From Prevotella sp. (GTDB taxonomy: Bacteria; Bacteroidota; Bacteroidia; Bacteroidales; Bacteroidaceae): DNA of 49,347 nt. A program made the translations under genes and the position numbers. The notes below the pieces were generated by a model that saw nothing but the letters and a program-made list of their open reading frames with translations, was not told the DNA's origin and ran no database searches. Positions within the stretch are counted from its first letter, which is position 1. Each line of letters opens with the position of its first letter. The DNA lies in NCBI GenBank assembly GCA_017561825.1, contig JAFZBK010000001.1:1-49347 (forward strand), given 5' to 3'. Shown here piece after piece: positions 1 through 49,347 of this stretch.

Positions 1-64
1 AAGTTTAAGACGAAAAACAAAATAAAAGTGTATCTTTGCACTCGGAATTACGACCTCAGTCGAG

Positions 65-132
65 GCGGTACATTTGAAACCGCTAAGGCCGGCACATTTC
101 TTTCCGTTACAGCCGGCACATTGATTCCGCTA
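65..132. repeat. Three tandem imperfect repeats, IS21-end-like
   Basis: Three units start at 65, 88 and 112, each of the form GGYACATT, four or five bases, then CCGYTA. Spacing of 23-24 bp and the repeated GGCACATT core resemble the multiple terminal repeats of IS21-family elements in Bacteroidetes. No istA or istB gene lies inside the window, so this is either a solo remnant or the end of an element outside the left edge. Family assignment is an inference from pattern. Confidence 0.45.
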
Positions 133-252
133 TCTTCAATTTATCCATTCAATATTTCTATCAGTTCTTCTATTGTACAGCAAACATACACATTCTTTTT
201 AATATTGTGTTGTTATTGTTCAAAAAAGTGGATAATGAGATATAGGCACTCA

Positions 253-265
253 TCACAATTTGTGA
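253..265. promoter_or_regulatory. Palindromic operator-like site 1
   Basis: TCACAATTTGTGA is a palindrome around a central base. Its reverse complement occurs at 369-381, giving two copies of the same 13-bp site with centres 116 bp apart. A half site (GTCACAATTT) lies at 451-460. Could bind a dimeric regulator; no regulator gene is adjacent. Confidence 0.35.
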
Positions 266-358
266 TGACATCAAGAAAGAGAGTGTTGAATATTTACAAA
301 ACAAACTTGAAAACAGCTCTGTAGTATTGCTAAAATGTATTCATTTACAAGCGATTAC

Positions 359-391
359 AATCTTGCGGTCACAAATTGTGACCGCAAGATT
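359..391. terminator. Perfect hairpin, probable terminator
   Basis: Arms 359-374 and 376-391 are fully complementary (16 bp each around one central base). The core contains TCACAAATTGTGA, the same site as 253-265 inverted. It lies about 70 bp beyond the end of the minus-strand restriction gene and could terminate its transcript, though no long T run follows. Confidence 0.45.
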
Positions 392-459
392 ATTTGATAA
401 ATGGTGATTGATTCTAAGGGTTATAGCACGATAACAGGTACCTGGTACTTGTCACAATT

Positions 460-2811
460 TTACAATTCCCTCCTATGCTTTAACACTTCCTCAGCCGTGC
501 AGAACAAAGGTTCGTAAGCAACATATTCCTTAAACTCTTCTATGTGTTTATGTTTTATGTTTGTAAGTAACGCATTCATATCCAAACGCCCGATGCTCAC
601 CTCCTCATCAAAACGGAAGAAAGTATAGTTTCCATTTACTTCCAGTGGATAACCGGTAGCACGCATCCTTTCTTCAGTTACTCTTCCTGCCATATCCTTA
701 ACGTGGAACACACGATATTCGCCAGTCGTTTCCACTCCGTCTGTATACAGAATAACAAACTGGATGTTTTTCTTTTTATAGAAGCCTTCAGTATGTGCAC
801 CATCCCGCACCTCTTCATCACTCTTTAATTTCAGACGTACATTATATATCAATGACCCTTTGTCATTATTGCCTAAAATCCACTGGAGATGCTCCTTGTT
901 TTTATAATAACCGATTAATATGCCTCTGTTCAGATCACGCTCCAGATAGTGTATCGTCAACCATTGTGGTGTGGTAACAGGGCGTTCTAGTTCTTGCTCG
1001 ATATCAGATTTTAGAACATTCAGCGGGTCTTGCCCCATGTTGCAAGGCTGGATGACAAAAAACTTGGCCAGTTCATCATATTGCCCTTGCGTTTCCGGCA
1101 TGTTCCTTGTTGGACGGGCATACGCAAAAAACATACTGCGTTCCTCACCATATGGCTGGAACACCCGACCATTCAGATCATAGAAATGCTGCCGCAGATA
1201 TTGAGCGCCATCAACGCCCAATCGTGCTTTCATAGCATATATCATAAACTCATTCTCTATCACCGCACGAATTTCGTCACGGAATATCTTACGGACATGC
1301 TGCTTCCACTGCGCTTTCTCGTTGACCTTGTCACGTCCATAGAGATAAAGGATATAGAGGAAGTTGACATCATACTGCGAAAGGAAAAGAGTATCCCTGT
1401 CAAATAGTCTGTCCGGGAACTGATAAGACACCTTTGTACAATGCTTGCCGCCTTTATCAAAATGTTTTTTAATGTTGTTCTCACCATCATTATACCGATG
1501 GTCTTTATAGACAAACGCACTGATAAAGAAGTTGGGTATCACATCGTATCCCTCCGTCAGCGAGTTGTCTTGAAGATGAATGTCACTGAATTTTTCCTTA
1601 TCGGCTTTCCGCTGCGCCTTCTCCTTATCGTCAAATCGCGTGTCGTCTGCGGCAAACAAGTCGACATTCCACTGAATGACGTTTCGGGCGTATGTATATT
1701 GTTTGTAGATGGATTCGGATGTCAACGGATGCCCGCTCTTATAGTATTTACTATCACCGATGTAATATACCTCCCTGTTCTTCTGCACATCTGCCGATGT
1801 CAGTGCCAGATCTGCATACATGTGATCCACCCGTTTGCCATCGTCCTGGTCAGCAAGTCCCTTTGGTATTTTGTTGTGTGGTGTACCTATCAGCTCGTCA
1901 ATCATCGCCTCAAATACGATGTTAAAGCTCTTGGCAAGAATATACTCCTGAGTATGGGTATTGATGGCGATGCGATACGAGTTCTCAAAGAACGCGTAGC
2001 ACAAGTCCCATAGTTGCAGGGCTTTGTCCGAGAAGTATTTGTACTTGATCTGCATGAGCCTCATCTTGCCCATCCCACGCAGATATTGTTTGAACTGCTT
2101 GCCTGTTATCAAATCATACTGAATGTTGATAGGCGTATGAAAACCATACTCGCTATTCAGATAGTTCAAGATGCTATAGAAGATAACAAACAGCTCTTCT
2201 TCGTAGTTGATAATGCGCTTCTTGTTGACGGGGTTCAAGTAAACCGCATCATCCCCCTGTATAAATGCCTGAGAGTGACTGATGGTTCGCGTCCAGTTAA
2301 TCTTGTTGTTTCCCCGATGCAAGTTCTTGATGGTGAATAGCACGAAGTCCTTGTTCTCCTGATTGAAGTTGATGAGCGATAGTACGATATCCAGATAGGT
2401 ATTGGCACGATGCCGTTTTCCTCTACCAGCTTGTGGCAGATGTTTATAGAGGATGACCTTGCTGTCAGGATTGGCTTTGTAGAATACGCTCAGCGCACGG
2501 TATATCCACACCGAGAACTCATAGATAAACTTACGATACTCCTTGCTTAGTTTCTTCTGCCCCTCTGGTGTCAGCACCTGCTCCGGACTTACCTGCTCAC
2601 CATTTGGAAACTCCATGCCCACCAATGTCTCCTGTTCTGTCAGCAGCACCTTGGGCAGGATGAACACACAATCATGCAGATGTGGATTATAGAAATACCC
2701 CACATACTGCACGCTCACCTTCTTGTTGACATCCTGCAAGACATAGATGTCCTTCAGAACCTTCTCCACAAGGTGGCTTTCATATTGGTGTTCTTCAAAC
2801 AGGATGTACAT
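460..2811 (-). CDS. LlaJI-family restriction endonuclease (McrC-like)
   Basis: Predicted DNA-cleaving subunit of a two-component restriction system that works with the McrB-like ATPase encoded upstream. The 783-residue protein has a PD-(D/E)XK-like pattern: Glu near 301, Asp329 in a VDHMYADLAL segment, and Asp353-x-Lys355 in YYIGDSKYYK, followed by a Tyr/Gln-rich helix. In Lactococcus LlaJI the two restriction subunits are McrB-like and McrC-like and are encoded beside C5 methyltransferases, matching the order seen here. The first 300 residues carry no motif I can name and may bind DNA or the partner. It is the last gene of a minus-strand run and is separated from the preceding ATP-binding gene by 141 bp containing a duplicated repeat. 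Family assignment is good; the target sequence is unknown. Confidence 0.72.
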   Translation of the reverse strand: MYILFEEHQYESHLVEKVLKDIYVLQDVNKKVSVQYVGYFYNPHLHDCVFILPKVLLTEQETLVGMEFPNGEQVSPEQVLTPEGQKKLSKEYRKFIYEFSVWIYRALSVFYKANPDSKVILYKHLPQAGRGKRHRANTYLDIVLSLINFNQENKDFVLFTIKNLHRGNNKINWTRTISHSQAFIQGDDAVYLNPVNKKRIINYEEELFVIFYSILNYLNSEYGFHTPINIQYDLITGKQFKQYLRGMGKMRLMQIKYKYFSDKALQLWDLCYAFFENSYRIAINTHTQEYILAKSFNIVFEAMIDELIGTPHNKIPKGLADQDDGKRVDHMYADLALTSADVQKNREVYYIGDSKYYKSGHPLTSESIYKQYTYARNVIQWNVDLFAADDTRFDDKEKAQRKADKEKFSDIHLQDNSLTEGYDVIPNFFISAFVYKDHRYNDGENNIKKHFDKGGKHCTKVSYQFPDRLFDRDTLFLSQYDVNFLYILYLYGRDKVNEKAQWKQHVRKIFRDEIRAVIENEFMIYAMKARLGVDGAQYLRQHFYDLNGRVFQPYGEERSMFFAYARPTRNMPETQGQYDELAKFFVIQPCNMGQDPLNVLKSDIEQELERPVTTPQWLTIHYLERDLNRGILIGYYKNKEHLQWILGNNDKGSLIYNVRLKLKSDEEVRDGAHTEGFYKKKNIQFVILYTDGVETTGEYRVFHVKDMAGRVTEERMRATGYPLEVNGNYTFFRFDEEVSIGRLDMNALLTNIKHKHIEEFKEYVAYEPLFCTAEEVLKHRREL

Positions 2812-2847
2812 ATATACCTATTTAAATATCTTCTTTTCGGTACCTTG

Positions 2848-2955
2848 GCAAATTACAGGCAAATTAGATAGAATTTCTTATCGTTCTGATTTTTAGGCAT
2901 TTGCCATAAATAGCATCTTACAAATCACTCTCTCTAGCAAATTACAGGCAAATTA
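2848..2955. repeat. 19-bp direct repeats, each a doubled 8-mer
   Basis: GCAAATTACAGGCAAATTA occurs at 2848-2866 and again, identical, at 2937-2955, where it includes the stop codon of the ATP-binding gene. Each copy is GCAAATTA-cag-GCAAATTA, so the 8-mer recurs every 11 bp, about one helical turn. This lies between the last two genes of the restriction operon and may be an operator or a duplication scar. Confidence 0.6.
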
Positions 2956-4410
2956 AACTGCCGCCCATGTTGGAACATAACGCATATAGCGTTTTGCTGT
3001 TTTAGGATCGAGAGCTTTTACTTTATTTTTATCTACAGCCTCTTTTATTAGCCTGGATATACTACCAGCAGACGACTCTTTAAGGCCAAACCTATCACGC
3101 AAAGAGGTGTTGGTCAATGCATCGCCTTGAATATACATCAAACAGGCATGAAGATAGCATGACCAAATCTTGTCGTCTGCAGGGATGTTTTTGAACTCCA
3201 TCTCTGAGAAAATGGTAACCTTAGTCGATTCTTCAAAGACCTCTATCCTTGGTGCTGGCAGGTATTGTATCTCACATGCCAAAACCATTCTGTCCCATCC
3301 TCTGCCTAATTCTTCGCACATCTTCATTCTACGCATGAGAGACGCCATTTTTTCGTTTCTCGATTTGGGAGGATTATCAATAATTCTCATGATATCCACC
3401 AAGGGGGTGCCAGGATTAGTCACTTCTATTCGGTTATCAAAAACTTCTACGACCGGTCCTGCTCCTGTTATATAAAGATCTTGATGAATTAAGCTGTTGG
3501 CTATGGCTTCTCTTATTGAAGGCAAAGGGTATCTACTCTTTGTTGTCAATGCAACAGATGCAGCATCTTCACTGCTTGGCAATAGAGCACTTACAAACCT
3601 TACTATTTCCTCGAAGCAAACGGCATAACCACTATTGAAGGTCTCTTCTTTCTGGATAAACAATCTATTTCTTCCTTGATATTGAACCACTCGCATGGCT
3701 TTGCGTCCCAGTCTAGGGAAAGCATTCAGGTCTTTGGCAAACAAGATTGCCCCTAAGTTAGTAATACCATAAAGACCATTGTCATGCTTGACAGCAACTC
3801 CATCTTCTATAAGATAATGCATCACCTCCTTTTCTTCGGTTGGCTGAGGAATCTTTAGCATAGAAAAATAAACTCCACTATCAATCATCCTCAGCACATC
3901 GGCATATCTCAAATCCTTGGTAGGACACATATCTTCAAATCGACTATTGCGAAGCTTGTCCCACAATTGAGCCATGAGTTCTGGATAATCGTTCAGCTTT
4001 TTTGTATAGCTCCCACTTCGTATGTATTCTGTCTTTTCAAATGCTACCGGAGTCAGCAATGCTTTATGGATCCTGATTATTTCTATATGATTGCCATCAA
4101 TCTCTGTATCCAAAAATTCAAAATTAGCATTCTTCGATAACTGATGCCTTAACCAATTCTCAAGTTCTTCCTGTCCCTTCGTCTGTAAAGCCAGACGCAC
4201 AGAAGTACCAATGATATTATGGGTGGTATCATCAATGCCCCAAACCATGTAGGCAAAATCTCTGTCTTTTAGGGTTGCTGTATTGGCGAGGGCACTAATA
4301 TCCTCACCAATCATTTTGGGGTCATCATTGTTATGTTTGAATTCAACCCACCCAGTCTCTTTGGGCAGTTTACATAATTCTTTTACAAGTATGTCAATGT
4401 TTCCTTCCAT
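2953..4410 (-). CDS. AlbA_2 / GHKL ATP-binding protein
   Basis: A 485-residue protein of the group often annotated as putative transcriptional regulator or RecG-like ATP-binding protein. The N-terminal 130 residues match the Schlafen AlbA_2 (divergent AAA_4) domain: the start has E-x-K-H followed by DISALANT and a VWGIDD strand. The middle region carries a GHKL-type ATPase pattern (REAIANSLIHQDL, then a short NPGTPL lid), and the C-terminal 80 residues look like a winged helix. It starts 19 nt after the McrB-like gene and so is probably co-transcribed. This family is not a standard part of LlaJI or McrBC systems, so it may be a regulator of the operon, an added defence component, or a chance insertion. 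Confidence 0.7.
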   Translation of the reverse strand: MEGNIDILVKELCKLPKETGWVEFKHNNDDPKMIGEDISALANTATLKDRDFAYMVWGIDDTTHNIIGTSVRLALQTKGQEELENWLRHQLSKNANFEFLDTEIDGNHIEIIRIHKALLTPVAFEKTEYIRSGSYTKKLNDYPELMAQLWDKLRNSRFEDMCPTKDLRYADVLRMIDSGVYFSMLKIPQPTEEKEVMHYLIEDGVAVKHDNGLYGITNLGAILFAKDLNAFPRLGRKAMRVVQYQGRNRLFIQKEETFNSGYAVCFEEIVRFVSALLPSSEDAASVALTTKSRYPLPSIREAIANSLIHQDLYITGAGPVVEVFDNRIEVTNPGTPLVDIMRIIDNPPKSRNEKMASLMRRMKMCEELGRGWDRMVLACEIQYLPAPRIEVFEESTKVTIFSEMEFKNIPADDKIWSCYLHACLMYIQGDALTNTSLRDRFGLKESSAGSISRLIKEAVDKNKVKALDPKTAKRYMRYVPTWAAV

Positions 4411-4429
4411 ATTATGCTATTTGTTTCTC

Positions 4430-6256
4430 TTAGCTATTCTCTTCGTTTGTCTTTTTCCAGTTCATCACTTTTTTCACGAAGTCAGTCAGCCGTTCCGTAT
4501 TTACCTTTTCGCCATCCTCGTCGTAGAAGTCGGGGAAAGTCAGATCCTTTTCCGTCTCTTTGCCTTCGTTATCCTTTGAAGTATAACGGAACAGCGACGC
4601 GTCCTCAAAGCCATAGTCCTTGAACACGTCGTTCCACAGATAGAAGATGACCTTCGACACAAATGTCTCTTCGTCTATCTTGTCACCCTTGGCACAGCAG
4701 AAGAAATAGCCCAACTGCTTGTCAGCGCTCGATGTCATCGAAGCAATGATCTCGTTGATTTTCTGAATAAAGTCCCACCAAGAAAACAGTTTACCTGCTT
4801 CATCCATCTTCACATCAACTTTCCAATCCAGCTTGTTGCCGTTCTCGTCCCTGCCTTCCTTTATCTTGATATACTTCCATTCCCAGCGACGCTTAAAGGC
4901 AGAGTCGATGGGGAACAGGCTTTGGTCACTCGTGTTCATCGTGGCCCAGATATAGAGATTCTTGGGGAGCAGCAACACGCGCCCCTCTTGTACATCTTCA
5001 GAGAGTGTTGCGTCATAGTTACTGGTGTATTTATCGACCTTGTCATCAATTTGCAATTCGCCAGCAAGTGGATATTCCCCTTCTTTAGAGAAGGCATCTC
5101 TGACAGTATCTCGCAAATCAGTATCTGCCTCGATGGGATATTCAGAAAAACCATTATCCGACCTGTCTAATAGTTGGAATATGTCTCCGAATATCTGGGC
5201 GCAGTTGCCACGATTGATTTCCTCAATTACAAGGAATTGGGGAGCAGGGGTGTCGGGGTTTTCAGAATAGAGTTTCCAAGCACCTAAATATGCTTTTAGG
5301 AAGGCCTGTTTTATGAATTTGTATGTAATACGTTTTTCCTTGTATGTGCCTTCATTTTGATTTAGACTGATACCATTATTCACCACAACGGGTACAACCT
5401 TTTGAGCAACATCGTCCATAACAGGTTTATATGCCCCTACGAAAGTAGAATAGTCACTATCGGGATGGAAGGTAGTGCGAACCACCTTCTGGTCTTTAGT
5501 TTTCTTCTTTATTTCATGTGATTTTCCCGTTCCAGGTGCTCCATAGAAGATTTGTTGGAGAGGGTTAACTAAATTCAATTGCATATCTTTTTTTGTGTCA
5601 CTTATTGGATAAAAATCATTAAAATCAAGTTGTGTTAAAATCAAGCATTTCTGAGTGGCTTGATTGGCATATAATGTTTGAACAAATGGTGCTTGACCAA
5701 GTGCGCCTGGGTGAGATTTTATAAATGTCGGGCTTTCGAATGAGATTGTTAGCGGGTCGGAAGTAGCATGATTTAAATATGGAAGGATTTCACTATTGCG
5801 ATATGGTGTTTCGGTAAATAGTATATCCCTATTTTCAAAGTTAAACCATTCCTCGATTTCCTCTTTCTCCAAATGGAGTGTATCCAAAAAGCGCCCTATC
5901 AACTTTTCTGCTGTAACATCATCATCAAATGCTTTTGTTCTAAAGAACCAAGATGCCACATCATAAATGTTTGGTTTTGATGAAAACATTTGTTCTGGAA
6001 GGAATTTTATCCAATGGTTTGAAAAAATGACAGTCCACTCAGCAGATGAGTTATAGTACTTTGCAGTGTCGTCAAAACTAAATATTTCTTCAAGCCAATT
6101 GGAAACATCTGCCGTTCCAAATACATATGGCTTTGCAGGTATTATTTTTTGGTTTATTGCTTTAAGTATAGCAACTACACCCCAAAACTTATTTTGGGTT
6201 TTTCCTTTGCATCCTTCAAAGGAACTAACTACTGATGGTATAGAAATATACTTCAT
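4430..6256 (-). CDS. McrB-like AAA+ NTPase of restriction system
   Basis: Motor subunit of the LlaJI/McrBC-type restriction system. The AAA+ module fills the C-terminal two thirds of 608 residues: Walker A GAPGTGKS at 239-246, Walker B in VIEEINRGN at 343-351, and MNTSDQSL at 440-447, equivalent to the MNTAD signature that marks GTP-using McrB proteins. An arginine pair in FKRRWEW follows. The N-terminal 230 residues have no motif I recognise and by analogy would recognise modified or specific DNA. Its start codon overlaps the methyltransferase stop by 4 nt (ATGA), implying translational coupling. Nucleotide preference (GTP versus ATP) cannot be read with certainty. Confidence 0.82.
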   Translation of the reverse strand: MKYISIPSVVSSFEGCKGKTQNKFWGVVAILKAINQKIIPAKPYVFGTADVSNWLEEIFSFDDTAKYYNSSAEWTVIFSNHWIKFLPEQMFSSKPNIYDVASWFFRTKAFDDDVTAEKLIGRFLDTLHLEKEEIEEWFNFENRDILFTETPYRNSEILPYLNHATSDPLTISFESPTFIKSHPGALGQAPFVQTLYANQATQKCLILTQLDFNDFYPISDTKKDMQLNLVNPLQQIFYGAPGTGKSHEIKKKTKDQKVVRTTFHPDSDYSTFVGAYKPVMDDVAQKVVPVVVNNGISLNQNEGTYKEKRITYKFIKQAFLKAYLGAWKLYSENPDTPAPQFLVIEEINRGNCAQIFGDIFQLLDRSDNGFSEYPIEADTDLRDTVRDAFSKEGEYPLAGELQIDDKVDKYTSNYDATLSEDVQEGRVLLLPKNLYIWATMNTSDQSLFPIDSAFKRRWEWKYIKIKEGRDENGNKLDWKVDVKMDEAGKLFSWWDFIQKINEIIASMTSSADKQLGYFFCCAKGDKIDEETFVSKVIFYLWNDVFKDYGFEDASLFRYTSKDNEGKETEKDLTFPDFYDEDGEKVNTERLTDFVKKVMNWKKTNEENS

Positions 6257-7284
6257 GGGTTAATAGAATTATAACTGTTAATCATTTCTTTCATTATCAA
6301 ATCGATAATAGGAACACTAACTGAATTCCCTAATTGATGGTATGCTTGTGCATCAGAAACAGGGAATTTGAAGTCATCTGGGAAACCTTGTAATCTTTGG
6401 GCCTCAAGTACAGATAGCTTTCTCCTGATATCCCATAGTTTCGGTGTCCTATTGGCAATAATTGTTGACGCATACGTGTCGAGACAGGAATAGAACGCTT
6501 CCTGTATCTGTGTTTTTGCCACATCACCTACATGAAATCTCAAAGAACCATCGGGCTTTTGGAATGAATATACACCATACTTCCCTTTTTTTGTATTAGG
6601 ATTATATTTAGAATTGTCATGCTCTATCCTATCACCAGGCTTGGCAATAGAAAAATGATAGTCAATTCTGTCTAACTCGAATTGGGATAGACGTAATGAA
6701 GGATTATTATCATCCAAATTGACGATGTCTCTCAATACAGGGTGACCACCAATAGATTTCGGCCAAGAAAATTCAACATTCTTCCTAAAAGCTACACAAT
6801 ACCATCGCTCTCTCTTTTGAGGTAATCCAAAATCAAGAGATGAAAGAATTGTCCAATGAGGGAAGTATCCCAATTCTTTTAGCTTCTCTAAGATAATGTT
6901 AAGGGTCTTCCCTTTTTCATGAGATTTCAACCCTTTTACATTCTCTAAAAACACCATTGGAGGTTTGTGGTATTCTAATATCCTACATATATCAAAAAAC
7001 AATGTACCACGAATCTCGTCGTTGAAACCTTGCTTCTCACCAGCGTAACTAAATGGCTGACACGGAAAACCTGCTGCCAGAATATCGAATGAAGGAATGT
7101 CTTTGGCATCAATCTTTTTTATATCACCAGCAGGTATTTCACCGAAATTTGCCTCATAGGTCTGCTGAGCAAATTTGTCGTTGTCGCAGGAGAATACACA
7201 TCTAACATTATTCTTCTTCATAGCAAGGCGAAAGCCACCTATACCACAGAAAAGATCAATCCCTTTTATTTCTTTATTTGCCAT
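6253..7284 (-). CDS. DNA (cytosine-5-)-methyltransferase
   Basis: Modification enzyme of the restriction system; transfers methyl from S-adenosylmethionine to C5 of cytosine. All key motifs are present in order: motif I DLFCGIGGFRLA, motif IV GFPCQPFSYAG with the catalytic Cys, motif VI ENVKGL, motif VIII QKRERWY, and motifs IX-X ending in QLGNSVSVPII. About 343 residues, the usual length. I place the start at the ATG at 7284, 2 nt after the upstream stop, rather than at 7305 inside the upstream gene, because motif I begins soon after it. LlaJI itself carries two C5 methyltransferases for an asymmetric site; only one is present here, which suggests a palindromic target or protection of one strand by another enzyme. 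Confidence 0.92.
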   Translation of the reverse strand: MANKEIKGIDLFCGIGGFRLAMKKNNVRCVFSCDNDKFAQQTYEANFGEIPAGDIKKIDAKDIPSFDILAAGFPCQPFSYAGEKQGFNDEIRGTLFFDICRILEYHKPPMVFLENVKGLKSHEKGKTLNIILEKLKELGYFPHWTILSSLDFGLPQKRERWYCVAFRKNVEFSWPKSIGGHPVLRDIVNLDDNNPSLRLSQFELDRIDYHFSIAKPGDRIEHDNSKYNPNTKKGKYGVYSFQKPDGSLRFHVGDVAKTQIQEAFYSCLDTYASTIIANRTPKLWDIRRKLSVLEAQRLQGFPDDFKFPVSDAQAYHQLGNSVSVPIIDLIMKEMINSYNSINP

Positions 7285-7286
7285 AC

Positions 7287-7565
7287 TTAATCTACGAAGA
7301 GCCAATTGTTAGCAATTTCAGAAATCATATCATAATCTGCTTCTGGTTTTCCATCTTCACCAACGCGAACCAACTCCTTCAATGGATGCAGTTCTGTTGT
7401 ATTGCCTATCTTGATTTTCTCCTTAGCATCAGCCATTAATGTGATTTTACCACACCTGCGGCCAATAGCGAGGACATCATCCTCGTTATATAATTTCTGA
7501 ATATAGTCTTCAACTATATAAGTTATGCGTTGTTCAAATGCGCGTGTATCTTGTATTGTTGCCAT
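7287..7565 (-). CDS. Small protein of unknown function, first gene of R-M operon
   Basis: A 92-residue soluble protein that I do not recognise. It is mixed alpha/beta, with no clear helix-turn-helix, no signal peptide and no cysteine motif. A strong promoter lies 25-55 bp upstream, making this the leader gene of the methyltransferase/McrB/AlbA/LlaJI operon. The position is where a controller protein often sits in restriction-modification operons, but the sequence does not look like an Xre-type C protein. It could also be a specificity or inhibitor subunit. Confidence 0.65.
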   Translation of the reverse strand: MATIQDTRAFEQRITYIVEDYIQKLYNEDDVLAIGRRCGKITLMADAKEKIKIGNTTELHPLKELVRVGEDGKPEADYDMISEIANNWLFVD

Positions 7566-7589
7566 AATTCGATTTTTGTTTTCTGCTTA

Positions 7590-7620
7590 CAAAGATAATA
7601 ATTTATCAATAAACGACAAA
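7590..7620 (-). promoter_or_regulatory. Promoter of the restriction-modification operon
   Basis: On the minus strand TTTG (7620-7617) is followed after exactly 19 nt by TATCTTTG (7597-7590), the Bacteroidetes -33/-7 consensus. It sits 25 bp before the start of the small first gene. Confidence 0.75.
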
Positions 7621-7700
7621 GGGATTAGAGTGGAAAAATTATTGTCGTGTGAAAAGGTACTTGTCTCTATCCCAAAATATTTGTAAAATGTGTAATGAGG

Positions 7701-8543
7701 TTAAGTTCCACAAAAAATATGATCTCTATGATATGCCAGGAAGTCGCGATTGGGCATAAACTCAGAGGGCATCGTGAGCTTCTTTCCAATAATACAACCA
7801 AAGTGCTGGGCGTAGTATTCTTTCGTCTCGTTTTCGCGAAGAGCTGAAGATAGATGGACTTTATAGTCATCGGGAGAGAAGGTAATCAGCCCCTTGTCAA
7901 AAGCCTTGTCGTAAAGCGCAGATAGACAGATCCCGTTGCAGGGGTTAAGACGAAATTGCTTATGAGACTTATCTCTCCACGGTATGATATGGCTAGCCAG
8001 TAGCAATTGTGGTATATCGATTCCTGTCAGAGCACAGCGACCGCCATAATTGTAAAGAATCATACGACGGAAGTAGTCCTGACCTTTTCTTTGTTTTGTT
8101 AATGACTCTTTGTCTTCTCCTTCCTTGGTTATGTCAAAGTGGTCAATCAGTTTCTTTGATATTCTCTGTGGATTTGTTTCATGAGCTACAATACGGTCTG
8201 CTTCGATCACCTCCTCTTCATATTGTGCGTACTCGATCAGACTAGACAAAGCTGCAGAGCAAAATCCACCAAGCGGATAACTCTTTTGTTTCGAGCTGCC
8301 AAAGTCAAAGATATTAGGCAGTCCTATCTTCATCTTCTTCACCTCGTCTTTGACCAGATCCAACACTTTCTCTATGATGGAAATGTCATGAATATCATAG
8401 AGCGATTGGCCATTTAAATCAATCACATTCTGATGCAGCAGCACTTTATCAAGAATATTTATCGCTTGAGAATAACTGTTCGCTTTTCCTGAATTCTCTG
8501 GAGAAAGCCTGGTATTGAAATCAATAAAACCCTGTCTGTCCAT
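7701..8543 (-). CDS. HNH endonuclease, restriction-associated
   Basis: A 280-residue protein whose C-terminal 110 residues match the HNH_2 pattern: RCALTGIDIP, then LLASHIIPW with the first catalytic His, NPCNGICLSALYDKAFDKGLI with the Asn and acidic residues. The N-terminal part is helical without a named domain. HNH_2 proteins are common in restriction and other DNA-targeting systems. It lies 135 bp upstream of the restriction operon on the same strand and has its own TATCTTTG promoter box, so it may be a separate unit such as a Vsr-like or second restriction nuclease. Confidence 0.75.
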   Translation of the reverse strand: MDRQGFIDFNTRLSPENSGKANSYSQAINILDKVLLHQNVIDLNGQSLYDIHDISIIEKVLDLVKDEVKKMKIGLPNIFDFGSSKQKSYPLGGFCSAALSSLIEYAQYEEEVIEADRIVAHETNPQRISKKLIDHFDITKEGEDKESLTKQRKGQDYFRRMILYNYGGRCALTGIDIPQLLLASHIIPWRDKSHKQFRLNPCNGICLSALYDKAFDKGLITFSPDDYKVHLSSALRENETKEYYAQHFGCIIGKKLTMPSEFMPNRDFLAYHRDHIFCGT

Positions 8544-8600
8544 GCCATTAGTGTTTCATGAATGTTGTTCCGCTCTACTCTGTTTGTAGTATTTTGTTTA

Positions 8601-8608
8601 CAAAGATA
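8601..8608 (-). promoter_or_regulatory. -7 box upstream of HNH gene
   Basis: CAAAGATA on the plus strand reads TATCTTTG on the minus strand, 58 bp before the HNH start. No good TTTG is present at the right distance, so strength is uncertain. Confidence 0.5.
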
Positions 8609-8713
8609 CGAAAAAAAAACAATACATTTGAATAATAAGGTGGATTTTTTGTTCTTAGACCAAGAAAATCCGCACCGACCCAATGGCGCACGCGCCAAAT
8701 GAAAAATTAAAAA

Positions 8714-8778
8714 TTAACTTCGTTGACTTTTGTCACGACTCGGCCAAACGTGCCAGCACGATGGCTCTTGCTGCTCCA
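8714..8778 (+). repeat. Dispersed hairpin repeat, copy A
   Basis: First of a dispersed family. It starts with TTAACTTCGTTGAC, shares a 28-bp identical block (8717-8744) with copy B, has a CGTGC-ca-GCACG hairpin at 8749-8760, and ends in GCTGCTCCA. Confidence 0.7.
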
Positions 8779-8789
8779 AAAGTTGAAAA

Positions 8790-8858
8790 TTGACTTCGTT
8801 GACTTTTGTCACGACTCGGCATAGTTGATACAAGCATCACTCTGCTCTCGCTGCTCCA
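8790..8858 (+). repeat. Dispersed hairpin repeat, copy B
   Basis: Same family as copy A, with the 28-bp block at 8793-8820, a weaker TGAT-n6-ATCA hairpin and the tail CTCGCTGCTCCA. It lies just before the promoter of the downstream nuclease gene. The remaining bases between 8544 and 8889 hold no gene. Confidence 0.7.
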
Positions 8859-8888
8859 TCGGTTCGGCAATAAAAATATATGATTTAT

Positions 8889-8919
8889 TTTGTATTGCTC
8901 TCAACTTTTCGTACCTTTG
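8889..8919 (+). promoter_or_regulatory. Promoter of CdiA-CT-like nuclease gene
   Basis: TTTG at 8889-8892, then 19 nt, then TACCTTTG at 8912-8919. Transcription should begin near 8924-8926, which rules out the earlier in-frame ATG at 8880 and supports a start at 8940 or 8943. Confidence 0.75.
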
Positions 8920-8942
8920 CAAATAGAATGAGACTATATATG

Positions 8943-9560
8943 ATGGAAGAACGCATGTATACATTAGATATTTTTGAGGATTATGATGATCTTGTCTGGA
9001 TGGTGGAGGAACCAATATGGAAAGGCATTACCGTTGAGTTAAAGGAACTTCACGATCTGAAAGGAGCCAGCTTCATTAAGAAACTGAAGCAGATTGTCTT
9101 CTTGGGCGAATTCCATCCGGTGGAGGGCGAGATGGGTATTTACAGTACAGGAGGCGAACAAAGTCCAGACTATGAAAACCTGTTGAATGCTGCCCGTAAA
9201 GCAGTAGAACATGGTTACCGGGTGTTTATCCTGCCTAATCCGAAAGGTACACGTACGCCAGACTTTATCTTTGAGCAAAAAGGGAATTGCAAGGTATATG
9301 ACCTCAAAACCATATCAGGTAAGGCTTCTGTCAGCAACAGACTGTTTGAGTCAATCGGTCAGAGCAACAGGGTATTACTTAATATGACTGTTGATTATAA
9401 TGCCCGATTGTTAGCATCAGATATAAAAAGTTATTTTGAAACGAATCAGGATGCATTAGAAGTGTTGATATTCAAAGGAAAGAAGGTATTGCCAGTAAAC
9501 AGAATACAAGTGCAAAGTCCCGATTTCAATCGCGTATTTCGTAGGAGATATGAAAAATAA
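8943..9560 (+). CDS. CdiA-CT-like predicted (tRNA) nuclease domain protein
   Basis: About 205 residues. The C-terminal half resembles the tRNase-type CdiA C-terminal toxin domain: a variable region, then TPDFIFE, a Lys-containing strand VYDLKTISGKAS, a helix with SIGQSNRVLLNM, and a final strand LEVLIFKGKKV. In contact-dependent inhibition toxins this fold cuts tRNA and sits at the end of a large secreted protein; here it stands alone, with no signal peptide, and no immunity gene is seen next to it. The start is set by the promoter. The gene ends in a bidirectional hairpin shared with a candidate small RNA on the other strand. Alternatives are a PD-(D/E)XK-like housekeeping nuclease or a toxin remnant. 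Confidence 0.5.
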   Translation: MEERMYTLDIFEDYDDLVWMVEEPIWKGITVELKELHDLKGASFIKKLKQIVFLGEFHPVEGEMGIYSTGGEQSPDYENLLNAARKAVEHGYRVFILPNPKGTRTPDFIFEQKGNCKVYDLKTISGKASVSNRLFESIGQSNRVLLNMTVDYNARLLASDIKSYFETNQDALEVLIFKGKKVLPVNRIQVQSPDFNRVFRRRYEK

Positions 9561-9650
9561 AAGTCACCCAAAGGTGACTTTTAAATGGAGTAGTGTCGAT
9601 CAGGTCTTGCTCCCCGCACTCAGCGGCGTAGTCAAAACTTTCGTTCTGAC
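9553..9650 (-). ncRNA. Candidate structured small RNA
   Basis: A perfectly spaced minus-strand promoter (9655-9686) would start transcription near 9650. The predicted transcript of about 95 nt begins with a perfect hairpin, GTCAGAAC-GAAA-GTTTTGAC (9650-9631), which includes one G-U pair and a GAAA tetraloop. A second stem CCGC-n5-GCGG and a possible GGAG/CTCC long-range pairing follow, and it ends at the strong hairpin plus U tract at 9559-9582. No open reading frame of note lies within it. It is convergent with, and at its 3' end antisense to, the nuclease gene. I do not recognise a known RNA family. The promoter-hairpin-terminator layout is seen directly; function is unknown. Confidence 0.6.
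9559..9582. terminator. Bidirectional terminator
   Basis: AAAAGTCACC-CAAA-GGTGACTTTT is a perfect 10-bp stem with a 4-nt loop. It begins within the stop codon of the nuclease gene. Read on the minus strand it is followed by TTTTATTTTT, a good U tract for the candidate small RNA. Confidence 0.85.
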
Positions 9651-9654
9651 AATG

Positions 9655-9686
9655 CAAAGATACTATATTTCTTCGAAACCTCCAAA
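9655..9686 (-). promoter_or_regulatory. Promoter of candidate small RNA
   Basis: Minus strand TTTG (9686-9683), 20 nt, TATCTTTG (9662-9655). No protein-coding gene follows, only the structured transcript ending at 9553. Confidence 0.7.
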
Positions 9687-9723
9687 CAAAATGGAAATAA
9701 AATGTAGAAATGAGTTATAGATC

Positions 9724-9942
9724 CCACCCCATAGGAAGGGGTGAAGATGATTTCGAAGTTGGGTTTCAAATTGGGTATAGGCGACAGATCGTTTGGCTAT
9801 AGGCGCACGATCGTTTGGGTATAAGCAAACGATGGGAAAGAGCCACCCCCTACCCCTCCATAAGGAGGGGTGAAAAGGAAGAAGGAGCCACCACCAGCCC
9901 CTCCATAGGGAGGGGTGAGTCTCTTTCCACAACATATCCCGT
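9724..9942. repeat. GC-rich palindromes and 22-bp tandem units
   Basis: Three palindromes lie here: CACCCC...GGGGTG (9726-9743), CCCCTCCataaGGAGGGG (9854-9871) and CCCCTCCataGGGAGGGG (9898-9915). The last two share a GAGCCACC lead-in, and a close copy sits inside guaA at about 21790-21824. Between them, TATAGGCG...GATCGTTTGG units of 22 bp start at 9776 and 9798 with a partial third at 9820. At 9930-9942 CAACATATCCCGT is the inverse of 15256-15268 beyond the transposon. I see no gene between 9583 and 9984. Confidence 0.6.
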
Positions 9943-9976
9943 AAATCTCTTGAAACGGCGATATGTAGAGGGTTTG

Positions 9977-10013
9977 ACCAACGGGGGGAGGTTATACGAG
10001 TTTACCCTAAATT
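9977..10013. repeat. Left target duplication and terminal inverted repeat
   Basis: ACCAACGG at 9977-9984 (target duplication) followed by the left inverted repeat 9985-10013, beginning GGGGAGGTTATACGAG. Mismatches to the right end are at repeat positions 8, 13 and 25. Confidence 0.88.
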
Positions 10014-10020
10014 GCCTACA

Positions 10021-10057
10021 AACCGCTTAACGAAACACGTTAGGCGGTTTTCCTTTT
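10021..10057 (+). terminator. Terminator just inside left transposon end
   Basis: AACCGCTTAACG (10021-10032), 5-nt loop, CGTTAGGCGGTT (10038-10049) with one G-U pair, then TTTCCTTTT. In this orientation it would stop transcription entering the element from the left. Confidence 0.7.
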
Positions 10058-10188
10058 ATCTAAAGTTTGCCTAACTTGGTAGTTTAGCGTGGCTACAAAA
10101 AACGTAATCATATATTAAACTTTGCTAACGAATATCGGCATTTTATAAGAGCAAAGTTATAAACATCATCACAAATGTAATTGTAGCC

Positions 10189-10596
10189 ATGCATAGAACA
10201 GTAATTATTATAGAGCAGATAGTAAACAATGACGAAAGTTGCCAAATGACCATTAGCGGTGAGCAGGATGGTCACAATATATTTTCCGAAAAATTAAAGT
10301 AGGAAAGTAAAGACGATTATCTTAATTTGTTGCCTATTGTCAATAGCGAAATTGAAAGTAACACAAAACGTTTTTCTATTTCTATTATACGGAAACTACT
10401 TTCTATCTTAATAAAGAGTATTAAAGTTGATGGGGTGTTTTCCTTAAATGATAAGCAAAGGAATGTAAAGTTTCAGTTAATTGGAATGAATACTATTAGG
10501 CAATTTGAACGACTTGCAAATATTAGATTAGATGATAGTAAGTTTTCTACTTTGAATGAATTTCAGTCCTATATGAAATCTATCATTGTAAAATAA
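10189..10596 (+). pseudogene. Transposon passenger gene interrupted by amber codon
   Basis: A continuous frame from the ATG at 10189 is broken only by TAG at 10300-10302 (codon 38 of about 136). Both sides read as protein: 37 residues before it and 98 after it, to the stop at 10594-10596. A single C-to-T change in a CAG glutamine codon would create this, so it is either a nonsense pseudogene or a recoded amber. I do not recognise the product. Upstream 10058-10188 is AT-rich and has promoter-like sequence but no gene. Confidence 0.5.
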
Positions 10597-10644
10597 TCTA
10601 CTTAGCAAGTATAAATCTTTCAAATTCTATAAAAATAATAAGTT

Positions 10645-10944
10645 ATGATTAATCCCATAGAAGAAAGAAAACGACTTGTTCAAAGCCGTATCGAAAAGTC
10701 ATTTAAGGATGGCTTGAATGTTCCAGAAATGGAAGAGTTAGAGAAAGCCCATCAAGTTGGAGATATGCATCCAAATGGCAAGTACGTATGGACAGAGTAT
10801 AAGCCAGGCAAGTTCGATTGGAGACCAAGAAGCGTAAATAAAGATACGGCATCTTCTGGTAAACATGCGGCAAAGTATAAAGATGGCGAACGTCATCCAA
10901 AAAAATCCAAATTTAGTTTGGGTTGCATCCGCTGCTGGTGGTAA
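10645..10944 (+). CDS. Transposon passenger, 5' part of a frameshifted gene
   Basis: Encodes 99 residues. Residues 38-65 carry the segment GDMHPNGKYVWTEYKPG with DWRPRSVNK after it. A second copy of this motif (GERHP, then VWVASAAGGKG and DWRPRSVNK) starts in this frame and is completed in the +1 frame used by the next entry, so the true gene probably spans 10645-12400. The switch point is the A7 run at 10899-10905. After it this frame gives a meaningless tail and stops. Function not recognised; similar W-rich motifs occur in Bacteroidales phage and plasmid proteins as far as I recall. Confidence 0.55.
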   Translation: MINPIEERKRLVQSRIEKSFKDGLNVPEMEELEKAHQVGDMHPNGKYVWTEYKPGKFDWRPRSVNKDTASSGKHAAKYKDGERHPKKSKFSLGCIRCWW

Positions 10945-12400
10945 GGGTGATTGGAGACCAAGAAGCGTAAATAAAGAAAATGGGACAGAAAAGAAAGAAA
11001 ATGATTCTGTTAAAGACAATGAAACAGAAAAGAAACCTGCTACAAAGAAGAATGACTTTGTTAAAAAGCTGAGTTCTCAATCTTCAACGAGGGTTACACC
11101 TAATCTTACAGCCAGACGTTTACGTGGAGCCGAATTGAAACATATCATTAAAACGGTATGTTTAGAGAAAACTCCAACTGACGATGATATTAAGGGATTC
11201 AACGAAAAGTTTGGAACTAAAGTTGGATTGAATAACTTTAAAAGTATTGGTTCAACGGCAAAAAGTAGTCCTGGTCATGTTATTTTCTATAACACCAAGA
11301 CGGGAGAGACATCACCCAGCATTCCAAAGAGTTGGGTTGATTCCTCTGTCGATGAAGAAAAAATAAATAGGATTTCAAATAATAGTACGTTGTCTATTAA
11401 TAAATCTCTGATGAGTGACATTCATATAGAAGATGTTAGTGAGGCACAAGAAATATTAAAGGGTATTGATGCTGATAACGAATTATTTGAAAAGGCACGT
11501 CACGGAGTTTATGCGGATAACGCAGAAAACCGCAGACTTAATCGTGTAGGTCAAGAATATGGTCATGCAGCTGAGAAGAAAGAGCCGACTGGTAAACAGA
11601 GAAGTTCTGGTGAGCAACCGACTGTTGAAGACCACGCAGGTAAGGCTTCAGACAAAGCATTGAAACGAGCCGCTGCCGATAAGAATGCAGACGAGAAAGT
11701 CCGTCAGGCAGCCCAGAAGGAATTACAGAAGCGTGGTGGCGGTGAAGATAATGGCGATAAGGGAGATAAAAACAAGAAAAAAGATACTAATTTGGATTTT
11801 TTAAAGGATAAACGTTATACTCATGTTGAATCCTTTGATTTTGAACGTTTAAAATTTGACGACCATAGTTGCGACCATGTTTTTAATATAACAGTGGGCA
11901 GCAAAAAGGATATGAAAAAAGACATTGACGCTCTTAATGAAAAATTAGGTACTGATATTAAACCAGAGGATTTTAAGAAAAGAACAAGAAGTCAATGGGA
12001 TGGAGGTGGAACATATTACGAATTATATTTCAATAGCGAAAATGGCGAATTTGATAACCATATTCGTGGAGAATGGGAAAAAGACACTAATACTAAAAAA
12101 GAGTTTGACGAAACTCAAGCAATCAATATAATCAATGATTATGAGAGTAGAGGTGTAACCAGAGGTTCAAAAAAGGAATTTAAAGATGCTTGTAATCAAT
12201 ACGGCACTTTATCTGTAGCAAAGCAACTATGTAAACAAAGTAATTGGCATAGTTCGGATGTTAATTCTCGTGATATGCCGAGTAATGAAGATGAGTTGAA
12301 AGCCGCTACTCAAGAGATTTTTAGCATGATGGGTGTCAAGACAGACGCAGAAACAGATAAATATCTTGAATATAACGAAAAGAATGTGAGTTGGTATTAA
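10865..12400 (+). CDS. Large lysine-rich passenger protein, 3' part of frameshifted gene
   Basis: About 500 residues downstream of the frameshift, highly hydrophilic and without signal peptide or membrane segment. It starts with the second copy of the W-x-x-x...DWRPRSVNK motif. Two internal segments look like diverged copies of each other: one around FNEKFGTKVGLNNFKS followed by VIFYNTKTGE, the other around LNEKLGTDIKPEDFKK followed by YYELYFNSENGE. Between them a segment with ALKRAAADKNADEKVRQAAQ is a predicted helical hairpin. No catalytic motif is visible. The ATG at 10865 is within the overlap and may not be used; translation more likely begins at 10645 with a shift. Function unknown. Confidence 0.6.
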   Translation: MRQSIKMANVIQKNPNLVWVASAAGGKGDWRPRSVNKENGTEKKENDSVKDNETEKKPATKKNDFVKKLSSQSSTRVTPNLTARRLRGAELKHIIKTVCLEKTPTDDDIKGFNEKFGTKVGLNNFKSIGSTAKSSPGHVIFYNTKTGETSPSIPKSWVDSSVDEEKINRISNNSTLSINKSLMSDIHIEDVSEAQEILKGIDADNELFEKARHGVYADNAENRRLNRVGQEYGHAAEKKEPTGKQRSSGEQPTVEDHAGKASDKALKRAAADKNADEKVRQAAQKELQKRGGGEDNGDKGDKNKKKDTNLDFLKDKRYTHVESFDFERLKFDDHSCDHVFNITVGSKKDMKKDIDALNEKLGTDIKPEDFKKRTRSQWDGGGTYYELYFNSENGEFDNHIRGEWEKDTNTKKEFDETQAINIINDYESRGVTRGSKKEFKDACNQYGTLSVAKQLCKQSNWHSSDVNSRDMPSNEDELKAATQEIFSMMGVKTDAETDKYLEYNEKNVSWY

Positions 12401-12424
12401 TGATAAAAAATCAAATCGCATAAA

Positions 12425-12453
12425 AAGAGGATAGTTTTTGCAACTATCCTCTT
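12425..12453. terminator. Bidirectional terminator
   Basis: AAGAGGATAGTT-TTTGC-AACTATCCTCTT, a perfect 12-bp stem between two convergent passenger genes, followed by ATATTTT on the plus strand. Confidence 0.8.
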
Positions 12454-12554
12454 ATATTTTGCTAAGTAATGCCGCTCTAACCATTCAGCGATAAGTTTAT
12501 CATCCGATTAATCTGAGGCACGTAGCGGCACAGGAATTGTGTAAATTCGCACAT

Positions 12555-13706
12555 CTAATCAACAAAGTTAATCTTTCCTTTTGGAACATAGGTTATAATG
12601 CCGCATTTCTTAAAATCTTTCAGCGGCAGTCTGCTCACTTGTTTGCCATCGAGTAAAATTTCAAGATTCAACGAGAAGAAACTATATTGCACCCAGTATT
12701 GGTTTTTATCTGGTTCCAACATCTTGTTTAATTCTGCCGCAAGTAAGTTTTCTATATCATCACTAATACCAACAGCGATTTTAACTGATGCGGGTGAGTA
12801 TTTTTCATTTTCCTTTATTTTTCTTTTTTTCGTAACCAAATTGTCGAAGATGTAAGTTGGTTCCTTTCTATTTATTGTCCAATGTCCCATTTTCTTGTCG
12901 TATTTAACAAGCGATATAAGATTTGCTTGCCTATCGCTTGTAATGCCTCTTAATACTATCGACATATTTGCTTCTTGTCCTACATCAACTTTCTTATCTA
13001 TATTCTCAAATTCATATTTCGCCACTTCATCAACCCTAAGTCCTGCTTGTTCGAAAAGCGTTTTGGTTGATAAATCTTCCGTTTCAGGAATAGTAATTGT
13101 CTTGTCTTTACTGATAATCACCTTACATTTAAGCGAACAGATAACATCAGAATTTCCCTGCAAATCAAAAGGCTTAAAATTATCTTCAATTAGTTTATCA
13201 AAGACATCGGGATTTGTGCAAGAAACGACAGCATTTTTAGCAACCTTATCAGATGGCAAATTTGGTGCGCCTTCAGTTTGCCATTTTGTATAAGTGTCTT
13301 CATCATCTTTTATTGCCTTTTCTCTGCGTTCCCTTGCTTCTTTAACTTTAGGATTGTTGTTGTATATCTTTAGTGCGATGTCATATTCTTGTGGCGTAAA
13401 TCCAAATTCTTTGAAAACGAGATAACCATAGTCACCAGTCCCATAGTAATTAAATAATTTCACAAAGAAATTTTCTGCATATTGCGGCTTTTGATTAATT
13501 GCCGCTATTGCACCATCCATAGAGCGCAATTCATACGGATTTATATTATTAGCATCGCAAAAAAGTTTTGTTATTATAGGTGGATGCTTCTGTAAGTGGT
13601 AAGATAACTTGTAAGCCATCTGTGGCGTTACTAAAGATTTGTTGCTTTGAGCATACATGAAAGTACTCATAGCAAGTAAAAACATTAAAACTAAGACTTT
13701 TTTCAT
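12555..13706 (-). CDS. Secreted passenger protein of unknown function
   Basis: 383 residues with a clear Sec signal peptide (MKKVLVLMFLLAMSTFMYAQ). The mature part is charged and mostly alpha in its first half (residues about 25-140), with beta-rich segments later. I recognise no domain and no catalytic motif. A cysteine pair (around VVSCTN and CSLKCK) could form a disulfide. Its mRNA leader is unusually long, about 180 nt, and can fold in two exclusive ways, one of which would cover the bases just before the start codon. Located between the convergent passenger gene and the transposase module inside the IS1595-type element. Confidence 0.65.
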   Translation of the reverse strand: MKKVLVLMFLLAMSTFMYAQSNKSLVTPQMAYKLSYHLQKHPPIITKLFCDANNINPYELRSMDGAIAAINQKPQYAENFFVKLFNYYGTGDYGYLVFKEFGFTPQEYDIALKIYNNNPKVKEARERREKAIKDDEDTYTKWQTEGAPNLPSDKVAKNAVVSCTNPDVFDKLIEDNFKPFDLQGNSDVICSLKCKVIISKDKTITIPETEDLSTKTLFEQAGLRVDEVAKYEFENIDKKVDVGQEANMSIVLRGITSDRQANLISLVKYDKKMGHWTINRKEPTYIFDNLVTKKRKIKENEKYSPASVKIAVGISDDIENLLAAELNKMLEPDKNQYWVQYSFFSLNLEILLDGKQVSRLPLKDFKKCGIITYVPKGKINFVD

Positions 13707-13888
13707 AAGGCGATACTTTATTTGTTATTATATACGAAACGTGGACTGCCACCCATGCCATCGTAAAGTATCGCCAAACACTTGTAAATACGCACAGATG
13801 AACAGCCCACGTATGAGCTGCCTCTGCGTCTTGTATTTACCCATTTGTCGAAATTTGGCGATTTTAACGATGGTAAGACGCATTCGTC
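13707..13888 (-). promoter_or_regulatory. Long structured 5' leader, possible RNA switch
   Basis: The leader of the secreted passenger gene. In mRNA sense, CCATCGTTAAAATCGCCAAA (13873-13854) can pair with TTTGGCGATACTTTACGATGG-like bases at 13778-13758, enclosing GTAAATAC/GTATTTAC (13840-13833 with 13791-13784), CAGA/TCTG and CAGC/GCTG stems. The same 3' arm contains GGCGATACTTTA (13775-13764), which is also perfectly complementary (12 bp) to TAAAGTATCGCC at 13720-13709, ending 2 nt before the ATG. The two pairings cannot coexist, the usual logic of a riboswitch or an antisense- or translation-controlled leader. I do not recognise an aptamer class. Confidence 0.55.
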
Positions 13889-13892
13889 GGTG

Positions 13893-13926
13893 CAAAGATA
13901 CAAAATGTTTGGCGAAATAAGACAAA
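13893..13926 (-). promoter_or_regulatory. Promoter of structured leader
   Basis: Minus-strand TATCTTTG (13900-13893) with TTTG at 13926-13923, spacing 22 nt, slightly longer than usual. Transcription would start near 13888. Confidence 0.55.
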
Positions 13927-14124
13927 TCAATCGTTTTTCTTTTGCTTTTTTAATTCTCTCTGTCGTTTTCGTTCAGCTTTTTCCTCTGCTAAGCGTTTTC
14001 TGAGTGCTTTCATATCAACCCGTAAGCATGGTTTTATCAGTTCGCCAAAGTCTATTGGTTCATGCTCTTCATCTAACCATTCTTGGGGGATAGCCATTTC
14101 TTTACGCTGCCTTTTTGTTTTCAT
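13927..14124 (-). CDS. Small basic protein coupled to transposase
   Basis: 65 residues, the C-terminal 30 almost entirely Lys, Arg, Glu and Gln in a likely coiled coil (KALRKRLAEEKAERKRQREL). It begins 23 bp before the transposase stop, in a different frame, so it is translationally coupled. It could be a DNA-binding accessory factor for transposition. Function not recognised. Confidence 0.55.
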   Translation of the reverse strand: MKTKRQRKEMAIPQEWLDEEHEPIDFGELIKPCLRVDMKALRKRLAEEKAERKRQRELKKQKKND

Positions 14125-15049
14125 TTATCAGTTGTTTATAAGTGAGACGTTTGCGGCAATTACTAATTGCGATTTCAAATTGCTCACTTGTTTTAACGTT
14201 GCGAGTGTTATAACGGAATGCAAATTCATTGAAATAACGCTGCATATGACGCTTTATAACATAGTTATAGATACCAATAATAGACCTTTTACAATAGTTT
14301 CCCCAAAAGCCTTCAATGGTATTCGTGTAGGCACCTCCATCAACGTAAATTCCGTGTCCGTGGTCAACAACGTGGTGTGTATAGAGTTTGTGAATGTACT
14401 TATAGCCACGCCACTCGTCAGAGTATATCGTTGCAGTACGTTTTACATACTTTAGTACTGGTGGCGTTAGTTGCTTGTAAGAAACTCCATCGAGCACCTT
14501 ACAAACAACAATTCCGTTACGCTGCATTATTCCCATTACAGGCACCTTATCTCTAAACGACCTATTATCCACGTGCTTTGTCTTCTTGTTCCAATGTCTA
14601 TTTTTGTTCTTGCCGCCAACGAAAGTTTCATCTATTTCCACTTCGCCATCAAATTTCTCTGTGATAGGAATATCGTACATTTGTCTTATTCTATGGCTGA
14701 GAAACCACGCAGTTTTCTTTGTCACGCCCATAGTACGTGAAAGTTGTTCGCTTGAAATTCCTTTCTTATGAGAATTGATGAGATAGATTGCCGTGAACCA
14801 AGTCCTTAGTGGCAACTTAGTATTCTCGAAAATCGTTCCGACTTTTACATTAAAGTTCTTGCCAGTGTCTTTACATCTATATGTGCCGTCTTTTCTGCGA
14901 TAAACTTTAGAAGTAGGTGAATATGGAGAAATCGGTGTACCATCACCCCAAAGTTCTCTTTCCAAGAAAGCAATGCAGGCTTTCTCAGTCCGAAACGTCT
15001 CTTGAAGTTGTCTTAGAGACTTGAATTTGGGCAATATAAATTTCTTCAT
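14102..15049 (-). CDS. IS1595-family (ISXO2-like) transposase
   Basis: Catalyses movement of the surrounding 5.3-kb element. The DDE core is clear: Asp140 in EIDETFVGG, Asp211 in YSDEWRGY, and the third acidic residue (Glu246) in NTIEGFW, followed by a helix with YNYVIKRHMQRYFNEFAFRYN typical of the ISXO2 domain. An HTH-like segment ISSEQLSRTMGVTKKTAW precedes the core. The N-terminal zinc ribbon of this family is degraded: only one of the four expected cysteines is left (YRCKDTGK). I chose the ATG at 15049; a TTG four codons earlier is possible. About 315 residues, full length. Confidence 0.9.
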   Translation of the reverse strand: MKKFILPKFKSLRQLQETFRTEKACIAFLERELWGDGTPISPYSPTSKVYRRKDGTYRCKDTGKNFNVKVGTIFENTKLPLRTWFTAIYLINSHKKGISSEQLSRTMGVTKKTAWFLSHRIRQMYDIPITEKFDGEVEIDETFVGGKNKNRHWNKKTKHVDNRSFRDKVPVMGIMQRNGIVVCKVLDGVSYKQLTPPVLKYVKRTATIYSDEWRGYKYIHKLYTHHVVDHGHGIYVDGGAYTNTIEGFWGNYCKRSIIGIYNYVIKRHMQRYFNEFAFRYNTRNVKTSEQFEIAISNCRKRLTYKQLINENKKAA

Positions 15050-15103
15050 ATACGCAAGCAATAAACTTGTTTGCGTATAATAACTTTGCTGAGTTTTGGA
15101 GAA

Positions 15104-15277
15104 ATGTTAAAAACTGGTGTTTTGGAGGTATTAGAAAGTAACCAATCTCTTAAATTGTTAGATTTTAAAGGGGTTTTGAGAGATTGGTTAAATATTCTTA
15201 ATGAAGTTGCCCAACGTTACGAAATTCAGGGTAAACTCATATACCCTCCCCACCAACGGGATATGTTGGGGGGTTAA
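15104..15277 (+). CDS. Possible small protein ending in the right transposon end
   Basis: 57 codons from the ATG at 15104, behind a TAACTTTG box at 15080-15087 divergent from the transposase. The reading frame crosses the right inverted repeat and stops just outside it, so its last residues depend on the target site. An 11-bp inverted repeat (AACCAATCTCT / AGAGATTGGTT) lies within. The leucine-rich pattern is plausible for a small protein, but no family is recognised. Confidence 0.3.
   Translation: MLKTGVLEVLESNQSLKLLDFKGVLRDWLNILNEVAQRYEIQGKLIYPPHQRDMLGG
15223..15259. repeat. Right terminal inverted repeat and target duplication
   Basis: Right inverted repeat 15223-15251, ending in CCCTCCCC, then the target duplication ACCAACGG at 15252-15259. 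The bases 15256-15268 (ACGGGATATGTTG) are the inverse of 9930-9942. Confidence 0.88.
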
Positions 15278-15296
15278 ATCAATTGAAAATTGAAAA

Positions 15297-15324
15297 CCGC
15301 ACTGACTCGCAAGAGTCGGTGCGG
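15297..15324. terminator. Hairpin terminator
   Basis: CCGCACTGACTC-GCAA-GAGTCGGTGCGG, 12-bp stem with one G-U pair, between the transposon end and the 3' end of the ATPase gene. It may terminate the minus-strand ATPase transcript. Confidence 0.55.
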
Positions 15325-15419
15325 CAATCTCCTTATCGTTTCTACTCAATATTTAGTGCTACTTGTCTTTCTCAATTATTTCCCAGTGGCCACCCTTGTC
15401 AGGTCCAACACGGCGAATA

Positions 15420-16544
15420 TTACTTTATATTACGTTTAAACCAAATCTTGAAAACAGGGTCTTCCAGATAAACACCGTCTTTATCAAAGTCGATCATCTC
15501 TTTGTCTTGCAGCGCCGTTTTGATGCGTGAAATGTTTGACTTGCTGCCAAAATTATAGCCTTCAGGTATGGCTTTGCTGCCAAAGTCAGAGCTTACGCCA
15601 TCACACAAGGCACGCAGGAAGTTCATCTGAAAACCTGTCAATCCCTTTAATTGCTCTTCAAAGAGGGCAGAGCATTGAGCCAACAAGGCATCTACACCAC
15701 GATTAAAGCCCTCTTCTGTGGCTTTCTTATCTGTTTCTGCCAATACGTCCCAAGCCAGTTGCTGGACATACGAAGAATTGCCCTCCACTGTCTCACAAAT
15801 ACGCTGGGCGAGTTCTTCAGAAATCTGTTTTCCCTGACTCGCAAACCTCGAACAGATGAACGGCACCCATTCTGCTGTAGGAATCTTGTCAAGATACATC
15901 ATCTCGCCAAACTGATAAAAAGGCATTTTGCGGTTCAGAAATAACCTGGTCATCATGTGCTTCTTACTGCCAAAAAGACAATACGACACATTGCGCTGAT
16001 GCTGCCAAATACCACGTAAACGCTTCTGAATGGTCAGCGAGTCAGGCATCTCACCAATCTGTTGGAATTCGTCAATACACACCACTATATGCATGCCCTG
16101 AGCCTGACCAATCACCTCAGGTAATTGCAATATCTCTTCTGGCTCATAGTTCTGTGGTGTAATACCTAACGACAAAGAGAATTCAGAAGTGGGCTCTGGC
16201 TTAAAAGCAATCTTGGGAGTCAGCCTGACCAAAAATCGCTTGATGTGGTCTATGACTTGTTCTGTCTTGGATGCTGTCTGTTTCAACAGTTCAGATGCAA
16301 AGCGGTTATAAAAATCATATTCACTCCGACAATCGTAGATATCTATAAATACTATCTTGATTTTAGGATCAGTGATTTCATTCTTCACTTTCCTAACAAT
16401 AGAACTTTTGCCGATTCGACGGGGTGATACGAGGATGACATTGATGCCATTCTCGAAATCCATTTTCAAACGCTTTGTTTCATTTACCCTATCTGTGAAG
16501 TTATCACCTTCAACAGACATGCCATATACAAATGCTTTTTTCAT
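15420..16544 (-). CDS. Archaeal-type (MNS/STAND) ATPase
   Basis: 374-residue P-loop ATPase of the archaeal ATPase family common in Bacteroidales. Walker A is SPRRIGKSS near residue 40-48 and Walker B is VVCIDEFQQI near 157. A GSKKHMM sensor region follows, and the C-terminal 90 residues form a winged helix (DVLA to ALQDKEMIDFDKDGVYLEDPVFKIWFKR). Such proteins are often found singly in accessory regions, and their role is not established; links to defence or mobile elements have been suggested. It is a single-gene unit flanked by the transposon and a long non-coding stretch. Confidence 0.75.
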   Translation of the reverse strand: MKKAFVYGMSVEGDNFTDRVNETKRLKMDFENGINVILVSPRRIGKSSIVRKVKNEITDPKIKIVFIDIYDCRSEYDFYNRFASELLKQTASKTEQVIDHIKRFLVRLTPKIAFKPEPTSEFSLSLGITPQNYEPEEILQLPEVIGQAQGMHIVVCIDEFQQIGEMPDSLTIQKRLRGIWQHQRNVSYCLFGSKKHMMTRLFLNRKMPFYQFGEMMYLDKIPTAEWVPFICSRFASQGKQISEELAQRICETVEGNSSYVQQLAWDVLAETDKKATEEGFNRGVDALLAQCSALFEEQLKGLTGFQMNFLRALCDGVSSDFGSKAIPEGYNFGSKSNISRIKTALQDKEMIDFDKDGVYLEDPVFKIWFKRNIK

Positions 16545-17155
16545 AACTTATCGTTTCTATTCGAGTTTCGCCTTTCGTGTGCAAAGTTCGTGCAAACCGA
16601 GAGCAATGGAACTCGTTCCAATTGCCGAGGTGCCGTCGAGTTTCGCTTTTTGGTGCAAATATAAACAAAATAATCGAAGTACACAAGTTTGTGGACCACA
16701 AATTTGTGTACCACCATGTTTTTTCTTTGGCAAAAGAAAAAGAAACCTTTCTTCCCTCTTTTTCTCTGGCGCAGAGAAAAGAGGCAAAAGAGACATCCAC
16801 CTACCCCCATCCTTGACTTTGTCGACTTCTGTCGCTTCTCGGGATAGCTTAAGCAATCTTAACTCTCCTCTCGCTGCTCCATCAGTTCCCTATATGGGAA
16901 GGCTCAACCGCTCCTACTCGTCGCTCGTTCATTAAGGTACGCTCAGGGCATCAAAGCCTTGGCGTGATTCCTTATCGGCTTACGTCAGGCCCTTTAACCG
17001 AGTCCCTTTGACCTCCCTACTCCTTACTCCAATCGTGCATATCCATGCATCGATTCCAACGAGGCGATGTCTTGCTCGTATGTTGTCTAACTGGTGACTT
17101 TTTTTGCAAAGATACGTTATTGGCACGATAAAAGGAAAAAAAATACGGTTTTTAT
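16545..17155. other. Long non-coding stretch with repeats and stems
   Basis: No gene with support on either strand. It contains an inverted pair around CACAAATTTGTG/CCACAAACTTGTG (16680-16712), a copy of the dispersed repeat family, and a GC-rich part (16885-17100) with several stems: TTCCC-ATATA-GGGAA near 16890, AAGCC/GGCTT and GGGC/GCCC pairs, and AATCGTGCAT-n4-ATGCATCGATT near 17031. A minus-strand TATCTTTG box lies near 17110 and could transcribe this part. It may be an unrecognised RNA or a degraded repeat. Confidence 0.5.
16813..16881 (+). repeat. Dispersed hairpin repeat, copy C
   Basis: Starts TTGACTTTGTCGACTTCTG, has a GATAGCTT/AAGCAATC hairpin (7 of 8 paired) and ends CTCTCGCTGCTCCA. 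Same architecture as copies A, B, D and those near 45.2 kb. Confidence 0.6.
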
Positions 17156-17186
17156 TTTGTGGTTTCATTATAAAAGTGTAATTTTG
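17156..17186 (+). promoter_or_regulatory. Promoter of small membrane protein gene
   Basis: TTTG at 17156-17159, 19 nt, TAATTTTG at 17179-17186, placed 29 bp before the ATG at 17216. Confidence 0.7.
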
Positions 17187-17215
17187 GCTTCGCCGAAAGT
17201 ACTTTTACAAGCGAT

Positions 17216-17449
17216 ATGAGGTTTTTCAAGAAATATTGGGATGCGTGGTGGGAATTCGACTCCCCCACTGAGTTCATCATCTTTACGGCAGGAAGGGTGT
17301 TAGGGACCATTATATTCATATTCCTCGTGTATCTTTTGATTAACTTGGTTTCCTCGTCAGAACCAGTCACTTTTTCCACTGTCATTAAAACCAGTGGGCA
17401 ATTCTTTGTTGATGCCTATAAATTATTTAGGTTTATATTTAACCACTAA
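17216..17449 (+). CDS. Small single-span membrane protein
   Basis: 77 residues with one hydrophobic segment (residues about 20-46, including GTIIFIFLVYLLINLV) and aromatic-rich ends. A consensus promoter upstream and a strong terminator downstream mark it as a real transcription unit. Function not recognised; size and topology fit a small inner-membrane protein. Confidence 0.6.
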   Translation: MRFFKKYWDAWWEFDSPTEFIIFTAGRVLGTIIFIFLVYLLINLVSSSEPVTFSTVIKTSGQFFVDAYKLFRFIFNH

Positions 17450-17474
17450 AAAAGAGGGTTAGCATCAAAATATA

Positions 17475-17502
17475 AAAGAGCAACCATGGACGGTTGCTCT
17501 TT
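17475..17502. terminator. Bidirectional terminator
   Basis: AAAGAGCAACC - ATGGAC - GGTTGCTCTTT stem between the small membrane protein gene and the convergent acyl-CoA synthetase gene; the plus strand continues with T-rich sequence. Confidence 0.8.
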
Positions 17503-17536
17503 TTGTTATTATACTTCAACGACGTACTGTAGTAGG

Positions 17537-19156
17537 TTACTTATACAGATATCGCTTGATACTCATCTTCGGGGTTTTCTCGAAGGGAAGATCCATGAGT
17601 TCCACCTTGCTGATCCTGCTGTAGCCAGGAAGGGCTTTGTTGGCAGCGGTGCGGATCTGCTCGGGTATGCTGTTCCTTGTTTCTGCATCCATATCTTCCG
17701 GGATATCGGCATAAACCAGTGCTACCAGCTTGCCGTTGCGATCAACGACAATGGATTCCACCACATATGGACAGCCTGAGAGTACCGACTCCACCTCCTC
17801 GGGATAGATATTCTGACCCGAAGAGTTGAGGATCATCGACTTGATACGTCCGCGGATGAAGATGTTTCCCTCATCGTCGATTGTTCCTAAGTCGCCTGTG
17901 CGGAACCAGCCATCATCGGTGAATGCCACCGCATTGGCTTCGGGGTTCTTGTAATAGCCGATGGTGATGTTGCGTCCGCGAGCCTGGATCTCACCGGCAA
18001 CATTCTTCGGATCGGTGGAGTCGATCCTGATATCATGAACAGGTTTGCCACAGGAGCCCGGCACGAACTTGGTCCACCACTCCCAGCCTAACAGCGGACA
18101 AGCCTCTGTCATGCCATAACCCACCGTGAAGGGCAGTTTCATCTTCTGGAAACACTCCTCCACTTCAGGTTTGAGGGCAGCGCCACCCATGATGAAGCAA
18201 CGCACCTTACCGCCGAAGGCTGCAATCAGTTTTTTGCGTACTGTGCTATATACCAGCTTGTTCACATGTGGGATATTCAGCAGCACCCTCATCTTCTCGA
18301 GTGCCGGCTTGATGGAACTGGCATATACCTTTTCCATCACCAGCGGTACCGTAACCACCATATAGGGTTTCACTTCCTGCATGGCCTTGAGGAGTGTGGT
18401 GGGAGAAGGTGTCTTGCCCAGGAAATACACCGTTACGCCATCCACGTTGGGATGAATGAACTCGATGGCCAGTCCGTACATGTGCGCCATGGGGAGCATC
18501 GAGACGATGGTCTCACCAGGTTCGTTCGGGAACTGCGTATTGGCAAAGTCGTCGGTATCAGCCATGGCTCCATAGGTGAGCATCACGCCCTTGGGGTTGC
18601 CAGTGGTTCCTGACGTATAGTTGATGATGGCCAGCTTGTCCCAGTTCTTGGTGGAATAAGCAATTTTATCCGGCTGGAGGCCTGAGGGATGAAGGTGGTT
18701 GAAAAGGTGCTCACGACTATTCCATGCTTTGGCCACACGCTCATCACGGTTCCACAGCAAAGTGCTGTCCTTAACATTGATAGCAGCCTTAAGGGATGGC
18801 ATCTGTGCGGGATTGAGCTTTTCCCAGATATCCTCATCGGTAAAAAGTATCACACTGTCAGAGTGGTTTGTCAGCATAGAAACGCTGTTTGGGTGAAAGT
18901 CGGCCAGCAACGGCACAGCCACGCAGCCATTCACATTGATATCCCAGAAGGCGATGGCCCACCGGGCGGAATTACGGGCGCAGATAGCCACCTTGTTACG
19001 CTTGGCAATCCCCGCTTCGTTGAGGAACAAGCGGAACATCTCAACATGTTTGGCCAGATCGCCGTATGTAAATGACTCACCTTGGTAGTCGCATAACGCC
19101 TTCTGATCCCAGTGTGCGCGGATAGTATCCTCCAGTTTTTTCAGATAGTGTTTCAT
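17537..19156 (-). CDS. AMP-dependent (long-chain acyl-CoA) synthetase
   Basis: Activates a fatty acid or other carboxylate to its CoA thioester through an acyl-adenylate. The 539-residue protein has the full set of ANL motifs: P-loop TSGTTGNPKGV near residue 190, GYGMTEACP near 345, GWFRTGDLG near 422 and NIYPEEVES near 458. The catalytic Lys of the C-terminal domain lies in the closing segment KTPKMSIKRYLYK. No transmembrane segment. Most similar in layout to long-chain-fatty-acid CoA ligases of Bacteroidales; the exact substrate cannot be fixed from sequence. It follows the repeat-protein gene by 62 bp on the same strand. Confidence 0.88.
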   Translation of the reverse strand: MKHYLKKLEDTIRAHWDQKALCDYQGESFTYGDLAKHVEMFRLFLNEAGIAKRNKVAICARNSARWAIAFWDINVNGCVAVPLLADFHPNSVSMLTNHSDSVILFTDEDIWEKLNPAQMPSLKAAINVKDSTLLWNRDERVAKAWNSREHLFNHLHPSGLQPDKIAYSTKNWDKLAIINYTSGTTGNPKGVMLTYGAMADTDDFANTQFPNEPGETIVSMLPMAHMYGLAIEFIHPNVDGVTVYFLGKTPSPTTLLKAMQEVKPYMVVTVPLVMEKVYASSIKPALEKMRVLLNIPHVNKLVYSTVRKKLIAAFGGKVRCFIMGGAALKPEVEECFQKMKLPFTVGYGMTEACPLLGWEWWTKFVPGSCGKPVHDIRIDSTDPKNVAGEIQARGRNITIGYYKNPEANAVAFTDDGWFRTGDLGTIDDEGNIFIRGRIKSMILNSSGQNIYPEEVESVLSGCPYVVESIVVDRNGKLVALVYADIPEDMDAETRNSIPEQIRTAANKALPGYSRISKVELMDLPFEKTPKMSIKRYLYK

Positions 19157-19218
19157 TGGTTATATTCGTTAAAATGGTAAAGACTGATTGGATGGCCAGT
19201 CAGTGCTGGTCGGTTGCA

Positions 19219-19632
19219 TTAAAAGAAGTTGAAGAAGAAATATACGGCAGCGTATCTCGTGGGTACGCCCTTGGCATAGCCGATCACGTGGTTGTTGCTG
19301 TCTCTCACGGTGCCGTCGCTACTTACTTTTCCTACGTATGAGTTATTGCGGTTACGAACAGTGCCGTCGTTCTCCACCTTTCCCAGATAGGAGTTGTTGC
19401 TGTTACGCACATCGCCATTGCTTTGTATTTTCCCTAAGAGATGGTAGTTGGCATCGCGGATATCACCATTGCTGCTGATACGCGCCACCACGGAATTGTT
19501 ACTGTTCCTTATTGTTCCATCTGCGTCTATCTTACCCACCACGGATTGGTTGGTATTACGAATGGTCTGTGCAGTACAAGGCAGTACCGCACAAACCATT
19601 ACCAGTATCATGATTAAAAGTCCTCTTTTCAT
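19219..19632 (-). CDS. Secreted 17-residue-repeat protein
   Basis: 137 residues: signal peptide (first 22, ending CTAQ), then five full copies and one partial copy of a 17-residue repeat of the form TIRNSNNSVVGKISSDG. Each unit alternates a turn rich in Asn with two short strands, so a small beta-solenoid or propeller-like fold is likely. It ends in an aromatic stretch (VYFFFNFF). It starts 12 bp after the stop of the ATPPase-type guaA gene and is probably co-transcribed. Function unknown. Confidence 0.7.
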   Translation of the reverse strand: MKRGLLIMILVMVCAVLPCTAQTIRNTNQSVVGKIDADGTIRNSNNSVVARISSNGDIRDANYHLLGKIQSNGDVRNSNNSYLGKVENDGTVRNRNNSYVGKVSSDGTVRDSNNHVIGYAKGVPTRYAAVYFFFNFF

Positions 19633-19644
19633 CCCTTCTTCTGT

Positions 19645-20628
19645 TTATTCCCACTCGATGGTACCTGTTGGTTTCGGGGTGAGGTCGTAGAGTACACGAT
19701 TCACGCCAGGAACCTCAGTGATGATACGCTGAGTGATGTGGTGCAGGAGCGGATAAGGAATCTCCTCGATGGTAGCGGTCATGGCATCACGCGTGTTCAC
19801 GGCACGAATGATGACGGGCCAATCCCAGCTACGTTTATTGTCCTTGACACCTGTGGATTTGTAGTCGGGTACAATGGTGAAGTACTGCCAAACCTTTCCC
19901 TCCAAGCCGTTCTTGGCAAACTCCTCGCGGAGAATGGCATCCGACTCGCGCAGGGCTTCCAGACGATCGCGGGTGATGGCACCTGTACAGCGAACACCTA
20001 AGCCAGGACCAGGGAAGGGCTGACGGAACACCATGTTGTCAGGCAGTCCGAGTTCCTTACCAACCACACGCACCTCATCCTTGAAGAGCAGCTTGATCGG
20101 CTCGACCAGTTCGAACTGCAGGTCTTCTGGCAGTCCACCAACATTGTGGTGCGACTTAACCGGTCCTGACTCGACAATGTCAGGATAGATGGTGCCCTGA
20201 GCCAGGAAGCTGATACCCTCCTGCTTACGAGCCTCTTCCTCAAATACGCGGATGAACTCAGCACCGATAATCTTACGCTTCTGCTCGGGGTCGGAGATGC
20301 CTGCCAGCTTGTCAAGGAACCGATCGGTAGCATCAACATACACCAGATTGGCATCTAACTCATCACGGAACACGCGTACCACCTGCTCGGGCTCGCCTTT
20401 GCGCAGCAGACCGTGATTCACATGAACAGACACCAGTTGCTTGCCCACGGCCTTGATGAGGAGAGCTGCCACCACCGATGAGTCAACACCTCCAGAGAGG
20501 GCCAGAAGCACTTTCTTGTCACCTATCTGAGCACGCAGCTCACTGATCTGTTCTTCAATAAATTTCTGTGCCAAGGCTGGAGTGGTAATGCGCTCCATCG
20601 AGGCAGGACGTACGTTACCTGTTGTCAT
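19645..20628 (-). CDS. guaA: GMP synthase, ATP pyrophosphatase subunit only
   Basis: Second GMP synthase gene, lacking the glutaminase domain. The 327 residues hold the PP-loop SGGVDSS near 47, the [10 protein letters not shown] and PFPGPGLGVR motifs, and the C-terminal dimerisation domain ending KPTGTIEWE. It would aminate XMP to GMP with free ammonia or with a glutaminase supplied by another protein. It differs strongly from the neighbouring full-length enzyme (for example the C-terminal half resembles Clostridia-type GuaA), so it is not a recent tandem duplicate. It starts 29 bp after that gene on the same strand. Possible roles are an ammonia-dependent backup or a function in another nucleotide pathway. 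Confidence 0.88.
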   Translation of the reverse strand: MTTGNVRPASMERITTPALAQKFIEEQISELRAQIGDKKVLLALSGGVDSSVVAALLIKAVGKQLVSVHVNHGLLRKGEPEQVVRVFRDELDANLVYVDATDRFLDKLAGISDPEQKRKIIGAEFIRVFEEEARKQEGISFLAQGTIYPDIVESGPVKSHHNVGGLPEDLQFELVEPIKLLFKDEVRVVGKELGLPDNMVFRQPFPGPGLGVRCTGAITRDRLEALRESDAILREEFAKNGLEGKVWQYFTIVPDYKSTGVKDNKRSWDWPVIIRAVNTRDAMTATIEEIPYPLLHHITQRIITEVPGVNRVLYDLTPKPTGTIEWE

Positions 20629-20657
20629 AATAGCTTGTATTTAATTGATCTTGTTAA

Positions 20658-22289
20658 TTACTCCCACTCGATGGTCGAAGGCGGCTTGGAGGAGATGTCG
20701 TAGCAGACGCGGTTCACGCCTTTCACCTTGTTGATAATCTCGTTGGATACCTTTGCCATGAAATCGTAGGGCAGATGAGCCCAGTCGGCTGTCATCGCAT
20801 CAGTAGATGTTACGGCACGAAGAGCCACTGGATGCTCATAGGTGCGCTCATCGCCCATCACACCCACGCTGCGTACCTTACTGAGCAGGATGACACCTGC
20901 CTGCCAGATCTGATCGTAGAGAGAAACCTCAATGTTTCCATCCTTCATATCGGCAGGTACGCCGGCAGCCAAGACCTTACGAGCCTCCTCGCCACTGAGT
21001 TTCACCTTATACTCCCGGAGTCCTCTGATATAGATATCATCCGCGTCCTGCAGGATACGAACCTTCTCGGGGGTGATATCGCCTAAGATGCGGACGGCAA
21101 GACCAGGACCCGGGAAGGGATGACGGGTGATGAGATGCTCGGGCATTCCCAACTGACGACCCACGCGGCGCACCTCGTCCTTGAACAGCCATTTCAGCGG
21201 TTCACAGAGCTGCAGGCGCATCTCCTTGGGCAGTCCGCCCACATTATGATGACTCTTGATTACCTTACCTGTGATATTCAGCGACTCGATACGGTCGGGA
21301 TAGATGGTACCCTGCCCCAGCCACTTCGCATCCGTGATCTTCTTAGCCTCAGCGTTGAACACCTCGATGAAGTCGCGACCGATAATCTTACGCTTCTGTT
21401 CAGGATCAGAAACACCGGCTAGGTCGGCAAAGAACTTCTCGCTGGCATCCACACCGATCACATTAAGACCCAGCACCTTATAGTCGTTCATTACCTGTGT
21501 GAACTCGTTCTTGCGGAGCATACCATGATCCACGAAGATACAGGTGAGGTTCTTTCCAATGGCCTTGTTCAACAGAACGGCAGCCACAGAAGAGTCAACA
21601 CCGCCTGACAGACCTAAGATAACACGATCGTTGCCCAACTGTTGTTTCAGCTCTGCCACCGTGGAATCCACGAATGATGCAGCACTCCACGACTGCTTCG
21701 ATCCGCAGATGTCAACCACAAAGTTCTTCAACAACTGTGTTCCCTGAAGGGTGTGGAATACCTCGGGATGGAACTGAACAGCAAAAATGGGAGCCACCCC
21801 CTGACCCTCCAAAGGGAGGGGTGACCAGAATGCAGCGTTTGTTACGTCCTTTGTGCTACCTATGACCTTGAAACCATCGGGGATAGCGGTGATGGTGTCG
21901 CCATGACTCATCCACACCTGAGAGCCTTTCTCGAAGCCCTTGAAGAGAGGGTTATCGAGATCGATGGTCTCCAAAAGGGCACGTCCGTATTCTCTTGATC
22001 CTGTTTTCTCTACCTTACCTCCAAGGGAGTTAGAGATGTATTGAGCACCGTAGCAGATGCCTAAGACGGGTAATCTACCAATAAACTGGGAGAGATCGAC
22101 CTTGAACGCATCCGGGTCGTGTACTGAATATGGGGAACCTGACAAGATGACACCGATAACCGAGGGATCATCCTTCGGGAATTTATTGTACGGAAGAATC
22201 TCGCAAAACGTATCCAACTCACGAACTCGGCGTCCGATCAACTGAGTGGTCTGACTACCGAAATCGAGAATAACAATTTTCTGTTGCAT
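20658..22289 (-). CDS. guaA: GMP synthase (glutamine-hydrolysing)
   Basis: Makes GMP from XMP, glutamine and ATP, the last step of guanine nucleotide synthesis. Class-I glutaminase domain: GICYGAQ with the catalytic Cys, and [10 protein letters not shown] with the His-Glu pair; then PP-loop GLSGGVDSS and a GMP synthase C-terminal domain ending KPPSTIEWE. At 543 residues it is longer than the usual 507-525. One extra segment, [12 protein letters not shown] before AVQFHPE, is encoded by a palindromic repeat (about 21790-21824) inserted in frame. Another, about 27 residues before LYDQIWQAG, appears lineage-specific. The catalytic motifs are intact, so the enzyme is probably active. Confidence 0.93.
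21790..21824. repeat. Palindromic repeat inserted in frame in guaA
   Basis: GAGCCACCCCC, then CCCTCC-aaa-GGGAGGG and GTGA: the same unit as at 9840-9873 and 9885-9917. Here it is read in the coding strand as [12 protein letters not shown], seven or so residues more than other GuaA proteins have between the AA(Y/F) strand and the catalytic VQFHPE. Confidence 0.75.
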
Positions 22290-22326
22290 GATAGTGTGTA
22301 TCTAACCTTATTTATTAATTTATGTG

Positions 22327-22371
22327 CAAAGGTACAAAAAAAAAGGAAAAGTGAAAAGTGAAAAGTGAAAA
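22327..22371. promoter_or_regulatory. guaA -7 box and GTGAAAA heptamers
   Basis: CAAAGGTA (22327-22334) reads TACCTTTG on the minus strand, 38 bp before guaA. Next to it GTGAAAA is repeated three times (22351-22371), so copy-number changes could alter the promoter's upstream region. Bases 22372-22640 show no gene or clear structure. Confidence 0.55.
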
Positions 22372-22640
22372 ATCACATGAATGTGAACATAAAATAAAGA
22401 ATTGTTTGCATTATGTTTATGATAGGTAAGAAGGAAAACATGTGCGCATGTAATTAAGAACCCTACAAAAGGCGCCCACAGAACACTATAAGAATTATAC
22501 AAAAACTCTACATATGTCCTAACAGCACCTTTAGTATAATTTTAGTGTAATGCCTTTATTCTTCTAATTATCAACATCTTACAAAATATTCGATAATTTT
22601 ACAACCACAACAACGCCATTTTAAAAACTCTATATAATAT

Positions 22641-22671
22641 TTTGATAAATTAAAATAAAACACTATCTTTG
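22641..22671 (+). promoter_or_regulatory. Promoter of the phosphate-locus genes
   Basis: TTTG (22641-22644), 19 nt, TATCTTTG (22664-22671), 30 bp before the DUF47 start. It is the only strong promoter I see before the nine-gene plus-strand block. Confidence 0.75.
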
Positions 22672-22700
22672 TAGTCGCAATCATTAACAAGACCTATAAT

Positions 22701-23348
22701 ATGTTTGGACGCAACAAAGTGAATCAGATTATAGCCGATCTCGACCAGTTTATCGACAAAATGGACGAGTGTGTCTTGCTATATAAGAATGGTATAAGGA
22801 ATTACCTGGAAGGGAACTCCCAAGCCTTTACCGACAATATCAATGCCGTGATGACCATCAGGGAGAGCACCACCGACCTGCGCCGTAGCATTGAGAACAG
22901 TCTTTATTCCTACACGCTGGTATCAGAAAACCGCGTGGATATCCTGCAACTGCTGGAACACATGGACATGATTGTCGGTCAGCTGTACAAAAACCTCGTC
23001 CAGTACGAGATAGAGATACCCTTCTTCCCCTCTGAACTGAACGTGGATTTCCTGAAACTGGTGGAGCTGGCCTCACTATCCGTAGAGACCACCGCACAAG
23101 CCATCAGGGATAACTTCCGTTCGCCTCAGCTCCTGCAAGAGAAGATACACCGTATCTATTATTACGAGAAAGAAGCAGACAAGCTGGCACAGGCCATCAA
23201 ACGGAAGGTGTTCCACGAGATGGACAACTTCAAGCTGAGTCAGAAGATCCACCTGCGCTACTTCACTCTCCACGTGGAACAGATTGCCGAAGAGGCGATG
23301 AAGGCAGCCGACCTGCTCTCGGTGCTGGCTGTCAAACAACGGTTCTGA
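22701..23348 (+). CDS. DUF47 family PhoU-like protein
   Basis: 215-residue all-alpha protein of the DUF47/TIGR00153 family, distant relatives of PhoU that are normally encoded beside PiT-type phosphate transporters and thought to regulate them. The family pattern is visible: an N-terminal helix pair, then a conserved C-terminal helix with EKIHRIYYYEKEADKLAQAI and a final LHVEQIAEEAMKAADLLSVL segment. Full length. It is the first gene after a consensus promoter and is followed after 52 bp by a membrane protein gene, as expected for a regulator/transporter pair. Confidence 0.85.
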   Translation: MFGRNKVNQIIADLDQFIDKMDECVLLYKNGIRNYLEGNSQAFTDNINAVMTIRESTTDLRRSIENSLYSYTLVSENRVDILQLLEHMDMIVGQLYKNLVQYEIEIPFFPSELNVDFLKLVELASLSVETTAQAIRDNFRSPQLLQEKIHRIYYYEKEADKLAQAIKRKVFHEMDNFKLSQKIHLRYFTLHVEQIAEEAMKAADLLSVLAVKQRF

Positions 23349-23400
23349 ATACTTACTAACACTATAATGATCTATTTATTACTCTGATTGTTGATCACCC

Positions 23401-24969
23401 ATGCTGACAGTATCCATCTTACTGATTATGTTGATAGGCATCTGCTTCGGATGGAAAGAAATGGCCTACAGCTACTCAGGTATCCACGTAGCGGATATCT
23501 TGGGCATCTGGCCGTTTCTGGTATGCTTGCTCATATCCATGACTGTCGGCATGGGATTGATCATCTTACATGAGAACAGCAGTTTCCTCGCCACAACCGA
23601 TGAGGTGGTGGTAGCAACTGTATCCATCGTGCTCACCCTCGTGATCCTTTCAACGGCGAACACGCATTTCTCCACTGTCACAGCCTTCTGGGGAGCCCTG
23701 CTCGCCCTATCTGTCATGCGTGACGATGCCATCAGTACGGTATTATGGATAGTGGTTCTGCTATCCGTGATTGTCGCCCCGATCATCAGTATCGCCTGCT
23801 CCCAGCTCACCCACAGACTCATCCGCAGGCATATCGAGGAGAAAGCCATGCATCTGCTGACCAAGCAGTTACATATCAAATGGCTGGCCTACATCGGTAT
23901 CGTTCTCTGCGGTATCGCCCTGACCTGTAACTATGCGTTACTGATTGATTCATTGATTTCACCTCTTTATATATATAATAGCGTTCATCCCCACTGGACA
24001 ATATGGCTACTGGTGGGTATCATGATTGTGATGTGTCTCACTCCTGTGATCATCTACATCTATCGCCATCCCAGGAATGGAAGGATGTCTGAACAACTGG
24101 CTTCCCTCTACGGACAGACAGTGTCGCTGATGCTGTTCAACACCATTCTGCCGGTTCTTATCACCCCGCTTCCATCCGTCATCGTATCGGCTAACCTGCT
24201 GAAAGAAGGGAACACCTATGCGATGGAGCGAGGAAGGGAGATGAAACGACTCCTCAACATGGTGATCATCGCCGTGGCCACCCCGATGCTGTCGTTCCTC
24301 ATCTGCGTCATCCTGCAGTGGTTATACGACCGTCCTTATTTCTTCTGGGTGCTGGTATTGTTTGTCATCTTAGTCTGTCTGCTGGTCAGACTATCCTATA
24401 CTCAGTACAAGAAGGGCAAGCTGTTCAGCAGGATGCTGAGTGATGAGCTGAAGCATCGTGATGAGGTAAGCAACGAAATCAACCGTCTTGACGTGATGGC
24501 GGTCACCTCTCAGTTTGACAGTATGTCGAGAGAAATCGACTTCAAGCACAAGGAGATCATCGATCTGTCATTGTTCGTCAGACAGCAGAGGGAATACATG
24601 ACTGGCATTGGAGAGCAACTGCGGGAACTGGCACAAGATAAGGATACGGCGAACATCCGACGTTCGCTGATCGAGATCGACAAGGATCTGCAGGAAACAC
24701 TCCGTTATCCGCCCGAGATGGAGAAGATCTACCAGCAGGTGGAGAAGATGCATCACGACTTTGTCTGCAGACTGCAGATGCGGTGCCCTAACCTTACCAA
24801 ACGCGAGTGCCGACTGGCCATCCTCTTACGACTGGGCTTCTCCAGTAAGGAAATCGCCAATATGGTGAATTTGGAGACGAAGAGCGTGGAAATCAACCGC
24901 TACCGACTGCGGAAGAAGCTACGACTCGACCGCAGTGAGAACCTGGTAAACTACCTGCAACTGCTGTAG
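23401..24969 (+). CDS. Multi-span membrane protein with C-terminal LuxR-type HTH
   Basis: 522 residues. The N-terminal 340 hold about 9 hydrophobic segments; the part around NTHFSTVTAFWGALLALSV followed by a long span and PIIS recalls the second repeat of PiT phosphate transporters, though the usual GANDxANA signature is missing. Residues about 345-440 are a charged, coiled-coil-like linker, and the C-terminal 65 (CPNLTKRECRLAILLRLG, then SSKEIANMV and VEINRYRLRKKL) are a LuxR/GerE-type DNA-binding helix-turn-helix. I read it as a membrane-bound transcription factor derived from a transporter. Position between a DUF47 gene and an OprP porin suggests phosphate sensing. The transporter similarity is an inference. 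Confidence 0.65.
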   Translation: MLTVSILLIMLIGICFGWKEMAYSYSGIHVADILGIWPFLVCLLISMTVGMGLIILHENSSFLATTDEVVVATVSIVLTLVILSTANTHFSTVTAFWGALLALSVMRDDAISTVLWIVVLLSVIVAPIISIACSQLTHRLIRRHIEEKAMHLLTKQLHIKWLAYIGIVLCGIALTCNYALLIDSLISPLYIYNSVHPHWTIWLLVGIMIVMCLTPVIIYIYRHPRNGRMSEQLASLYGQTVSLMLFNTILPVLITPLPSVIVSANLLKEGNTYAMERGREMKRLLNMVIIAVATPMLSFLICVILQWLYDRPYFFWVLVLFVILVCLLVRLSYTQYKKGKLFSRMLSDELKHRDEVSNEINRLDVMAVTSQFDSMSREIDFKHKEIIDLSLFVRQQREYMTGIGEQLRELAQDKDTANIRRSLIEIDKDLQETLRYPPEMEKIYQQVEKMHHDFVCRLQMRCPNLTKRECRLAILLRLGFSSKEIANMVNLETKSVEINRYRLRKKLRLDRSENLVNYLQLL

Positions 24970-25029
24970 TCGAGCAACGATAACGAGATAATTATTTCTA
25001 ACATATTTATTATTAATCCGAGAACAATT

Positions 25030-26391
25030 ATGAAAAAAGCAGCATTACTGACCTTAGGAGCATTCCTGCTGATCAACGGCAGTGTAACAGCTCAGGAGAA
25101 CGAGGAAGTTCGCTACAACCAGTACGGCGTTGCCGTGGACAGGCAGGAGTTACATGCCGAAGCACGTAACAACATCCTGGTACTGGAGTCAAATGACCAA
25201 AGTTACAAACTCTGGATGGACAACCGTGTAGAGGTTGACGGTGCCACCTTCTGGGGCGTTGACCCCGATTATGACCGTGTCGGTAACGGTGTTTCCATAC
25301 GCCGTGCCCGTTTTGCCGTCAAGGCACAACTCGGTAAGGACTGGTACGGAGAGGTTGACATGGACATGGCCGACGGACTGTTCGAACTCAAAGACGCTAT
25401 CATTGAGTATGATGGACTGAAGAACGTGGAAATCAAGGCAGGTAACTTCAAGGAGGACTTCTCCATGGAGCGCACCACCACTTCCCGCTACCTGCAACTG
25501 ATTGAGAGACCAATGGTGACACAGGCACTCGCGCCTTCTCGTCATCTCGGTTTCCAGGTTGCCTACCTGCGTGATCACTTCAGAGCATCATTCGGTACCT
25601 TCTTCCAGGAGATTGCAGGATCGGAAGAAGCAACGAATGTGCAGGACAACAACAAGGACTTCGGGCGCAGTCAGGGCTACTCACTAACCTCAAAGATCGG
25701 CTGGATGCCCTATACCAGCGACCGCTTGATGGGATTCTACCTGGGTGGAAAGGCTTCTTACCGTACGCCCAAAACCGATGTGAGCACATCCGACTACGGC
25801 GGCATGCGTTTCAGTACCCGTAACTCCACCAGCATCAACCGCAAGAAATACCTCGACACCAACGTGATCCCCAACGTACACCACAACTGGCTATACGGTA
25901 CAGAGGCTGCCGCTTACTGGAAAGGTTTGAAGCTCCAGTCTGAATGGATCGGAACCCATGTGTCCGTTCCTGGCGAAGGTTATAACTTCGGTGGTTACTA
26001 TGTTCAGTTAGGTTACCTGCTCTTTGGCGGTAATCAGCGCTTCAACGTGGCTGAGGGTGAGTTCACCTCTATCGCTCCTGGGAAGAAATGGGGTGATGTG
26101 GAGCTGAATATCCGCTACGACTACCTCGACCTGAACCATCGCGACGTATATGGCGGATCAGGCGAGAACTACACCGCCGGTCTCAACTTCTACCTCGGTA
26201 ACTCGATCAAGATGGCCATCAACTACATGTTTACCAGCAACGACCGTTTCGCCAATGGTAAGGGAAAGTTGCTCACTGGTCATGATGCCTCAGGTAAGCC
26301 CACTGCCGACTTCACGAAAGCAGTTGATCCGAAAGGTAAAGGCGGTGTGAGCTACAACAGTATAGCTGTCCGCTTTGAGGTAAACTTCTAA
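25030..26391 (+). CDS. OprP/OprO-family porin
   Basis: Outer-membrane beta-barrel of the phosphate-selective porin O and P family. 453 residues: signal peptide MKKAALLTLGAFLLINGSVTAQ, then a segment SIRRARFAVKAQLGKDWYGEVDMDMADGLFELKDA-type core (arginine and aspartate pattern typical of the family, about residues 90-130), alternating strands, and a C-terminal Phe (RFEVNF) as barrel proteins have. In Pseudomonas OprP binds phosphate or polyphosphate; selectivity here is not proven. It lies 60 bp after the HTH membrane protein and 45 bp before the lipoprotein. Confidence 0.85.
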   Translation: MKKAALLTLGAFLLINGSVTAQENEEVRYNQYGVAVDRQELHAEARNNILVLESNDQSYKLWMDNRVEVDGATFWGVDPDYDRVGNGVSIRRARFAVKAQLGKDWYGEVDMDMADGLFELKDAIIEYDGLKNVEIKAGNFKEDFSMERTTTSRYLQLIERPMVTQALAPSRHLGFQVAYLRDHFRASFGTFFQEIAGSEEATNVQDNNKDFGRSQGYSLTSKIGWMPYTSDRLMGFYLGGKASYRTPKTDVSTSDYGGMRFSTRNSTSINRKKYLDTNVIPNVHHNWLYGTEAAAYWKGLKLQSEWIGTHVSVPGEGYNFGGYYVQLGYLLFGGNQRFNVAEGEFTSIAPGKKWGDVELNIRYDYLDLNHRDVYGGSGENYTAGLNFYLGNSIKMAINYMFTSNDRFANGKGKLLTGHDASGKPTADFTKAVDPKGKGGVSYNSIAVRFEVNF

Positions 26392-26436
26392 CATCAAAGG
26401 AATTATTAGTAATATAACCTTCAAATACAAAGAATC

Positions 26437-27276
26437 ATGAAGACAATGAAATATATATTCATGCTGGCCGTGTTGGCTTTGACGGCCTCATGTATGGAAG
26501 ACGACATTTATCAAGGACCGTCAAGTATCGACTCGGTCGCATCAAGCGTCGCCGCCCCGACATCGGCTGACGATGTAACCATCACGGCCGTCATCAACGG
26601 TCTGCAGGCACCACGCACCGTTACCCTCTCCTATTCGATTAACGGCGGTGGCATCAATGAAGTGGCCATGAGCGGAAACGGCACCACCTATTCTGCTGTC
26701 ATCCCCGCACAAGCCGACGGTACAAAGGTGAACTACTTCGTGACGGTTGTCAACGAAGCTGGCTACACTACAGTATCTCCTGAACGCGACTACCAGGTTG
26801 GCGATCCCCCAACAGACTTCACCAAGCTGCGCCTGAACGAGCTCTATGGTGCCGCAGAAACCGATGAAGGAAAGTTCATCGAGCTGTATAACATGAGTGA
26901 TTTCCCCATCAAGCTCAAGGGTGTGATCCTGAAGAAAGACGGTAAGGACGCTTGGATGGGTATCGAAGGAGAGGTGATTCCCGCACATGGATGCTGGGCC
27001 ATTATCGGAGCCAAGGGCACAACGGAGCGTGGTTTCTCAAGCGGCTTCTCAAACAAGAAGTCTGTGTTGGTGGAACTGCTTGATCCCGATGGCAAACCAC
27101 TGGATAAGTTCCAGCGCGGTGAGGAAGACACCGGTTGGGGTAACCAGTCACTGGCCAAGGTGAGCGGCTCTTGGAGTCGTGTGCCCGACGGAACGGGTAA
27201 GTGGATGGAAACAGAGCCCACCTGCGGAGCACTGAATGCCAAGACTGGCACGGATGATGAAACGGTGGTACAGTAA
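26437..27276 (+). CDS. Lamin-tail-domain lipoprotein
   Basis: 279 residues beginning with a lipoprotein signal (lipobox LTASC, Cys near residue 19). After a first Ig-like domain (about 35-120) comes a lamin tail domain (about 130-260), recognised by LRLNELYG, KFIELYNMSDFPIKLKGV and the SWSRVPDGTGKW ending. LTD proteins occur on bacterial cell surfaces and are often near phosphatases or nucleases. The stop codon merges into a four-copy AACATTG array. Probably part of the porin transcription unit and exposed on the outer membrane. Confidence 0.75.
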   Translation: MKTMKYIFMLAVLALTASCMEDDIYQGPSSIDSVASSVAAPTSADDVTITAVINGLQAPRTVTLSYSINGGGINEVAMSGNGTTYSAVIPAQADGTKVNYFVTVVNEAGYTTVSPERDYQVGDPPTDFTKLRLNELYGAAETDEGKFIELYNMSDFPIKLKGVILKKDGKDAWMGIEGEVIPAHGCWAIIGAKGTTERGFSSGFSNKKSVLVELLDPDGKPLDKFQRGEEDTGWGNQSLAKVSGSWSRVPDGTGKWMETEPTCGALNAKTGTDDETVVQ

Positions 27277-27302
27277 CATTGAACATTGAACATTGAACAT
27301 TG
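27275..27302. repeat. AACATTG heptamer array (4 copies)
   Basis: Four perfect AACATTG units in tandem, beginning in the stop codon of the lipoprotein gene. Confidence 0.8.
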
Positions 27303-27307
27303 AACTT

Positions 27308-27370
27308 TTGGGACAGCTAGAGCCAACATGTTTACATGATTGGCCGAGTCGTAACAAAAGTCAACGAAGT
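27308..27370 (-). repeat. Dispersed hairpin repeat, copy D (inverted)
   Basis: Reverse-strand copy of the family. 27343-27370 matches the 28-bp block of copies A and B with one change. Its hairpin is CATG-taaa-CATG instead of CGTGC-ca-GCACG, so the stem differs while pairing is kept. It lies in the 150-bp gap inside the phosphate-type gene block. Confidence 0.65.
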
Positions 27371-27426
27371 TAAAATTGAAAATTGAAAAATATTATTATT
27401 CAATTATTTACGATAAATCATCAATA

Positions 27427-28071
27427 ATGGAAAAAGAGAAAATGAAAATTGGCGAGATCTCAAAGCCCCGCTTTGAGTTCCGCAGTTTCGGTCGCTGCTT
27501 CTGTGATGCGGCCAAGAGAATGGCCCGTCTGAGCACACCTGTTCCCGAGAAAGTATGGGAGCGCCATAGTACAGAAACCTACATCGTTAGTCGCACCAAC
27601 GATGTGAACAACACGAAGATCCGCGACGGAAAGATGGACATCAAGACCTTCGTACAGAGTGTGGACGGTCTGGAGCAGTGGAATCCACTGATGAAAGGTG
27701 AGTTCCCCATCTCTAAGGAAGTGCTGGAAAATGATGTCTTCCCCGCCTTCAAGGTAGAGGGAATGCCGAAACTCGACAAGCCGACCTACACGTTGGAAGA
27801 GTTCCTTGCCATAATCAACGAGCATCCTGACCTCCAGGCAGTGAAGGTGGAGAAGGTGCGTTTCGGCTATATGGTGAACGATACCATCTGCGAGACAGGT
27901 GATGTCTATATCAACGGTGCACTGGTGAAGACCATCAACTCTGAATCCACAGAGATTGAGGACATCAAGAAGACCATCGCCGATGTGGGTCTTGAGGGTG
28001 TGGAGAATATCAACTACCTGCAGGCCATCAAGAGAGTGATTGGTATGATCAATAAACCTTTAGCAAACTAA
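27427..28071 (+). CDS. Divergent CYTH/VTC-like protein
   Basis: 214 residues from the ATG at 27427. The pattern ETYIVSRTN, then NTKIRDGKMDIKT, and towards the end CETGDVYINGALVKTI and INSESTEIEDI resembles the strands of the CYTH/VTC tunnel fold, in which Arg/Lys and Glu side chains bind triphosphate or polyphosphate. It is followed after 4 nt by a canonical CYTH gene. It contains a long insert (FVQSVDGLEQ to FLAIINEHPDL) not seen in small CYTH proteins. Function may be polyphosphate binding, synthesis or hydrolysis. The assignment comes from reading motifs and from its neighbour, so is moderate. Confidence 0.55.
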   Translation: MEKEKMKIGEISKPRFEFRSFGRCFCDAAKRMARLSTPVPEKVWERHSTETYIVSRTNDVNNTKIRDGKMDIKTFVQSVDGLEQWNPLMKGEFPISKEVLENDVFPAFKVEGMPKLDKPTYTLEEFLAIINEHPDLQAVKVEKVRFGYMVNDTICETGDVYINGALVKTINSESTEIEDIKKTIADVGLEGVENINYLQAIKRVIGMINKPLAN

Positions 28072-28075
28072 GATT

Positions 28076-28546
28076 ATGGCACAGGAAATAGAACGTAAAT
28101 TCCTTGTAAAGGGAGATTTCAAGAGCGAGGTATTCAAGAGCACCCGCATCACACAGGGCTATCTGAGCAGTGTACCAGAGCGCACCGTTCGTGTCAGGGT
28201 GAAGGGCGACAAGGGCTTTATCACCATCAAAGGTATTGGTAACGAGAGCGGTGCCAGTCGTTTTGAGTGGGAAAAGGAGATTCCTGTTGACGAGGTACGT
28301 GAACTGCTGAAGATCTGCGAACCGGGAGTCATCGACAAGACCCGCTATCTGGTTAAGAACGGTGATTTCACCTTCGAGGTGGATGAGTTCTACGGTGATA
28401 ACGACGGTCTGACCGTCGCAGAGATTGAACTGCCTGACGAGCAGGCAGAGTTCAACCGTCCTGCATGGCTGGGCGAGGAGGTGACGGGCGATGTCCGCTT
28501 CTACAACTCCATGCTCATGAAGAACCCTTATAAGAACTGGAAGTAA
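28076..28546 (+). CDS. CYTH-domain (triphosphate tunnel) protein
   Basis: 156 residues, the usual size for bacterial one-domain CYTH proteins. Contains EIERKFLVK at the start (the ExExK motif), TVRVRVKGDKGFITIKG with the RxR and Lys residues, FEWEKEIP, then FEVDEFYGDNDGL and VAEIELPDE. The family hydrolyses inorganic triphosphate or thiamine triphosphate; a few make cAMP. Translation probably follows directly on from the CYTH-like gene 4 nt upstream, and a transporter gene lies 61 bp downstream. Confidence 0.9.
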   Translation: MAQEIERKFLVKGDFKSEVFKSTRITQGYLSSVPERTVRVRVKGDKGFITIKGIGNESGASRFEWEKEIPVDEVRELLKICEPGVIDKTRYLVKNGDFTFEVDEFYGDNDGLTVAEIELPDEQAEFNRPAWLGEEVTGDVRFYNSMLMKNPYKNWK

Positions 28547-28607
28547 ATCCTTCTTCATGTCAGAGTGTGCTCCCTTCGGGGAGCCACTCTTCAATACAAC
28601 CACAATC

Positions 28608-30311
28608 ATGAACAACGAAAACAAACCTACTCCGGCATTCGATCCGCTCGATATGAACAACTACCGTATCGAGAAACTGCCCAAGATGAAGAAATCAGGA
28701 TTCGAGCGCGTGCTTCAACGTATCGGAGCACCCTTGGCCATCCTGGCCTTTATCCTACTCTATTGGGTGGTTGACCTCCCGTTCGTCAACCGGATCGACA
28801 CCAATAAGGAGACCACAACACTCACCACCTCAGCCGTTAAGCGTTACGACCAGCTGGCGGAAGTCGCCATGCAAGAGATCACGGCAGGACAGACCGAGCA
28901 GACCGTAACCCCACAGATTGAGGAACAGGTGGAGGATGCTGCCCATAACAAGTTCATCCGCATCAACTATGCCATGCTCGCCATCTTCGTGGCGGCCATC
29001 ATCTTGTGGATCACGGAGGCTATTCCCAACTACCTCACCTCACTGATGGTGATCTTAGGTATCGTGCTGACCAATATCACGACCGACAAGACCGCCTATG
29101 CACAGTTAGGACATCCTGTGATGTGGCTGAACATCCTGTCGTTCATCCTGGCCAGTATGCTGGTGAAGACACAGGTGGCCAAACGCTTTGCCCTGTGGTT
29201 CGTACTGAAGTTCGGACGGAATGCCGGTGGTATCATGCTCAGCTTCATCATCATCAACCTCGTGTTGTCAGCCTTCATCTCCGCCACAACGGCAAAGGCA
29301 GCCATCCTGTTACCTATCTTCATGGTGGTGGCAGCCATCTATGGAGCTACAGGTGGAGAACACAGGAACAACTTCGGTCGTAACCTCATCCTACAGAACC
29401 TCTTCCAAATCAACCTGGGCGCAAACGCTTTCCTCACCGGTTCGGGTGCTACCCTGCTGGCAGGATCGCTCATTGCAGGAGCTTTGGGCATCGGCTCGTT
29501 CAGTTACCAGGACTGGTTCAAGGCTGCCTTCCCGATGAATGTGATGCTTATCCTGATTGCCTGGTTTGTAGGTACGAAGATCTTCTTCCCGCTGAAGAAG
29601 GAGGAACGCGTGCCACAGATTGCCGGTGGTATGGAACGACTCCGTGAGGAGCTGAACAAGTTAGGTAAGATGAAAGCCGAGGAATGGAAATCGGTGGCCA
29701 TCTTCGTGGTTGTACTCATCCTGTGGGCTACAGATAAGCAGCATGGCATCAACCAGACAGCCGTAGCCTTCATGGGAGCCGTCGTGGCCTTACTGCCCGG
29801 TATCGGTGTGGTGAAATGGAACGACGTGGATATTCCCTGGCACCTGCTACTGTTCTCCGCCGGTGCTTATACGTTAGGCGCAGGACTCGATGCCACAGGA
29901 CTTCCTGGAACGCTCATCGATGCGTTGTTCAGTAATCTCGGCATCACACAGGAGACACCTTTCTGGGTACTCTATCTGATCCTCACTGCCGGCATGTTGT
30001 TGTTCTCACTGGTGTTCCAGTCGAAAACCATGCTGACACTGATCTTCGTACCCATTGCCATCGGTGTGGCACAAAAGAACGGGTATCCCATTATGAGTCT
30101 GGCCTTCCCCGTGGCTATGCTCGTAGGACATGTCTATGTACTGCCCTTCAACAGTAAGCCCGCCGCCCTGTTGTACACCACAAACCAGTACAGTTGGAGC
30201 GACACCTTTAAGTTCGGTATTACCATGATGTTCATCAGTTGGCTCGCCATCATCCTTTGGGGAGAGACGGTACTGAAATGGTTCGGTTATACCAACGGGG
30301 TGTTCTTCTAA
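28608..30311 (+). CDS. SLC13/DASS-family anion:sodium symporter
   Basis: Inner-membrane transporter of the divalent anion:sodium symporter family, whose substrates are dicarboxylates, sulfate or phosphate. About 567 residues with some 11-13 membrane segments; the first is near residue 45, then a charged periplasmic segment, then ITEAIPNYLTSLMVIL, LSAFISATTAKAAILLPIF (matching the family SNT-type motif region), GSGATLLAGS, and a second repeat with FQSKTMLTLIFVPIA and LPFNSKPAALLY. I chose ATG 28608, since the upstream in-frame ATG at 28557 would add 17 residues of no character. In yeast the Pho87/90/91 phosphate carriers belong to this family, and the gene sits after two CYTH-type genes. Confidence 0.82.
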   Translation: MNNENKPTPAFDPLDMNNYRIEKLPKMKKSGFERVLQRIGAPLAILAFILLYWVVDLPFVNRIDTNKETTTLTTSAVKRYDQLAEVAMQEITAGQTEQTVTPQIEEQVEDAAHNKFIRINYAMLAIFVAAIILWITEAIPNYLTSLMVILGIVLTNITTDKTAYAQLGHPVMWLNILSFILASMLVKTQVAKRFALWFVLKFGRNAGGIMLSFIIINLVLSAFISATTAKAAILLPIFMVVAAIYGATGGEHRNNFGRNLILQNLFQINLGANAFLTGSGATLLAGSLIAGALGIGSFSYQDWFKAAFPMNVMLILIAWFVGTKIFFPLKKEERVPQIAGGMERLREELNKLGKMKAEEWKSVAIFVVVLILWATDKQHGINQTAVAFMGAVVALLPGIGVVKWNDVDIPWHLLLFSAGAYTLGAGLDATGLPGTLIDALFSNLGITQETPFWVLYLILTAGMLLFSLVFQSKTMLTLIFVPIAIGVAQKNGYPIMSLAFPVAMLVGHVYVLPFNSKPAALLYTTNQYSWSDTFKFGITMMFISWLAIILWGETVLKWFGYTNGVFF

Positions 30312-30358
30312 AGCATCATTAGGTAAATAGTTATCAATAACGAATAAAACCGTAGAAT

Positions 30359-31813
30359 ATGATAGATATCCTTCCGAAAATACACGATCGTAACACCTTG
30401 GAATTCAAGGTGGGTTACAAGGCACCCGACGGCACTGCCTATCACGACTTCGAGATGAACACATGGGTTTTCATCCCAGAAGCACTGGATGTGAACAAAC
30501 ATACGTATCAGAAGGATAACTTCTATCGTGATATCCTGTCGTATATACGGTTGATCACCCCCTATTATCCACTGGAGGAGTTAGCTTCCACCACCTGCCT
30601 GCCATACCAACGACTAAGTGACGTTTGTCTGTCACTATCACCACTGCCGTCGGAAAAAGAACAGGAGAGCTATGAGCGTGAGATCAAGATGTTTGCTTCG
30701 ATCTTCAAGAGCAGCATCCGCGATACGTTCCGTGCAGCCCTCAGTAATGGAAAACCTGTAGATCAGGAGCAATGTAGGAAAACAATGCAGAGCATTGCCC
30801 AGATCTTCAGGAACTATCGTTCATTGGGTGAGCAGATGGAAAAGAAGAGCATACCTGATGAAGTGATGCAGTATTACCGTTATGGCGATGAGTTCCTGTC
30901 GAACGTGGTGGAACAGCATATCTCCAAGACGATCCAGCATCTCCACAAATATGATCCTCAGGGCTATGATGCCTTGGAACCAGATATCCAACAAATCCTT
31001 GACAGTGAGCATGAATACCGGTTGCAGGCAGGCTATCTCTGTGTGGAGGACGGTTCCGCAGAAGACAATACAGAGTTTGTCTATCATGCAGGAAAGCTGA
31101 AGAAATATATCGAGAGCAACCTCTATCTGCCCACCCACAAACGACGCAATGCCGTTTTCCTGGAACAAGTGGTGTTCAGTCTGGCGGCCGGTCTTTCCAT
31201 GATCTTCGCCACGGTCATCTCCTTTGCCTTCCAGCAGACATACGGTAACTTCACATTACCCTTCTTCATCGCACTGGTCATCAGTTACATGTTCAAGGAC
31301 CGCATCAAGGAACTGGTCCGTGTGTATTTCGCCACCCGACTGAGCAGCAGACTCTTCGACTATAAGATTGAGATACGTGTAGGTGACCTAAAAGTGGGCT
31401 GGTGCAAGGAAGGATTCGATTTCATGCCCTCGGAGAAGATCACACCGCTTGTGAGGAAGATGCGCAACCGTCATTCTCCCTTGGTGATAGGAAGAGGTGT
31501 GGAAGAACAAGTAATCCAATACCGAAAGAAGATCCACCTGAACAGAAAGGCTATTAGTAAGCTCTCTCCCTATCCGCTGAGTGGCATCAACGACATTGTA
31601 CGCTACAACCTTTCTGAGTACATGCGGAAGATGGATAATGCAAAGGTTCCACTGTGTGCCAACAAGGGTGACGGACAATACAAGCTGGTGGAGGGACGGA
31701 AGGTGTATTACCTGAACTTCATCATCCAACTGAAATATGAGGAAGCCACTCGTTACCGTCGGTATCGCATCTGCTTGAGCAGAAAGGGCATACACGACAT
31801 AGAAGAAATATAA
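30359..31813 (+). CDS. Unknown protein with central two-span membrane segment
   Basis: 484 residues, not recognised. Residues about 1-255 are soluble and helical; about 265-310 give two adjacent membrane segments (QVVFSLAAGLSMIFATVISF and LPFFIALVISYMF); the remainder is soluble with a mixed fold ending in KYEEATRYRRYRICLSRKG. This puts two soluble domains on the same side of the membrane. It follows the transporter by 47 bp and the lipoprotein starts 4 nt after its stop, so it belongs to the same set. Confidence 0.65.
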   Translation: MIDILPKIHDRNTLEFKVGYKAPDGTAYHDFEMNTWVFIPEALDVNKHTYQKDNFYRDILSYIRLITPYYPLEELASTTCLPYQRLSDVCLSLSPLPSEKEQESYEREIKMFASIFKSSIRDTFRAALSNGKPVDQEQCRKTMQSIAQIFRNYRSLGEQMEKKSIPDEVMQYYRYGDEFLSNVVEQHISKTIQHLHKYDPQGYDALEPDIQQILDSEHEYRLQAGYLCVEDGSAEDNTEFVYHAGKLKKYIESNLYLPTHKRRNAVFLEQVVFSLAAGLSMIFATVISFAFQQTYGNFTLPFFIALVISYMFKDRIKELVRVYFATRLSSRLFDYKIEIRVGDLKVGWCKEGFDFMPSEKITPLVRKMRNRHSPLVIGRGVEEQVIQYRKKIHLNRKAISKLSPYPLSGINDIVRYNLSEYMRKMDNAKVPLCANKGDGQYKLVEGRKVYYLNFIIQLKYEEATRYRRYRICLSRKGIHDIEEI

Positions 31814-31817
31814 TGAT

Positions 31818-32186
31818 ATGAAAAAGATTATCCCGTTCATCCTGTTTGTCGGCATGCTGCTGACCGCTTGTGAGAACAACAACTCCGTGAACATCCTGAT
31901 TGCCAATACAAGCGACAGGGTTGTGAAGAATCGGGAGGTAACCATTCCTCTTGATACGATCCGTATGTGGCTTGGCACATCCGTTGAAGACACCCTCATT
32001 CTCCTCAACGAGAAGAACGAGCCATTGGATTATCGATATGCGGAAGGACGTTCGGCTATTATCTTTCTTGTTCCCGTTATCCAGAAACAGTCACAAAAGA
32101 ACTACACCCTTAACAAATCGGATGTACGTCTTGGTCAGAATATCCTGGCCTTCCGTCGTAAGAAGATCAGGATCGATTTTCAATAA
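31818..32186 (+). CDS. Small lipoprotein
   Basis: 122 residues with a lipoprotein signal (FVGMLLTAC, Cys near 18). The mature part has a short Ig-like beta pattern (NILIANTSDRVV, then RYAEGRSAIIFLVPVI) similar to the N-terminal domain of some DUF4861-type proteins. It is the last gene of the plus-strand block and overlaps the convergent MurU-like gene by 7 bp at its stop. Confidence 0.65.
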   Translation: MKKIIPFILFVGMLLTACENNNSVNILIANTSDRVVKNREVTIPLDTIRMWLGTSVEDTLILLNEKNEPLDYRYAEGRSAIIFLVPVIQKQSQKNYTLNKSDVRLGQNILAFRRKKIRIDFQ

Positions 32187-32947
32187 GGATTTTCTGAGAC
32201 AAGGAACTCCTCAGCTTGTTGGAGTGAATCGAGTTTTCCTACGTCAATCATGTGCAAGTGTTCTGCCTCGAAGCCTGTAATAGAATAGGTGGCACAGGCA
32301 TGGAGGTAGAAGTCGATGATTGGGAAACGGTCAGGCCACTGATCCATCAAGGGGAACAACGACGGATTGAACACATGGATACCAGAGAAGGCCAGCATCT
32401 GTAGTGATCCGTCGTTTCTTACCCAGTCGTGTGGTGACTTCACTTCTCCTGTTGCCAGATTCGTCCACCCCACCAATTGTTTTTCTTCATCAAAGAGCAG
32501 ATAACGTTTTGTGTTTCGTTTGCTCACCAGTAGCAGGGCATCTGTTTCCGATGTTACAGCCTGGTCGTAGAAAGCGGTCAGATCCATGTTACTGAGGATA
32601 TCCACGTTGTGAATAAGAATAGGTGAATGAGGGTCAAACAGTTCCCTTGCCTTCTTGATACCGCCACCTGTCTCCAACAGCTGTTCTGTTTCGTCAGAAA
32701 TCCTGATATCCAGTCCGAAGTGATCATTCTCTTCCAGGTAGTCGATAATCTGCTGGGCGAAATGATGCACATTGACAACGATACGCTGAAAACCTGCCTC
32801 CTTCAAACGAAGAATGACATGTTTGATCAGCGGTTCACCACCGATGCTCACCAAGGCCTTGGGCATGGTGTCAGTAAGCGGTTTGAGACGCGTTCCCAAC
32901 CCCGCGGCAAATATCATGGCCTGTCTGACTGCTGTTTCTTCCATCAT
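32180..32947 (-). CDS. MurU-like sugar-phosphate nucleotidyltransferase
   Basis: 255 residues of the NTP-transferase family. The signature GLGTRLKPLTDTMPKAL at the start binds the nucleotide; VVNVHHFAQQI and later ILIHNVDILSN (metal-binding Asp) follow. The closest functional match is MurU, which converts MurNAc-1-phosphate to UDP-MurNAc in cell-wall recycling, working with the anomeric kinase AmgK. An AmgK-like kinase (fused to RapZ) lies 7 kb away in this window. It starts 3 nt after the GH31 stop, so it could share that transcript. Substrate is inferred from family and context. Confidence 0.7.
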   Translation of the reverse strand: MMEETAVRQAMIFAAGLGTRLKPLTDTMPKALVSIGGEPLIKHVILRLKEAGFQRIVVNVHHFAQQIIDYLEENDHFGLDIRISDETEQLLETGGGIKKARELFDPHSPILIHNVDILSNMDLTAFYDQAVTSETDALLLVSKRNTKRYLLFDEEKQLVGWTNLATGEVKSPHDWVRNDGSLQMLAFSGIHVFNPSLFPLMDQWPDRFPIIDFYLHACATYSITGFEAEHLHMIDVGKLDSLQQAEEFLVSENPY

Positions 32948-32950
32948 CTG

Positions 32951-35440
32951 TTATTTTAATGATATAACGTTTTTTTCGCCTTCATATTTTATGGACTTCT
33001 TCTTTCCGTTCACCACCTGAATATCAAAGCTACGCCTCTGCGGCATGGCAGAGAAAGAACCCTGTCGTTCATCGATGGTCAGCTGTTGCTTCTGATCATC
33101 CCAACGGAACGTGATGCGTGAGCACTTCCCCTGCTCATAGTCATTACTTTGTCCATCATCCTCATAGAGCGTGAAGACCGCATCGGCACCTGGATAGATA
33201 CGGATCTCAAGCGGAGTATGAAGCGTTTTGGCGGCAATCAGCGGATCAACAGCCAAGGGCAGAATACTTCCTCCCTTGACGAAAACTGGGATTCTCGACT
33301 TATCCACAGCGGTAGTAACCGTCTGTCCTCCCTCCACATGCTTTCCTGAGTAATAGTCATACCACCCCTGAGGATGAACAGGAAGGTAGGTCTTCCAAGA
33401 AGTGACATTTGGCTCTGTTATCGGACTGACCAGTAATGAAGGTCCGAACATATACTCGTATTTCTGCTGCAACGCCTGCTGATCATGGGGGAAATCAAAG
33501 ATGAACGGGCGCATCAGGGTAGAGCCGTTGAATGAGACGGCTGCCGCACCGCTATAGATATACGACTGCAACCGATAGCGCTCACTAAGACTTGCGGAAA
33601 TGATCTCCTGTGCCTCCTTGCCGTATCGCCAAGGCTCCGTGTCACTCATATAGCCATGCACACGCATCAAGGGCAGGAACACACTCGTCTCTATCCATCG
33701 CAGCATCCGTTCGATATACTCCTGATTGGTATATTGGTTACCAGGACGGAAGAAACCGCCCGCATCGTATGTCCACCAAGGCACACCCGCAGCCTGCATA
33801 CCCATTCCTGCTGTCAGCTGTCTGCGGAATGTCTCCCAGTCGTTCCCTACATCACCCGACCACAACGCGGTTCCATAGCGTTGAATACCTGTATATCCGC
33901 AACGAGTAAGAATCATCGGTCGTTTGTTCGCCTGATCTTTCCGTAGTCCTTCATAGACCGTCTTGTTCACCATCAGTGGATAGATATTCCGCACTTCTTC
34001 ACCTGTCCATCTGCCATTGTTTACCCTTCTACCAACGAGATCATCATTCTCTGGTTCTGTAGCATCCTGCCACCACGCATCAATCCCCAAGGGAAGGAGT
34101 CGTTTGCTGAAATTCTGCCAATAAGCCTGAGCAGCATCAGGAGAGAAGAAGTCAATCCAGTCGGTACCGGGGATATAATAACCGCTGCGCTCCATCTGCT
34201 TGCCCACTTCCGACTGCTTATCGATCTTCGACCACACGCTGAGCATCAGCTTGATACCCTGGTGGTGCAGACTGTCCATCATCTCCTTCGGATTAGGATA
34301 ATGATCCTCATCGAACTGCATGGAGTTCCATCCGTACTTGCCCCAATACTGCCAGTCCTGCACGATCACATCCAATGGAAGATTCTCCTGACGGAACCGT
34401 GCTACGGTCTGCAGGATCTCATCCTGAGAATGGAAACGTTCCCTGCAATGGATATAGCCTGTTGCCCATCGAGGCATGAGCGGGGCATGACCGGTAAGGT
34501 CGCGGTATGTAGCAATGATCTCATCGGCAGTGCCAACAAAGACGGTGTAGTCAACGGCTGTGGCAATGGGAGAACGGAATACCGTTTCATCCTTCACCTT
34601 ATTATAATATACCACCGGCTCATCCCCTTTGGAGAGTTCTGCGGTGAGCGTATGCTTTCCTTTCTTCAGATGAACGATGGCTGAAGCTGTTGGTGGGAGC
34701 CACAGGTTCTGCATATTGATAACCGTTTCCCCATCGATCTGAAGATGATGGCGGCGCGCCATGGTCTGTCCGACATCCAGCAACAGGGAGTAATCACCTT
34801 CCTTAGGTACGGTGATGGTTGCCTGAAAAAGGTTTCTCTCACGCACCTCTCTCCTACCCCCTTCAGTTGAAGTGACATTCACCACCTCTTTGCTTCCCTC
34901 CTGTTGGATCTTCTTCAAAGAAACCTGACAGTCACCGGGATTGAACTCCGTTAATCCGTAGTTATTCCACAACAAACCGTAGCCCTTACTAGAGAGCATC
35001 ATAGGAATGGAAATCTGAGTGTTCACCTGTGTCAACCGTCGTGAAAGACCGCGGATATTGCTATAGCCATCCTGAAACTGTCCGAGTCCGTAGAGACACT
35101 CCTCCTTAGGCGAAGCGACAACAAGCGTGGCCTCACCGTTTACCAACTGGTGTCTGAGCGCTTTGAATACGATGTTTCCTGCATTGTCCTTAATCACCAC
35201 ACGCTGATGTTTCCTATCCACATCAACATGGATGTCAGCATCCACCTCCTCATGCTTCACATAAACCCAGTCGGGCAAGTCGTTGCTAGCAGTTCCCTCA
35301 GTATATTGAATACGCACGGCATTCTTCGCAACTTTCTTGACGGTCAGTGTACCCTTCCCTTTACCAAAAGACTCCATGACCACTCCCATTTGGAGCAGTA
35401 GGGTCATAACAAATACGGTCAGTATTCTGTAAGACTTCAT
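32951..35440 (-). CDS. GH31 glycosidase, alpha-xylosidase-like
   Basis: 829 residues: signal peptide (first 28), GH31 N-terminal beta domain, an inserted PA14-like domain (about 205-300), catalytic barrel and C-terminal beta domains. The nucleophile is Asp459 in WWQDATEPE and the acid/base is Asp530 in WSGDVGNDW. The PA14 insertion is what the Bacteroides ovatus xyloglucan alpha-xylosidase BoGH31A has, so removal of alpha-xylosyl side chains is the likely activity; alpha-glucosidase is possible. Periplasmic or surface exported. Preceded by a TACCTTTG promoter box at 35464-35471. Neighbouring esterases fit a hemicellulose role. Confidence 0.85.
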   Translation of the reverse strand: MKSYRILTVFVMTLLLQMGVVMESFGKGKGTLTVKKVAKNAVRIQYTEGTASNDLPDWVYVKHEEVDADIHVDVDRKHQRVVIKDNAGNIVFKALRHQLVNGEATLVVASPKEECLYGLGQFQDGYSNIRGLSRRLTQVNTQISIPMMLSSKGYGLLWNNYGLTEFNPGDCQVSLKKIQQEGSKEVVNVTSTEGGRREVRERNLFQATITVPKEGDYSLLLDVGQTMARRHHLQIDGETVINMQNLWLPPTASAIVHLKKGKHTLTAELSKGDEPVVYYNKVKDETVFRSPIATAVDYTVFVGTADEIIATYRDLTGHAPLMPRWATGYIHCRERFHSQDEILQTVARFRQENLPLDVIVQDWQYWGKYGWNSMQFDEDHYPNPKEMMDSLHHQGIKLMLSVWSKIDKQSEVGKQMERSGYYIPGTDWIDFFSPDAAQAYWQNFSKRLLPLGIDAWWQDATEPENDDLVGRRVNNGRWTGEEVRNIYPLMVNKTVYEGLRKDQANKRPMILTRCGYTGIQRYGTALWSGDVGNDWETFRRQLTAGMGMQAAGVPWWTYDAGGFFRPGNQYTNQEYIERMLRWIETSVFLPLMRVHGYMSDTEPWRYGKEAQEIISASLSERYRLQSYIYSGAAAVSFNGSTLMRPFIFDFPHDQQALQQKYEYMFGPSLLVSPITEPNVTSWKTYLPVHPQGWYDYYSGKHVEGGQTVTTAVDKSRIPVFVKGGSILPLAVDPLIAAKTLHTPLEIRIYPGADAVFTLYEDDGQSNDYEQGKCSRITFRWDDQKQQLTIDERQGSFSAMPQRRSFDIQVVNGKKKSIKYEGEKNVISLK

Positions 35441-35463
35441 TTCCTAAAAGTTTTTATTGGTGA

Positions 35464-35584
35464 CAAAGGTACGAAAAATCTAAAAAAACAAGCACGGTTT
35501 GTATCAAAAAATGACACCTCATGTTACATCGAAAAAAAAAGACAGTCATAGATAACACCTAATTCGTCAAAAAAACTATCTTTG
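35464..35584. promoter_or_regulatory. Divergent promoter region, GH31 and esterase
   Basis: CAAAGGTA at 35464-35471 (TACCTTTG, minus) serves GH31, and TATCTTTG at 35577-35584 (plus) serves the carboxylesterase; matching -33 elements are weak. The 196-bp gap has no other gene. A shared regulator could act on both. Confidence 0.6.
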
Positions 35585-35636
35585 CAAAATCCTTTGACAA
35601 TTATAAAACCCATTAATAACTAAAAACTATTGTAGC

Positions 35637-37109
35637 ATGAAGAAATTATTGCTTGCGTTACCCCTTCTGCTCCTTTGGAGCTGCAGTAAGGAAGCCAACA
35701 ATCCCGTGCTCACCATCGAAGGTGGCCAGATTCAGGGTGTCTTGGCAGAGAATCCTGGCGTGTATGTTTATCGTGGTATCCCCTATGCTGCACCTCCTAT
35801 TGGTGAACTGCGCTGGAAAGAGCCTCAGCCTGTGGTTGCTTGGGACAGCATCCGCATCTGCGACAAGTTCGGTCATCCTGGCTATCAAGCCGTTCACTAT
35901 CCTGGTTTCTACGCTTCTGAGTGGGGTTATGGCGACGAGTCTCCCTACAGTGAGGACTGTCTGTATCTGAATGTATGGACCAAGGCTCCTGGTGATGTGA
36001 ACAAGAAACTGCCTGTGGCCCTGTGGATCCATGGCGGTGGCTATCGTGAAGGATGGGGCTCAGAGCCCGAGTTCGACGGTCAGGAATGGGCGTCAAAGGA
36101 TGTGGTACTGGTATCCATCAACTATCGTTTAGGCGTTTTCGGTTTCTTTACCTATCCTGAGTTATCCAAGGAGAGTGCTAACAACGTTTCCGGTAACTAT
36201 GGTATCCTCGATCAGATCCAGTCGCTGAAGTGGATCAAGAACAACATTGCCCAGTTCGGCGGTGATCCCGATAACGTGACCATCTTCGGTCAGAGCGCCG
36301 GCGCAGGTAGTGTAAAGACCCTCTGTGAGTCACCTTTAGCCCGCGGATTGTTCCACAAGGCAGTCATCATGAGCGGTGGTGGCATCAATGTTCCTGCCAA
36401 GGAAGGCGAGGAAGCCAAACCTGCTACACCTGTAAACAGATTCTTCACCTACAACCCCTCTTTGCAGGAATCAGAAGCCAATACCAAGAAGGTGATGGAC
36501 TGGGCTGGTCTTACCGATTTGGAGAAGCTGCGTGCTGCCTCTACCGAGACGATGTACACCGTGGCTGATCTCTACAATGCCGTAACGAAGAATGATGTCT
36601 ATCTCATCAACCGTCCTATTGTTGACGGCTATGTAAGTCTGCAGAGCTTCGACGAGGCTGCTCGTGAAGGAAAGTTGGCAGATGTTCCTTATATGATTGG
36701 CTACACCTTGAATGATATGGGTGACATGGCTCCTGGCATTGCTGAGTTCTGTAAGGTTCGCGAGAGTCAGGGCGGCAAGGCCTGGGCTTATGAGTTCGCC
36801 CGTCCGTTGCCCGATGATGGCAAGCATCCAGATATCACGAATCGTCTGAAAGGTGCCTTCCACTCTTCCGACCTCTGGTTCGTGTTCAAGAGTCTGAAGC
36901 ACTGCTGGCGTCCATGGACACAAGGTGACTGGGATTTGGCAGAGAAGATGCTCACTGCTTGGACGAACTTCGCCAAGTACAGTAATCCGAACGGCAAGGA
37001 AGATGGGGAATGGACTCCCTGTACAGCAGAGAATCCGAACTTCATGCTCTTCCGCTTAGACGAGAATAATGCGGAGAACTCAGAGATGGGTGTTCCCATC
37101 AAGCCATAA
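35637..37109 (+). CDS. Type B carboxylesterase lipoprotein
   Basis: 490 residues of the carboxylesterase type B family (alpha/beta hydrolase). The lipobox LLLLWSC puts it at a membrane. Motifs: YRGIPYAAPP, SEDCLYLNVW, the oxyanion-hole HGGGY, and the nucleophile Ser220 in GQSAGAGS; the His is likely in GAFHSSDLW. It probably removes acetyl or feruloyl-type esters from plant polysaccharides, given the flanking GH31 and CE genes. Ends at a strong terminator. Confidence 0.82.
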   Translation: MKKLLLALPLLLLWSCSKEANNPVLTIEGGQIQGVLAENPGVYVYRGIPYAAPPIGELRWKEPQPVVAWDSIRICDKFGHPGYQAVHYPGFYASEWGYGDESPYSEDCLYLNVWTKAPGDVNKKLPVALWIHGGGYREGWGSEPEFDGQEWASKDVVLVSINYRLGVFGFFTYPELSKESANNVSGNYGILDQIQSLKWIKNNIAQFGGDPDNVTIFGQSAGAGSVKTLCESPLARGLFHKAVIMSGGGINVPAKEGEEAKPATPVNRFFTYNPSLQESEANTKKVMDWAGLTDLEKLRAASTETMYTVADLYNAVTKNDVYLINRPIVDGYVSLQSFDEAAREGKLADVPYMIGYTLNDMGDMAPGIAEFCKVRESQGGKAWAYEFARPLPDDGKHPDITNRLKGAFHSSDLWFVFKSLKHCWRPWTQGDWDLAEKMLTAWTNFAKYSNPNGKEDGEWTPCTAENPNFMLFRLDENNAENSEMGVPIKP

Positions 37110-37128
37110 TATAAGAGTACAGAAATAA

Positions 37129-37156
37129 AAAAGAGGGTGCAAAACACCCTCTTTTT
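37129..37156. terminator. Bidirectional terminator
   Basis: AAGAGGGTG - CAAAA - CACCCTCTT followed by TTTTG, between the convergent esterase genes. Confidence 0.82.
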
Positions 37157-37180
37157 GTATTCTTAGAACCTGTAAGTACT

Positions 37181-38461
37181 TTATCGAACGATGTGTTTCT
37201 TACTACCTTTGATGTAGATACCCGGTTGCAACTGCTTCCCGTTAACGCGACTACCATTGAGGTCGTACACCTTCTGATTTGAAGACTCATCGTTGCTTAC
37301 TTCATGAATACCTGTGCCTACACAAGATACATGGAACGAGGTGGAAACGGTGTTACCCAGGAAGTCGGTATAGCTGATGACCACATCACCTTCCCCTTCA
37401 TCCTCAACCTTAATCTTTCCATCCTTGTAGGTAATGAAATCAGGAAGGGTAATCTGTGCCTCATTCATCACATCTTCTGTATGCTTATCAGCAAAGGTTG
37501 CTGTCACCTTAAGGGAGCGGGAAGCACCCTTCTTCGGAGAGAAGTCCTTGATTTCATTCAGACTCGTTACCTGGAAGAACTTCTTCAGGTTCTCATTCAT
37601 CTCATAGTCAGCATCAACTTTCGTTTCACGGCCCATCACCTTCAGTGCCTCATAGGCATAGCGTTTGCCGAAGGTGCGATAGCCAGCTGCAGAGAAATGC
37701 CACTGATCTGCGCCATTGCCAGGAATGCCGTTTGAATAGACCACATACGAAGTTGGAACTACTGACGGCATCTTAGCCACCACTGTATTATGCTGATAGC
37801 AGCCTCCGCCTTGATCCTGACGTAAGGTCTCACCTACGAACAAGGGTACATCAGCAGCATTCAATCCCAGTTCAGCCAGAATACCATCATAGATCTTCTT
37901 TACGTTGTTCGGCCAGTTGGGATCACCGTTGTTGGAGCAACCTTGATGAAGCAGAATGCCTTTGATCACACCTACCTCTTGAGCTTTCTTACCCATATCA
38001 ACCAGTCGTCTGTATGGATCGCTACCATAGGCAATAATCCTCTCTTTCTGCCATCCTTCAGCGTTTTTGAGGAGCTCGCCTATCTTATCCGACATGAAAC
38101 CCTCGATGGCAATACCACCAATGGCCACATCAACGACACCTACTCTGACATCCGCTGGCAAAGCAGCCACCATCGTACGACCGAAATAGTCGGCCATACC
38201 TAACCCACCCCAAGGACTGACGATGGGGCACGTAGCTGTGTACCACTCGCCCATCGTCCTTTTGGGAGAGTTAAAGTTGGTTGTTGCCAGCATCTGGAAG
38301 CGCGGATCAACGTATTGTTTATCGACACTTTGCGGCTGAGCATTACCTTCCATATTCGACTGACCGAAGCACAGATAAATATAGAAATTAGGATCCACGT
38401 CAGCCTTTGCGCCGACGAAAAGGGTGGTGAGTAGCACCCCTATCATAAATAGCTTTTTCAT
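37181..38461 (-). CDS. CE6-like (SASA-family) acetyl esterase
   Basis: About 426 residues from the ATG at 38461 (MKKLFMIG); a start 30 bp earlier would overlap the preceding gene. Signal peptide to GAKA; then the SGNH/SASA domain with GQSNMEG (catalytic Ser), GGIAIEG, GILLHQGCSNNGD and DQWHFSAAGY (catalytic His). Family members remove acetyl groups from xylan or sialate. The last 40 residues (VYDLNGSRVNGKQLQPGIYI, then a basic end) are of the kind seen at the C-termini of exported Prevotella enzymes. It lies 7 bp downstream of the alpha/beta hydrolase gene. Confidence 0.8.
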   Translation of the reverse strand: MKKLFMIGVLLTTLFVGAKADVDPNFYIYLCFGQSNMEGNAQPQSVDKQYVDPRFQMLATTNFNSPKRTMGEWYTATCPIVSPWGGLGMADYFGRTMVAALPADVRVGVVDVAIGGIAIEGFMSDKIGELLKNAEGWQKERIIAYGSDPYRRLVDMGKKAQEVGVIKGILLHQGCSNNGDPNWPNNVKKIYDGILAELGLNAADVPLFVGETLRQDQGGGCYQHNTVVAKMPSVVPTSYVVYSNGIPGNGADQWHFSAAGYRTFGKRYAYEALKVMGRETKVDADYEMNENLKKFFQVTSLNEIKDFSPKKGASRSLKVTATFADKHTEDVMNEAQITLPDFITYKDGKIKVEDEGEGDVVISYTDFLGNTVSTSFHVSCVGTGIHEVSNDESSNQKVYDLNGSRVNGKQLQPGIYIKGSKKHIVR

Positions 38462-38468
38462 TGTTTCT

Positions 38469-39434
38469 TTATTTCTTCGCCCTTGCAGCATTCAGGAAGT
38501 TCACCATCTTCTGCAGGTTCTCCTCGGAATACATGCCCATGCCATGTCCGCCCTCGGGAACGAAGGTAGCCTCGGTCTTCACACCAGCAGCCTTCAGCAA
38601 TTCATAGAACTCCTTTCCCTGGCAGCAAGGTACCACGTTATCCTTCTCACCATGGAAGATGATGATAGGTGGATTGTTCTTATTTACATAGTATGTAGCG
38701 CTAAGACTCTTATACTTATCAGGTTCCTCTGCCAGTTTCGATCCCAACAGAACATCCTCAGGACTGTTTGCGCCCATACTCATTGATTCACCGCAATCCA
38801 TATTGGTAAGGTCAACCGGTCCTGACCAGTCACAAGCGGCATTCACCGTACTTGGCTGACCGGTATAACGACCGAGATTTCCTTCGAGGTCGATGTCAAC
38901 CGTTCCCACCTTTGTCTGCTTTATACCACTTGTTGTGGCAGCTGTAGATGACAGATGACCGCCGCTACTAAATCCGCTGGTAGCGATGAACGATGGGTCG
39001 AAATGATAAACGGCAGCCTCAGCACGTACAAAACGAATCACGGCACGGATGTCATGAATCTGTGCAGGCCATTTAGCATCACCGCTGGAGCGATGGTTCG
39101 GGCATACCACGGCATAGCCAGCCTTGAGCAGTGCATCCACGATAGTACCTAAGTCGGCTGCACCCTTACTGTTGTTACTGAACCAAGCACTTCCGTAGAT
39201 ATGGATCACTACGGGGTAAGAAGCCTTCTTCATCTTCGGCAGGTAGATGTCGCAAGTGTGATAAGCCTTGTCATCACCCACATAGTTTACATCTTTCCAC
39301 TCTTGTGATGTTTCCAACTTGATCTGCTGTCTCTGGAAGCCACCAAAGCCTCCGAAACCGCCACCACCACCTGGCTGTGCTTCCATTGCGAGGGCACAAC
39401 CTAAAAACATTACGGATAATAAAGTCTTTTTCAT
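38469..39434 (-). CDS. Exported alpha/beta-hydrolase esterase
   Basis: 321 residues with a signal peptide (to AMEAQ) and a Gly/Phe-rich linker GGGGGFGGFGGF after it. The BD-FAE/acetylxylan-esterase-like fold shows an oxyanion strand IHIYGSAWF, nucleophile Ser156 in GFSSGG, Asp in HGEKDNVVP and His in GGHGMG. Likely de-esterifies hemicellulose, forming an operon with the CE6-like gene downstream. Confidence 0.8.
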   Translation of the reverse strand: MKKTLLSVMFLGCALAMEAQPGGGGGFGGFGGFQRQQIKLETSQEWKDVNYVGDDKAYHTCDIYLPKMKKASYPVVIHIYGSAWFSNNSKGAADLGTIVDALLKAGYAVVCPNHRSSGDAKWPAQIHDIRAVIRFVRAEAAVYHFDPSFIATSGFSSGGHLSSTAATTSGIKQTKVGTVDIDLEGNLGRYTGQPSTVNAACDWSGPVDLTNMDCGESMSMGANSPEDVLLGSKLAEEPDKYKSLSATYYVNKNNPPIIIFHGEKDNVVPCCQGKEFYELLKAAGVKTEATFVPEGGHGMGMYSEENLQKMVNFLNAARAKK

Positions 39435-39467
39435 TGTTTGTAAATTGATAATAATTAAGTATATAAA

Positions 39468-41051
39468 TTAGTCCTTACTTTCAAGCACTTGGTTGATCTC
39501 TTGCTCACGATGACAGATGCGTACCTCCACGCCATATTTCCGATGGATATGCTCTGCCAGATGCTGGGCACAATAGACAGAGCGATGCTGTCCGCCCGTA
39601 CAGCCGAACGAGAACATCAGCGATGTGAAGCCACGCTGGATATAGCGAGCCACATGATGATCAGCCAGTTTATAGATCTGTTCGAGGAATGTCAGGATCT
39701 CCCCGTCATCCTCCAGGAAACGAATCACAGGCTCATCCAGTCCTGTGAGTTTCTTATACGGCTCGTAACGCCCTGGGTTATGTGTACTTCTGCAGTCGAA
39801 CACATACCCACCGCCATTACCGCTCTCATCCTCAGGAATGCCCTTGCGGTAAGAGAAACTGAACACGCGCACCACCAGCGGACCTTTATTATCATATTTC
39901 GAATACGTGGCAGGACCGTCCATGGGATGTGCCTGATAGACATTCTTATCGGTGGTCTTATAACCATCAGCCCTACTCAATGCCGGTTCCTCAATCTGTG
40001 CAAACTGCGGCAACTCGGTTAGTCGCCTCAGCATATCCATCATATAAGGATACTGCTGCAACAGATGCGTAGTAAAGGGTGAGATATGCGAATCCGTCAA
40101 GCCCAACAGTTCCCGCAGGTTCTGAATGGCAGGAGGAATACTGTCGATGAAATGCTTCTTCCGTTCGAAGTAGCCACGGAAGCCATAGGCACCCAATACC
40201 TGTAAGGTACGGAAGAGCACAAAAAGCGACAGTTGGTCAACGAAATGCCGTTTCGAGGGCACCTCCACATAGTTCCTGAGCGAGAGGTAATACTCATAGA
40301 TCAGTTCGCGGCGCAGTTTGTTCGGATACTTAGCCGAAGCCTGCCAAAGGAACGAAGCCAGATCATAGTAGAACGGTCCTTTACGTCCTCCTTGGAAATC
40401 GATGAAGTAAGGCTTCTGCGCCCCCTCCTCATCTTCTACCAGCATCACATTCCTTGCCTGGAAATCACGATAGAGGAAGCTCTCTCCTGGCTCAGAGGTA
40501 AGATCTTTGGCCAGCAGACGGAAGTTCGCCTCTAGTTTCAGTTCATGGAAATCGAGATCGGTCGGTTTAAGGAAGCAATATTTGAAGTAATTCAGATCAA
40601 AGAGCACACTTTCCGTATCGAACACCGGCTGCGGATAGCAGTTGCTCCAATCAAGTCCTCTGGCACCCCTCATCTGGATATTCGGCAGTTCGCGCACAAC
40701 CTTTTTCAGTAGTTCCTTCTCTCGCTGGTTATAGCGTCCACCTGCATCCCTACCACCTTTGATGGCCTCAAAGAGGGAGAGGTTTCCAAGGTCCACTTGC
40801 AGATACCGCAGCTCATCATCATCCACAGCCAGCACCTGAGGAACAGGCAACTGACGCTTATTGAAATGCTCAGCAAGATAGATGAATGCGTGGTTCTCGT
40901 CGCGACTGGTGCCTATCACACCGATAACGGTACCTCCATCAGCATCGCTCAAACGATAATAAGCGCGGTTACTCCCCGCCCCTGGCAACTTCTCTGTCAG
41001 CAACGGCTCCTGTCCCTTCCATCTTTTATATAATGCTACGAGTTTCTGCAT
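39468..41051 (-). CDS. AmgK-like kinase fused to RapZ C-terminal domain
   Basis: 527 residues in two parts. Residues about 1-330 are an aminoglycoside-phosphotransferase-like kinase with the catalytic segment YRDFQARNVML and metal-binding IDFQGGRKGPFYYDLASF; AmgK of this family phosphorylates MurNAc or GlcNAc at C1. Residues about 375-527 match the RapZ C-terminal domain, ending with the FGCTGGQHRSV motif and VEVRICHRE. In E. coli RapZ the C-terminal domain binds RNA and glucosamine-6-phosphate. The RapZ P-loop domain is absent, replaced by the kinase. A MurU-like gene is nearby, supporting a cell-wall recycling role. Preceded by TACCTTTG at 41059-41066. Confidence 0.82.
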   Translation of the reverse strand: MQKLVALYKRWKGQEPLLTEKLPGAGSNRAYYRLSDADGGTVIGVIGTSRDENHAFIYLAEHFNKRQLPVPQVLAVDDDELRYLQVDLGNLSLFEAIKGGRDAGGRYNQREKELLKKVVRELPNIQMRGARGLDWSNCYPQPVFDTESVLFDLNYFKYCFLKPTDLDFHELKLEANFRLLAKDLTSEPGESFLYRDFQARNVMLVEDEEGAQKPYFIDFQGGRKGPFYYDLASFLWQASAKYPNKLRRELIYEYYLSLRNYVEVPSKRHFVDQLSLFVLFRTLQVLGAYGFRGYFERKKHFIDSIPPAIQNLRELLGLTDSHISPFTTHLLQQYPYMMDMLRRLTELPQFAQIEEPALSRADGYKTTDKNVYQAHPMDGPATYSKYDNKGPLVVRVFSFSYRKGIPEDESGNGGGYVFDCRSTHNPGRYEPYKKLTGLDEPVIRFLEDDGEILTFLEQIYKLADHHVARYIQRGFTSLMFSFGCTGGQHRSVYCAQHLAEHIHRKYGVEVRICHREQEINQVLESKD

Positions 41052-41058
41052 ATTGATG

Positions 41059-41066
41059 CAAAGGTA
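41059..41066 (-). promoter_or_regulatory. -7 box of kinase-RapZ gene
   Basis: CAAAGGTA reads TACCTTTG on the minus strand, 8 bp upstream of the start; the leader would be very short. Confidence 0.5.
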
Positions 41067-41215
41067 CGATTAAGTGAGCGAAATACCAAACAAAAGAGCA
41101 AAAAAATCGGATGTCATCACGACACCCGATTTCCAAAAAACAAACTACTTAAAAACTAATCTACTAAAACAAATCAAAAAAATATCTTTGTACGGCTTTC
41201 ACCGATACTTTTTCA

Positions 41216-42865
<1,650 letters not shown>

Positions 42866-42904
42866 TTATTACGATATAACGGTATTTCGGTATAACGTTA
42901 ATTA

Positions 42905-43177
42905 TTATTTCTCAAGAACTGCGAGCACATCGCTCTGGCGCATCATCAGGTACTTCTCGCCGTCGAACTCCAGTTCTGTGCCGGCATATTTGCCATAGAG
43001 CACTTCGTCACCTTCTTTCAGGATCATCTCCTCATCTTTCGTACCTTTACCGGTAGATACCACCTTGCCGCGTAACGGCTTCTCCTTGGCTGTATCAGGA
43101 ATAATGATACCGCCGATTTTCTCCTCAGCTGCTGCCGGGAGAATCAGAACTCTGTCTGCTAATGGTTGAATCTTCAT
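42905..43177 (-). CDS. groS: 10-kDa co-chaperonin GroES
   Basis: Heptameric lid for GroEL. 90 residues with [12 protein letters not shown] at the start, a mobile loop [17 protein letters not shown], and the [17 protein letters not shown] core. First gene of the groS-groL operon. Confidence 0.97.
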
Positions 43178-43297
43178 AATGATATTTTTTAGTTGTTATT
43201 GAAATTTCTACCCTCTATGCTGCAAACAACGTGCCAAACTGACACACTATGTACTTTGTCACCCTATGACTGAAAAAATGGCAGACATGCCATTAAA

Positions 43298-43322
43298 CAA
43301 AAAAGCATGCTGTTAGCATGCC
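43298..43322 (-). terminator. Terminator of the SRP RNA-tRNA transcript
   Basis: On the minus strand GGCATGCT-AAC-AGCATGC is followed by TTTTTTG. It lies about 80 bp beyond the tRNA 3' end. Confidence 0.75.
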
Positions 43323-43339
43323 TCCTGTCGAAGAAAATT

Positions 43340-43416
43340 CTTGAGCCTCTTGTCGGATTAGATATCCGATTGCCTGCCGCAGGCAGACCATCAAGTCTTG
43401 AGCCTCTTGTCGGATT
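43340..43416. repeat. Duplicated tRNA-Thr 3' end, att-like
   Basis: CTTGAGCCTCTTGTCGGATT occurs at 43397-43416 (tRNA 3' end) and again, identical, at 43340-43359. Between them lies a REP-like palindrome TGCCTGC-c-GCAGGCA (43371-43385). A second tRNA 3' end is what integration and loss of an element at the tRNA leaves. Confidence 0.6.
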
Positions 43417-43474
43417 CGAACCAACGACCCCGAGATTACAAATCACGTGCTCTGGCCAACTGAGCTAAAGAGGC
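43401..43474 (-). tRNA. tRNA-Thr (anticodon TGT)
   Basis: 74-nt cloverleaf: acceptor GCCTCTT pairs with AAGAGGC; D-arm AGCTCAGTTGGCCAGAGC; anticodon loop TTTGTAA (TGT, Thr); T-arm with GGTTCGAATCC. The anticodon stem has one U-U mismatch. The 3' CCA is not encoded. It begins directly at the end of the SRP RNA. Confidence 0.88.
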
Positions 43475-43574
43475 GGGTGGGCAAGCTACCCGTATCGCGC
43501 CGCTACAACCAACTACCTTTGCTACGTTCCCGTCCTGGAGGATTCGAAGGGAGCTGGCCGTACGGGACTTACCC
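43475..43574 (-). ncRNA. ffs: Signal recognition particle RNA (4.5S/ffs type)
   Basis: About 96-100 nt. The ends pair (GGGTAAG at 43574 with CTTGCCC at 43485-43479). The apical domain has CCAGGACGGGAACGTAGCAA, the Bacteroidetes form of the Ffh-binding loop (compare E. coli AGGTCCGGAAGGAAGCAGC). Long near-complementary arms are present along its length. It directs ribosomes making membrane proteins. Immediately upstream of tRNA-Thr, without a gap. Confidence 0.82.
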
Positions 43575-43599
43575 ATGTGCTTTTTGCTTTTTTGCGGCG

Positions 43600-43607
43600 C
43601 AAAGGTA
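43600..43607 (-). promoter_or_regulatory. -7 box of SRP RNA
   Basis: CAAAGGTA (TACCTTTG on minus) lies about 25 bp before the SRP RNA 5' end. Confidence 0.6.
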
Positions 43608-43655
43608 GTAATTATTATTTTAACGAAGAAGGAAAGGGGAAAGAATTAAAATATA

Positions 43656-44774
43656 TTAACGAATACCATCAACGTTCACTATAGCAGCATCCGTCGTGGA
43701 GCAGATCTCAGCAGCCAGAGCATTCAGTTGATGAAAACGGGCATACTCAGAAGGTGCATCCAGCCCCCATGGTGCCAATATCAACAAGTTTCCACGGGCA
43801 CAGGCTTCAAAGCGGCGGCGCTCTGGTTTCCAATAGCGTTCTATAGGTTCTTTCTGCAGGTGTATAACGGGAAGCCCCTCTTCGATAGCTTTATCTATTA
43901 CAAGCTTCTCCCCTTTCGAAACACCTGGCGATACAAGCACCACACCCCCACGGGCTTCATTCAGCTGGCGTTCCCGTTCACGTAGGTACGCCTCCGTCTG
44001 TTCGGTGGGAAGGCCCGTAGCCTTATCGCGGCGGTGGTAGAACACTTGTTCTTTCTCTGCTCGTTTGAGCAAGAAGAGGGCGCCGAAGGCGGCATAGTCG
44101 TGGTTGCCAATGCGAAGATGCAGGCGCCGCTCCATCAGGTGCGGCAGTTGTCGCCGCATCAGTGCGCGAAGGGGGTTATCGCTCATGTAGCGTTTAATGG
44201 TTTCGAGCATGCCTGAGCGTTTGATGATTCTATCATGATAGCCTGCCTCGAAAAGAGATGGGCGTTTAACCGTGCTTGACAGCACGGGAACCCCAGCTGC
44301 AGTCCCCGCGCTTTCCAGCGCGGTCATTTGCGCGGTCATTTGTGCGCCCTTTTCCCCCAACGCCCACCAGGCTCTGCTGCATCCGCCCTTGAAACTGCGA
44401 ATGATATCACCCAGTTTCTTGCCCTCGGGCAAGGTTTCGGTAACATATAGAAGAAGGTGAAGATGATCTGGCATCATGGCGGCCTGCCACAACTCTATCT
44501 GGGGATAAAAGTGATGGATTTTGGGCAGCTCCTCATTAAGGATGATGCGCCCAAGCGCACTGGGAACGATATGGGGATAGTTTGCTGAGCCACGTTTCAC
44601 TCTTATATCACCTTCAAGGATACCGAAAAGCGGATGCCGCCCTTCGATGCAAAGGGTAACCATATATAGGCCGCGTTGACCATAGTCCTGCCATTCAGCA
44701 CGCCGATGTTGGTTGTGCTGAATCTCATGGGGCTTTAATCCTCTACGGATCATTTCTTCTTTAGAAATAGGCAT
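43656..44774 (-). CDS. REP-associated Y1 transposase with C-terminal Rossmann-like domain
   Basis: 372 residues. The first 215 are a RAYT-type Y1 HUH nuclease: the His-hydrophobic-His motif PDHLHLLLYV (His104, His106) and the catalytic Tyr196 in ETIKRYMSDNP. These enzymes cut single-stranded DNA at REP hairpins. The C-terminal 150 (GVVLVSPGVSKGEK, IDKAIEEGLPVIHLQKEP, LLILAPWG) look like a Rossmann-type SLOG/DprA-related domain, an unusual addition. Residues about 144-168 (AQMTAQMTALESAGTAAGVP) are not typical of the family and are encoded by two REP-like hairpins (44270-44323). TATCTTTG lies at 44812-44819 upstream. Confidence 0.7.
   Translation of the reverse strand: MPISKEEMIRRGLKPHEIQHNQHRRAEWQDYGQRGLYMVTLCIEGRHPLFGILEGDIRVKRGSANYPHIVPSALGRIILNEELPKIHHFYPQIELWQAAMMPDHLHLLLYVTETLPEGKKLGDIIRSFKGGCSRAWWALGEKGAQMTAQMTALESAGTAAGVPVLSSTVKRPSLFEAGYHDRIIKRSGMLETIKRYMSDNPLRALMRRQLPHLMERRLHLRIGNHDYAAFGALFLLKRAEKEQVFYHRRDKATGLPTEQTEAYLRERERQLNEARGGVVLVSPGVSKGEKLVIDKAIEEGLPVIHLQKEPIERYWKPERRRFEACARGNLLILAPWGLDAPSEYARFHQLNALAAEICSTTDAAIVNVDGIR
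44270..44323. repeat. Two REP-like hairpins inside the transposase gene
   Basis: CCGTGCTTGACAGCACGG (44270-44287) and CCGCGCTTTCCAGCGCGG (44306-44323): both perfect 7-bp stems with 4-nt loops, starts 36 bp apart. They differ in the stem but keep pairing. GCGCGGTCATTT repeats follow. Confidence 0.7.
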
Positions 44775-44869
44775 TATGTGTGTGTTTTATAATAATGACT
44801 GCAAAGATAATGGTATTTTTGCAAAAAGAAGAACGAATAAAGGAAAAGTATAGAAAATTCATCCTTTTT

Positions 44870-45038
44870 GTCCCATTGTCCCATTGTCCCAACGTCCCAT
44901 TAAGGTGGTTTTGAAGAGGTGAAAGGACAATTGGATAAAAAAATTATAAGTATATTATAATTATATATAAATATAACCATCCAAGTCTGCATGTTAGAAG
45001 GTGCTTAATGGGACGTTGGGACAATGGGACGTTGGGAC
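44870..45038. repeat. Large inverted repeat built of 8-bp units
   Basis: The left arm 44870-44904 is three GTCCCATT-type units plus one GTCCCAAC, then AAG. The right arm 45004-45038 is the inverse, 33 of 35 bases matching. The loop of about 100 bp is very AT-rich. It lies upstream of the Y1 transposase and may be a MITE-like or REP-like element. No gene is present in 44775-45419. Confidence 0.65.
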
Positions 45039-45053
45039 ATTTTTCATTTTCAA

Positions 45054-45118
45054 ACTGTGGCACTTTCCAACGTAAACTACGGTACTTTCCGATGCAAACT
45101 ATGGCACTTTAAATAATT
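45054..45118. repeat. 22-bp periodic repeats, IS21-end-like
   Basis: ACTGTGGCACTTTCC, ACTACGGTACTTTCC and ACTATGGCACTTT start at 45054, 45076 and 45098, exactly 22 bp apart. GGCACTTT compares with the GGCACATT core at 65-132. No transposase is adjacent; probably a solo IS21-type end. Confidence 0.5.
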
Positions 45119-45162
45119 TAACAAAAAGGACACCCTGAAACGCCATAGTATTAGGCAAAACG

Positions 45163-45194
45163 TTTGGTGGTCTCAAAATTTATTAGTACCTTTG
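45163..45194 (+). promoter_or_regulatory. Consensus promoter without a gene
   Basis: TTTG (45163-45166), 20 nt, TACCTTTG (45187-45194). The -7 box overlaps the first bases of a dispersed repeat copy. A short hairpin with T-rich tail (AGACC-TTC-GGTCT at 45307-45319) would end a transcript of about 125 nt. Confidence 0.55.
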
Positions 45195-45375
45195 ACTTCG
45201 TCGATATTGCTCACGCTCGGCAATCGATGCAAGCATCATTGCTCTCACTTAAACGCAATATTGACTTCGTCGAACTTACTTCCGTTCGGAAAAACCTAAT
45301 ATATTTAGACCTTCGGTCTTATTTTGCAGCATCCTAACAAACGAAATGCAAGCATTTCTTTGTTTTCGCTGCTCC
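45191..45375 (+). repeat. Dispersed hairpin repeat, copies E and F
   Basis: Copy E starts TTTGACTTCGTCGA and has a hairpin GCAAT-c-GATGC-aa-GCATC-ATTGC (45220-45242). Copy F starts at about 45252 with TTGACTTCGTCGAAC, has GAAATGC-aa-GCATTTC near 45345-45360 and ends CGCTGCTCCA. Both conform to copies A-D. Directly after F comes the DUF4199 promoter (TTTG 45380-45383, 20 nt, TAACTTTG 45404-45411). Confidence 0.6.
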
Positions 45376-45419
45376 AAAATTTGGTTTTTCGCTCACTTAA
45401 TCGTAACTTTGCACCCAAT

Positions 45420-45974
45420 ATGACATCACATCAGGACATAGAACAAATGCAGGCGTTTGCCCGAATCGACGGATTATGGGTCGCCATCTTCTGGATAGCC
45501 AGCTTCGCCTGTTTCGTGGGGAGCTTCACGTATCCGGCGCTGGCCACCTCGGTACTGCTAATCGGAGCGGTATCATTGGTGTTTGCTGCCATGCGCGTTC
45601 GTCGATACCGCGACAACGTGCGAGATGGGGAGCTGTCGTTCCGACGGGGATTCCTCTACAGCATGCTCATCTACCTGCATGCAGCCCTGCTGTTTGCAAT
45701 GGCACAGTATGTGTATTTCCGCTTCCTCGACAACGGTTTCATTGCCAACTACCGCGATTTGGTGAGCACAGACGACTTCAAAGAGATGGCCAAAGGGTTT
45801 GGAATGTCGGAAATCGACTGGAAGGTGGTGATGGACAACCTGGCGAGTCTGCGCCCCATCGACCTCGCCTTACAGTTCTTCACAACGAACGTGTTCATGG
45901 GCTTCTTCGTGAGTCTGCCCGTGGCACTGATCATGAAGCGTTCATCCAAAAAAGAAAACAATAATTATCAATAA
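45420..45974 (+). CDS. DUF4199 family membrane protein
   Basis: About 184 residues from the ATG at 45420, chosen because the promoter -7 box lies at 45404-45411. Four hydrophobic segments (around WVAIFWIASFACFVG, LATSVLLIGAVSLVF, MLIYLHAALLFAMAQ and FFVSLPVALIM) and the layout of DUF4199 proteins of Bacteroidetes. It precedes the GT2 gene by 2 nt. Function not known. Confidence 0.75.
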   Translation: MTSHQDIEQMQAFARIDGLWVAIFWIASFACFVGSFTYPALATSVLLIGAVSLVFAAMRVRRYRDNVRDGELSFRRGFLYSMLIYLHAALLFAMAQYVYFRFLDNGFIANYRDLVSTDDFKEMAKGFGMSEIDWKVVMDNLASLRPIDLALQFFTTNVFMGFFVSLPVALIMKRSSKKENNNYQ

Positions 45975-45976
45975 CC

Positions 45977-46942
45977 ATGGATATATCAGTAGTTGTACCT
46001 TTATATAATGAAGACGAGTCGATTCCCGAACTGTATTCGTGGATAGAACGTGTGATGAAAGAGAACGGCTATTCGTTCGAGGTGATCTTCGTGAACGACG
46101 GCTCCACAGATAACTCATGGACAGTGATCAACGAGCTGAGCGAGGAGCACGCGAACGTGAAAGGCATCAAGTTCCGCAGGAACTATGGAAAGAGTCCTGC
46201 CCTCTACTGTGGCTTCAAGGCTGCTGAGGGTGATGTGGTAATTACGATGGATGCCGACCTGCAGGACTCGCCCGATGAGATTCCCGAGTTGTACGACATG
46301 ATCGTGAACGGCGGCTACGACCTCGTTTCGGGCTATAAGCAGAAACGCTACGACCCGCTGTCGAAAACCATCCCCACGAAGCTGTTCAACGCCACGGCAA
46401 GGAAGGTGAGCGGGATCAAGAACCTGCACGACTTCAACTGCGGACTGAAGGCTTATCGTCGCGACGTGGTGAAGAATATCGAGGTGTATGGCGAGATGCA
46501 CCGCTTCATCCCCTATCTGGCCAAGAATGCGGGCTTCGACAAGATCGGCGAGAAGGTGGTACACCACCAGGCAAGGAAGTACGGAAAGTCGAAGTTCATG
46601 GGTCTGAACCGCTTCGTAAACGGTTATCTCGACCTGCTGACACTGTGGTTCCTGAGCACCTTCGGTCGTAAGCCCATGCACGTATTCGGCTTCTTGGGCA
46701 CCATCATGTTCTTCATCGGTTTCCTGGCTGCCACATGGATTGGTATCGACAAGCTCTGGGCGCTGGCTCATAACATCCCGCAACGACTGGTTACCGACTC
46801 GCCATATTTCTATCTCGCACTCACCATGATGATCATCGGTACACAACTGTTCCTTGCGGGCTTCGTTGGCGATCTGATCAGCAGGAACTCTGCGAACAGG
46901 AATGATTATCAGATTGAGAAGACGGTGAATTTGGAGGAGTGA
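45977..46942 (+). CDS. GT2 glycosyltransferase, membrane-anchored (GtrB/DPM type)
   Basis: 321 residues. The GT-A domain (about 1-230) has VVPLYNEDESIPEL, FVNDGSTDNSW, MDADLQDSPDEIPEL (metal-binding DxD) and HHQARKYGKSKF. Two C-terminal membrane spans (about 240-305) fit polyprenyl-phosphate glycosyltransferases that load a sugar on a lipid carrier at the inner face of the membrane. Starts 2 nt after DUF4199, so co-transcribed. Confidence 0.87.
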   Translation: MDISVVVPLYNEDESIPELYSWIERVMKENGYSFEVIFVNDGSTDNSWTVINELSEEHANVKGIKFRRNYGKSPALYCGFKAAEGDVVITMDADLQDSPDEIPELYDMIVNGGYDLVSGYKQKRYDPLSKTIPTKLFNATARKVSGIKNLHDFNCGLKAYRRDVVKNIEVYGEMHRFIPYLAKNAGFDKIGEKVVHHQARKYGKSKFMGLNRFVNGYLDLLTLWFLSTFGRKPMHVFGFLGTIMFFIGFLAATWIGIDKLWALAHNIPQRLVTDSPYFYLALTMMIIGTQLFLAGFVGDLISRNSANRNDYQIEKTVNLEE

Positions 46943-46948
46943 GGAGTG

Positions 46949-46969
46949 TGGAATGTGGAATGAGGAATG
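46949..46969. repeat. TGGAATG heptamers (3 copies)
   Basis: TGGAATG, TGGAATG, AGGAATG in tandem, the inverse of the CATTCCA array at 47088-47115. Confidence 0.7.
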
Positions 46970-47071
46970 TACAAGATTTCAGGTTAATGTGATATGATGG
47001 ATTTTAATAGTATAACGACTATATTTGAAAAAGGAACATCAAAAAAAGGCACTTTGAAAGTAGATTGGGGA

Positions 47072-47644
47072 ATGATAGAGCATTTCTCATTCCACATTCC
47101 ACATTCCACATTCCTCATTATTTTCATCCTTCTACTCGTCTCCTGCTCCTCCATCGACTGTCCGATGAACAATACGGTATCTACGAAATACGGACTGTAT
47201 AAGAGTGATGGGAGGATAGATACGCTGAAGGATACGCTTACCGTGATCACCAAGCAACGGATTGCAGGACAAGACCCTGTGGCACTGAACCGCTCGGTGA
47301 ACACAACGAGCATGGATCTGCCCATCAGTTACCAAGGTGATGAGGATGTGCTCTATTTCCTTCGCTCATTCCCCTATCAGTATGAAACGACAGTGATCAA
47401 CGAGGAAGGCATAGAGGTGGATACCATCCTGAAGCTCACCGCCTATATCACTGATACCGTTACCGTGGTGAAGACCAACAGGAGGCATTTCGAAGCCATC
47501 GACTGCACCCCATCGTTCTTCCATACCATCCGTAACGTCAGCTATACCCGAAATGGTATCGACTCTATTGTGATCAATAACCCAGAAGTGAACTATGATG
47601 CGTCTAAAGAACATTTCCGCGTGTATTTTAAGTCTCGTGATTAG
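47072..47644 (+). CDS. DUF6452-like lipoprotein with repeat-derived signal
   Basis: About 190 residues from the ATG at 47072; an in-frame ATG at 46994 would add 26 residues. The lipobox LLLVSC is preceded by residues encoded by the CATTCCA heptamers (HIPHSTFLII). The mature domain has a beta pattern with YGLYKS and DTLTVITKQRIAG, and the gene overlaps the next by 50 bp, as DUF6452 and DUF6048 genes do. Because seven is not a multiple of three, array changes would shift the frame between start and lipobox. Confidence 0.65.
   Translation: MIEHFSFHIPHSTFLIIFILLLVSCSSIDCPMNNTVSTKYGLYKSDGRIDTLKDTLTVITKQRIAGQDPVALNRSVNTTSMDLPISYQGDEDVLYFLRSFPYQYETTVINEEGIEVDTILKLTAYITDTVTVVKTNRRHFEAIDCTPSFFHTIRNVSYTRNGIDSIVINNPEVNYDASKEHFRVYFKSRD
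47088..47115. repeat. CATTCCA heptamers inside a signal-peptide region
   Basis: CATTCCA three times, then CATTCCT, all within the lipoprotein coding sequence. Confidence 0.75.
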
Positions 47645-48290
47645 TCTGCTAATCATCGGGACCACCACTGCCTCGGCTCAATACCGACGGAAGAAGGTTG
47701 AAGTAGTGATGCCAGATACGGTACCGTTCTTCAACGGTTTCCAGGTGTCAGCTGACCTGCTGGGGGCTGCCATGATGCATCTGGGTAGCTACGGACAGTA
47801 TGAAGGGGCGCTGCGACTGAATCTGCGCGACCGCTACTTCCCTATCGTGGAACTGGGCTATGGCAAGGCTGATCATACCGATGACGGCACACAGCTGAAC
47901 TACAAGACGAAGGCACCCTATGGACGCATAGGCGTGGATCTGAACCTGATGAAGGACAAGCATGATGACTACCGTCTGCTGGCGGGTTTGCGCTATGGAT
48001 TCACTTCCTTCAAATACGATGTGTCTCATCCCACTTTGGAGGATCCCGTATGGGGCGACAAAGTGGAATTCAGTGCCGAAGGGGTGCAGGCCAAGTATCA
48101 CTGGCTGGAGGTGGTGTTCGGTGTGGATGCTACCATCTGGGGACCGCTTCATCTAGGGTGGAGCGTAAGATACCGCAACCGGATATCACACGATCCTGGT
48201 GAGCTCGATAACGTCTGGTACGTGCCTGGCTATGGGAAATCAGGGAAATCGGTACTTGGCGGAACATTCAATGTGATTATTGATATCTAA
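47595..48290 (+). CDS. DUF6048-like outer-membrane beta-barrel
   Basis: 231 residues: signal peptide ending TASAQ, then alternating beta segments (FQVSADLLGAAMMHLG, RYFPIVELGYGKADH, RLLAGLRYGFTSF, HLGWSVRYRNR) ending near GGTFNVIIDI. This is the pattern of DUF6048 family barrels. Overlaps the lipoprotein gene and is followed after 6 nt by apbE. Function unknown. Confidence 0.75.
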   Translation: MMRLKNISACILSLVISLLIIGTTTASAQYRRKKVEVVMPDTVPFFNGFQVSADLLGAAMMHLGSYGQYEGALRLNLRDRYFPIVELGYGKADHTDDGTQLNYKTKAPYGRIGVDLNLMKDKHDDYRLLAGLRYGFTSFKYDVSHPTLEDPVWGDKVEFSAEGVQAKYHWLEVVFGVDATIWGPLHLGWSVRYRNRISHDPGELDNVWYVPGYGKSGKSVLGGTFNVIIDI

Positions 48291-48296
48291 CATAAC

Positions 48297-49334
48297 ATGA
48301 ACAAGAAAAACCTTTTACGACTAGCCTTTCTGCTGTTTCTGATCATCGGTACGATACTGATTATACGACAGCAGCACGAAATGCCTTATCAGCACAATTC
48401 CGGATTGGTATTCGGTACGGTGTATAACATCACTTATCAGCACGATATCGACCTGCAGAAACAGATCGAGGCGGAGCTGATGAAGGTTGACAACTCCTTA
48501 TCACCCTTCAATGACAAATCGGTCATTACCAAGGTGAACCGCAACGAGCCTGTTACACTCAACGACATGTTCCTCAAGGTGTTCGAGCTGGCAGAGAAGA
48601 TTTCTGCTGAGACCGATGGTGCTTTCGATATCACGGTGGCTCCTCTGGTGAACGCATGGGGCTTCGGCTTCAAACAAGGCATATCCCCCACAAAGCAGGT
48701 CATCGACAGTCTGCGACAGATTGTGGGCTTCCAAAAGGTGGAACTGGTGAAACCTGATACAAAGAAATCATCGATGTACATCAAGAAACAGGATCCCAGG
48801 ATCATGCTCGACTGCTCTGCTATCGCCAAAGGCTATGGCTGTGATGTGGTGGCCGAGTTCCTCAAGAAAAACGGTATCCAGAACTTCATGGTGGAGATTG
48901 GCGGTGAGGTGGTAACCAAGGGTGTGAGTGACAAGAGGGTGCCTTGGCGTATTGGTGTGACCAAGCCCACAGAGGATACCATCAGCGTGAGCAATGAGGT
49001 GCAGACAGTCCTGAACGTCACGAACAAGGCCATGGCCACCAGCGGCAACTATCGTAATTTCTATTACAAGGGCGGAAAGAAATATGCGCATACCATCGAT
49101 CCCCAAACGGGTTATCCTGTGCAGCATAACATCCTTTCGGCCACGGTGTTGGCAGATGACTGTGCCACAGCTGATGCCTATGCCACATCGTTCATGGTGC
49201 TCGGTTTCGAGGGTACACAACGGATTCTCGACAAGCATCCGGAACTGATGGCCTACCTGATCTATACCAACGACAAAGGCGAGTATTCTGTGTGGTACTC
49301 ACCGAGTATGGAGGAGAAGATAATTGAAAATTGA
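48297..49334 (+). CDS. apbE: FAD:protein FMN transferase (ApbE)
   Basis: 345 residues. Signal anchor (first 25), then the ApbE domain: FGTVYNITY, DGAFDITVAPLVNAWGFG, LDCSAIAKGYGCDVVAEFL, EIGGEVVTKG and the metal-binding segment near ATSGNYRNFY. It transfers FMN from FAD to threonine of flavoproteins such as RnfG/NqrC at the outer side of the membrane. Full length, ending near the window edge; after the stop a short AATTGAAAATTG repeat begins. Confidence 0.92.
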   Translation: MNKKNLLRLAFLLFLIIGTILIIRQQHEMPYQHNSGLVFGTVYNITYQHDIDLQKQIEAELMKVDNSLSPFNDKSVITKVNRNEPVTLNDMFLKVFELAEKISAETDGAFDITVAPLVNAWGFGFKQGISPTKQVIDSLRQIVGFQKVELVKPDTKKSSMYIKKQDPRIMLDCSAIAKGYGCDVVAEFLKKNGIQNFMVEIGGEVVTKGVSDKRVPWRIGVTKPTEDTISVSNEVQTVLNVTNKAMATSGNYRNFYYKGGKKYAHTIDPQTGYPVQHNILSATVLADDCATADAYATSFMVLGFEGTQRILDKHPELMAYLIYTNDKGEYSVWYSPSMEEKIIEN

Positions 49335-49347
49335 CAATTGAAAATTG

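What the first reader, a model, noticed from the sequence alone, without database searches (positions are those of the whole stretch)
9985..15251. IS1595-type transposon of 5.3 kb with cargo, caught with its target duplication
The 29-bp ends (26/29 identical, inverted) are flanked by the same ACCAACGG on both sides, and the enclosed transposase is IS1595/ISXO2-like, a family known for 8-bp duplications. Most IS1595 elements are about 1-2 kb; this one carries at least four extra genes, one a secreted protein with a structured leader. It split a palindromic repeat whose two halves (9930-9942, 15256-15268) are complementary.
Basis: partly seen in the sequence, partly recalled or inferred. Interest (0 to 1): 0.75.

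Follow-up and report, generated by a model that had tools for sequence, protein, structure and literature searches.

The report
Transposon carrying a new switch-like RNA
The 5.3-kb stretch is a real cargo-carrying transposon of a known family, but its structured leader turns out to belong to a widespread, unlisted family of switch-like RNAs that sit in front of mostly exported-protein genes in Bacteroidota and are recurrently carried by such transposons.

Summary
9985-15251 is a 5,267-bp IS1595-family (ISXO2-like) element: 26/29 inverted ends, exact 8-bp duplication ACCAACGG, open transposase gene (PF12762, 4.9e-38). As a kind it is known ('transporter IS'), and cargo is the rule among its relatives: 89 of 159 fetched loci show exact 8-bp duplications and matching ends, at 1.5-10 kb. 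Two passengers look broken. No natural empty site was found in 200 same-genus genomes.

The surprise is the 'structured leader' (13739-13884, minus strand). It belongs to an RNA family with no credible Rfam 15 match: 102 distinct sequences, 36 pairs, 974 cells changed on both sides versus 252 in shuffles, G-U 218 versus A-C 29. Models of it hit 158 of 398 same-genus and 70 of 247 same-order genomes. The next gene is on the same strand in 78 of 87 copies (control 52%), mostly with a hydrophobic N-terminus (61 of 78; control 26%). It is concentrated in IS1595-type transposons: 19 of 89 bounded elements carry it, against one copy in 1.18 Mb outside. Its helices form mutually exclusive sets, one abutting the start codon, so a bistable expression switch is the best explanation. 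What it senses is unknown.

The parts
9977..9984 (.). left copy of the 8-bp target duplication ACCAACGG
9985..10013 (+). left terminal inverted repeat (26/29 with the right end)
10189..10596 (+). distal passenger frame; its open part 10327-10596 matches a gene at the distal end of related elements L058, L072, L067, L074 and L034; interrupted by an in-frame TAG at 10300
10645..12400 (+). passenger coding region split over two frames (ORFs 10645-10944 and 10865-12400); no Pfam or PHROG match for either ORF, no PADLOC match for the larger; the larger ORF is in none of the other 397 same-genus genomes searched
12555..13706 (-). 383-aa passenger with a signal-peptide-like N-terminus, directly downstream of the RNA; no significant Pfam, PHROG or PADLOC match
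13739..13884 (-). core of the structured RNA (model R1 125.8 bits, R2 116.6 bits): P0 13867-13872/13759-13764, P1 13854-13862/13770-13778, P3 13815-13820/13803-13808; rival helices P4 13802-13812/13739-13749 and P5 13876-13882/13825-13831
13709..13720 (-). 3' strand of P6, complementary over 12 bases to 13764-13775 and ending 2 bases before the start codon
13893..13900 (-). TATCTTTG, like the Bacteroidetes -7 promoter box (consensus recalled)
13927..14124 (-). 65-aa basic ORF overlapping the 3' end of the transposase gene; similar position and weak similarity (E 0.032) in L068
14102..15061 (-). IS1595/ISXO2-like transposase, 319 aa
15223..15251 (-). right terminal inverted repeat
15252..15259 (.). 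right copy of the 8-bp target duplication

Best explanation
The stretch is a single insertion of an IS1595-family transposon that carries passenger genes. One passenger, a probably exported 383-aa protein, is preceded by a copy of a structured RNA family that is widespread in Bacteroidales and recurrent in such transposons. The RNA most likely works as a bistable cis-acting leader. In one fold (P0/P1/P2/P3, one long hairpin) the middle strand is held by the 5' strand and the start region is free. In the other (P5, P4 and P6) the same strands re-pair and the middle strand covers the bases just before the start codon, or, in copies where P4 is followed by a run of U, P4 forms a terminator-like end. 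The choice between folds would set the output of the passenger gene. Shown by computation: the ends, the duplication, the RNA family, its helices and their mutual exclusion, and its position before genes. Inferred: that the RNA switches, that it controls expression, and that a signal drives it.
For: Transposon. RNA family: fold A in 22 sequences, 18 of 36 pairs with both-side changes (91 cells versus 30 shuffled); 60 sequences, 442 versus 118; 102 distinct, 974 versus 252, score 0.698 versus at most 0.097 for slid controls. Rival helices P4+P5: 100% of 328 cells paired, 7 of 15 pairs with both-side changes; P4 in the larger alignment, which was not fitted to it: 46 versus 12.6 cells. P6: 29 of 103 copies repeat their own P1 core within 14 bases before an ATG (0.67 expected); the flanking bases fit their own P0 strand fully in 25 of 29, versus 34% for copies with another P0 strand. 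G-U 218 versus A-C 29 points to RNA on this strand. The folds are close in energy: window -59.7 versus -56.0, median gap 3.6 kcal/mol over 22. Next ORF of 100 aa or more on the same strand in 78 of 87 copies (control 1048 of 2000), hydrophobic N-terminus 61 of 78 (control 274 of 1048); promoter-like box within 90 bases upstream 77 of 103 (control 9%); U-run of 5 or more at the 3' end 56 of 103 (control 5%) (earlier counts with a looser rule). Inside transposons.
Against: No expression, probing or ligand data. P6 is found in only 29 of 103 copies and a U-run in 56 of 103, so one mechanism may not fit all. The exclusive helices could also be parts of one pseudoknotted fold (P0, P1, P2a, P4 and P5 do not share bases). 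Downstream genes are very diverse, which gives no clue to a signal. Among the places listed, only five (in G000, G032, G084, G273, G290) lie at a transposase place; most copies are elsewhere.
Confidence: 0.72

Rival explanations
1. Plain transporter IS: the leader is an incidental promoter and 5' UTR with no regulatory role, and the element is an ordinary member of the IS1595 family.
For: Ends, duplication and cargo are what the family is known for (passage on transporter ISs in PMC3129680).
Against: Covariation in 102 distinct sequences with alternative helices is not expected of an incidental leader.
Confidence: 0.12
2. The RNA is one compact pseudoknotted structure (P0, P1, P2a with P4 and P5), an aptamer, ribozyme or protein-binding site, rather than a two-state switch.
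For: P4 and P5 form standard pairs in all cells with letters, and these helices share no bases with P0, P1 and P2a; strongly conserved bases.
Against: P3 and P2b covary too and conflict with P4 and P5; the 3' repeat before the start codon competes for the P0/P1 strand.
Confidence: 0.25
3. The RNA is an independent small RNA with its own promoter and terminator (P4 plus U-run) and only happens to lie before genes.
For: Promoter-like box upstream in 77 of 103 copies (control 9%) and U-run of 5 or more at the 3' end in 56 of 103 (control 5%).
Against: The next ORF is on the same strand in 78 of 87 copies against 52% in the control, and starts within 100 bases in 61 of these 78; P6 abuts start codons.
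Confidence: 0.15
4. The element is not a unit insertion but a chance juxtaposition of repeats.
For: No empty site was found.
Against: Only such pair among 9,879 in the window; ends of the same kind and 8-bp duplications in 89 of 159 relatives; the same test gave no family-like ends around 33 other RNA copies.
Confidence: 0.01

Closest known systems
IS1595 family, transporter ISs (Siguier, Gagnevin and Chandler 2009; not read, seen only as cited in passages of PMC3129680 and PMC3942029)
   Same: ISXO2-like transposase, inverted ends starting GG, 8-bp duplication, passenger genes
   Different: the N-terminal zinc ribbon is degenerate (one of four cysteines kept); recurrent RNA-leader-plus-exported-protein module; the target ACCAACGG is not A/T-rich, unlike most relatives
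Riboswitches and transcription attenuators (as a kind)
   Same: structured 5' leader close to the start codon, mutually exclusive helices, U-run in many copies
   Different: no credible match to any of 4,227 Rfam families in the stretches scanned; no known ligand; very diverse downstream genes
Bacteroidales-1, Bacteroid-trp and other Bacteroidetes motifs of Weinberg et al. 2010 (PMC2864571, table seen in passages)
   Same: structured RNA candidates of Bacteroidetes
   Different: those with an Rfam number were covered by the Rfam scans and did not match; Bacteroides-2, without a number, is described as found in one sequenced organism and unaffiliated with mRNAs; GUCCY-hairpin, also without a number, was not compared

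Membership tests
IS1595 family | ISXO2-like DDE transposase domain | tested here: met
   PF12762 E 4.9e-38, 131 bits against a cut-off of 27
IS1595 family | terminal inverted repeats flanked by an 8-bp target duplication (length recalled as typical of the family) | tested here: met
   26/29 ends and exact ACCAACGG; same kind in 89 of 159 relatives
IS1595 family | N-terminal zinc ribbon | tested here: not met
   PF12760 E 0.054, 13.9 bits against a cut-off of 25.4; three of four cysteines replaced in the window's clade, kept in the sister clade. Not a feature I treat as excluding membership
IS1595 family | DDN(K) catalytic residues (recalled) | tested here: inconclusive
   D144 and D215 invariant, N247 nearly invariant in 18 sequences; assignment to catalysis is from memory
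IS1595 family | transposition activity | not testable with these tools
   one place in its genome assembly
transporter IS | passenger genes unrelated to transposition between the ends | tested here: met
   passenger regions
any Rfam 15 family | match at or above the gathering score | tested here: not met
   window and 20 loci with the RNA: only tRNA and SRP hits; E up to 5 on three single stretches: nothing near a cut-off
riboswitch | conserved structured leader with mutually exclusive helices touching the expression platform | tested here: met
   by comparison of sequences only, and P6 in 29 of 103 copies
riboswitch | ligand-dependent change of fold and expression | not testable with these tools
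   needs in-line probing and reporters

The most novel reading that the evidence does not exclude
A new, Bacteroidota-wide class of bistable, riboswitch-like leader RNAs that acts as a mobile control cassette: IS1595-type transposons repeatedly carry it together with a swappable exported-protein gene (and once a PvuRts1I-like restriction gene), so that regulation travels with the cargo.
Probability: 0.45. Interest if true: 0.88.

Novelty: new variant of a known kind. Interest (0 to 1): 0.72.

Why it matters
The transposon by itself is a further member of a known kind. The RNA is different: it is well supported by covariation, hit in about 40% of the same-genus genomes searched and in 56 of 174 genera of the order, without a credible Rfam match, and placed mostly before exported or membrane protein genes. 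If it is a switch, its signal can be tested directly, and its spread inside transposons would show regulatory RNA moving as a unit with cargo.

Tried and rejected
Single-sequence searches of viral contigs with the transposase and the 511-aa passenger found nothing; the profile search did. The 511-aa passenger had no match in phage records. Idea that the leader is a conserved peptide: rejected, because the same motif is read in different frames in L058, L072, L075 and L147. Idea that it is a known RNA: rejected at Rfam level. Idea that the downstream genes form one defence system: not supported; 41 Pfam families in 90 proteins, none in more than 4, and seven PADLOC families, each in one protein. 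Idea that the other RNA copies are transposase-less IS1595 remnants: 33 copies in loci L258-L331 showed no family-like ends (three weak pairs, two of them A/T-rich, were rejected), but several lie near a contig end, so both ends could not always be seen. The transposase was found in 3 of 104 loci L228-L331, and those three are the elements of G000, G084 and G032. L260, a 3-kb contig, carries an ORF like the distal passenger of L068-type elements and may be a transposon fragment. Structure models were too poor to search: 383-aa protein pLDDT 47.9, distal passenger family pLDDT 58.9. The 383-aa passenger was not searched for in whole genomes.

Rows dropped: four end calls (L122, L127, L205, L219) because their ends do not look like the family's, leaving 89. 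Some of the 89 are near-duplicates (L181/L182/L184, L187/L188, L204/L207, L213/L215), and L071 is the same contig as L034. The 159 loci are capped lists of the best hits. In one search, 90 of the 95 ORFs were used; the 18 RNA copies without a usable ORF were left out. The strand rule (95 of 101 on the same strand, 65 of 95 hydrophobic against 67 of 243) let in more same-strand ORFs than opposite ones, so I recounted with a rule that treats both strands alike and give those numbers. The energies force pairs that fit five divergent copies poorly.

Paper searches: searches listed nothing that describes this RNA or an RNA in IS1595 elements; papers were seen as listings, and four (PMC2864571, PMC10994844, PMC3942029, PMC3129680) in passages. 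Subscription papers are mostly not held, so this is weak.
Full report
1. The element. The window stretch 9985-15251 has ends that match 26/29 in inverted orientation and is flanked by ACCAACGG on both sides. Of 9,879 pairs of exact 8-bp repeats 0.5-10 kb apart in the window, no other has inverted ends matching at 16/24 or better. The transposase (14102-15061, minus) carries the ISXO2-like domain PF12762 at 4.9e-38. The element's DNA matches one place in its genome assembly, which is 88% complete. The genus is very probably Prevotella: one same-genus contig (G273:C57, 18,540 bases) has the same length and transposase position as a public record named uncultured Prevotella sp. (L071).

2. Relatives. 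63 of 398 same-genus genomes have a transposase match at E 0.001. Of the window plus 33 wider loci, 23 of 34 show an exact 8-bp duplication with ends matching 18-24 of 24. Of 159 loci from named genomes and viral contigs (the capped best lists), 93 passed 17/24; I dropped four with unlike ends, leaving 89, with lengths 1,485-9,951 bp. So carrying cargo is normal here, and 5.3 kb is not extreme. Most relatives have A/T-rich duplications; ACCAACGG is an exception. The window's clade has lost three of the four zinc-ribbon cysteines that the sister clade keeps.

3. Passengers. The open part of 10189-10596 matches by BLAST a gene at the distal end of L058, L072, L067, L074 and L034 (= L071), and weakly L174; four to five more elements have a gene in the same place that aligns at only 15-24% identity. 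In the window the frame is interrupted by a TAG at 10300. 10645-12400 is split over two frames; its larger ORF was found in none of the other 397 same-genus genomes searched. 12555-13706 encodes a 383-aa protein with a signal-peptide-like start. A 65-aa ORF overlaps the end of the transposase gene. No passenger has a significant Pfam match; PHROGs gave only a weak hit for 10327-10596 (phrog_10084, E 0.004); the 511-aa and 383-aa proteins have no PADLOC match, and the two small ones were not scanned there.

4. Target. The arms 9930-9942 and 15256-15268 are exact complements, but the right arm shares four bases with the duplication, and the sequence is not a repeat family in the window. A search of 200 same-genus genomes with the joined flanks found no match across the junction, so the empty site is inferred only.

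5. The RNA. The region upstream of the 383-aa gene folds better than all 200 shuffles (z -3.95). A sequence profile of it found 21 further distinct loci among those fetched for the transposase, one of them a contig of the phage collection, giving 22 sequences (A2). A structure named by me (P0, P1, P2a, P2b, P3) is 92.5% paired with 91 both-side changes versus 30 shuffled. Two further helices, P4 and P5, are paired in every cell with letters, with 7 of 15 pairs changed on both sides; RNAalifold by itself chose these two. A covariance model (R1) was extended to 60 (A3) and 103 sequences (A4): 974 both-side changes versus 252, covariation score 0.698 versus at most 0.097 for slid controls. A3 and A4 are fitted to the first structure, so their counts for it lean towards it; P4 was not part of the model and still gives 46 versus 12.6. 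Non-standard pairs are mostly G-U (218) rather than A-C (29; other 199), which is what RNA of this strand would give.

6. Distribution. R1 hits 158 of 398 same-genus genomes at E 0.001 (the list of places was capped and its weak tail not inspected). R2 hits 70 of 247 genomes of the order, in 56 of 174 genera, and 6 of 296 of the phylum; each count includes the window's own genome, which has one copy. Rfam found only tRNAs in 20 of these loci, and nothing near a cut-off at E up to 5 in three single stretches. E-values of R1 and R2 are rough, and the wide searches used stricter filters.

7. Link with transposons. Of the 89 bounded elements, 19 carry the RNA inside (L071 counted; it is L034 again), and one copy (L075:8427-8604, next to an element) lies in the 1.18 Mb outside; 0.28 Mb is inside. 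L032, L047 and L058 add three more inside. Eight of these 22 (L047, L089, L111, L139, L144, L156, L206, L211) were not in the model and are weaker (E 1e-5 to 4e-11); their hosts include Chryseobacterium and Ferruginibacter. Of the 17 loci whose transposase is at least 54% identical to the window's, 14 have the RNA; the others are L076 (3.8-kb contig), L077 (contig ends in the gene) and L081. Outside: among the places listed only five lie at a transposase place, the transposase was absent from 101 of 104 RNA loci L228-L331 as far as they reach, and 33 such copies showed no family-like ends.

8. Position. With a rule that treats both strands alike, the next ORF of at least 100 aa is on the same strand in 78 of 87 copies (control positions 1048 of 2000); it starts within 100 bases in 61 of these 78; 61 of 78 have a hydrophobic N-terminus (control 274 of 1048). 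A promoter-like TAnnTTTG lies within 90 bases upstream in 77 of 103 copies (control 9%), and a U-run of 5 or more at the 3' end in 56 of 103 (control 5%). The proteins are diverse: 41 Pfam families over 90 proteins, the commonest (secretion-tail domain) in four, BspA-like repeats in three. One RNA in a transposon (L047) precedes a PvuRts1I-like, SRA-containing restriction enzyme; another copy (L267) precedes a restriction-methylation enzyme.

9. Mechanism. P3 and P4 share a strand, P2b and P5 share a strand, and P0/P1 compete with a 3' repeat (P6). The 3' repeat lies within 14 bases before an ATG in 29 of 103 copies (0.67 expected), and fits its own P0 strand fully in 25 of 29, versus 34% for copies with another P0 strand. 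A first, looser duplex test separated own from other strands only weakly (34% of others as good or better). In the window the folds are -59.7 and -56.0 kcal/mol, and P6 forced gives -56.0; the median gap over 22 copies is 3.6 kcal/mol, with the second fold better in 6 (forced pairs fit the divergent copies poorly). I read this as a two-state leader that exposes or covers the start region, with a terminator-like end in copies that have a U-run. That it switches, and on what signal, is inference.

10. Verdict. The transposon is real and of a known kind. The RNA leader is the valuable part: a strongly supported structured RNA family without a credible Rfam match, with the layout of a switch, recurrent in IS1595-type transposons.

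Noticed in passing
L038-L056 and L175-L203 (sister clade of the transposase, about 40% identical): Passenger proteins that are otherwise unrelated share a portable segment of about 25 residues, like NKKLIRLTESDLHRIVKESVNRVLNE, often at the N-terminus; 24 of 342 fetched loci, 16 distinct places. Seven of these are in viral contigs of 7-147 kb; other relatives of the transposase lie in viral contigs up to 413 kb. It could be a targeting tag; no match in the phage collection.
   Followed up: partly
L037:10737-14907: A 7.8-kb element of this family carries a T4-type baseplate gene (PF12322, 6.5e-9) and a 1,132-aa gene, so these elements may move phage tail genes.
   Followed up: no
L047:9950-11041: RNA leader in a transposon directly before a PvuRts1I-like restriction enzyme, i.e. 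a possible RNA-controlled anti-phage cargo.
   Followed up: partly
L089:9911-10942, L093:991-1974, L126:9917-11050, L156:10092-11063: A second gene overlaps (L089, L093, L126) or closely follows (L156) the transposase gene in several elements, possibly a transposition partner.
   Followed up: no
L326:4491-5571 and L325:1261-2535: Two RNA copies about 1 kb apart in tandem; in L325 each precedes a similar secreted-protein-like ORF.
   Followed up: no
window 7701-9560: Neighbours of the element: an HNH_2 nuclease gene and a gene with a weak CdiA C-terminal (PF18451, below its cut-off) match.
   Followed up: no
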